Shown: positions 1-64,000 of the stretch, one piece after another
How positions within the stretch are numbered: position 1 is the stretch's first letter
Layout: every line of letters begins with the position of its first letter
NCBI RefSeq assembly: GCF_964355755.1
Contig: NC_092674.1
Span: forward strand, 1,555,001-1,619,000
From: Antedon mediterranea
Taxonomy: Eukaryota > Echinodermata > Crinoidea > Comatulida > Antedonidae
DNA: 64,000 nucleotides
Direction: 5' to 3'
Program-made: the position numbers and the translations under genes
The notes under the pieces: generated by a model
Databases searched by the model: none
What the model was told of the DNA's origin: nothing
The model's input: only the letters and a program-made list of their open reading frames with translations

Positions 1-247
1 TATTATTCCATATACAGTTGAAGAAGATATCAATTCTACCTAAAAGAAATAAATAGGCAAATATTGCGATAGTATATTTATCAAATTTATAATTGACTAA
101 ACATTTTTAGTACAATTGACAATTCGATGGCCAATCAATAATAGTTTTCAATATCTATGTCTGAACTTAACTTATTTATACTTTTGTAGGTTTACTAAAC
201 AACAACATACATATACATATTATTTTACTGATAAAAAAAACCACTAC

Positions 248-1316
248 CATAATCCAGTCGTTAACATCACCGGCAAACCAACCTCCTATATTAGACGTCA
301 GGTGGCACCCAAGTCTACCATAATAAGAATGGGTCTGCATCCATGATGCGCTGAATGATGAGTCTGGTATTGTAGTGGACACTCCAACATAACAAACTGT
401 AGAAAATATCATAATGTGTATTAGTATGTGCTTAGAATAGTAAAGCGGAGAGTACAACATATGTATATACCGAACAGAAAGGCTAATATCTAATTGAACC
501 AAGCTAAATTATAAGCAAAAAACAAAAACAGACAAAAATCCCATTCCTTCATGGTTTTACACATGCGTATTCATGCTTTCATCTATTTTTTGTGACTAAA
601 AAAAAACGTTAAACGCGCGCAAAATAGATTCTATGTTTAAAGCTCTTTCTACACTATCAAACTAGTTTGACAAAAATATAGTAGTGATATGCTCAAATGT
701 GATATGACATCATCATGCACATTATTATATGGGCACATTACATTTTTTTGTCACATAAAGTTTGATGGTGTAGACGAGTTTAAGACGATTACATCATATC
801 GATATACGGTACAATACCTGAAAACGGATGAATATCAACAACACTCGAATGTGGACTTCTACTACATTCATTCGATGTTTCACTATTAGAACTATTGCAA
901 ACTCTTATCTATCAAAAAGGAAAACGATTGTTATATTCTTTCTAATGATACTGTATTATTTATTATTTCCTCTTCTAAAATACACCTACCGATTTTTCAC
1001 CTCTGTAGTAAATTCCCGTGACGTCCTTATCAGGAGGTGCTCCAAATTCGGCATTTCCCAATAATCGACATTGGTGCGAACTAGTACGAAAGTGTACGGA
1101 GGTACAGTTGGGAAAGACACAACAATACGACGCACATTGAAATTTAGACAATGTAGTTGTTATAGTAAGAACTACGGGAATATTGTCACCTGTATTGTGA
1201 CTGTTTTCAATGACATTAAATTTACAATACTGGTATTTGCAAAACGATATCACACAAAAACTTTTGGAACACAGAATAAGAAAAAGAAATTGATGAAACG
1301 CTGTCGCAGTCTTCAT
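248..1316 (-). CDS. Secreted PAN/apple plus discoidin (F5/8C) protein, 5' part
   Basis: Two exons are visible: 1001-1316 (first, with start codon at 1316) and 248-397. They join in phase 1 (G at the AG/GTGAAA donor plus TT after the ATTTTCTACAG acceptor). Exon 1 starts with a hydrophobic stretch after Met (residues about 5-20, rich in F, L, I) that looks like a signal peptide. A cysteine-rich PAN/apple-like stretch follows, containing FQCASYCCVFPNC and HQCRLLG. Exon 2 carries the start of an F5/8 type C domain: IPDSSFSAS near its start and GGWFAGDVNDWIM near its end, the usual discoidin pattern before a VDLG strand. The rest of the gene lies left of the window. PAN and discoidin modules bind proteins, glycans or lipids outside the cell, so a secreted lectin or adhesion role is inferred; the ligand is unknown. 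An alternative donor at about 986 would read GEKS before GTAGGT but does not keep the frame into exon 2. Confidence 0.62.
638..783. mobile_element. MITE family A copy
   Basis: Ends match the family A inverted repeat CTCTGTCTACACTATCAAAC with substitutions (AGCTCTTTCTACACTATC at the left, TGATGGTGTAGACGAG at the right). Internal GTAGTGATATG and TTTTTTTGTCACATAAAG blocks are shared with the other copies. It lies inside the PAN/discoidin intron. Confidence 0.75.
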
Positions 1317-2246
1317 TATTCATTGCTCTGTAACCTTGCATCAAATGGCTCTCTATAAAAAAAAAAGTAAACAATATTTTGACACACTTATTTTTAAAGT
1401 TTATACCGTGATGCAGTTTAAAATCGTTTTTTTTTAATAACATTTCGAAATTGGGCTGTTTCCGAAGGTTACTTCGGCTGCTTATTTTAGAGTTGCAGAT
1501 TATTACAACTATCGAGCAAACATTATTATGCTTCATCTTGTATATCAAAATCTCGTCAAACTTGACGCTAGGCCTGCTATGTAGCAAACACATGACTAGG
1601 CCTACATAAATTACAGTAAATAAATCATCTTTGTCTAAATGTGAAAAAAAGTATAGATGTATTATCTTTAAAATATGAAATAATACACTTACATCTTAAT
1701 ACATTTAAATTGCGATACACGATCATCATACCAAACTTACCTATCTTCCTTCTACAATTATTGGATAGTTGTATTGTTGTGGTTCGTGTCTTGTAATAAA
1801 AAAAAATTCACTTTTACTGCCTATAAACACAATCATTTAAAGTGAATACGCATATCCATCGCTAATTATAAACGCTCCTTTATCTAAGATTAAAAAAGTA
1901 TTGACTAAGATATTAAGATACCTTTTGCTTCAGGCAGTGAAAGTATCAACTGATATTCTAATTTTCAAAACAACACACACAAAAACAGAAATTTCAAATA
2001 CCATAATCCTCATTTTTATGTTTATTAAATACTTTCTGTACATTTTCACTAGGCCTATACAACAATATTAATTATCATTTTCATTTGAATGTTAAGCTCA
2101 ATAAAGAAGTTTTACAATGTTGTACAAAAATACAAAATACCAATTAAATTGTTACACGTTATAATACACAATCTTAGTAAGCGTATGTCCTTGTGAATGT
2201 ATCACACTGTAATTATTATAAAACAATTAGTAAGTTGCTGCAGCAT
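1317..2246. other. Intergenic spacer between PAN/discoidin gene and MINDY4B-like gene
   Basis: No supported gene. The stretch is AT-rich and holds the presumed promoter of the PAN/discoidin gene and the 3' flank of the MINDY4B-like gene. No clear element was recognised. Confidence 0.5.
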
Positions 2247-5200
2247 CTATCTTCCGAAATACTTGCAGAAAATGATAGAGGGCGTGCTCTTGAGTAATTT
2301 GGTCCATGTTGAAGATGCAGATAAATCGAGATTTTGATCAGCTTTTGTGACAACCAATAAATCGAAAAATAGTAAATATGGTCTGTTGATATCGTTCAAC
2401 AAATCAGGAAGATAACCTGAAAAATCTGGACATTATCGAACCCAAATTAGGCCTACATATAAAATGCAAGTTATACTTTACAACATTTGTCAAATAATTA
2501 AAAACAAAAAGAATGATGCTGATAAACATATAAAATAAAGTTTAGTTCTGAAATAAATGCACTGAATTTATAAATCTGTTTACATAATGAAACATCATAC
2601 AAAACATACTGATTTGTGTGATATTGCAATAAAATCAACCATGAAAAAAGATCATTGGTAGAAAATGAAAAATATGTTCCATTTTCTTTCTTTTGATTAG
2701 TTTTTCTTATTCGGCGTTTAGCTTTGTTTCTTTAACATGATTGCATGTGTGTGTGCGTTAACTTCTCTGAAAAAACAGCAATAATACTCAGTTGTCTAGA
2801 TAAACGATAAAACTATGCTGATGCAAGCCATGTTTATCATTAAACGTTGTCTAGATAAACATCAATATTTTGTGATCGTGGACCATCCGTGTAATAACGT
2901 TAATCATTGGTTATTTAGATAAACAACTGCTGTCGGGTAACGTGTACATTACGTTGTCTAGATAAACGGCTGCTGTTCCATAGTAACTAAACGTTCAAGT
3001 TGTTCATATCAACGGCTTCTCTGTCGTATAGCAAACGTCATTAAGTTATCCAGATAAACAGCTGCTGTTGTGTAGTAACGTAGTATCATTGAAAGCTGTC
3101 TAAAAAACGGCTTCTCTGCTGTGTAGTAACGTCATTAGGTTTTCTAGATAAACGGTAATGTTCCATGCCAATCGATGAGCCCCTCAGGCCATCTTTAATA
3201 AAAATAGAAAATTATGAACACAATAAAAAAACTAATAACATAACTCAATTACGTTGAGTGTGATATAGACATTCATAATATTAATATATAAATCAATATT
3301 TATGATATTGTGTTAATTGTGTAGGATACCATTTGCTAGATAATACGAACTTTCTGAGAGATGAATATGAATTTATTACCGTGATGATATGCACTCTTCT
3401 AGCAGCGACAATCGTTCTCCTTTTGAGTAGTATATACCTTTCTTTCGTTCCCCATGCTTTGAAATGTTGTCTGAAATCAATAATTTGAGCAACCATTTAG
3501 TCTGCATACAATCAATGTGACAAACAAATGTGATGTGCCCATTTATGGACACAATGATGTCACTGCCATAATTGGGTACATCACATTTGTTTGTCAAACT
3601 AGTTTAATAGTGTAGACAGAGCTTACAATAAAGCAATCAATAGTCTATAATTCATAAAGATTCAGCTCATATTTCTAATATATAGTGGTTTGACGATAGT
3701 TATTTTTGGTTAAGATGATGTAAATTGAGTTTTGTAATGTTAAGGTTTGCGATACAATACAGTAAAGTTGAAAAGTTCTCGACGTTTCAGTTTCTCAACT
3801 TTACTAATGACATGCAAACCTAAGGAAGACGATACCGACTATTTGATGTATATGTATATATGTAAATGAATTAATGAATGTCGTATTTTGATACCTACCG
3901 ACAGTTATTTTTGCTTCTTCTGTCTGACTTCGTTGCCCAGTATAGTACCGAAGATCAAAGCAGTGTTCTGATCGCGCTTCCCTCAGCAGGTTTCGTTTCA
4001 GACAAAACAGCAATCCGCACTTTCCATTAATATACGTCACCCATACTGGGTATTTTGGGGTCTTCAGCATCGTACCAACCTTTATAGTAAAACATGGGTT
4101 ATTAATCGAAATGATTTAGAAAAATGTTGATTTATTATCAATTTTATAATCTATTGTTTTATTTGCAGAAAGTTTAATAATTGTTTATTAACCTCTAAGC
4201 TTGGTTGCCGTTGATGGCGTCCATCTCTTCGATCAAGATACAGTAATCCGACATCACTCCTCCGAAACAGACCGATCTCAGGAACCAACTGGGCATTCAA
4301 AAATAATTATATAATTTAACAATATAACTTTAGCGCTGCAGGTTCAAATTGTATTTTTGATTAAATAATAATAACAGGATTTTTATAACGCACATACCAC
4401 TCAAGAGTGCTCAAGGCACAAATAAGATAATAATAATAAATAAATAAGAATAAACGTACCAATTTGTTTCCCAGATCGTCATATTCAAAGGAGCCATTAA
4501 ACAGATGTGGTGTAGCTTTACCCGTTAGCAACAACTTCACCATATTGGTACTACATCTGTCAGACGGCAGTATAAGTCGTTCACTTTGCAGATCTTCAGC
4601 CAGTCTAACATTAAAGTAATATAATTGATTTTATTTGATTTTATTTAATCAGAAATGCCACCAAAAATGCAAAGAATAACACATTAAATTGAAAAAATTC
4701 ATAAAAAAAGATACATATATCACCATTTGCATTTCGGTCAAATACAAATAACTGACAAACAGACAGCTAATTTTCGTTTCCAATATTGCGTTTTCAATAT
4801 TGCGTTTCCAATATTAATATGAAATACATGGCTGTTTCCTCAACAAAACACAAGTGTAATATTACAATAATTTCTATGTTCTATATAAAGTTATTTAATC
4901 TAACAGTGCAGTGATCTTTGTTGAAATGTGTGATTACTCGTGAAGGAATAAGAAGGAAGAAAGAATAAGAAAGAAGAAAGAAATAAGAAGGGAGAAAGAA
5001 ATAAGAAGGAAGAAAGAAATAAGAAGGAAGAAAGAAATAAGAAGGAAGAAATAAATAAGAAGGGAGAAAGAAATAAGAAGGGAGAAAGAAATAAGAAGGA
5101 AGAAAGAAATAAGAAGGGAGAAAGAAATAAGAAGGAAGAAAGAAATAAGAAGGAAGAAAGAAATAAGAAGGAAGAAAGAAATAAGAAGGGAGAAAGAAAT

Positions 5201-8200
5201 AAGAAGGGAGAAAGAAATAAGAAGGAAGAAAGAAATAAGAAGGAAGAAAGAAATAAGAAGGAAGAAAGAAATAAGAAGGAAGAAAGAAATAAGAAGGAAG
5301 AGAGAAATAAGAAGGAAGAAAGAAATAAGAAGGAAGAAAGAAATAAGAAGGAAGAAAGAAATAAGAAGGAAGAAAGAAATAAGAAGGAAGAAAGAAATAA
5401 GAAGAAAGAAAGAAATAAGAAGGAAGAAAGAAATAAGAAGGGAGAAAGAAATAAGAAGGGAGAAAGAAATAAGAAGGAAGAAAGAAATAAGAAGGGAGAA
5501 AGAAATAAGAAGGGAAAAAGAAATAAGAAGGGAGAAAGAAATAAGAAGGGAGAAAGAAATAAAAAGGAAGAAAGAAATAAGAAGGGAGAAAGAAATAAGA
5601 AGGAAGAAAGAAATAAGAAGGGAGAAAGAAATAAGAAGGAAGAAAGAAATAAGAAGGAAGAAAGAAATAAGAAGGAAGAAAGAAATAAAAAGGAAGAAAG
5701 AAATAAGAAGGAAGAAAGAAATAAGAAGGAAGAAAGAAATAAGAAGGGAGAAAGAAATAAGAAGGGAGAAAGAAATAAGAAGGGAGAAAGAAATAAGAAG
5801 GAAGAAAGAAATAAGAAGGGAGAAAGAAATAAGAAGGGAGAAAGAAATAAGAAGGAAGAAAGAAATAAGAAGGAAGAAAGAAATAAGAAGGAAGAAAGAA
5901 ATAAGAAGGGAGAAAGAAATAAGAAGGGAGAAAGAAATAAGAAGGGAGAAAGAAATAAGAAGGGAGAAAGAAATAAGAAGGGAGAAAGAAATAAGAAGGA
6001 AGAAAGAAATAAGAAGGAAGAAAGAAATAAGAAGGAAGAAAGAAATAAGAAGGGAGAAAGAAATAAGAAGGGAGAAAGAAATAAGAAGGGAGAAAGAAAT
6101 AAGAAGGGAGAAAGAAATAAGAAGGGAGAAAGAAATAAGAAGGGAGAAAGAAATAAGAAGGAAGAAAGAAATAAGAAGGAAGAAAGAAATAAGAAGGGAG
6201 AAAGAAATAAGAAGGAAGAAAGAAATAAGAAGGGAGAAAAAAATAAGAAGGAAGAAAGAAATAATTACAAGATAACTTGAATGCAACTTACTTCTTTGCA
6301 GACCGTGAGAGTAGAATACTATAGATAAAAATAAGTACACCATGTGTACTTTGGAACTAAACATTTAAAAAGAAAAGAAAGTGAGTTTATGTACAGATAT
6401 ATATAAGTGAGTTTATGTACAGATATATATAACTTGGTACACATGGACGACACCAACTCGAAAGACAACGTAACACTTCTTCAATGGGAGGTAATGGTAC
6501 TTTAAGTTGCATAAATTGCAAAGCACGAATGTAATATTCCGTACAATATTTCATTATAAAAGTACAGTAAATGATGAAAATCTAATTTAAAAACACTTAC
6601 TGATTCGAGGTGCTTACGAATGAAAATTAGAAGAGTTTGAAAATCAGCAAATTCGTAAGATTCAAGCTTTGAAAAAGATTAAAAAGTTATAATTTGTAGT
6701 AAAATTCAAAAGTTATGTTATTTTATAATATAAATATTTCCGATATCCCTATATTTTTGCTCACAAACATAATACTAAAATACTTTGTTTTATCACAAAA
6801 ACATTATTAATCTGTGAGATAATAGTAATTAATAATTGAAATTACTGCATTTCTTAATTACAAGAGAAGTAACAAATACTGTGGCACCTTTAATTACCTT
6901 CTCAACAAAATGATCTATACGAAACCCAGCAGAAGGACCAAAATTGGAATGTTCCGTCATGAGAACAACAATGGCGCGTTTTTCTTCCCCCGCCTGCCAC
7001 AGCATATCACTTATGGCCTTGATCAGCGCATCACAACGTTGTTGTTCGAATGGTTTTAACTTGTCTGCTTGTGAGGGTTGTCCTTGGCTATCACAAAAAA
7101 ATATATAAATTACAAATGTTACAATGTAGGCTACACAATTTAGCGCCTTAACAAATAAAACCATGAAAGAGTAATATTGTACTCTTTTCTGCTGAAACAG
7201 TTTTATGATTGAATACGGATAATAAATGGTATTGGATGGAATGAATATAATACAAGTTAATATTTGAGGATCTCAACTTTTTTTTGGTGTTTTTTAGGCC
7301 TAATGATAAAGCATACTTTAAAATATTTCCTAATTTGTTTTTCTGGTTTATTTTAAATTTTTATTCACTGTATACTTGTTGCACATATCATTGAGACTGT
7401 GCCTCTGATATAACAGAGATACAATAAAGTTCAGTAAAGTTCTTGGAGTTCTTGTAAAGTCGCTGTAACTAATTGTAATGTAACAAATTAGGACACCGTA
7501 CAACGCAGACTAGTGTATACACATTAATTAGGCTTACATAGATAATGTTAACAATATAATTGTTTGTTTTAATTTGTTTTACAATGTACAATATTATGAT
7601 AATGTACCTTGCCTTCACACCCATGACATGCTTCGTAGGCTCATCTCGAAATAACAAGTTTTTCATTATAAATGCTTGTACACATATTATGACATTTCGT
7701 GTTCCGTCCTGGAAGAAGATAAACAAATATATGTTACCAACAACTTGCCCTATGTTATTTAATAATATTATACAGATATGAAGTTATATCCGAAAATTAA
7801 AAGAACGGTAGCTACATAAAACAGAGATTTATGTTTGGTAAATCTACCGCCCTCTGTAATTTTGTTGAACAAAACAATGTTATGGGGCGCTATTTAAAAC
7901 GGGCTACTGAATGATTTAATTAATAGGGAAGACAGTCTCTTGCATTGCATATGCCTAATACAAGTTGCAATATATGTAAGTAGTCAAGCGTCGCCTGTTG
8001 TGTATACAATACTAACACTACGTCGACCTTTCGTTTTCACAACTTATACCATGGTTTATAGCTCCATGCTTACGCTATTGAGTCCAACGTTCTTTCTGCG
8101 CATGCTCATATTTCTAAGCAGGCGCACAACGATTCTTATTATTCCCTAATAAGTATAATAGTTGTAAACAAACCTCGGTTGTCCACAATCCATACGGGAA

Positions 8201-11200
8201 AGCAGAATCAATCGCTTGGAATTGAAAACTGTCGTTTTTCCACTCTGGACTAAACGACCACATACGATTTCCAAAAAGGCAATCACGTAGTTTCTATGAA
8301 GATACAATATGTTGCTAAATTTAAACAGCTGGACTTAATATCTTTTTTCATTTCATTTCATTTCATTTATTTCAATATCATTATCGCAGCCTTAGCTGAA
8401 TTACAAAGATATTTACATTTGTTCAATATTAAAATTTGTAAAAAAGTATAAAACCAATGATAAAAAAATATAAAAAAGGAGGAAATTTACACAAGAAATA
8501 CAATACAGGAACATTCAAAAAGTTTAGCTTAAAATATTAAAATAGAAAAAAAAAACACCTAAAAGCATCAATAAAAATCGCAAAGCTGTACTGGGTGATA
8601 TATACAGATTATTCATTTAGAAGCGAGATAAGGTATGGAATTGCACTTTTTCTATATCTTTCAACTCTGCATTTGGGTTGTTGATACTTTACACGTCTTA
8701 GTTTCATGTTACTTACATTCTTCACTGGAAACCATTTTCCAAAATGAATACTTTTTGAACAATTCAGAGCAAACTTATAGCATAGATTACGCCTTCTATC
8801 AGATAAAGTGTCTAAAGAAAGATCATTGAGTGCTTGGTCATAACATATGTAGTCATTACACAATATTATTCTGCAAGCCCTTTTTTGGACAGATTCTATC
8901 ATATCACTTTGTTTCTTAGTGAGACTAGAATGCCATACTGGGACAGCATATTCAACACTTGGTCTTATGTAACTCTTAAATACATCTACAAGATCAAATT
9001 TCGGAAGATTGAACTTTCTTAATCTACATAATATATGCAGACGTCTGCATATGAGCGGAAATTGAGAAATAATATGTTATCATTGAAATAGCATTATTTG
9101 GTAACGTTAACCTGTCTACACTATTAAACTTTATGTGACAAAAAATGTGATGTGCTCATGTATGGACATGATGATGTCATATCACCACCATATTTGGGCA
9201 TATCACTACCATATTTGGGCATATCACTACCATATTTGGGCATATCACTACCATGTTTGGGCATATCACTACCATATTTGGGCACAGAGCTTTTTATTTG
9301 AAATAGGTTCTAATCGAAATGCAAGATGTCTATGGTAAAAATCTAAACTGTAAAATAAATCTTGAAAACACATCTTATATATTAATATTTTCATTTAAAA
9401 ATAGCTTGTAATCGATTTTTAATGAAAAAATAAAAATCAATTCCAAGAAATGGCCAAAATGAAGTGTATTTTACTTACTGCAGCTGTTTCAAGGGCGACA
9501 GGTTGAGGCGTTATGTTGATTTGTACCGGTTTATACATGCTTGGTATCACAGTCTTAGGCCCAATTTGCAAGTCAACTTAAAAAAACAAAGTAATTACAA
9601 TATTACACACTATTCATATATTTGTGGTCAAACACAGTAATACATGTACATGGTTTGAAATTATTTTCGTTTGCTCAAAGTTAAAAATTCACATAAAAAT
9701 ATAAAAATGAGTTAAAAAGGTTAAAATTTTGCAAAATACAGATTATTTAAAATACAGATACATTGTTTAAAATAGAAAATACAAGCAAGATTGCCGTGTG
9801 TAAGGGTATAGTATACAATAATCAACGTTTCATTTAATTGCCTAATCAAAGTAGGGAGAAACGAGTTTCTTATTCGATTGGCTTTTCATCTTGGGTACAC
9901 TAAAGAGGTATGGTGGAGAGGGTATACTCATCCGACATAATAGGGAGAAACGAGTTTCTCATCCATATTGGTTTTCCATCTATAGTGATCTCCGTTTTTT
10001 CAGTGTATATTTGGAATATCAACCAAAATAAATACATACCTTTAGACGGATGAGTAAACGGATTGTACACGCCATCGTCGTCTGATAATTCTTCATCTTC
10101 TTCTTTCTGAAATACAATTCCATTGGTAACTTTAACAGATGAGTACATTATCATTGATGCAAAAACTCTCAGTAAAATTTATAAAAAAAAACAAGCGCGA
10201 AAAAAAAGTATTTATAGTCTGTCTGGTAAGTATATTACAGTCAGCTTCTTACAACACATTGTTGTCAGCAGAATGTTATCGTAATTGATAAAACTGTGAT
10301 TAGAAGGAAATTAAACACATGCGCGCCTTTATTGTGATGAAAAGTTAATTGACATGCGCAGATTAACCAACAATAACAATCCTGCGAAAATCTAAAAATA
10401 GGTACGTGGCATGTGGCCAATTATGATTGAGTTACTGAAGTAAAGCACGGGAAAATTGGCGCGTGTCAATGGCGTTTTTTAGTGCAACACGTGACCTATT
10501 TGTTGAACCATCAAACGCAATATCCACGACTGGGTAAAACGTCAGGGTAGTGGAGTAACGCAGAGGCTAGGCCTGAGCCCTTTGGTTTAGGAACGCTATA
10601 TTGCGTTAACTTTTGATAAACTGCACGTAACGTTTAACGAAAACAGGTCGAGTATAAGATATGCCCTACAGTCAATGAACATTAGGAAACGACCAAAGTG
10701 TTGTAATGATATTCCTTTCGCGCTAAGCAATCCAATTATTAGTTGCCTGATATAGGCTATTTCGATCAATACTCGTCTAATTGAGACTTAAGAATATAAT
10801 TTAAATTACACAAAATCAATACAGCTTTTCAAACAGAGTTTATGGAACACTACACGAGATAAACATGTCAAAGATTGTCACAATTATTTAAAAAGTATAC
10901 TATACATGGCTACATAATACAGGAGTGCAAAACGATAGTGCTTGCTCTCCACTAGAGACGTAATACAAGGACGTAACGCAACGTAAGTGAGTTGACCAAT
11001 CACAAGCGATGGATTATTCGAACTGTCGCTTATCATTGGTCAACACGCTTGCGTTGCGTTTACGTCCTTGCGTTGCGTCCTAGTGGGAATTAACCAAGCT
11101 TTAGAAATTACAATGTGCACAAAGCGTACGTAGACGTAACGAAACGACAACGTATGCGCAACGCAGTGTCAACCGATGGTTTGGATGATCCATCGCGGCG

Positions 11201-13929
11201 TGATTGGTCAAATTATTGCGCGGCGCGCTTACATCCTTGCGTTGCGTACAAGTTTGAACCAAAACCTCGGATGCTCGTTAAAAATCTACAATAATATTAT
11301 CACGATGTGTGTATCTACCGATAAATTCTTTTCTTTACTGTTTGAATGTCAAAACACATCGATTGTTAGAGTATGACAACTAGGCCTACTTCATTACTAC
11401 TTCTTTGCTATTGATTTTAACAGTGTTAACCTCAGAGCCTGATGTCAAAGAAATACACAATATTGCATCAAAACACCTGCGTCGATTATTTACATTTTCA
11501 AGTATAAAAGAACGAGGATTTTCCTGAAAATAATGAAATAATCAATAGGAGATGCTTTAATAGCAATTAATTAGCCCACAGCGGTTGAGTATAAAAGAAC
11601 AATAAGGCAGATGTAATCCATACAATTAAGAATGTGCTTAAGATATGATGATGAGTTATATTATCAGAAAGATGCCGCTACTAAAGCATTTGAGATTTCA
11701 CTGCATGCTGAGTACGTCAAAATTCATAAAATCAGAGGCGTAAGAAGGTTCTCTTCTAAGAAGGAAGTTTTAAATCGGATCGCCTCTCTTCTTTTTCAAA
11801 AGTACCTATAATAATAATATATTGACAGAAAAGGACAGATTTGCACACAGTTATGAGGTCTAAAGCTCTGTCTACACTATCAAACTAGTTTGACAAAAAA
11901 GTGTGATTTGTCCAAATATGGTAGTGATATGACATCATCATGTCCATATATGGACACATCTCATTTTGTTGTCACATAATGTGTGATAGTGTAGACAGAA
12001 CTTAAAGACATAAAAAACATTTAAATAAAGATACTGAAGTACTGAATGAATGTAAACAAATCTACAAAACAGATTCTTCTGTATCCTATCAACAGTGATT
12101 ACAACTATTAAAATGTTTATATCTATATATAGAAATATGTCTATTTTTGAAGTGCGTCTAATTAAATCCTACTGCTGTGCCGAATAAACAGTGTGCTTAT
12201 TCACAAAGTCCGTGTGACAAAATCTAAATAACCAACCCTTACTTTGCGGATATATCCGTTCGACCTTTGAAATTTCTGAAAATGTTCATTAAAGATGTTT
12301 TAAAGTGAACAGTATTATAACAATTAGCAAGTCGGGTTTGAGGTACACTGTACAAAACTATAAACGTGTAGTTTTAATTCGGTTTGCTATGCTACAAACC
12401 GCCTTCTGAAGTATTACATCGTAAGCTTTACGTTTTTGGAAATACATGGTATAGGCTACCTGGCCATCCAAACAATATAATATTATATTAATAATTAGGA
12501 ATTAATTTCTCCTAAAGTTTTACACTATAAAACCAGTGTGATGTGGCCAAATATGGTAGTGATATGACTTCATCGTGTCGATATATGGGCATGGTTTTTT
12601 CACATAGTTTGATAGTGTAGACAGAGCTTTAGTGCATGTATGTGACCGTTGCTATGCATCAACGCCTGGCTATAAATGATTTCTTGACTGAATGTCAGTG
12701 TCAACAAAACAATCAAACTTGCCATGATTAGGCCAAAAAAAAAAAATAGTTTGTTTGCTGTCATCCGCCGCCCCTAATTTCGCCAAAAATTTGGGGCGGA
12801 AATAAGAAAAAGTTTTTTTTTTACGTTGAGGGCGCTTTAAAAAAAAAGTTTTTTAAATGATTTTTTTTGGCCGAAAAGGTGTAAAAATCGAGTGTGCGAG
12901 GATGAAACAATAAAAATAATAACGTAGCGTATATTTCGGTGTAGTCGCACTTTTGACACGCAAATTTAACCTCTAAATTAAGGGTGCGTCTTATACACCG
13001 AACATAAATGCCTCAACACACAGATCGCCACCTCGTTGGCTAGGCCGGGCTTTTTAAGGTAAGGCCTAGGCCTAGGCCTAGCCTAGGCCTAGGCCTATTA
13101 GTATTACTAAAGTCTAAAGAGTAGGCCTAGCCTAGCTACAGTGTACTAGCGTAACAGCAACCTGCTAATTTTCAAGGCATTTTAGCGTGATTTTGTACTA
13201 ATATGATGAAAAGATTTGTTCATTATGGAGCTGTTTTAGGCGCTCCGATAAAATTTCATTTGAAAACGACGTTTACGATTGGAATAGTATTATAGTTATA
13301 CGCACGACCGTCGTACCCCCAGCGCGAGCGAGCCCTTCTTGGCAACCACATTGTGTACACAGTATTCGACTGGTATATTCTCCAGTTGATTATAGCATAG
13401 ACCTAGGGTACACACTTCTAGGATACATAGATACTAATCGAATACGATTGTCCGTGAAAACGTGCGCCTCTCGATAAAAGGATCGAGCGAGGCTAGCCCA
13501 CACACACGTGCGGTCATGCACTCGATGTTGCGGGTGCGAAACTCATTCATAACAAGTTAGAAAGAACTGACGGAATGGGGGACTTCCCTTCTTGTTGAGG
13601 CTGGGCGCGGCCGTCTTTAACATCGACGATATACAAAATACCGATATTTTACTCTCAGTTAGGGGTCGGGTGCGTCTTATTATACACAGGTGCGACTTAT
13701 ACACCGAAATATACGGTACACTCTAAAATTTAAATATTTAATTAGGCCTGCTAACAACGACCTACTGTGTAGTAGTAGGCCTAGCCTAGGCTAGTTTAGA
13801 CACGGGGCCTAACGCGCCCAAAACAGAATTAAAGTGTGAAACAAATTATGAATAGATGTTTGAGCTCGTTGTTTTATTCAGTGTGTTTTGTTACTCTCAA
13901 ATTCGCGAGCAATTAACAGAAAAATTAAC

Positions 13930-13967
<38 letters not shown>

Positions 13968-14555
13968 TTTTTCCACCCGCCCCCCCTACCAAAAAAAAAA
14001 ACTTGACAGCAAACAAACAATTTTTTTTTTAGGCCTTATTATTACCACGAACAGCATTGTTTAGAAACCAATTAAAACTAAAAATAAACATACATGGATT
14101 GCACTGCACAGAGCTTATTAATAAAAATTGAAATAAGTTATTGCGGTATTTTCTTTGTGTTTATATTCTTACTGCATCTTGAAGAAAATTAGCATTGTTG
14201 TTATAACATAATACAATAATTTATAAATCACAACAGTGACTTGTTGGGAGTACAGGCCGGCGAAATAATATAGTCCATTATTCATGGTAATTTTGTTTTT
14301 AGTTTAGTTTTAGAAATCCAAGAAAAGTTCAATCTTAAAAGTTGGGAATAAAATATAGGGCTATGGGTTTTCTTTCGCGAATGACAAAATATTAAATATA
14401 CTTACTGGAACTGTTGCTGTCAGCTCAAGTGTCCTGGCTAGGCGTTCCAGTGGATCCATTTTAGCAAGTTCTTCATCATCGTCAGAGTCCTCCTGTGACT
14501 TTTTCTGCAGACTCTTCAAGTTAAGACGTTTGATACGATCACGGAGTGTTGTCAT
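2247..14555 (-). CDS. MINDY4B: MINDY4/MINDY4B-family protein, predicted catalytically dead
   Basis: Twelve exons join in frame to about 482 aa: 14406-14555, 10040-10106, 9479-9576, 8174-8293, 7608-7708, 6898-7087, 6601-6666, 6292-6356, 4460-4604, 4193-4288, 3899-4079, 2247-2416. All junctions have AG acceptors and GT donors with matching phases. The fold is recognised from MINDY-4-type blocks: LFGNRMWSFSPEW, VQAFIMKNLLF, the helix before ISDMLWQAG, FQSTHGVLIFIYSILLSR, MVKLLLTGKATPHLFN, RSDVGLLYL, LKTPKYPVWV and FDLRYYTG. Family members are K48-chain-selective cysteine deubiquitinases. Here the catalytic GGPCG loop is replaced by DGTRN (start of exon 5) and the usual ESHFSVLF histidine segment by NGKCGLLF (exon 11), so Cys and His are both gone. 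That matches the inactive MINDY4B type rather than MINDY4. The N-terminus (exons 1-3) is acidic and low-complexity (EDSDDDEE, KEEDEELSDDD). The last exon is the weakest call: its C-terminus aligns poorly with the family. Further 5' exons in the 4.3-kb first intron are possible. Confidence 0.82.
2785..3165. repeat. Degenerate tandem repeat, about 60-bp unit
   Basis: A motif close to GTTGTCTAGATAAACGGC followed by TGCTGT and GTAGTAACGTCATT recurs about six times with strong divergence. It sits in the last intron of the MINDY4B-like gene. It looks like an old minisatellite. Confidence 0.6.
3500..3626. mobile_element. MITE family A copy, left end eroded
   Basis: The right end, with TTTAATAGTGTAGACAGAGC, is clear. 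The left end keeps only GTGACAAACAAATGTGATG of the family sequence. It lies in the last MINDY4B-like intron. Confidence 0.6.
4960..6265. repeat. 18-bp minisatellite, about 72 copies, purine-rich
   Basis: The unit is GAAAGAAATAAGAAGGRA, with the second-last position alternating A or G. The plus strand is almost pure purine with one T per unit. The array lies in intron 8 of the MINDY4B-like gene and ends about 25 bp from the 5' splice site of the 6292-6356 exon. On the minus strand it stays open for more than 450 codons as an LLISF repeat, because the unit length is a multiple of three. That reading frame is an artefact of the repeat, though its first codons overlap the true exon. Confidence 0.95.
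8345..9060 (-). mobile_element. 3' fragment of a non-LTR retrotransposon
   Basis: The minus strand encodes the C-terminal end of a LINE reverse-transcriptase ORF. Upstream in the frame one reads a segment like VEYAVPVWHSS, then MIESVQKRACRIIL and a terminal YLISLLNE before the stop at about 8609. The motif with VQKRA after a conserved VWH block is typical of jockey/CR1-type elements. The 3' tail is a short ATGAA-type repeat (plus strand TTTCATTTCATTTCATTT at about 8347). It is 5'-truncated and inserted in a MINDY4B-like intron, same orientation as the gene. Confidence 0.7.
9110..9291. mobile_element. MITE family A copy with internal 20-bp tandem repeat
   Basis: Left end CTGTCTACACTATTAAAC. 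The interior carries five direct repeats of CATATCACTACCATATTTGG, an expansion of the family's internal motif. The right terminus is reduced to ACAGAGCTTT. Confidence 0.7.
10936..11101. mobile_element. MITE family B copy 1
   Basis: Terminal inverted repeats centre on CACTAGAGACGTAATACAAG at the left and CTTGCGTTGCGTCCTAGTGG at the right. The internal part matches the copy at 17671-17829 closely, including GCGATGGATTATTCGAACTG. No coding capacity. It sits in the first intron of the MINDY4B-like gene. Confidence 0.75.
11115..11275. mobile_element. MITE family B copy 2, diverged
   Basis: Starts near GTACGTAGACGTAACG and ends near TCCTTGCGTTGCGTACAAG, with an internal GATTGGTCAA block shared with the other family B copies. 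It lies directly next to copy 1, so the pair looks like two adjacent insertions or one partial duplication. Confidence 0.55.
11861..12004. mobile_element. MITE family A copy, near full length
   Basis: Left AAGCTCTGTCTACACTATCA and right TGTGATAGTGTAGACAGA form inverted ends around GTAGTGATATGACATCATCA. A TA or TTAA-like flank is visible on both sides. It sits in the MINDY4B-like first intron. Confidence 0.8.
12512..12632. mobile_element. MITE family A copy, left end decayed
   Basis: The right end, with TTTGATAGTGTAGACAGAGC, is intact. The left end reads CTAAAGTTTTACACTATAAA. It lies about 100 bp from the larger transposon at 12726-14037. Confidence 0.7.
12726..14037. mobile_element. 1.3-kb non-autonomous DNA transposon with long inverted ends
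   Basis: The left end starts TTAGGCC, then a run of A, then TTTGTTTGCTGTCA and a GCCGCCCC block. The right end is its reverse complement (TGACAGCAAACAAACAA, a T run, AGGCCTTA). No transposase ORF is visible. A second inverted pair lies inside (GTATATTTCGGTGTA at about 12927 and TACACCGAAATATACGG at about 13700), which suggests a nested insertion of about 0.8 kb. A related element with the same end design is at 50389-51657. Confidence 0.68.
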
Positions 14556-16962
14556 ATCGGATCTAGTAGGAGCAAGGGTTTATAAAAATATTAATATTGC
14601 AGATAAATAAATTCAGCGTTGAATTTTTAACTTGTAAAAATTAAAATGTGTTTTGTACCAGGTAGAATAATAAATATCCGATACATAATATACAGTTGTA
14701 ATATATAGTAACTATCAGATAAAACATACTGATGACAAATGATGAAAGATGTCGTAGGTAATACTGACGATTATGAAGAAATACGGTTGATTAAAACGAT
14801 GATTTAATGTTGAGTGTTGTTGACAACAAAGCATTACAATAAGCACTAAAATCGCTTCATTTTTAAATTGTTAGTCCGGTTTAAGAACAGTCAGAATACA
14901 GGCGTTAATGTTTAGATATGAATACAAATAATGAAGTGAAGTATAGGCCTATAAACTAAGTTTCCATTCGGACACGGTACCTAGTTAGAAGTAAACTTTT
15001 TCCATTCGATATTACGTTATAATTCAAATTTTAAAAAGCGAATATCTTAATGTTTGTTATTAATACTGATGACTGTGCAAAATTAAAATGTCACCCTAGT
15101 AATATAATTCTATTGAAAGTATAGTATACTGGATATATAAATATTAAGTAGTGTCTAATTCTATTTCTATACTTACCTATATTTAGTACTCCTTTACTAT
15201 TTTAGTAGCGATAAAAAGCAGTGCTGGGTCCTAGTATACTTATATTAGATAAATATAAAAACAGCAGAGAGTTAAAGAAGCTTGTGAGTTGAATCGTAAC
15301 AGATCTTTTCATATTGCTTAGATACGGTAACAAAATCAATACAAGTTGATTGTAACGATGTATATTCATATTGAGTCGCAATCATTGAAAAGGGGAAAGT
15401 ATACAAAAGACAAACATTAATATATATTTTATAAGTCCAGTTAAGATTGGATAATATGGTTTAAACAGCAATTGTAGCTTTGTTTCCTTTTATTTATTAT
15501 TAGTTTATGTATATATTTTTTTTCTTTATCGTATTTGGATTTAATAATGTTATATCTTGGGGTGGGTCTTTCTGATTTATATGACTCTCTTACCCCCTCC
15601 CCCCACATGATTACTTCATTGTATTTAGTATCCTGCATGTATGTTATAATACATTTTCTAAAATAAGATCGATTTAAAAGCAGGGCACCGGCATTAAGTA
15701 CACAATTCACGATGTTAACATCGTGAGCGCGTACGCGTCGACAAAAAGCGGAATATACTGATTACATATGCGCGTAAGTTAAGTTCTTGGCCACCTGGTT
15801 CACCACCTGTATTCAGCCAACAGCACCGCTTGTCTCAACATACGAAATGAAGGTGTCGATGTAGTCCAAGGACAGGTTTCACGCTATTACATATGTGCAA
15901 TGCGCAAAATAACTTTTTTGTGATAGGAAGGCATGCGCAATTCGGTCGCGAAGCATTGAAAAGTATAATTTGTTATAATTCAGTAGACGTAAAAATAAAA
16001 TAAAAACAGTTTCCGCACAAAATGTCCGACATATGACTTATTGTATTTAGTCTCCGCTGACGCGTGCTAACTTAGAAGGCACAATAGTCGGATATTGTAT
16101 AAAACATTCAGCACAATAAGACGTATAATTAAAACACCGATCAATTTCCACAGTTCTTCGATTTGTTTTGTCATAAATTGAAAGGAAGTAATTCGATTAG
16201 GTACTAATTATTATTATACCGTTTCTGTCGTCACGGTTAGAGCGATCTTTCGACGACGCCACGCGAATACGCAACTGTTGAGCACAAAAGTCATTATGCG
16301 CACGCATAAAAGGTCGCTATTATAGAGTTACCTGTAGGGGTTTGGTCACAGGAGAAAAACCAGCCGATAAACGAGAATATAGCCACGCGAATACGTAACT
16401 GTTGAGTATACAAGTCATTCTGCACACGCAAAAAAGGTCGCTAATATAAGGTTACATGTAGGGGTTTGGTCAGAGGAGAAAAACAAGACGATAAACGGAA
16501 ATATGGCCACACTTGAGTGACGAAAGAATTGGTTTAAAACTGTCTCGTGTCAAAATGCTTTAGTGGGGGATGGAGGAGGGGGGTTGTAGCACACAAACCA
16601 AATGAACAATGGAGACATTACTTGTCTTCTTCCCACTAATACCTAGTTACCAGAAGCAAAAACAATATTTGAAAAACTCATTCTTTATTACACAATATTA
16701 GTTCGACATTTAAAATACAAAAAAAAAAAGAAATGCGCTACCCTAACTACAACTGAGAAATCATGTGATTCCTTAAATACCAGTAATAATGTCAAACGAT
16801 TTTATACAATTTTAAACTTGGTATGTAATTGTCATTTTATGTTATCTTGTCCATAGTTGTTGCCCTTTCATTTATGCCTATAAAATCATTTTTTAAAGAA
16901 ATTAATTACAACCCATTAGAAAGTAATAACTTAATTGTTTCTTTGTTACAACTTCTTTTAAT
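14556..16962. other. Intergenic region between MINDY4B-like gene and MCM7
   Basis: No gene is supported. It holds the presumed MINDY4B-like promoter, an 18-bp perfect palindrome (CACGATGTTAACATCGTG, 15709-15726), a 124-bp tandem duplication at 16256-16508, and AT-rich DNA. The MCM7 3' untranslated region should occupy its right end. Confidence 0.5.
16256..16508. repeat. 124-bp tandem duplication, two copies
   Basis: Both copies begin with CCACGCGAATACG and share CAACTGTTGAG-like, AAGGTCGCTA and GTAGGGGTTTGGTCA blocks. The period is about 124 bp. Copies differ by scattered substitutions, so the duplication is not very recent. Confidence 0.8.
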
Positions 16963-27408
<10,446 letters not shown>

Positions 27409-27569
27409 TTTCTACTGAATAATTACCAACTCGTTCAAAAGTATGTAGGCCTATTCGTATCTTTTATTCTGTAAAGTTAATGCAATCTCTAAGCAATCTT
27501 TCTACTTCTGTTCTGGCTAAGCACTGTCGATGTCGTGTCGATCGAACATAAACTTTCCGAGTACAAACA

Positions 27570-27592
27570 TTGGCGCGAAATAGTATCACGTG
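27570..27592 (-). promoter_or_regulatory. E2F-type site plus E-box upstream of MCM7
   Basis: TTGGCGCGAAA at 27570-27580 matches the E2F consensus on the plus strand. CACGTG at 27587-27592 is a perfect E-box. Both lie 160-185 bp upstream of the MCM7 start codon at 27408. E2F control of MCM genes at the G1/S transition is well established in animals; use here is inferred. Confidence 0.6.
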
Positions 27593-27608
27593 ACGATACA
27601 AACCAGTC

Positions 27609-29529
27609 GGGGATATGAGAATTCTTCAATGGGTTTTAAATATTATAGAGGACGCTATACGATTCTAAATTAATATTTCACTTTTCAATGATAATATAAA
27701 TGGGTAAATAATCAATATGCGTACAGACAATTACTTGTGTATAGTTCATGATTTATTATCAAACAATTTATTTCTATAAACACACACCAATATTTTACAT
27801 ACTATTATTTACTAAACAACGATACCGTCCTAGGCATATTGCAGCTGTGAATCAGATAAATTATTTAAAAATATTTAAGTGTCAGATTGCTAAGTGCCAG
27901 CAGGGGATACAAGTCCGGATAAATTTTCATTAAATTGATATTATTAATATTCTAAGATGTGAGAAGGACCTTTAGACGATTACAATATTTTATAAAGGCC
28001 AACACATTGTAATTAAGTTGATTATCACTATATACATTCTACGTCATCAGCTAAGTCATCTTCAATATGTCTGCTTTTTAAATTCAAATTTATACAAATA
28101 GATATATAATAATATAATAAACCTGGTATACAAAGAAAGGCATTGCGAAACAAGGTGATAAGATATATTGGAATTATATAAGAAAAACCACACACCATAA
28201 TAATATACAGTACATTGTTGTCACTCTCTGACCTGTCTTCTACTCACATAGGTCCAGTTATTGGCATCGCTATTATATGGTAACATTTTTTTACTTCTCT
28301 TAAACAAATATGAGTTCTACATAGCCCATTGTACTGTGTTTAATTAAATAATTGTACAAATATAATGTACTATTCTGGAATGTTTAAATTCTAACTAATG
28401 TCTTATTTTAATTCTAATTATTTCATTACTTAATATAAATATTTTTTTTAATCATTATTTCATTTAATTTATGTTTAAAGTTACAAATATTATGGTATTT
28501 TATCATCATAATATTCTAATTACAATTCTCCGCTATAAGTCCACTCATTCCTTTTAGAGTACTTTAAATTAAGTTGATACTTCAAACATCACTAGTCAGC
28601 GCAAAATAGTCTATTGTCATACATTTAAAAAACAATGTTTTAAATATTCTAAATTACCAGTACAAAAAATCCTATAAACATCAAATCAATACAAAAACAG
28701 GGATAAAAAAACAATATAAATGGTTTTGCTTTAAATTTGAAAACAAATACTTACCTAAAAAAACATACAGACTACGTTTGGGTTTTATTCTAATATTTTT
28801 GGAGTGATTCAAATAATGGAATGTATTCATGACATTTATTAAATATATTTTAATAAATATATAAATATATTATATAATGATCTTTGAAATATATATTGTA
28901 ATCACCATCACGTTATAAATATATAACTTAATACAATTTCACATGGAATGCGCTTACTACATAAAAGGTTATCTTTACACATACAAGATGGAAGACACTG
29001 TACTTGTACTGTAATAAGTAAATTAAAACAAATATTATTATGTGTTATTACAACAACCCCTCCTTTTGTAAACCCCCATTTAGGGGACACATTTATTAAA
29101 CAGACACCCTCTCACAAAATGAGCTTGTATGTTTTAACACAGAAGCCATACTCTTAAATATTATTTTTACCTCCATTCCCTTTTCAAGGGACACTTCTAT
29201 TAAGTGACACTTTGTTGGGCCCAAGGGTGTCCCCTTAATAGAGCCTTTCTACTGTATACTTATTATCCTGTATGTATGTTATAATATTGTGAAAATAAAT
29301 TAAATTAAAATTGCTAACAATTAACAATCTACTATGTTGCATGTCTATGTTACTGGTTTACATTGATGCTATCATCCATTTTTTTAAATTTTTTTGTGTA
29401 ATATCATCATTTTCTTTTTGCTGTTAACATCTGTGTTCATATTTTCTTTGTTTTCTTCAACTGTGTTTTATCTCTCTATTTCTTTACATTACTGTTTAAC
29501 TTGTACGCTGACTATTTTCTTTTCACATG
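27609..29529. other. Intergenic region between MCM7 and MYO7A
   Basis: No gene is supported. It is AT-rich, with the MYO7A 3' untranslated region at its right end and the MCM7 promoter at its left. A dispersed-repeat-like segment with AAGGGACACTTCTATTAAG and CCCTTAATAGAGCC lies at about 29180-29250. Confidence 0.5.
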
Positions 29530-32500
29530 TTACTTTGCTTGCGTTGATGTCTTCTGTTTGTTCATGTTGGTTAACATTTGGCTGATGTACGACGTTAGCA
29601 AATCGTCCATTTTGTAACCCTATAATAATATATATCCGAAATAGTTTAAACATACTAACAACCAGTAGACAACAACAAGATAACTTAAAAATTAATCCTT
29701 CAATTCAGAATAATATGTATTGTTAAAATATCACACACATAGCAAGAGTGTTTGTAATCTCAAGTTGTAAAGTAATATCATTTTATCTAGATATATCCTA
29801 AATTAGAGGAGGGGATAATTCTACTCAAGCATGAGACTACTCTGCCATATAGTATATCATAAAATAATAAAATACCAAACAGCTTACCAGTGAGGTTTCA
29901 CAAAGTAGCTTGGTGCCTCGGACAAGGTTACCAATTGTCATGTGGAAGTAAGTGTTACCACTACTCCAGTTGGAGATCTTGGTGAATGGATAGGTTGCCA
30001 GAGTATCCTGCAAAGAATATCCAATTAACATATCGTCAACTAATATATCATTTGTAGTTGTTTTGTCATTTATATTCAGACATTGCTTTGCCAAAGACAA
30101 TCAAGTTGTCCAGCAATGATCAGGTGAATCTTCCTTGTTTTAAATAATATAATAATTATGCAGATTTCTAGAGCGCACTTCGCCACCAAAGGTGCTCTTA
30201 GGCACTTTTGAATGCTAATAGTAGTAGATCACATAATCCTACCTTTGATTCTGTATCTATTAAGTTGACACCCAGCTTGTTTATGGCAATCAAGAGGGTC
30301 TTTGGATAAGTTGGTTCGGTCGTTTGCTGAAAAAAAAAATGGACAACATATTAGCAAATCAAAAACATAATAATGAATAGAAGATTAATATCATGGAATA
30401 AAAAGTGAAATACTTAGATTTAAATAAAGGTAATACTTACCCTGACTTCAAAGAATGCAGAGCCAAATGTAGGCCATCGATAGATGATCTTGAGGAAGGC
30501 CACCTTTGCCTCATCTCGTGATTTCCCAGAATGCTTGTTGTACGCTGCTACAATGCTCTGATAATCAAATCAAAAGATTTAAGTAAATTAGAGTGCCGAA
30601 AATATTTGAGCTTTTTAAAGATACATAATGTTTAAGTTCCAGGTTAAGCTAAAATTTATTTTCAAATACAATAATTGAAATTTGTATTCCAAGGTCCTGT
30701 AGGAATATTACAAATTTAGTTTGTACACTGTTTATTTGATATTTGGTATAACCTAAGTTTTAAAGTTAAACTTTTAAAAGTTGTATTCAAAAGTATAACT
30801 GGATTAATGCATGCAAAGAGAAACGCATAAAAACACAGTTCATTTATCAAAATAAGTGAATAGAGTATACAGCAGGGAGAATTTTGGATATATTGGAGGA
30901 ATTTTAGACTCACCCTCTTCCAGTCATCAGGCGATTGTTGTCTCACCAAATTAGTTGGCAAGAGTTCCTTCATGACCTTTGGAATGTTCTGGAACTCAGA
31001 CTTATCGTCGCCAAACCTGACACGATACTGGAGAGCTGCAAGGTTTGCAGCTTCGTCTTTCGTACACTTGTGGTAACCACGGAGAAGCTTCGGCAACTCC
31101 TGATGGTAGTGGAAGATGCAATCAGCATTTGGATCTTTACCAGGAACAGTGTTTGTCCACAGTTTCTTCATGAAGAACACTTGGTAGGTTAGAACCGGCA
31201 TTGTTCCTAAAAAAATGCAACATAACATTTTAAATTGTTTCTTATTATATATATATAATCATACTTTTACTATTACTTTCTGCTTATGTTTCATTTGTAT
31301 ACTCAAAGTGAAAAGAACAAGAGGTAATTCACTGTTTAAGATGTAGATTATACAATTGTAAATATTGTTACAAGAGGTATGAGTATCAAAATGAATAATG
31401 CTGCTCTACTTACCGTCCCTACTTGGCCTAGCCTTTCTGATCCAGTCAGTCAAATGTCTCACAAAATCAAAGAAAAAGTCTCCTTCTGGGACACTAATAA
31501 CTGCAAGAGAGAGAATATTTATCAAATAAAAATATTTTATTTATTTTTTATTACACTGAATTTTATATTTAAATCTCTGTCTACACTATCAAACTTTATG
31601 TGATAAAAAATGTGAAGGGCAGACAGTATATGGGCATGATGATGCCATATTTAGGCGTATCACTACCATATTTAGGCGTATCACACTAGTCTGATAGTGT
31701 AGAGCTTTAGAAGGTGTATATCCAAATGGTTTACTATACCTTTGTCAGCAATCTTTACAAATAAACTAAAACCCTCTGCTGATTTCAGTCGAAGACGTTG
31801 TGCGATGTTTTGACAGAAATCTTTTGCTCTTGTACCGGAGTCAACTTCAAAAGCCTAAAAAAATTAACATCATGAAAATCAATCTCAATAATATGTCATT
31901 CTAAAATTTTAAAATAACCACAGTAACGGTAACATTTTGGTAATTAAAGATGCAAGGCATCCAACCCAATTTTGTATTAGAAGAAATCAAGTAATGTTAT
32001 AAAAGTTGCTGAAAAAATTATATAAGATACTAACCTCATCCGTGTCGTCTGGGAAATAGACCTTATGGAATATCTGTGTCGTCTTGTGAATGATTGCCTC
32101 GACTTCTACCAGATGCGGCGGATATTTGCGCTGACCGTATCTGATCGTCTTCTGCAGCCTGTGTATACAATCCATGGCCAACTGATGGCGCTTTGAGCGC
32201 AAGAACTTAGTTACTTCAGGAAGTAAAGTCTGGCTGCAAGCAAAGATACCAGTCATCAACCACATCAACTCCCAGCCTCGCTCTTCACTGAATCTATTTA
32301 AACAAATAAACAATTTTTTTTGTATTTTTAATCATTAATAAAAAATATACAATATAAATATGAAATATATATAAGTTCATAACTAACATAACTAAAGCTC
32401 TGTCCACACTATCAAACTGGTTGGAGAAAAAAAGTGTTTTGTGCCAAAATATGGTAATGACATGCCCAGATATGGTAGTGATATGACATCATGATGTCCA

Positions 32501-33083
32501 TATATGGACACATCACATTTTTTTGTCACATGAAGTTTGATAGTGTAAACAGAGCTTTAGAAGTTGACCACTTCTAAAATATGTCATATTTAAGATATCC
32601 TTTTTGTCATCTTGTGTTAATGTACTGTTTTATGGCATAGAAATAAATATTATAAACACTTACTTTATTTTATTGTTTGTTAGCTGCTTAATAATATGGC
32701 AATATATCTCATCTCTTAAAGGCTCATTCTTTAAAGCGCCCTCAAATATTTGATCGGTGAGCTCATTACCATGTCGGTAGTTTCTCCTGGTAGGATAGTC
32801 TCCCATATATTTCATGATAGGTGCAGAACAAATTAAGGATTATAATATAGTGAAATGATTGGATAAAGTAAGAGTTTAAAATCAGAACTCATTAATTAAA
32901 TTGGCTTTATACAAAAGGATATCCATAAAAGACTCTGTAGACTCCCTCGCTAGTTCATCGTTGCTCATCAGCTTCTTCAGAAGGGGCTGTCTGATTGGTT
33001 CCTTACTGTGACTCCACAACTCGTCTTGTTGGCGCCCTCTTAGAGACCTCACAGCTTTACTCAATGTTCGTTTTGGTGGCGGC
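29530..33083 (-). CDS. MYO7A: MYO7A second MyTH4-FERM unit and C-terminus
   Basis: Reading starts [11 protein letters not shown] and [16 protein letters not shown] (MyTH4). Across the AT-AC intron it continues [12 protein letters not shown] and [12 protein letters not shown], then [19 protein letters not shown] and [13 protein letters not shown]. The FERM part includes [113 protein letters not shown] and the end [18 protein letters not shown]. The stop TAA is at 29530-29532. In vertebrates this unit binds harmonin- and SANS-type scaffolds; the partner here is inferred. Confidence 0.96.
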
Positions 33084-36000
33084 CTGTAAAATATTTGTGT
33101 TACAATTGAATTATTAAGGTTTGATTAAATGTTTGCCCTACTCTGACGTAAAGCTACTCCACAGTAGCAATTACGATTATCAATGTTTGCTAACATATTG
33201 TAAAGAATCGTCTTTGTTACAAATGCTCTTATTAGACCATACTTGTTAGAAGTGTAGAATAGCATGGTAAAACCTATTCATAGACAGTGAGCAAACACTA
33301 TTTTTGATATAGCTACTTAAATTCACTGGACTTCACTGAAATTGATGCCAACCGCAATTGTAAAATTGTTATCGTGTTGGTACTCACAGCAACAGTTTTG
33401 TATTAAATGGGGAAGATCCATCTCCCGATGGTTCTATGTAAGAAACGAGTGCGACAGGGCGGAATCATGTCTCCGTTACTGTATAATGTTTACATTGATG
33501 ATCTGAATGTAGCACTTAGTAGATGTGGGTATGGGTGTAGAACCTCAAATACTGTCCTAAATAATTTATGTTATGCTGATGACATGACTATTATGGATCA
33601 ATCTTTTTATGGGTTGAAAAATATAGTTAAAATATGTGAGCAGTATGGTTTAGAACATGATGTTTATTTATAACGCAAAACATCTGTCTGTATGGTTTTT
33701 TTCTCCAAAGAAGAAACATGGTGAAGTGGTATCAAATATTATGCTAAATAATGATATATTATGTTACATCAATGAAGTGACTTACCTAGGTCATATTTTA
33801 CGTAATAATTTAGATGATTCTAATGACATTAATCGCCAGTATCAAGCTCTTTGAGGTAACACTCTTAGTAGACGTTTTAGTAGATGTAATGAGAAGGTTA
33901 AATGTAATCTGTTCAGGTCGTTCTGTACTAATCTGTACTGTTGTATGTTATGGTCTAACCACACTGTTAAGATTATTAAATCTTTGGAGGTGTGCTACAA
34001 CAACTCATTGAGAATGTTGCTAGGCTTACCTACGCACTGTAGTGATAGTAATATGTTTGCCACGAGGAGAATTCCCTCTTTCTACATGTACGCTAGTGCG
34101 TCTATGGTTTCAGATTAAGAATTGTGAATAGTAAAAACGATCTGGTTAGGTGTACCACAAACTATTTGTTCCGATATTCAAATCTCTACACTAAGTGGGA
34201 AAAACTCCTATTTTAGTTTGATTTTCCGGTTTTGTATTATTTGTTGTATAAGTATATATGGAATATTTATTCTGAAATAAAGTGATCAAATCAAATCAAA
34301 ATCAAATCAAATTGAGGTTACTAGCAATGCAGAGAAGGGATTCTTAATATTAGTTAAATACACTTTGTCAAGGCATACTTGGAGAAGCCACTACAACCAC
34401 AATGGTTCTTCAATGTCTTTTTCAGTCTTTTTGAACTTACCTAAAATGATCAATAGCAAACTCTTCTAATGTATGTGGCTTCTCTGGTGAATCTTGACTG
34501 CTGATGGCCATCTCTGATGGTGACATCAGTCTTTCAGCTAGTTGACTTCTGTCCATTGTAAAAAGAGCCTAACAAAAAAACAATAATAAAAAGAGCCTAT
34601 GAAAATATGTTTCCATATTTAAAATATAGAAAAAATAAAAAAAGAGCCTTTCATAATATGTTTTCATATTTAGAAACAATAATAAATAAGTTAGTAATAA
34701 TGAGAAAGTTACAAAATAGAAAGTTTAAATACAAATTCCCAAAGAAAAGTTAATATTTTGGTCAATTTTACAGTCAACTTGGAATAGTCAATACTGGACA
34801 AGATTGGGCTGGCTTAATATGTCTGGTTTCCAAATGTGTTTTTGGGACCTCTGGGACTTTAAGAAAGGTCCGGTTTCTGGTTATCTGAGAGTCTGGTATT
34901 GGGAGAGTTGACTAAATAACAAATTTCTCATTCTATTGGAACATACCACTATTTCACGGGGAGGTTTAGTCATTGTTGGAAGAACGTATACACAGTCAGC
35001 AGGGAAGTCTCCTTTCTTGCCTGTCCTGTCGTTCTCTCCATAGCACCAGCCACTGTTCATTACAGAGTCTCCGTTCTCGTGTTCTAATATGATCAAGTCT
35101 CCCTTCTGGAAACTCAAGAAAGATGAACCTTCTCCTAACAAAAATAAAATTACATTTATTTAGGAATTTGGTATCAAGTATCTATTTACTGAATTTGTCT
35201 GAGAAACCTGAAGAATGTTTTTATACCAATTCTTGTCGCATCTTGTTTCTGCAGTAGTTGTTCATTGTGTAAACTTGAATTGAACTTACCTTGGCTAGGA
35301 TTGTCTTGTAGAGCTACAACAAATCGTGATTTCTTTTTCAAGCCTTCGAGAAATCCTACGATCAAGTCACGAATGTCTTCCGCATTTGATGATGTGAACG
35401 TGAATTCATCGCCTTTGACCGTAAGCAAGGTGAAGCTTTGACCATGAAGTTTACCAGTTCTACAAAACAGTTCAAACATTTACAGTTGGATGTGCATTTA
35501 GTAAAGCATCCTTGCGTTGCGTCGCTAGTGGGAACCAAGCTTTAAATAAAGTAAGTTGGAACAGCTTCTATATGCAGCGCCTATACAGTAGTTCCCAGAA
35601 CACATGTGAAAATAGCATTGTTATAATAAGCATGGGCGTACACATGTTGTTGTATACCTTACCTGCTACTAGACACCTGTGTGATTTCTGGGAATGATAA
35701 TTCAAGTAACACCTGTTCCAGGTCATCTACCACATAAACACCGGTCCAGTTCACAGCCACAATCACATCATTTTTTGGCAGGCTCGGTCCTGAGAATTTA
35801 TAGGCTTCGTAGAATCGTGAAAAGAGCAGCGGCCATTTAAAGCGAGCGTAGTCCACTACATCTTCTTTGACTCGCATGCCTTCAACGTTATCACGAACAT
35901 AGTAACTCTGTAAATTACGATTAAAATAGCATATTCCATTATTTACATTGGGGTGTCAAGTCAAACAAGAAATCACATTAGAATTTATAGCTTACATTTC

Positions 36001-39000
36001 TATGCTCTTGTCGAACTAACTCAGCCCATCTTTCAATTGTCTTGGACCCAGTCATTGCACTGTCTGGGATGTACATAGGCAGTAAGCCAATCAGCCGATC
36101 CGTCACCATCTGAGGACCATACTCTACATAATACTGCTGAGCTGCTGTTGCGGCCAAATCAGTATCCTGTCAAAAAACAATTATTAATTTATGGTTTATT
36201 TGTTACACCTTTTGTTATAGAATTTATCCAATGGTAGCGATTATGAGTAACTTTTTTTAATCTCACAGATTTCTTATCTCTACATTTTATTTGAACTTCA
36301 TTGCAATTTTTTTACCAGCTTACTCAATTTTAATAATGTATTTTTAATTTTCAAATAAAAAAAAGCTTGATTAGATAACCAATAGATAACATACCCGATC
36401 ACATCTGTACTCTCCAAATTTAATCCCTCTGACTACTTGCTGGTAGATGAGGTTTGTGCCAACAGGATCTTCACGAGCATCATGCCACGGAGCAAATATC
36501 TCCTTACGGAAAAACAGTCGCCATGGCGCATTGCGCTCCTGGGCACCTTGTTCTTTTGCGTATTGTTCACATTGTGAGATGGCATCCATAACATGATCAC
36601 CACCGCTGCCAAGTGAAGACACCTATTAAAAAAATGTGCAATGTGTTTAGCAGTGAGAAAGCAAGCTAAATTAGTTATTCTATGGTTGTCTTGAAATAGA
36701 AAAAACAATACCGTATATCCTCTGGTATAATCCCACTTAGGGTCTAATCCCACCCCTGATTTATGTCCCACACTTTTGGTCTGGATGTAGGCCTCTCTCT
36801 AGCCAGTTCAGATGAGTTTTTACAAGAAATTTTTACCAATAATTTTTTCTCTGAACCAGGCTTTCTCTGGGTATTCCTACCCATCAAAGTCACCCAAATT
36901 TCGTGTTTTAGGGGAGTAGGATTATACCAGCGGTATATTTGTTTCTCATGGTTTGTCAAACTACAATGGAAAACAGTACCTTGTCAAAGAGTGCGATATA
37001 AAGAGAGAATCCAAACTGGTCATTAAGTCCAATCTTCTCTGCCAGCATCTGGCAGAGTTCTCTTGCAGTAGTTGCAGAGTCTGCTAGTAGTGTCTTTGTT
37101 GTGCCATCCATGAATGTTATCGGCAGCATAATGGGTTTCTTGGATTTTGTGGCCTATAAGATTGTCCAAAATAATGTTATACTGACTAGTGAAAAATGTA
37201 TTCATGTTATATAGCATAGAATGTATTCATAATATTAAACTTTAAAGTTCTGTCTACACTATCAAACTAACTTGACAAAAAAGGTATGATAGTGACATTT
37301 ACAAATATGGTAGTGATATGACATCATTGTATCCATTTTTTGTCACATAAAATTTGATAGTGCAGACAGAGTGTTAAGCAAACAAACAAAAATAATCCAA
37401 ACAAATTTGACCAACCAACCTGTAGCTCCAACCAGCTTGGAGGTTGATTCCTGGTGCCATTGGCAAACGTCCTTCGTAGTCGTTCTTCACAGTATGGTGC
37501 ATAACCTGGTGGACCCTCACTTATGAAGCAACGCAGGTACTTGACAAACTAAAGAGCAAATTGATAGAATTTTGATTTCTCATGTTTGTGTAAACTATGC
37601 TTATTTTTTGGTTTTATTTCCCAAGCATCCAACAGCAAGCACAAACTTGCCAATTACGCATAAACTATTTTTATAATTTATCGTGCTTATAAACTAAGTC
37701 TCATTTGAGGCATAGGGAATGGAGTCGAAAGAGTCGTGGGTTACAACCCTAGCACTAGGTCAGGATTGAACCATGGACTTTGGGATTGGAAGGCAAGCAT
37801 GTTAACCACCAAGCAACAGCTCCACTACAAAAGATTTATTAAATAATTCCTATAGTACTTATGCCTCCTATTAAGAATTTAAATTTAGCTTAATTTGTGA
37901 ATACATCAATAATTTCTAAGCCATTGCAACAAATGTCTGTAATTTTAAACAATAGGAATGATTAATTGAGGCGTCTTACCCGATCAGTTGGGGCAAAGCA
38001 TCCAACACAAAGTGAGAGTAGAATCCATCCTCTGGCATGACTTCCTTTAGCTGTGTTGGCACTCAGTTGTTTACAGATCATGCAGTAAATCTCATCTCTG
38101 TAAAGAAGAAGGAGATTTAATTAACACCAACAGCAGGCCACCTATATCAATTCTAAAAGCTCTGTCTGCACTATCAAACTAGTTTGACAAAAAGTGTGAT
38201 GTGCCTAAACATAGTGGTGATATGTTTAAATATGGCAGTGATATATATAGTGATATATATAGATAGATTTGTTGTCACATAAAGTTTGATAGTGTAGACA
38301 GAGCTTAATACATTTGTGTAGGTCTAGTGTACTAAACCAATGTGAGTACTGTATTTCAAACTGAATGTGATTTTCTCATGATGTATGTTACCTTAACTCT
38401 GGTCGTAATATTCCATGTCCAATAATAAAATGTAGTTTTTCCAAATTCGATGTTGGTCTGTCAATAATCATGCTCTGATTTACATCAATTTCTTCACCGT
38501 CTCGGATTCTTTCAGCGACGTCCTGCGAGATCTTTGATTTTCTTTTCAGCGTCAACGATACAAGTTTTCTGCGAACAGTGTTTTTACGTTGTGAAGCTGT
38601 AGTAGTACTCATGGATGCCTATAAAAACAATATTTAAAAGTATGACACAAAAAATAATATAGTAAATTAATACCGTAGTTGATATAAACGGTTACATATA
38701 GAACACAGGATTGTGTCTTAATAATTGCCAAGAAGTTTCAATCAAACTAAAATCTATTTTAACTTTTAAGTAAAACTATACTAAATGCTGAATACTAATT
38801 CAAATGTTTTAAGCTCTGTCTGCACTATCAAACTACTTTGACAAAAAAAGTGTGATGTGCCCATATATGGTGGTGATATGCCTAAAAATGGTAGTGATTA
38901 ACATCATCATGAGCACATCACATAAAGTTTGATAGTGTGGACAGAGCTTTAGACTTTTGTTTCTGTTTTTATAAAATTCTTTTTTGCAAAGCCATCTAAG

Positions 39001-42000
39001 AAAAAAAAAAAAAAAAACTACAATTAAACTTGTTAGAATTATACATAAAAAATGCAAAACAGAATTTGTGGAGATTAAATGACTTTTTTATCATTCACTG
39101 GAAGTCAAATATTGTTAAAAGAAAAACATAAACACTATATTCACAATGAAGCAGATAAATAGTATGAGCAAAAAAATACAAAAAGGATTTTAAAAGAAAA
39201 AAGGTTGTAAAAATGAAGCGTTAGTCTACCATTTTGTTGGATCCATATAAACTCCTCTGTGGAATGTAATGAAGAGAAGAAAAATTGAAAAAAAAGAGAG
39301 ATTTAAAGGAAATGAAAACAGTAAAGTTTGAATAAATGGAGGAATTTAAATGTGATTATTAAAAAAATTCATAGTAGAATGTAGAATGAGACCATCTCTG
39401 CCCTCAAAATGAATCCATTGATAAAATATTTCTCATAAACAAGACACTCAGACCAGTGGCGTAACGGTTATGAGCGCTCACTGGCTAAACCGAGGGGTTC
39501 TGAAGCAGTACTCAGAGCAAAAACAGGAATTAAATATGTCAAAAAATGCCTGAGGCATCCATTGTTGGAGAGTCCCTAAACCAGGGGCCTCAGGCCTCCG
39601 TGTTACGCCACTGACTCCAACATTCCTGTGCTTGATTCCTGGTGGATAATCTAAGAACGTATCGGAATAACTTGCAGTATAAAAGGTGTATTAACGTAAT
39701 GTATATAACCAAGTATGGTACAAGGGTGCCTGGATACTACATTTGGGGAAACTTATATGGTGGAATTATTCGGATTGCATTAACACTTTCTTTTATTTAC
39801 CATATTTATTTGAATTTAGCATAAATTAGGTGGTGGGATTACATTCGAGGATGGGTAGGTCATAATTTGATAACCAACTTACAGCCATAGCAGAATCTTC
39901 ATTCATGTCAGCAAGTTCTTTTTGTCCTCTACTTCTACCCAGTGTATTATATATCTTGGTCATCACAGACTTTCCATCCTGCAAACAAATAGGTATTTCA
40001 TCAAAATATGTTTAAATATATATATATATATTATTATTATTATTGTAAACTATTGTAACAGACACTAAGCATATTAACTGGGAAAGTACTAAGTAACATA
40101 CAATGCAAATTTCTCACTTACCCTATCAGCCAATGAGGATTGTGCTTTAGGTTCAGGAAGATCTCCCATGAATCTCAGTATAGTTATCCACACAGCCATT
40201 GCAGCCTGCAAGTAAAACACAATCACTATCTTTATTAAATGTACACTTATTATATAGTCAACTCTTCCAATACCAGACACCTTTGCAGAAAGAAAGTCTG
40301 GTAATTGGGATGTACTGTATTTCTAATGGTAACAATGAATTAGAAACCTTTTGGACCTCAAGAAAAGTCTAGTTTGGTGCAGTTTCTGGTTTTTAGAAAG
40401 TCTGGGAGAATTGACATACATACATAAAAATTAACCAAAATCCTGTCACACCTGTCACACCTGTCTTACCTGTCGATCTCCTTCATTTTTGAGAGCTAAC
40501 AAAGGCTCTGTAAGCTTCTTTCTAACGTATGTAGCTGTCGCACCACCTTGAAAATAAGTGGCGGCAAACTTGGCAAATTTGTAGTCAGAGATGTCTTCCT
40601 CCTGATCTGGTAACGGCAGACGTTGGTTAGGGTCATCTGGACCTCTTTCAATGGCTTCCTGCCTTGACCTTTCCAAGTCCTTAAATAGATGACATAACAA
40701 AATGTAATTAATAAGTTAATTAAAAGGTTTGCAATTGTCTACTGTCTTTTAACTGGTTAAAAATAATAATGTTTAAATTAGGAATATAAAGGGTTCCTGT
40801 CCAATAAAACTATTGTATATCAATACCAAATTCTAAAATAGATAACATCACAAAATGCAAATTACATCAATAAGTTTAATTAACATTTATTTCATATATA
40901 TTCGACCTTCTTATTTACATACCCCTTGGTCTGAAATTAAGAAAGAATGTTAGGCGTTCCTGTCCAATACAACTATTATATCAATATGTCTACTAAGTTT
41001 ATCTGTATTTTCCCACAAAATACAAACAACAAATTTATTTTAAAAAATACTAAATATGGCATGATATCTACCTCAAAGCCCACTGGTGCTTGTCCACTAC
41101 TGTTATCTTCTGCAAGAATCTCGCCAAAGACCTCGTCAACAAGATGTTCATCACTAATGTCACGATTTCGTCTCTTTTCTGCATCAACTATTTTCTGGAT
41201 GTTGTCGAGTCGTTCTCTCTTTCGTCTCGATTCAATTTCCGCATCTTCCTGCTCCATTTCAAGAAGTCGCGCCTGGTGAGATAAAAAATAAAACATTGAA
41301 ACTGAATCATATATTAATTAATTATTGAAAGCTGTGGGCGTATCAATTTTATCTCTAGTGCGTGTGTGTACAATTGAGGGACTAGTGTTGTTCATTCGTA
41401 CTACGCCGAGAGTCGCTATCTAATCGAGTTTGAACACTACCATGAAAGCCCTAGTGGTCTAATGGTTAGGACATTCTGGGTTCCAATCTCGGTTGGGGCG
41501 ACTTTTTCTCATTCTCACAGATTTCCTCATCTTTATCATTTCAAATTAATTATTAATTATTATTTTACATATCCTATATATAGTGCAGTATTTACCTGCA
41601 TTAGCCTTTCTGCTTCTTCCTTCGCTTGAGCTTTCCCCATTTTTTTCTTCAGTTGTGATTCCATCTTCTTCCTGTATTTCAAAGCTTCTATTTTTCTACG
41701 ATTCTGAAATAAAAACGTGAATTAAAATGTTTAAATACCGAAACACAACAATGTTTGTCATTGTTATTGAATACATTTTAAGAGAAATTCATCTACTTAC
41801 CTCATTTCGGAATTTTCGATATTGTTTCATTGCCAGCAGCATCCTGAATCCAGCTTGAATCTTGACAACGCTACCAAGATACTTGCGAGTTACTCTACGT
41901 ATTAAGTAACCACGACAATGAGCCTAACATAGACAAAAACAAGAAATTTAAATAGTGAGATATTTCAAATGTTTTGTCTATTAAATTTTAATCGTCAGAT

Positions 42001-45000
42001 AAATTGCTGTGTTGAAAAATAAGAATGATTCAACAAATTTACTTCATTCTTTCTTCTAACTTATTAAATTATTATTCAATTATTCTAACTTATTTAATAG
42101 TATCTATTCTCTTGTTTCTTATTTATTTTACAATAAATATTTATTGTTGAATATATACAATTGGTCAGAATGTTTTCTAGCATTGCAATAAAAAATAACA
42201 AAAATTGTGTTTAATAAATCAGAAACAATCAAGTTGTTTACAAACCTGGAATAGGTATATCCTGTGACGAATAAAGTGAAACTTGAATGATAGTGTTCTG
42301 GACCTGATACAGGCTTGTAACCTCAAGAAACCTTTCCTCATCTAAAACAAAGATATCAACAGAAATACTTACACAGAGTTATCCTATGTAAAAGTGTCAA
42401 TTTGACAGTATACTAATAAACAGTATATTAATAAATCAAATAGCAACAACATGTCGGTTTTCATGTTGGCATCAAACCACTTTGAACTAAGATAAACCTA
42501 CCTTTAAAAAGCGTACTCGATCTGCAAACTTTCTCCAAGAGCGTTGGATGTAGATGGCGCTTCTCCTCATTGCTACGTATCGTTTGCGGTAGAACCATCC
42601 ACGCACCACCTTCTGTATTATGATGCATTTCTCAGCTAAGGCTCGGTCTCTAGCTTGCTCTAACAATAAATCTTGTGCATCCTGTATGTGCATAATATCA
42701 GAAATATTAAAATTATTAGTCTACTATCAAATTCCCAGACACACTCAGGCTCTCCTACTATGTCTGATTTATAACTATTTTTTTTAACTGACTGTATTAA
42801 TGAAGCCAGTTGCAAATAAAACTTTAATATTAATCTTAAAAAGCTATACCTTTAAGAACACTTTCTGAGTTCCCAATTGCCAGTCTTGGCCGCCTAACAT
42901 GTCTGAGCAGATACTCTTACTTGCCGCTTTACAGTTCTCTTTATGTGCTGGTTTTATTCCGTGTCCAAGTATCCTATACCGCGCTACAAAATCATAGAAT
43001 GTGTGACGTATTGGATATCCAGCACGACGTATACTATGAAGAAACAAGATTTAAATATTGTGTTTAATTCATAATTTGTTTATTTCATTCAATATAATTC
43101 AATTCAACTTTATTTCAGACAAACTGTTCATATGAAACATATACATACAATAAAAAGAAGAGAAATACAAAGCATTATGTGACAACCGTCATGGAGACAG
43201 GACCAAGATGGAATTAATCAATGATAATGTACAATCAAATAAAGGAGTGAGTAAAGAAGAAACGTAAGACGTACCTAATGGTCTCCATCATACCAGAGTA
43301 ACGTAGTTGCCTTACAACAAGTTCACGCTCAAAGAACTGGAGGAAAATAAAATGATGGTAATAATTAGTTTGAAGCATTATCATCAAGCCAAAATGTCAA
43401 ACCTGTTATTTCCTAGATATACAAATAGTATCTTGGTTAAACAAAGGCAATCTAACAACAGGATTCCGAGTTCCGGAGATCAAAGGGTTTATCTGTGGCT
43501 GCGAAACGATCAGTTCTACGCCCTTACAGATACAGTGTGCAGCGAAGAAAATGTACATAGTAAAGTACTGTTGGTATTTGTCGCAGCCAGACATAAGATC
43601 AAAAGACTGTTATTATTTTTATCAAGGTGTTAGATTGTCTTGGTTTAACTGACTTCAGTACCATAGTCTCAACTTACGCTTGGCTTCTTAAACTCATTAG
43701 GTTTGATACAACGCACAAAGAATGGTTGGCATGCGTTAAGCGTCTTCATAAGCGCATCAAGTGATTTCTTAAATTGCGCTCCTAACGTTGAGGACGTCTT
43801 CCTGGTGTCCCTGTTAGATTCCAGATCAGTCTTAAAGAGCATTTTGAGGAAGCCGTTTTTGCTCTTCTTAATTAATTCTAAAAAGTCTGGGCTAAATGTG
43901 TCTCTGTTCTTGTCCAGGAAGCCTGAAAGAGAAAAGATTCTTTTTATTTAGCCACAATACAAAATTAATTTAACGATGCAATAAATACTGAATTAAATAA
44001 ATTCATTGACCATTACGGATTTCCACTTTTGATATTGGCATTCAAATGGCTATAATCAACTCTTTTCTGATATATATTCCAACTCTTTTCTCTAAGTTTG
44101 GTAGCAATACTATAAGTTACCAACTCTTTTCTCTAAGTTTGGTAGCAGTACCATAACTTACCAACTCTTTTCTCTAAGTTTGGTAGCAATACTATAAGTT
44201 ACCAACTCTTTTCTCTAAGTTTGGTAGCAGTACCATAACTTACCAACTCTTTTCTCCAAGTTTGGTAGCAGTACGATAACTTACCAACTCTTTTCTCTAA
44301 GTTTGGTAGCAATACTATAAGTTACCAACTCTTTTCTCTAAGTTTGGTAGCAGTACCATAACTTACCAACTCTTTTCTCCAAGTTTGGTAGCAGTACAAT
44401 AACTTACCAATAGTTTCATAGAACACCTGTCCAGCAAAATGGTTGATTCCAAATTGCGTTCCTGCTGCGGACCGAGCCTTTACATACAGTGGGTTTTTAC
44501 TGTGTTGTTGATTTAATTTCTGTAACATAGTCTTGTCTGTACCCTGTTAAGTTAAAACATACAATATTATCACATTCTGCAATACAGACACCCTTCTTTG
44601 TATAATGAGAGATTTGATTCAACATGCTATTTTACTTAATTTTACCCCTTATTTCACACAAGAGTGTGAAACAGGCTCTATACCATGGATTATTAAAGAA
44701 TCAACGAAGGAGAGAATTGTTACATTCACACAATCATTAAAGCCTGGTTTCCATAAAATCGCTACACGACAGAGCGTAGCGATTCTATGGAAACGCTAGA
44801 ATTTATCGGGGATCGAGTACGCGAGCGCTAAATATTTTTTGGTACGTGTATACGATTCATCGCCGACAAAATTGGCAAAGTTGAACATGGTTGAACTTTG
44901 CCGATTTGACTGCGATGAATCGGGGAGCCTTCCCGATTGCGTCGGCGACATCTGCGCATGTAGCGATTTTAATGGAAACCAGGCTTTATATAAATGATAC

Positions 45001-48000
45001 ATATTTTTGGTATATTTATGTGCATGTTGAGATGAGTGGCAACGTTAATACAAATATAGAATCTATGTTATTCCTTATGACCATTTACACACAACGCGGA
45101 GTTAGTTGTATCTTTAATTATGGTTGGTGTAGTTTTTGGAGATTTTTCAATTATAAATCTATGCGAATGTAAATAATGTTAAATTGAAGTACTTCTAAAG
45201 GCTAATTTACACAGATAGAGTGGTAACGTTAATACAAATATAGAATCTATGTTATTCCTTATGACCATTTACACAAAACACAGAGGTTTTTGCTCAGGAT
45301 TCTACGTTGGACAAGCTACGTGGTTTTCCGCTTCCATTACTGCTTTTGTGCAAATTTACCCCTTATATTCCATTATATACCTGTGCCTTTTTTGTTGTTA
45401 GTCTTTATATCTTTATACATGTTCTTTCTTATGTGCTGCAGTAATTTTGTAACTATGGACATGAATCCGAAATATAAGTAAAATGAAATGATATCACACA
45501 AGTGTAAAACAGGTTTCTATAACATGGAATATAAAAGAATCAATGAGGAAGAGAATGTTTGCAAATCTTACCCTCGGAAAGCGACTTTCTTCATCAACGA
45601 GTGCAAGGATGTTAAGCGGTTTGACAGCTATCATGTCCAGTGTTTCTTGGTTGTCTACAAACTGGATATGCTGCCACTCGATCCCTTCTCTTTCATACTC
45701 TTCCTACAATAAATAGAGAAATCATTTTTCTTAATCTAATTTAATTATAAATGTATGTTCACATTGATAACGGATTCGGTACAGTGACCAAGAGAAAACT
45801 GGTATTTCAATATCACACACATGTTTTGTATGGAATTTGGAATGAGTAAAGCTCTGTCTACACTATCAAATTAGTTGATAAAAAAAACTGTGATGCACCC
45901 AAATATGGTAGTAATATGCCCAAATATGGTAGTGATATGACATTATCCATTAGTTTGATAGTGTAGACAGAGCTTTACTCATTCCAAATTCCATACAAAA
46001 CATGTGTGTGATATTGAAATACCAGTTTTCAGCTTTAGTGTGAATGGTTCTATTCTTAGACACTACACTCATGTTTCATGATTTTTCCAGACTCAGTCTG
46101 AAAGCAGGTTTACAATATAAGGGTTAAATAGTTTAAATAGACTAAAAACTAAATGTATTAAATATATTACCTGTTCAAGTTTAAAAATGTGCTGAACGAA
46201 GAATTGTTGCAGATTCTCATTAGCATAATTTATGCACATTTGTTCAAAACTGGTAAATAACAAATATTAATATAAATATAAATAGTACAAACAAATAAAC
46301 AAATTCAAACATTATAAACAAAATCAATACTTGTGAGAATTTAAACATATCTAACAAATTCTATTCAATACATATAAATAATTTGGAGAATTTGTTATAG
46401 AAAGGCCTTATATCAATTGATGCGTTAATTAAGTTTCACTAAAATAAATAAAGGGAACAATCCAAATCCAACATTTCAACATGAAAAATCAAACATTTTT
46501 TTGCAATCTTAGTATCTAAACTATATATTGTTGTTTTATGTTTACAACAAAATTGTTTACCTGTTTTTTCCAAAATTCTCAAATCCAAAAATGTCTAGCA
46601 CACCGATACTTAAGCGTAAATCTTTGGAGCTCGTTTTGGCGCGATATGTAGCATCGTTTACTTTTCCCACAACCCAGATAAACATTCGTCCATATATGGC
46701 TTTGACAAACGCATCTCGCATGTCAATAGCCTTTGCTTTGTTGACAGGAGATACAACTACTTCTCCGGCAGCTACCGTTCGTTTTGTGGACAGAGCTGTC
46801 TCTAAAGCATTCAGGTCAACCTGTAAAAGAAAAAGACATTATAAAATGTTGAATAGAACAGTTATAATGAGTCATATTGCAAGACTTATTAAACATGTGA
46901 AAGGCTAACATATACTGTATATCCTCGGGTCTAATCCAACCCCCTACTTTATGTCTGATTTCACAAACAGGCATATCCCAAACGGTATAGTCCCAGTATT
47001 GACTTTTGGTCTGGATGTAGGCCTCTCTCTATCTAGGTCAGATGAGTTTTGCATAATAATCATTTCATGATCCAGGGTTTTTTGGGTATAGTTCTACCCT
47101 CCCAAAATCGGCCCAATTTCGTGACCTACAGAGGATACGATAATCTTAATAGTCTGTCAAAATAGATACCAATAAGGCGTTCATAATTTCCGATTTTTAG
47201 CTCTCAAAAGGCAGTGTTCCTCATCTCTAACTCTGCCCCCCTAATTCCTAATATGAAAAGATTGCGAATATTGAAGCTGAATGTAGCTACCGCAATGAAT
47301 CCTTACTAACCTCAAGAATTTTGGCGACTGCTTCTGTCTGTTTGTGACTCCTGAAGCCAATGGCATCCAAGTTCGATGTCTCAATGGCGTCATACTCAAT
47401 GTTTCCAAACTCTAGAACGGATGCTAGAAGTTTCATGACTTCCCAGATCTCACCGTCACTGAAGTTGAGCACTTTCATGGCAGATCGGATGTCTGCAAAG
47501 TCTTTGACATCATCACGACCATCACAAACCAGACAGTTTCCCTACAAAATGAAAAAAGTGCATTTTAATTATCTTCGTAATTTTTAATGTTTTTTCTATT
47601 TAATCCCAAGAGCTTTATCGGTGTACAAACAACAAGTTTTTCAATATTTTATATATTTGATAATAAATGCTGTGCAAGCAGCGAATTCATCATTAACTGA
47701 CGTAAGAAAATGCGCATCCAATAATTGTGCTTGGACCCGCCAGCATAAAATCAAACCGGGTTGGTCGCCATTCGTTGCTACGTAGACCCTGACTTGTTTC
47801 ACCTCACGTACTTGATTACGTGCTGTAACAGGCATTGTTGCATAAAATCAATTTATTTTCTTTAGCAACTGTTTGTAGTACTTTTTCTTCAGTTTCCACT
47901 CGTGATTACACAATACAGCATTTCGCATTGATGCATTGCTGTGTTGCGTTACATCTCTAGGGGGAATCATGCTAAAAAGGGAAACATTTTACACTTTTCA

Positions 48001-51000
48001 GGAAAATATTTAAAGTAGTACCTGAGTAAGATAGTAATAGTCCTCTGCCCTGGTAAGACCCAGTTGTTGTTTCTCGCTAGATGACATACCAGCAAGCATA
48101 CAGTAAAATATATGATAATTACGTTCCTCTTCAAGTTGGCCGATAATTCGTGACTTCTCAAGCAGATATTGCTCAATTTGAGCGCCCTCTATTGCTCCTT
48201 GCTGATTGAAGTGAATGTCAATATATTTTCCAAATCTACTAGAATTGTCGTTTCGTATAGTTTTAGCATTTCCCAGAGCTGTTTTTGGAGGAATGAGAGA
48301 ATATTAGTCTAGAATATTTGTGGGAACTCATTTGTTGAGTGGGAACTTGAATGTGTTCTCAATGGTGAGCAACAGCAAAAGACTGACGCATAGTTTTTAT
48401 ATCTCACCTTCTAGGATTGGATTAGATTCAAGAATCTGTTGCTCAATCCACGAGTGTTGAGCACTGACTGCAGCTAAGAACTGGAGGATGAGCTTAGTGT
48501 TCTCAGTCTTGCCTGCTCCACTCTCACCACTATAAGAGAAGATTGCATTTATAGGAAAAGACAATGCTGGAGATGTAAGGCTTGTCCGTATATGGGCACA
48601 GCACATTTTTTTGTCACATAAAGTATGTTAGTGTAGACAGAGCGTAACGTACCTAATGATGACGCATTGGTTTTGCTGCCCTCGCAGCATGCGATAGTAT
48701 GCATTATCAGCGATGGCAAAGATGTGCGGTGGTTTCTCACCAATCTTTTTATCTTTGTACTCTGTGATCTGTTGGCCTGTGTAGATTGGTAGGATCTGGT
48801 AGGGGTTCACTGCTACTAGAATGGATCCAGTAAAAGTCTACAAGAAAAAATAAATATACATGGAAGTCTTTATAAAGTATACAAGAAAAAATTAAGATTA
48901 AATGGATCCAGTGAAAGTCTTTATAAAATATACAAGAGAAAATACATGATTAAATGGATCCAGTGAAAGTCTTCATACGATATACAAGAGACTAAATGTA
49001 TGATTGAGACAATTGTTAGAATTCACATCTACAATTAAATAGATTTAATTTGGAAACATTTTCTTTTATACTGCAAATAACACATTTCCCTAATAAATTA
49101 ATAAAAAGTTAAAATGTATATTAGCATTAAATAGAATTAAAGTCAACCTAATATAATAATAAATATCCTAAACCAAACATTGAAGGATCTATTTTGGTAT
49201 TAGCTACCAGCACATAATTCAAAGTAAAACATTGATATACAGTACAGCTCTTTATTACCTTGAATTTACCTTTAACTTCCGACATTGGGACATTAGTTAA
49301 ATGTATAATGAATGTTCTTTGTCTATTGTGTTTATATTATATATATCTATACTAAATACATATTTTGTTTAAAGATCCCCAAAAATCATGAAAAATAAAG
49401 ATTTATAAATCAGATTTTAACAGCCCATTTTGCAGTTTTAATTAAGTTATTCACTTGCATAGAAAAAAAATTATCATTTCACTTATAAAAAGTCAAAATT
49501 GTAACCAAAAACCATTGTCTGACAGACAATTTAAGTATTTTTTGCTGTTTTTTTTTGGATCCAGTTTTTGGTCAAAGTGAATAACTGTTATTTGACATTA
49601 AAATGGCATATCCAACACAAATATATCTTTAATAACATAAAGCCTGATATCTAACAACTATTTCTCTAATTTCTCAAGATGATCACAAAGACAGCACCTG
49701 CTAATACTTTCACTGTCATTTAATAAATACAAATTCAACTGATTTGTAGAAAGATACACAGCCAATGGCAAAAAGGATGAAAACATGTTTATATAATATT
49801 ACTAGCGAGGGGTCGAGACAAAGCCAAGATGGATCGTGATGGATGTATTTATACGTCAAATTTTAGGACAATACATCTTTAAAAACCTTAGAATTCTTCA
49901 CAATAAATATAAATAAATAATAATAATTGCTTATATAGTGCTTTTCCACATTGATTAAAGCACTACACATTATGATTAGGTCTACAATTTTGATTTACAA
50001 TTTTTAGATATAAAAATAAAGATCTCTATTAATTAAAATTACTGTACATATAGGAAATAAATACATATATATAATATAGTAAATACAAAGCTTGTTTAAA
50101 AAAAAGTTATATTTCCATATGACAGCAAAAGTAAGCAACAAAATAAAAATACATAAAAATAATACATATCTCTATGTTTGGTTTATGATCATTCAATATG
50201 CAGAATTTAGATTTTTTATTGACTTTTAAATACTCCAATACAAATTGAGAAAAATCAATATCGACTCTTTTAATTTGATCCCTAGTTTCCCGGGAGGTGA
50301 CAAAAGAATGATTGAAGAATGAGATGGTCCCTAGATGCAGGTGTTATATGCACGTTTAAAAATAATGTAGTCATTTTATTTTTACAATAAGGCCAAATAA
50401 AAAAATATACTTGTTAAGCGTCACACCCTCATACATTTTCAGGGGCGGGGGGACGGTTTTTTTTTTTTTTTTTTTACTTTTTATAGAGGTATATTTTTGC
50501 GCGGTGGACGTTTTTCCCCACTTTTTTAGGACGAAACGTCAAACTTTTAAAATGCGAAACAGAACAAAATTGACTATGTATGAAATATTATTGCTTATGA
50601 CAAAATTGAGTTTTGTATTGTTTATATCCAGACGTAATTAAAACATTAAATTTAATTGCCACCAAGCGAAATTGTAGGCCTTAGGCTAACTAATCCGTCC
50701 AAGGTGCTACCCCAACCTCACTCATCGGCCATCCGCCGACTCTCGCTCGACTCATCTATCAAGAAATTCCCTATCGCGAGAAGCATGATTTGGTCTCAAT
50801 AATACTAAATAGTGGGCTGATTTATAGTTTGAAAACAGCTTACGGCATTTCTTAAGTGAATTTTTATTCAACGTATTCATTCTTCTTTGATGAATCCTTT
50901 GCCAATTGCTGTGTAAATCAGTATTTAAAGTTGTGATGCAAAAAGTGTATGTAATTATTCCGGTTATTCCAGGCAGGTAAACCAGGCATAAGGAAACCCA

Positions 51001-52303
51001 TCGCCCAACAGGACCTCGTGGTGTGCCGATCTCGAGCGCGAGATCATCGTAAACAAAATTGGTAGAGTCCATTATGTATAGGGTGTTTCCTATTTACGAA
51101 CCTATAAAAAAACGCGCTTCGACCACTGTGTAGGCAAAATATTGATTTCGTTAAATCCCTAAATTGATAATCGCGTATTCTGTAATCACGTGACTGATGA
51201 TGTAATCATCAGCGACGTACTAAATGCACATGATTTAATGTGTTGGGGAAAAAGCTTGCTGTTTACCACATTACATGATTCACGGTGCTATTCGCGTTTC
51301 CTTTACGTAAATCGGCGGCGTGTAAATGAAACAATTGTTTTCACCAATTTGCCGTTGTCGACATAGAGCGATCGGCGGCTAGCGTTGTCTAAGCTAAAAA
51401 GTATGTATTTTTTCAAAAATTACACTAGCCTAACAAACATTTGCTAGTTTTGAAATTTTCAAATAGCAATTATGAAGAATCTACTAGCAAAATGCTAGTT
51501 TGCTAGCGTGAATTTCGAGCCCTACTCTGGAGCTGGGTCGGGCCGCTGAACTTTCCGTTGTATATCGGTAAAAAAAAAATAAAAATAAAAAGAGAGGCGG
51601 CTGGATAATCAGGAGCGGGCGGTGACGCTTAACAAGTATGTTTTTTTATTTGGCCTAATATAAAGTTTTTATTCCTATGGATACTTACGTATATCAAGTT
51701 TTCTTGATATCTGATCAACAGATTACGCAATATTCCAGCTTCGTGGAGATCACCTAAACGTATCATGTCCTCAACGCCCTCTATGGATGTAATGTGCATC
51801 ATCCGCAGCTTCTGTGCCAGATCTGCTGACATCCAATGATCCTGAAAAAAAAAAAATTATTGATACAAATTATCAGATCTGTTTATGGTGAAGAAACCAC
51901 ATACATTAAAAGAAAGTTACAGAAAGTAACTTGCTCACTATTAGACTCATTTTCTTGAATAATTCAAGCTCAAAACTTACATAAAAAGTGTTATTATAAT
52001 AAATTAATGAAGATTACTGATGAAACTTGATGAATTACACGAGATGGGGAAGGGAATACACTCATGAAGTTAATAATAATAAATAAATAATAAAAAATAG
52101 GCTTTATACTATGAGGCAGTAACAATGTTGAATGGAGGATAAATATTATCCAAATAGAATTAGGAATAATTGATTACCTTGCCCTCATCGTCTTGCAGCT
52201 GAAGTTGACCTGAATCGGCAATCTTGACCCGAGCGCCAATGGGTACATCATTTGACTGTTTCTTGTTCTGTTTACGTGGATCTTCCAGCCACACATAATC
52301 ACC
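29530..52303 (-). CDS. MYO7A: Unconventional myosin VIIa
   Basis: Forty-one coding exons give 2176 codons plus stop in one consistent frame (vertebrate MYO7A is about 2215 aa). Exons from 5' to 3': 52178-52303, 51689-51841, 48653-48837, 48408-48529, 48022-48278, 47311-47541, 46561-46820, 46171-46249, 45572-45703, 44408-44543, 43678-43922, 43275-43336, 42850-43033, 42502-42681, 42246-42341, 41801-41923, 41596-41703, 41072-41272, 40470-40679, 40122-40205, 39883-39978, 38392-38618, 37980-38097, 37420-37548, 36980-37153, 36395-36622, 35996-36166, 35663-35907, 35290-35459, 34947-35134, 34441-34568, 32923-33083, 32664-32820, 32035-32293, 31740-31854, 31414-31500, 30914-31206, 30441-30557, 30243-30326, 29888-30007, 29530-29619. 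The product is an actin-based motor that works in microvilli and stereocilia; the tail binds adhesion and scaffold partners. The start exon (Met and a few residues before GDYVWLEDP) was not found. Domain blocks are described separately. The intron 32821-32922 is of the AT-AC type. Confidence 0.97.
31570..31710. mobile_element. MITE family A copy
   Basis: Left CTCTGTCTACACTATCAAAC; right CTGATAGTGTAGAGC is shortened. Two internal TAGGCGTATCAC repeats. It lies in the MYO7A intron between 31500 and 31740. Confidence 0.7.
32393..32560. mobile_element. MITE family A copy, full length
   Basis: CTAAAGCTCTGTCCACACTA and its mirror TAGTGTAAACAGAGCTTTAG bound the element. Internal blocks GTAGTGATATGACATCATGA and CACATTTTTTTGTCACATGA are typical. 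It lies in the MYO7A intron between 32293 and 32664. Confidence 0.85.
32821..32922 (-). other. U12-type AT-AC intron of MYO7A
   Basis: On the minus strand the exon ending TCTTTTATGG is followed by ATATCCTTTT, the exact U12 AT-AC donor consensus. The intron ends TCCTTAATTTGTTCTGCAC, with the TCCTTAAT branch-point element about 12 nt from the AC. Splicing here gives [12 protein letters not shown], the conserved MyTH4 sequence in frame; no GT-AG choice does. The intron is 102 bp. Confidence 0.88.
33400..34320 (+). mobile_element. Non-LTR retrotransposon fragment (RT domain), broken
   Basis: The plus strand reads reverse-transcriptase motifs: [29 protein letters not shown] (the YADD active site), and after a frame break [15 protein letters not shown]. 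Stops and at least two frameshifts disable it. The 3' tail is a TCAAA-type repeat (GATCAAATCAAATCAAAA at about 34287). It is 5'-truncated and antisense inside the MYO7A intron between 33083 and 34441. Confidence 0.82.
34441..35134 (-). CDS. MYO7A: MYO7A SH3 domain and linker exons
   Basis: Exon 34947-35134 encodes the SH3 domain ([45 protein letters not shown]). Exon 34441-34568 encodes the linker to the second MyTH4 ([11 protein letters not shown] at its end). This SH3 sits between the two MyTH4-FERM units as in all class VII myosins. Confidence 0.94.
35290..40679 (-). CDS. MYO7A: MYO7A first MyTH4-FERM unit
   Basis: It opens with an acidic linker ([17 protein letters not shown]) and the MyTH4 start (FAATYFQGG). 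[15 protein letters not shown] and the linker with KIYNTLGR follow, then [35 protein letters not shown] and [17 protein letters not shown]. The FERM part runs from [19 protein letters not shown] through [50 protein letters not shown] and [18 protein letters not shown]. MyTH4-FERM units bind cargo adaptors and fold back on the motor to inhibit it. A possible extra 27-nt exon at 39230-39256 falls in the variable linker. Confidence 0.95.
35503..35544. mobile_element. MITE family B fragment (one end)
   Basis: It matches only the right end of family B (TCCTTGCGTTGCGTC, then AGTGGGAACCAAGCTT). It sits 40 bp from the 3' splice site of the 35290-35459 MYO7A exon. Confidence 0.6.
36708..36950. mobile_element. 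MITE family D copy 1
   Basis: ACCGTATATCCTCTGGTATA at the left is mirrored by GGATTATACCAGCGGTATAT at the right. Interior blocks TTTTGGTCTGGATGTAGGCC and CAGATGAGTTTT recur in copy 2 at 46912. Non-coding, in a MYO7A intron. Confidence 0.7.
37242..37376. mobile_element. MITE family A copy
   Basis: Left AGTTCTGTCTACACTATC, right TTTGATAGTGCAGACAGAG. Internal GTAGTGATATGACATCATTG. It lies in the MYO7A intron between 37153 and 37420. Confidence 0.78.
37680..37828 (-). mobile_element. tRNA-derived SINE, family X, copy 2
   Basis: It shares AAACTAAGTCTCA, GGGTTACAACCCTAGCACTA and AGGCAAGCATGTTAACCACC with the copy at 21050. It is a MYO7A intronic insertion, same orientation as the first copy. Confidence 0.6.
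38154..38308. mobile_element. MITE family A copy
   Basis: Left AGCTCTGTCTGCACTATCAA, right TTTGATAGTGTAGACAGAGC. The interior has a local GATATATATAGT duplication. It lies 56 bp from the 3' splice site of the 37980-38097 exon. Confidence 0.82.
38811..38952. mobile_element. MITE family A copy
   Basis: Left AGCTCTGTCTGCACTATCAA, right TTTGATAGTGTGGACAGAGC. It shares the G in CTGCAC with the copy at 38154, so the two may be close relatives. Confidence 0.82.
39230..39256 (-). CDS. MYO7A: Possible 27-nt cassette microexon of MYO7A
   Basis: On the minus strand CATTCCACAG precedes 27 nt that read RSLYGSNKM in frame, followed by GTAGAC. Both flanking exons (39883-39978 and 38392-38618) meet at phase 0, so inclusion adds nine residues and skipping keeps the frame. 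It lies in the variable linker after KIYNTLGR. There is no transcript evidence here, and a polypyrimidine tract is only moderate. Confidence 0.45.
39454..39613. mobile_element. hAT-like MITE
   Basis: It has 12-13-bp inverted ends, CAGTGGCGTAACG and TGTTACGCCACTG. Eight-base flanks (ACTCAGAC left, ACTCCAAC right) match at six positions, consistent with a decayed 8-bp target duplication. CAGTG-type ends with 8-bp duplications are usual for hAT elements. Confidence 0.65.
41072..42681 (-). CDS. MYO7A: MYO7A neck: IQ motifs and charged helix
   Basis: Exons 42502-42681, 42246-42341 and 41801-41923 carry the light-chain-binding IQ repeats ([36 protein letters not shown], and [10 protein letters not shown] then [10 protein letters not shown]). 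Exons 41596-41703 and 41072-41272 are rich in K, R and E ([27 protein letters not shown]), consistent with the single-alpha-helix or short coiled coil that follows the IQ region in myosin VII. The block ends with an acidic FGEILAEDN segment. Confidence 0.93.
41383..41560 (+). mobile_element. tRNA-derived SINE, family Y, copy 1
   Basis: It contains GTGGTCTAATGGTTAGGAC (A-box region) and CCAATCTCGGTTGGGGCGA (B-box region), followed by a shared body GACTTTTTCTCATTCTCACA and TTTCCTCATCTTTATCATTT. Copy 2 is at 60359. The anticodon region is deleted here. It lies in a MYO7A intron. Confidence 0.7.
42850..52303 (-). CDS. MYO7A: MYO7A motor domain exons
   Basis: This block encodes the ATPase and actin-binding head. 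It starts GDYVWLEDP (the N-terminal SH3-like subdomain). The P-loop GESGAGKT spans the 48653-48837 and 48408-48529 junction. Switch [10 protein letters not shown] is in 48022-48278 and switch [10 protein letters not shown] in 46561-46820. The relay and strut regions follow, then [17 protein letters not shown] and [11 protein letters not shown] near the converter. Two departures from the usual family sequence are worth noting: ALGNAKT where AFGNAKT is standard, and a Ser at the 43275-43336 to 42850-43033 junction ([10 protein letters not shown], normally TIRIRRAGYP). Both follow directly from the splice sites seen. Confidence 0.95.
44090..44408. repeat. 41-bp tandem repeat carrying copies of a MYO7A 5' splice site
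   Basis: The unit on the plus strand is CCAACTCTTTTCTCTAAGTT then TGGTAGCAGTACCATAACTTA, about 7.5 copies. It starts at the donor of exon 44408-44543. On the minus strand each unit ends AGAGTTG followed by GTAAGTTAT or GTAACTTAT. Four copies have a strong GTAAGT and three the weaker GTAACT, besides the true site. Confidence 0.93.
44739..44990. mobile_element. MITE family C
   Basis: AAAGCCTGGTTTCCATAAAA, then TCGCTACA, is mirrored by TGTAGCGATTTTAATGGAAA and CCAGGCTTTA. The interior is GC-richer than its surroundings (CGCGAGCGC, CGTCGGCGAC) and has inner inverted parts (ATTCATCGCCGAC, ATCGGGGAG). It is a single copy here, about 250 bp, non-coding. Confidence 0.8.
45030..45285. repeat. Direct repeat pair of about 58 bp
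   Basis: AACGTTAATACAAATATAGA through ATGACCATTTACACA occurs at about 45040-45094 and 45225-45276 with very few differences. Larger flanking segments (about 44650-44720 and 45497-45557, both with AAACAGG and TTAAAGAATCAA-like blocks) are also diverged copies of each other, so this MYO7A intron was built by duplication. Confidence 0.7.
45795..46029. repeat. Large palindrome around a MITE family A copy
   Basis: The family A copy at 45848-45976 is flanked on both sides by inverted copies of the same about 50-bp sequence (AAAACTGGTATTTCAATATC at the left; its complement ends at 46029). The arms are therefore about 80 bp and near-perfect, including non-MITE sequence. Confidence 0.9.
46912..47140. 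mobile_element. MITE family D copy 2
   Basis: It shares CTGTATATCCTCGGGTCTAA, TTTTGGTCTGGATGTAGGCC and the CCCAATTTCGTG block with the copy at 36708. The right terminus is less clear. It lies in the MYO7A intron between 46820 and 47311. Confidence 0.6.
48574..48648. mobile_element. MITE family A half-copy filling a 123-bp intron
   Basis: Only the right half remains (CACATTTTTTTGTCACATAA and TTAGTGTAGACAGAGCG). It ends about 4 nt from the GT of the 48653-48837 exon donor and makes up most of the intron 48530-48652. Confidence 0.75.
50389..51657. mobile_element. 1.27-kb non-autonomous DNA transposon with long inverted ends
   Basis: AAGGCCAAATAAAAAAATAT and ACTTGTTAAGCGTCAC at the left are mirrored by GTGACGCTTAACAAGTATG and TTATTTGGCCTAA at the right. 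A GGGGCGGGGGGAC block follows the left end, as in the element at 12726. The interior has no transposase; a minus-strand ORF of 106 codons (50752-51072) is unrecognised. A CTAGCAAAATGCTAGTTTGC repeat cluster lies near the right end. It is in the MYO7A intron between 48837 and 51689. Confidence 0.75.
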
Positions 52304-55300
52304 CTGTAAACAAACGAATCATTCCTACAATTAAGCACTTGTCAATTGTATGACCCACTATACGACCCCAGGAGAGGTGCATCATGGGTGCGTCATTTAC
52401 AAATAATTACAATTAATAATTAATTATAATTATTATTAATAATTAAAAACACACGCTAGTTTGTAATGTAATCGCCGTGTAAAAAACTGTGTGATACCAC
52501 TATATTACAATTTGAAAGACTTTTATGTGAATCAGATTGGAATGTCAATAATAAAACATTAATATCACTAATAATTGATTATCATCAACAATTATGGTGA
52601 TTTCTCTGTAATCTTGCAGTCCAACTTTCTAGAATTTAAATCTCACAGGTTTTGAAAACTACTAGAATTGTAATTTTCCATAAATTCCATTACACTACTA
52701 ATAACTCTACAAAAATACAATAGCATTCATGTCCCTGTATTAGCACAATTCATTCATTCAACAAATATCGTAACAACACAATTTTGTTGAATGTACTCAG
52801 TGGAGCGTGCGATGGTGGTTTGTGACACCTCTTGCCACAGTACCTCTGATCACGGTTGAACGCACACAAACGACTACTCCCTTTAATACGGCTGACGCTG
52901 TGCGTTGGTGCTAGGATTAGTGCAAAAAGGGTGTGTGTCATTATTTGATGATAACGGCCTTAACGGAATTCCTTACTTCGTAGGGAGACCCAATATAATA
53001 AATACATGGATAAAATTAGGTATATTTCATCCCTTTGGCTGGTACAATATTCTGGCAAAGAATCTGGTCGTCTGAATATAGTACATATTAAAAAGATTGA
53101 AATTTTGTTTGAGACCTACAATAAGAAACATATGATACTGAAGATAAATATTCTCCGTGCATGCATTACTGTTTTCACCAATTACGAAGACTTATTTGTT
53201 AAAAAATTGATACCAATGCAGATATTCCATATTTTAGTATCTATTGACATTAAAGGCAAAACTTAATTGAAAATCTATTTTCTTTGTAACAGTGAATTCA
53301 TGCTTATCTATGATAAACATTTACTCCGCATCAATCAATAACAAAAAGGTAAATAAATGGTCGAAGCAAGGGCAAAGGTTTTGCCATTTTAGTCAATTTA
53401 GATACACTGTACAGTATAATGCGGAAATTAAACCCAAGCTGGTAGACACAGAGAGAGGGGTTCAAAGTATTAAACAAACGCTTGTGCCCTTTAAAACTAA
53501 AGGCCGGAAATTATGAAATATGCCTAATTATCTTATCTCCTGACGACTTTTTGCAGCAAAAAAGTCTCCTGTAAAATCATCATCATAAAATCATGGGTAC
53601 GGACATGATTGACGAAAACGTTATGTTGTTGTTATTGTAGTGTAATGTTGTAAATTTTAGTTTTACCATTAGACCAAAAAGAAAATGATAACTTGGTTTG
53701 TCAATGTAATTACATTTTCACGTTAAAATATATTAATTACGTCACAACATATGTTGCCCATCTTTGATTGTTATTTGATATTAGGATATTATTATAGGCT
53801 TCTAATATATTCATTGTTCATTTATTAATATGGTAAAGTTATCAAATTACTGAAAATGCCAATATTGACAATTACACAGTTAATATGTGGAAGGTAGTCA
53901 ATGTACTGTATGCAAAAAGAATTGAATTTTAAATTGTACTTTAAAAGACATCATGTAATTGGCCTACGGCTGTTGGGTGTGATTGAGTATAAAATAAATA
54001 AATAAATTGAGGTGACGGAAGTGAAGTACTGAACACATCAGAGGTGGATACAGGAAAACATTTTATATTAATATCTGTCAAAAATTGATACAAAATAATG
54101 TTATTTAGCTGTCAAAATGGGGGAGCACGCACCCCACGCCTTACCCCGCACCACACGCCTTACCCTCTGGATCTACCCCCATGCACGTTATCAATTATCA
54201 AATGACAAAGTTAAACAGGAAATGCTTCTGAGTACAAGTGGGTTTTCAGTCGTATTTTGAATGTGTTTGAACATTTTCTTATGTCTTTACATTATAGTCT
54301 TTATTAGTTGGTAATATTATACAATGTATAAGAAAGAAATTAGCAATTGAGGTAGAGGAGAGGTTGCTAAGGAAACGTACACACCCTTTACAGTATGCTT
54401 TGCCTATCCACTATTCTTTAGAATCAAGTAAAATTTTAAGTTTGTGAAGGTCAGTTACAAATACTGTAAGTAAAATATTAAAATGTTTTCAATAAGTTTC
54501 AAGAATTAAGAAAATTGAACGAAACTGAAATTAAAGCAGAGCTACAGAGTAGGGAGTGACTCAGATTAAACAGTAAGTCTGTTCTTTATGTTATTTACTT
54601 ACTGACTGGTATCAGTTGTATTATATGTTAACCCCTTGTAGTATGTGCTGGCAATTGTTTGCCAAATGGGCAGTCCTAACAACTCTGCTACACGTTTTAC
54701 ATACATCAGTTGTGTCTGATTTGCATTTAGGATTAATAATAAATTTGATGTATGAAAAACTTTCTGCAAGATTCGAACCTGATTCCCTTAATGACATACT
54801 GTACCATACCATTAGACCAGAGTAAGATATTTCACAGATGTACTATTCATATTATGCACAGTACTGTAATTATATGCTATTTTGTAAAAGTTATTCTGAA
54901 AAAAAAAACATCAAAACTTACTTTAGTTAAAACGACCATTGTTGCTGTCAGATGTAACCATACATGTGTAACAAAATATTGACTCTCTTGTGAGAATGAC
55001 AGGAGCTTGTTACAGCTTTGAGATCAACGTGGTACTGATGCCTTAGATGCTCAGAAGACCAGATACTTGATGCGATTCAACTCTAATAAGACCAAATACA
55101 TTTCATAAGAAATCAACATGATGTGCATTGTACTTCATGAATATTTCTATGAAAACTGCTTTCATTTTAAAAATATTTTTGTCAACGATTCTTTTGACTG
55201 TTTTATCCATTCTTTACTACTTCCTATGTATTTTTGAATATTTTATTGGTGATGATGATAGATTACGATACTTAAATTACTGTACTTGCTCCTATATTAA

Positions 55301-57332
55301 ATTATATACATTTTTTTAAATTACCAAATAGATATTATTATTAAATATTTTATTAAAATATAAAATTAAAAATAATAATATTTTCTTGAATTATATTACT
55401 ATTTTATATTGCCAATTTTTCAGCAATTTATAGGTACAATACTATTAATGATCTGTCACGACTTCCAGGGTCTGCTGGACCTAATACCTGTAGCCTATTG
55501 GGGGAGACTTGGGAGGTCTGACATGCATCATAGGTTACCAGGAAATACAACAGCTACTATATTTAATAATGTTGCATTTTAATTTTAAAAAGCACCACAG
55601 TACCTGTAGTATATTTCTTTAGTATAAAAGTTTTCTGACCTTTTTAACAAATTGCTTATTATTGTTAAATGGTTCATTGTTACAAAAACCCACAATTCTG
55701 TAGAATTTATAATTAGTGTATTTTGATACATTGAGTTTTGTTTTTCCGTTATTTGAGAATATTCTCAGCATTTAGTTAGCACTCAACAAACAAGCTTAAA
55801 TAATGTGTTTATTATTTGAATCATAAGTACACAACATATTTTCTGTTGAGCACAAAGTCTTCGGAATTGAATGCCAAATGTACAGCTAATATACATGCAT
55901 TAATGTTCTTTGAAATGGGGGGTTGAAATATTTAACAAACGAACATTATTTTCAATACTTGAATGTTAACTTATAATCAGCCAAATATTTAACATAATTA
56001 ACCTATGACATATGACCTATCATCGTCCAATCAAACAGGTTTTAGTTTAGGATGTGTATTTTATTAGAATATGTATAGAGCAATGTATCAATGTTGTATA
56101 ATTTTCTACTTGAATGATTATGGCCTACAGTACTATATGATATGCAGTACTTTGTACTCTAGATCAAAGGTCAATAGTCGATACATGTAAAACACAGAAA
56201 TTCACAAAAATGTGAAAAGTGATTTAAAAGACATATCTAAACAAAATAAGTAATAGTATGTACAGTATGTATATCTAACTAAAATATGTATATTAAATGA
56301 ATCTACAGTGCTGGATCCAGAGGGCTATACCATGCCAATTGGCAAATTACAGTACCACAATCTGAATTAGATTTAGTGGCAGACCAGTGGAGAATAGGGC
56401 ACTTCCTGTTGACATTTATTCATCCAGGACAATAAAATAATTCATGAATGATTCCACCGAACTTTGAGTTAAAATAACTATAGTGAGACATTATTTTAAT
56501 GAATAGGCAGACTGCCTTAAAATGTGACATGTTTCGAGAAACTATTCTCATCATCAGAACAGAAAACAATAATTAATTTTGATATCAACACAGTACACAA
56601 TTTATTAAATTCTGCATGTTAGATGTTCTGAAGCTCTGTCTACACTATCAAACTAGTTTGACAAAAAAGTGTGATATTGTCAAATATGGTAGTGATATGA
56701 CACCATCATGTCTATATAAGGGCACATCACATTTTGTTAACATAAAGTTTGATAGTGTAGACAAGGCTTTAATGTTTTTGTTATTAGTGTCATATTTCCT
56801 TTTTATCCCTACGCCCTCATTTATGATGAGGAAATTCTTGATCCAAATATTGGTTTGATGTGTTCAGTTTGCCATCTTTTATAAATGAAAACGCAATTAG
56901 TAAATCTTGTTCACGTTACGGAACTTTCTCTCAGACACATTATAGAATTGTGCATTATCATATAATTATATAAGTATTAAAGTATAAATTGGAATGTACC
57001 TGTTTGCCTGCCACAGAGGAAGAAACCAATAAACAACAAACGTTATATAATTTATCATTAGTCATTTAGTGACAAATAAAACACTAATATAATAATATCT
57101 ACCTCAGATATGGCATAAATGTCCCCAAACTGCCAAGTCATAAATCGAATAAAAAATATCCACAACCGGTCTCTAGATAAACGTTCACCAGTCAGAAAGG
57201 GTTGGACCATAAACGATAAACCTTTATATTTAATAAGCTACAGTTGAGTTACGCTACACTGAGCTCAAACCATAAAGACTTATACAAACACAAATAAAAT
57301 ACTCATTCTGGTATTCAGTATATGCAAATTAC
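52304..57332. other. 5' intron(s) of MYO7A, no supported exon
   Basis: The exon with the MYO7A start codon must lie upstream of 52303 but could not be identified. Short plus-strand ORFs at 53006-53516 resemble no family I know. A MITE family A copy is at 56630. The rest is AT-rich intronic DNA. Confidence 0.5.
56630..56772. mobile_element. MITE family A copy
   Basis: Left AAGCTCTGTCTACACTATCA, right TTTGATAGTGTAGACAAGGC. Internal GTAGTGATATGACACCATCA. Confidence 0.82.
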
Positions 57333-57461
57333 CTCGTTGATGACTCATCTACAGTGGGCTAGACCTGCCTTGTTGCACCCTGATTGTATTTGTGCGGTAG
57401 CCGTTACGTGTGGCATTTGTTCAACAGGTATTGATTGGGAGTTGTTGCTGTTTAATTTCCA
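57333..57461 (-). other. Candidate non-coding 5' exon of MYO7A
   Basis: On the minus strand TTTCTCTACAG precedes 129 nt closed in all three frames, followed by GTAATTTG. It has a short upstream ATG (ATGAGTCATCAACGAG) that does not run in frame into the first coding exon. A further candidate with donor GCG followed by GTAAGTACA lies at about 58770-58800. Assignment to MYO7A rests only on position and strand. Confidence 0.3.
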
Positions 57462-58061
57462 CTGTAGAGAAAGAGAGAGAAGAATGAGGGGGCTATAACA
57501 ATAATAACTAACACATTGTGAAATAAATACAGCTACAGGTATGAAGTACGATTTATCATCAAGTACATATATACAATGATTATGCATAGACTTGCCCAAA
57601 TCTTTATGGTTGTCTTTACGAGCAGCACTAGTCGGCAATTTCTTACAACATCTCCAAATATTTGGTTGACACATAACTTTATATTGTCAGCTCCATTGTT
57701 TAACTTTAGTCGCAATAATGTGGTAAATTTGTACGGAGAGCTGCTAGCTAAAATAAAGAACGTACTAACCAAAAAAACACCTTCTTCTATACATAATATA
57801 GGTAATGAAAAGGTGGATAGTTAGCTTATCTACTATAGCGCAACGATCCATACTATACAAATAGTATACTAGTTATTTTGACCGATTTTACCGAGACCGA
57901 TTTTAAACCGAACTCATATAAGCCCTTGAAGGCTAATTACAACCTCGAAGGTGAGAAGGTTACACTGCTGCAAGGCATTCTACCTACTGTACTATAGTAT
58001 AGTATACTATGATGATGATGTTTCAATGAATATTGAATAGGCTGGCACCGGTCAGTCTAAT

Positions 58062-58160
58062 TACCGAAAACAACCGAAAACAACCGAAAACAACCGAAAA
58101 CAACCATAAACAACTGAAAACAACCATAAACAACCGAAAACAACCGAAAACAAACCGAAA
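58062..58160. repeat. 10-11-bp tandem repeat (AACCGAAAAC)
   Basis: About nine copies of AACCGAAAAC, with some AACCATAAAC variants. It lies upstream of the MYO7A candidate exon region. Confidence 0.9.
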
Positions 58161-59194
58161 ACAAAATAACAATATCTAAATACCGAAAACAAATTTGATG
58201 CAGCTACTATATTGACCTCGCACGCCAAACAAATTTCTACAGTATATTTTTTAAATGTCGCCCTCTATTGATAGGTGTTTCTAAAGCCAACAAGACCGCG
58301 CGCGCAAAGCCAAGGAGATAGAGACCATACGAAATGGAAGTGTGCACAAAATTTAACTCAATATCGTACAAACTCAATGATAACACCGTGCATTTACTTA
58401 CAGAATCTACAATATGTTAGATATTTAATATATATGTTACATGAATCTTACGGAGACAAGGAATTGTCTGTAGTCGTAAGACCCTTTGAAAAATAAAACA
58501 TTATCATAGAAAAAAACATGAAATAAGGTTTTAAAGATACAGGTTGGAAAGTTAAAGTATTCCTACATATAATATAAAAGAAACTACATAATAGTAGCCT
58601 AACACTAACACGCACCACGCATAATATATAAGCATTTTAATATATAAGCATTTTTAAATACTGTAATTCGATATAATCACTTCTAAAATATTTTTTAGTA
58701 TTTTATAACAATTTTAACAACTAGGGATGGTTCTCGAATACATAGTATAATTTCAGCGATTTCAAATGTACTTACCGCATGACAATAATACACCACTTCT
58801 ACGACGTTTATTTGTGTATATTGTGTTTATATGTAAAACAGTTTGTGAAAAACACCTCTATTCGGTGCAAATCGTAAATTAGCAGGTCTGAAAATAATAC
58901 TAAAAAGTGGTCAAAAATTGGGACCGTAGTCCGGATTGCCTCCAAATGTAATGGAGTGGTCCTTGGCCACATATTTCTTGCAATAACTTTTTTGAGTAAT
59001 TCTGCTAACAAACAGACAGACAATCAAATAAACAGACACACGCGATCGATTAGAGATACCTCCTTGGCGGAGGTAAATAATAAATAACTTTTAAACCAAT
59101 CAATTAATTGTGATAGAAGTATTGTGGTATTTGACTGACTTTGACAAATCAAGAAAGACGCCAATAAAAAAATCCCTTTTATGTAATGCTGAAG

Positions 59195-59325
59195 TAATTT
59201 TATTTCTATCTACCCAATTAATAAAGAAAAGCCAGTAATGCCAAATTCATTCTGCATACGACTGATCAGGATGTCGTGATCTATCGTATCAAAAGGATAA
59301 AAAAAAAACTGCCAAAACTAGCATA
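59195..59325 (-). mobile_element. Reverse-transcriptase fragment, copy 1
   Basis: The minus strand reads FDTIDHDILISRMQ and FGITG, the non-LTR RT segment that usually follows an SAAFD motif. It is only about 40 codons and cut at both ends. A near-identical copy lies at 61262. Confidence 0.7.
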
Positions 59326-59582
59326 ATATATCACCCTTTATCATGTTTCATCAACATAATATATCACTTTTAACGCGATAGAGCAGTTTCCGTACTATGA
59401 GATTTATTATATTATTTATACCGACTGATATGTTTCATAAAGTAGACAGGAAATGGTTAGATACTGAATAATCTTACCTAACGTATGAAGGTTAGAAACT
59501 GGGCGAAAATCTGAGTTTAATGTTGATTTGGTCGGGAACCTAAACCAATAATTTCGCAAATCAACATTAGTAGACATTCGTA

Positions 59583-59872
59583 GGGAGTGAGTGGCCGAGC
59601 GGTTACGACAGTGGAACAGTAATTACGTAGCCATAACATCGGCAGGGGTTCGAGGCTCACTCACTCCGTGGTTCTGGTGGTTAGAACGAGTCTTCTCGGA
59701 TAAGGACTATAAACCGTAGGTCCAGTGTACACATCTCGCTCGTGTGCACTTTAAAGAACCTAGTACGAGACGAGTAGGGGGTTACCCCGGTGTATTAGTA
59801 CATTACAGCCACTGATCACCAACTGGGTCCTCTGGGAGACCAGTCTTTGACTGAAGAGGTTACCCAGTATAA
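59583..59872 (+). mobile_element. tRNA-derived SINE, family Z
   Basis: The head, GGAGTGAGTGGCCGAGCGGT, resembles a Leu/Ser-type tRNA with A-box TGGCCGAGCGG and B-box GGGTTCGAGGCTC. The body follows, with TCTTCTCGGATAAGGACTAT and GTGCACTTTAAAGAACCTAG, a layout common in marine invertebrate SINEs. The tail reads AGTATAAATATAAAT. Confidence 0.75.
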
Positions 59873-60266
59873 ATATAAATTCAATCGATTCTGTGTTTTA
59901 AAACTTTTATTTTTATTTAAAATGTATTAGGATAAAAATGGGCAAAACGGATATATTGCTACATTTAAAAATGGAGGTCAAATACACAGTACAAATATTT
60001 TGTATATAGCCCGATTTAAACAAATGACAGGAGAAAAACATAATATCTATTTGGGTATTTATTTCTAACTATACGTTGATTTGTTTACAAACTTTTACGA
60101 TTGCATGTTCATTAAATTCGTCATAACCATGCCAGGTTACTTTCCAGAGGTGAATGACGATATAATATTTTTACATTAAATGCATTGGCGATATTGTTGT
60201 TACCTTTATTTTATGTACATCAAGGATTATGTGTTGCGCTGTATTATACATTTTTTTTTACTTTGA

Positions 60267-60268
60267 TG

Positions 60269-60356
<88 letters not shown>
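60267..60356. repeat. TA dinucleotide microsatellite
   Basis: About 44 uninterrupted TA repeats. A family Y SINE starts right at its right edge. Confidence 0.97.
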
Positions 60357-60357
<1 letters not shown>

Positions 60358-60358
60358 T

Positions 60359-60560
60359 GAGGACTAGTTGTGTTCCAACCGTACCACGCCGAGAATGTTA
60401 AAGGGTCGTTATCCAATCGAGTTAAAGAACAATACCATGAAATGGTCTAATGGTTAGGGCAACTGCATATCAAGCAGACGGTCCGAGTTCGAGTCTCGGT
60501 TGGGTCGACTTTTTCTCATTCTCACAGATTTCCTCATCTTTATCATTTCAAAAATTAATT
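60359..60560 (+). mobile_element. tRNA-derived SINE, family Y, copy 2
   Basis: ATGGTCTAATGGTTAGGGCA, a CTGCATATCAAGCAG anticodon-like arm, GAGTTCGAGTCTCGG (B-box), then the body GACTTTTTCTCATTCTCACA. It is better preserved than copy 1 and keeps the full tRNA-like head. Confidence 0.75.
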
Positions 60561-61261
60561 AAATAATTTTCAGTGTATCACCGGGCGGTTTGGAATTTAT
60601 TTCTATGCCTGATGTGTTTTTATATTTATACAATTGTATTGCGAAGCACTGTGTAAATTATATATAAATAAATACTGTCAAATTACAGTGCTCATCGGAA
60701 CATGATCTCATAAACGCGTCATTGGCGAAAGTTCCGTATTTTTTAGTTGTATGAAAAAATGTCTCTGGCGGGATTCGAACCTGTATATACGTTTCATACA
60801 AAAATTGTAATTAATCACGGCAAACAATTCTACGTAGTTCCTCGGAAATCTGTCTTAAGGCCATAACTGACAGGCCTATGCAACTCATCGAATTAATTTA
60901 CTAACTTATTTTACAGAATTGATGCCGTCAAGAACTTGGCTGGGATGATGCAATACCTCGCACCATCCAATCCGAATGGAATATTGGTTAGATGAACTTA
61001 GAAGGCATGAAATATGTTACAAACTACAACACAAAAAGTATGCGAGAGCGAATTACACCCTTTTTTAGATGCTATAATTAAGGGCCAGCGTTTCTGTAGT
61101 TGATGACACTAACTATCGATGAGGCAGCACCCATAGATAGTAATGAAAATAAGTCAGTCTGAGATTTTCAACATGGGAGAACCTCTGGAAAACTATAGCT
61201 TGGGTACCAGGTCCTGAAATACAAGGCTCGACTGAGACAAATATTAAAACTACCAAGGAAG

Positions 61262-61382
61262 AAGAATGGATCCATCAATATTCTATCTACCCAATTTAAA
61301 GAAAAGCCAGTAATGCCAAATTCCTTCTGCATACGACTGATCAGGATGTCGTGATCTATCGTATCAAAAGGATAAATAACCT
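61262..61382 (-). mobile_element. Reverse-transcriptase fragment, copy 2
   Basis: Same FDTIDHDILISRMQ and FGITGFSLNWVDR reading as copy 1 two kb away, with a few substitutions over about 120 bp. Neither copy has flanking RT motifs. Confidence 0.72.
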
Positions 61383-61399
61383 GCAAAAACTAGCGTTAA

Positions 61400-62440
61400 C
61401 AAAATTATTGAACCAGTATGAATATGATGTTTCAAAAGAGCACGTCATGAAGACCACAACATTTGAGAAATGTCTATTCCCACAATCAAATGCAATCACA
61501 CACGTATAAAGCATGCTGTGTATTTCAGTTTCTTATAGATACGGTATCAGTAACTTGAACTAGTATATTATGGAGATACTCTGTGGAGATCGATAGTTCT
61601 ATCAACTATGGTTGTTCATTTATTTGGTGCTCTTTAAGTATAGAATAGATAAAGATAAGCTAAAGCGTATCAAGCTCCAAATGGCGCGTTATACCTTAAA
61701 AAAAGCACCTCTGGTTGGTCTCCAATTAACTGAGATCCATAACGCTCTTTGTATGAAATACTAAAGATGGAAGTGTAATTGTGAATCCAAATATATTTTC
61801 TCCTCTCTCCTTTTAAATGTCTAAAATTTTAAGAAACTTAACTCTATAATGATAGATGAATGGAGAATTGAATTACAAAACAAATCGTTTGTATTATTAA
61901 TAAGCTGTGTTTTCTGTTGATTTTATTTAATACAATTTCACTATATTTCTTTATTCATTTTTGTACAGTAATGATCTACCCTATGTCCCTATGTATCGAT
62001 TAAAATTGGTTGGGGTGTTGCGGAGGGTAGAGGATATTTTAGGGGTTGTTAGTTGTTTTTTGCCTTTATAATTTTCTGTATGTATATTGTTATATTTTGT
62101 ATTGTTATTGTGAAGGATGCACGTGAATTTATCGGCTACTATTCACTGTTTAAAAACACAGACGATTTATTGTTGACACTTGAGAATTTGTATAAGTTAT
62201 TCATAAATCTAATTTTTTTACGAAAAAAGAACCTAATTTCACAACTAATTTTAGTGAATTTTCATATATTTATATTTAATCTCTATCGAACGGTGGGGCA
62301 GGGAATAGGCCTAATGGAGGAGGTAGGAGGGTGGGGATGAGCTATATTATAATGATGTAGGCATATGTATAATACCATTAAAATATACAATAGACACATT
62401 ATAATGTCAACAACCTTATAATAAAACAAATACTAATGGA
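61400..62440. other. Gene-free stretch
   Basis: No gene is supported. AT-rich DNA with short unsupported ORFs only. Confidence 0.5.
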
Positions 62441-62442
62441 GA

Positions 62443-63107
62443 AAAACTCGAAAACAGAGACCCCCACTAAAACGTCTCATTATATTGGGGGTCTCTTTTT
62501 TTGAGATTTCCCGAGACCCCCTAATATAATCCCTGTTTATTGAGAGTGTTGCAAATACCCACCAACGAGCTTGGTCATAAATTATTAAAACCCAACTTTT
62601 ATCGCAAAAACCGTGAATTTATGTTTATTTATTTATCAATTTATTTTTATTTTTTTAATTCATTTCTTTTTAAAGGTTCGCCCAACACAATATATTTGTC
62701 TTCATCCTCCAGTCTGCCTCAAAGTCTGACCTCATATCATTTTGTTATTGCATTGTACGTTATTATCTTTTATGCTTGTTAATAAAGGTTACGAAACTAG
62801 TGTCAGTTTTTGAAATAATCTCCCGCTTTTTAGCTTCTAACATGCATTTATACATCTTACTTAACTTCTAGGACGTCGACCTTGTATTCCAAAATGACAG
62901 TCTCTTCACACGCGTTCAAGAATTCATCAATCTTCTTATCGTTGCGGCATGTTCTTTGATATCGGCATATCAGTTACCGTTTATTACTGATACGTCATTC
63001 TGTGATTTTGAGACGTTTTAGTGGGGACCCCCTATATAACGTAATATTGACCTAATATTGAGACGTTTTAGTGGGGGTCTCTGTTTTCGAGTTTTTCTCG
63101 AAAACAG
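62443..63107. mobile_element. Element with 45-bp inverted ends
   Basis: GAGAAAAACTCGAAAACAGA, GACCCCCACTAAAACGTCTC at the left is matched in reverse complement at 63063-63107 with almost no change. The interior shows a second GGGGGTCTCT hairpin near the left end and no transposase. Its right end coincides with the palindromic array at 63011-63450. Confidence 0.7.
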
Positions 63108-63450
63108 AGACCCCTATATAACGTAATATTGACTTAATATTGAAACGTTTTAGTGGAGGTCTCTGTTTTCTAGAAAAACTCGAAAACTGAGACCCCCTAT
63201 ATAACGTAATATTGACTTAATATTAAGAAGTTTTAATGGGGGTATCTGTTTTCGAGTTTTTCTGGAAAACAGAGACCCCCTATGTAACGTAATATTGACT
63301 TAATATTGAGACGTTTTAATGGGGGTATCTGTTTTCGAGTTTTTCTGGAAAACAGAGACCCCCTATATAACGTATTATTTAGACGTTTTAGTGGGGGTCT
63401 CTGTTTTCCAGATTTTCTCGAAAACAGAGACCCTGGGTCTCGGGTCTCTG
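63011..63450. repeat. 83-bp tandem array, each unit a hairpin
   Basis: Five to six units. Each has GACGTTTTAGTGGGGGTCTC, then a near-perfect hairpin of TCTCTGTTTTCGAG and CTCGAAAACAGAGA around TTTTT, then TATATAACGTAATATTGACT. Later units carry GGTATC for GGTCTC and TCTGG for TCTCG. Confidence 0.9.
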
Positions 63451-64000
63451 GTCTCTGTTTTTGAGACACCCGTTTCGACCTATCTCTTAGTCTCTGGTCT
63501 CTGTGTTCGAAGAACCTTAGTAATTTTATCAAGATCATACAAAGGAGTTCCTTACATGTTTATTCTTGACGGTAACCTATTTTGCAATATGTCAGTGGAA
63601 TAACTGGCATTTTATCGGAGTCGGACGGTTTTGTCAAAATAGTGTTTGATATGGCGATAGCACCGGTTCCGTGTGCGGTTATTATCAAAGCAGCCTGTTG
63701 GTTTCCGATTTCTTAAAGATGGTCCCAAATATGAGAGCAGCTTTGGCAAAATGTGCATTGCGATTGGTCTAGAACTTTGACGGTGTTAGGCTTCAGAAAA
63801 TAAGCCAATAAAAAAGACCTTCATGCAACTATGTAAAAAGCGTGGTTCTGCTGAAGTTTCTTTCCACTATTTAAAGCGATAAAAAAACACATCATACCTT
63901 TATTCTTGAATTCTCACTGGAGAAAATCCATCTAAATCTTTATTTTTGTACAGTTCAGTTCAGTTGTACAACAGTTCAGTCTATTTTTACTTAACCGTTC

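Follow-up and report, generated by a model that had tools for sequence, protein, structure and literature searches.

The MYO7A locus

The stretch of DNA analysed here, 64,000 nucleotides in length and referred to as the window, corresponds to C5:1555001-1619000 of a 354-Mb assembly comprising 18 contigs. The gene content marks the genome as that of an animal; a COX1 search gave no match. Its minus strand carries a MYO7A gene, the C-terminal half of which (29530..38618) was modelled as 20 exons and 19 introns, 18 of them with GT-AG and one with AT-AC ends; the count of 19 introns refers to this half of the gene only. The model consists of a single 1086-codon open frame, which contains no defect and terminates with a TAA at 29532..29530. 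Further upstream, exon pieces encoding the motor and the first part of the neck were located at 42490..52318 (minus strand, boundaries approximate), the motor region yielding 1061.9 bits to MYO7A and 648.3 bits to MYO10.

For assignment of the gene, its parts were compared separately with myosin chains and the tail was searched with Pfam. The second tail unit scored 784.5 bits against MYO7A and 592.8 bits against MYO7B, the first tail unit including SH3 790.2 and 487.9 bits, respectively, and Pfam returned two MyTH4 domains, parts of FERM domains and an SH3 domain. The layout is that of MYO7A, with a motor followed by two MyTH4-FERM units and an SH3 domain between them, each part being best matched by a myosin-VIIa chain. 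A spliced stretch of 193 residues obtained 275.9 bits to the myosin-VIIa chain 5mv9, which we take to be the human protein, and 193 bits and lower to myosin-VIIb. When the genome was searched with these 193 residues, strong matches were confined to the MYO7A gene (three exons, each with an E value of at most 1.1e-28), followed by the first MyTH4 unit of the same gene (E 8.7e-4) and a site on C1 (E 0.16). The tail and motor scores and the Pfam domains bear out the assignment to MYO7A and its second MyTH4 domain made in a first-pass annotation of the sequence. The gene may predate the split between MYO7A and MYO7B.

Two further features were observed among the MYO7A introns. Frames resembling a reverse transcriptase, recognised by eye at 33321-34280 on the plus strand and thus antisense to MYO7A, are situated in a 1357-nt intron just upstream of the exon that precedes the AT-AC intron. 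A short repeat, whose ends resemble AAGCTCTGTCTACACTATCAAACT, occurs in several introns of the gene (31572-38960) and also at about 22878-23930 (5 copies of D1, 4 copies of D2, and inverted pairs), and looks like a small inverted-repeat element.

Position and signals of the AT-AC intron

The AT-AC intron with U12-type signals occupies 32821..32922 on the minus strand (102 nt, phase 1). It is flanked by an upstream exon at 32923..33083, which belongs to the second MyTH4 domain and ends with ..ESTESFM G, and a downstream exon at 32664..32820, which starts with CT ATC ATG (..IMKYMGDYP..). The intron begins at 32922, the A of ATATCCTTTT, and finishes at 32821, the C of TTCTGCAC; in minus-strand order, the sequence reads ..GAGTCTTTTATGG (exon) / ATATCCTTTTGTATAAAG..ATAATCCTTAATTTGTTCTGCAC (intron) / CTATCATGAAATATATGGGAGACTATCC.. 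(exon).

The donor consensus of U12-type introns is RTATCCTTT, and their branch consensus TTCCTTRAY. The 5' splice site ATATCCTTTT (32913..32922) matches RTATCCTTTT at 10/10 positions, with C at both +5 and +6, and is predicted to pair with the 5' end of U11 (7 base pairs including G-U, 6 without) and with U6atac (likewise 7 including G-U, 6 without). The branch element ATCCTTAAT (32832..32840) matches at 8/9 positions with one mismatch, and would form 6 base pairs with U12 (UCCUUA/UAAGGA). Its two adenosines are placed 12 and 13 nt before the end of the intron, where the 3' splice site AC is found at 32821..32822; C or T occupies 14/20 of the bases preceding this AC. For U12-type introns, an optimal distance of 11-13 nt between branch and 3' splice site and the lack of a distinct polypyrimidine tract have been described (PMC3584512). 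Over donor positions +3 to +9 the AT-AC intron agrees with the U12-type pattern at 7/7 positions, and the other 18 modelled introns, all GT-AG, at 1-4 of 7; it is the only AT-AC intron among the 19 modelled in the C-terminal half. The coordinates, the exact donor match and the branch element about 12 nt from the AC end had all been given in the first-pass annotation and were recovered unchanged, with the strand, on which it was silent, now determined as minus. A structured intron was considered as well and rejected (fold energy z-score 0.61).

Definition of the junction by the protein sequence

For the junction, splices were enumerated between donors at 32990 to 32841 and acceptors at 32870 to 32741, and the 3583 that were in frame and free of stops were retained and scored by alignment to MYO7A and MYO7B. 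The AT-AC splice 32922/32821 ranks first with a score of 545. The runners-up are displaced from it by a few bases and have ends other than GT-AG, GC-AG or AT-AC (GG-GC, 540; TT-CA, 537), and the second-best of the 24 AT-AC splices scores 513. The best of 7 GC-AG splices reaches 417, and AT-AG and GT-AC alternatives were ruled out in the same enumeration. As the flanking bases differ, the junction cannot be slid. Joining of the exons at phase 1 creates an Ala codon (G|CT) and restores a conserved 12-residue reading of MYO7A, and the spliced protein aligns to 5mv9 without a gap over the junction, in agreement with the earlier proposal that this reading is restored by the AT-AC splice only. It had also been proposed that a gene finder limited to GT-AG would extend the exon to a false stop; translation of the unspliced sequence confirmed this, the frame entering the intron and meeting a stop 13 residues after FM.

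Chance expectation and genome-wide motif control

Among the 127,980 positions of both strands of the window, RTATCCTTTT was counted 3 times, including the MYO7A site. A branch element that matches at least 8/9 positions and whose eighth base lies 11-13 nt from a randomly chosen end has a frequency of 0.16% of positions. If independent, donor and branch would coincide with a probability of about 4e-8 per candidate junction. Three further sites of the shorter motif RTATCCTT were evaluated. The one at 32595 (plus) is antisense within a MYO7A intron and was dismissed, as was the one at 26210 (plus), judged by reading the sequence alone; the third, at 22598 (minus), sits at a junction of an MCM7 gene.

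A genome-wide search with the pattern ATATCCTTN{55,85}TCCTTRAYN{9,14}AC gave 16 matches including the MYO7A intron, compared to 10 for a reversed-pattern control. Because the motif pair is thus near chance genome-wide, the proof lies in its occurrence exactly at a junction already set by the protein sequence. Twelve of the other 15 matches were inspected, the remaining three being overlapping repeat copies on C9. Two of the twelve, L015 and L018, are open across the join (90 and 99 codons), and the rest have shorter frames. The best joined frames of 10/12 matches, excluding L013 and L019 (frames of 22 and 19), had no match in Pfam, and the two longest (L015, L018) none among solved structures; on the basis of open frames and, for 10, Pfam, none of the 12 was tied to a gene.

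Minor spliceosome components and further minor-type introns

The genome was found to encode all four minor-spliceosome RNAs searched for, each matched over the whole model and with a score above the Rfam gathering score: U6atac (136.6 bits), U12 (125.7 bits), U4atac (97.6 bits) and U11 (88.6 bits, with a second copy at 82.9 bits). A second U6atac match at C7:8523554-8523655 (L002; 33.7 bits, gathering score 33) is probably a decayed copy. A relative of CCDC84/CENATAC is represented on C8, where a single locus gave five matches, the best with 70.3 bits. Three matches to zf-U11-48K are weak evidence, as the same family also matches in an archaeal control genome.

An AT-AC intron was also located in PHB2 (C3:7914702..7912030, L020), with a length of 2673 nt, phase 0 and the donor ATATCCTTTC. 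A branch-like element AACCTTAAC matches at 7/9 positions and lies 13 nt from the end; an alternative, TTTGTTAAC, lies 19 nt from the end and also matches at 7/9. The joined flanks read QAEGEAESAIM|LGEAISQNPGYLKLRKIRAA. For both fly and human, a published table includes PHB2 among the genes with an AT-AC intron of U12 type (PMC2831892). AT-AC ends combined with a minor-type donor are therefore present in another conserved gene of this genome besides MYO7A. The PHB2 intron resembles the MYO7A intron in its AT-AC ends, minor-type donor and branch-like element near the end, but is found in another gene and differs in length (2673 versus 102 nt) and phase (0 versus 1).

Within the window, the MCM7 junction mentioned above belongs to an intron at 22598..22409 (minus strand) of 190 nt, with GT-AG ends, phase 0 and the donor GTATCCTTTG. 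Its branch-like element TTTCTTAGC matches at 7/9 positions, 13 nt from the end, with a G at the usual second adenosine. The gene was identified by its best score of 167 bits to a solved MCM7 chain; a tandem array nearby gives rise to repeated frames. The MCM7 intron may be U12-type as well, of the GT-AG subtype, and would then be the second of its class in the window.

Interpretation and alternative readings

Taken with its signals, the segment 32922..32821 of the minus strand is almost certainly a genuine U12-type AT-AC intron within the second MyTH4 domain of MYO7A, from which we infer its removal by the minor spliceosome. It shares the donor, branch element, spacing, termini and a phase other than 0 with U12-type AT-AC introns, and, as expected of a genome with such introns, minor snRNA genes are present; no structural difference from the class was seen.

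That the intron serves mainly as a regulated retention switch, yielding either a short myosin with a truncated tail or an mRNA that decays, is unlikely. The open frame that runs on into the intron would suit such a switch, as would the relatively high basal retention described for A-type minor introns (PMC8280824); most retained introns would, however, truncate their proteins likewise, and a retention switch would supplement rather than replace the U12-type reading. Removal of the AT-AC intron by the major (U2) spliceosome, as for some sodium-channel introns, is very improbable. AT-AC ends alone do not prove the class of an intron (PMC2831892, PMC3584512), and U2-type AT-AC introns such as SCN4A intron 21 and its kin have the same termini, but in sodium-channel genes their +5 base is G (PMC2831892), where the MYO7A intron has C. 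Its whole donor fits the U12-type consensus, as do the branch element and its spacing.

An ordinary GT-AG structure with another donor or acceptor, or a tiny exon within the 102 nt, is scarcely credible, in spite of a donor-like GTATAA inside the intron at 32912: none of the 8 GT-AG splices scores above 459, compared with 545 for the AT-AC splice, and the top one lacks the conserved MGDYP; as the protein alignment is free of gaps across the junction, no residues are missing that a micro-exon could supply. A GT-AG intron with an extra exon, which the first-pass annotation had named among the observations that would overturn its reading, was not seen. An assembly error or pseudogene, of which no sign was seen, can be set aside with near certainty, given a 1086-codon frame that is intact over 20 modelled exons to its terminal stop and the homologous motor exons.

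For the U12-type intron of MYO7A, the established pathway would proceed as follows. The U11/U12 di-snRNP would bind ATATCCTTTT and ATCCTTAAT together, the U4atac/U6atac.U5 particle would join next, and U6atac would displace U11 from the 5' splice site; either branch adenosine would then attack, and the exons would be joined at G|CT (Ala). In human cells, the splicing of AT-AN minor introns is promoted by CENATAC (PMC8280824). The MYO7A intron, being A-type (AT-AN), would be expected to depend on this factor, and its splicing to be less efficient than that of GT-AG minor introns. Were it retained, 13 residues would follow FM before the stop, and either what remains of the second MyTH4-FERM tail would be lost or the mRNA would be exposed to decay. 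Use of the junction, its splicing rate and any control of MYO7A output through U12-type splicing are what we infer from these signals.

Human counterpart and evolutionary conservation

In the alignment to the 5mv9 chain (527 residues), which reaches position 498, the split Ala corresponds to position 88. Assuming a length of 2215 for human MYO7A, with 29 more residues from chain position 498 to the C-terminus, the split Ala is therefore residue 1776 of the human protein. We believe that human MYO7A has an exon boundary at c.5326/c.5327, in phase 1 of the codon for residue 1776, and that a deletion c.5326+3_5326+6delATCC is among its variants; from this name, the human donor would be NTATCC. 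On this basis, the human intron after c.5326 would share the Ala codon, phase 1 and the NTATCC donor with the intron described here, and a minor intron may occupy the corresponding position in human MYO7A.

In the literature, MYO7A and 'minor spliceosome' co-occur as terms. In the papers examined, searches for the human MYO7A splice-variant names led to SLC25A42 or to number fragments from reference lists and not to the variants themselves, and MYO7A was absent from the literature matches on minor-intron terms, among the matches listed. A search for MYO and MCM terms gave nothing on the MYO7A gene in PMC6717393, PMC13216214, PMC6865273 and PMC7644725, and MYO7 and crinkled had 0 occurrences in PMC2831892; of the 19 fly U12-type introns tabulated there, rows 9-19 were covered.

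On balance, we give an even chance to an ancestral origin of this minor intron in animal MYO7A, with its codon position preserved between the crinoid lineage and human. The output of MYO7A would then have depended on the minor spliceosome for more than half a billion years, and on CENATAC too where the intron is AT-AC.

The MYO7A intron is a further example of a known intron class. Since both this class and the machinery that removes it are well established, the gain lies in annotation and in a testable link, and not in a new mechanism. For annotation, gene finders restricted to GT-AG introns truncate or misjoin the MYO7A exon. As to the link, human MYO7A is the gene of a form of deaf-blindness (Usher 1B), and if it has a minor intron, a deafness-blindness gene would join those that are sensitive to faults of the minor spliceosome; if the intron is indeed ancestral, sensory-hair and photoreceptor defects would be testable consequences of minor-spliceosome disease.
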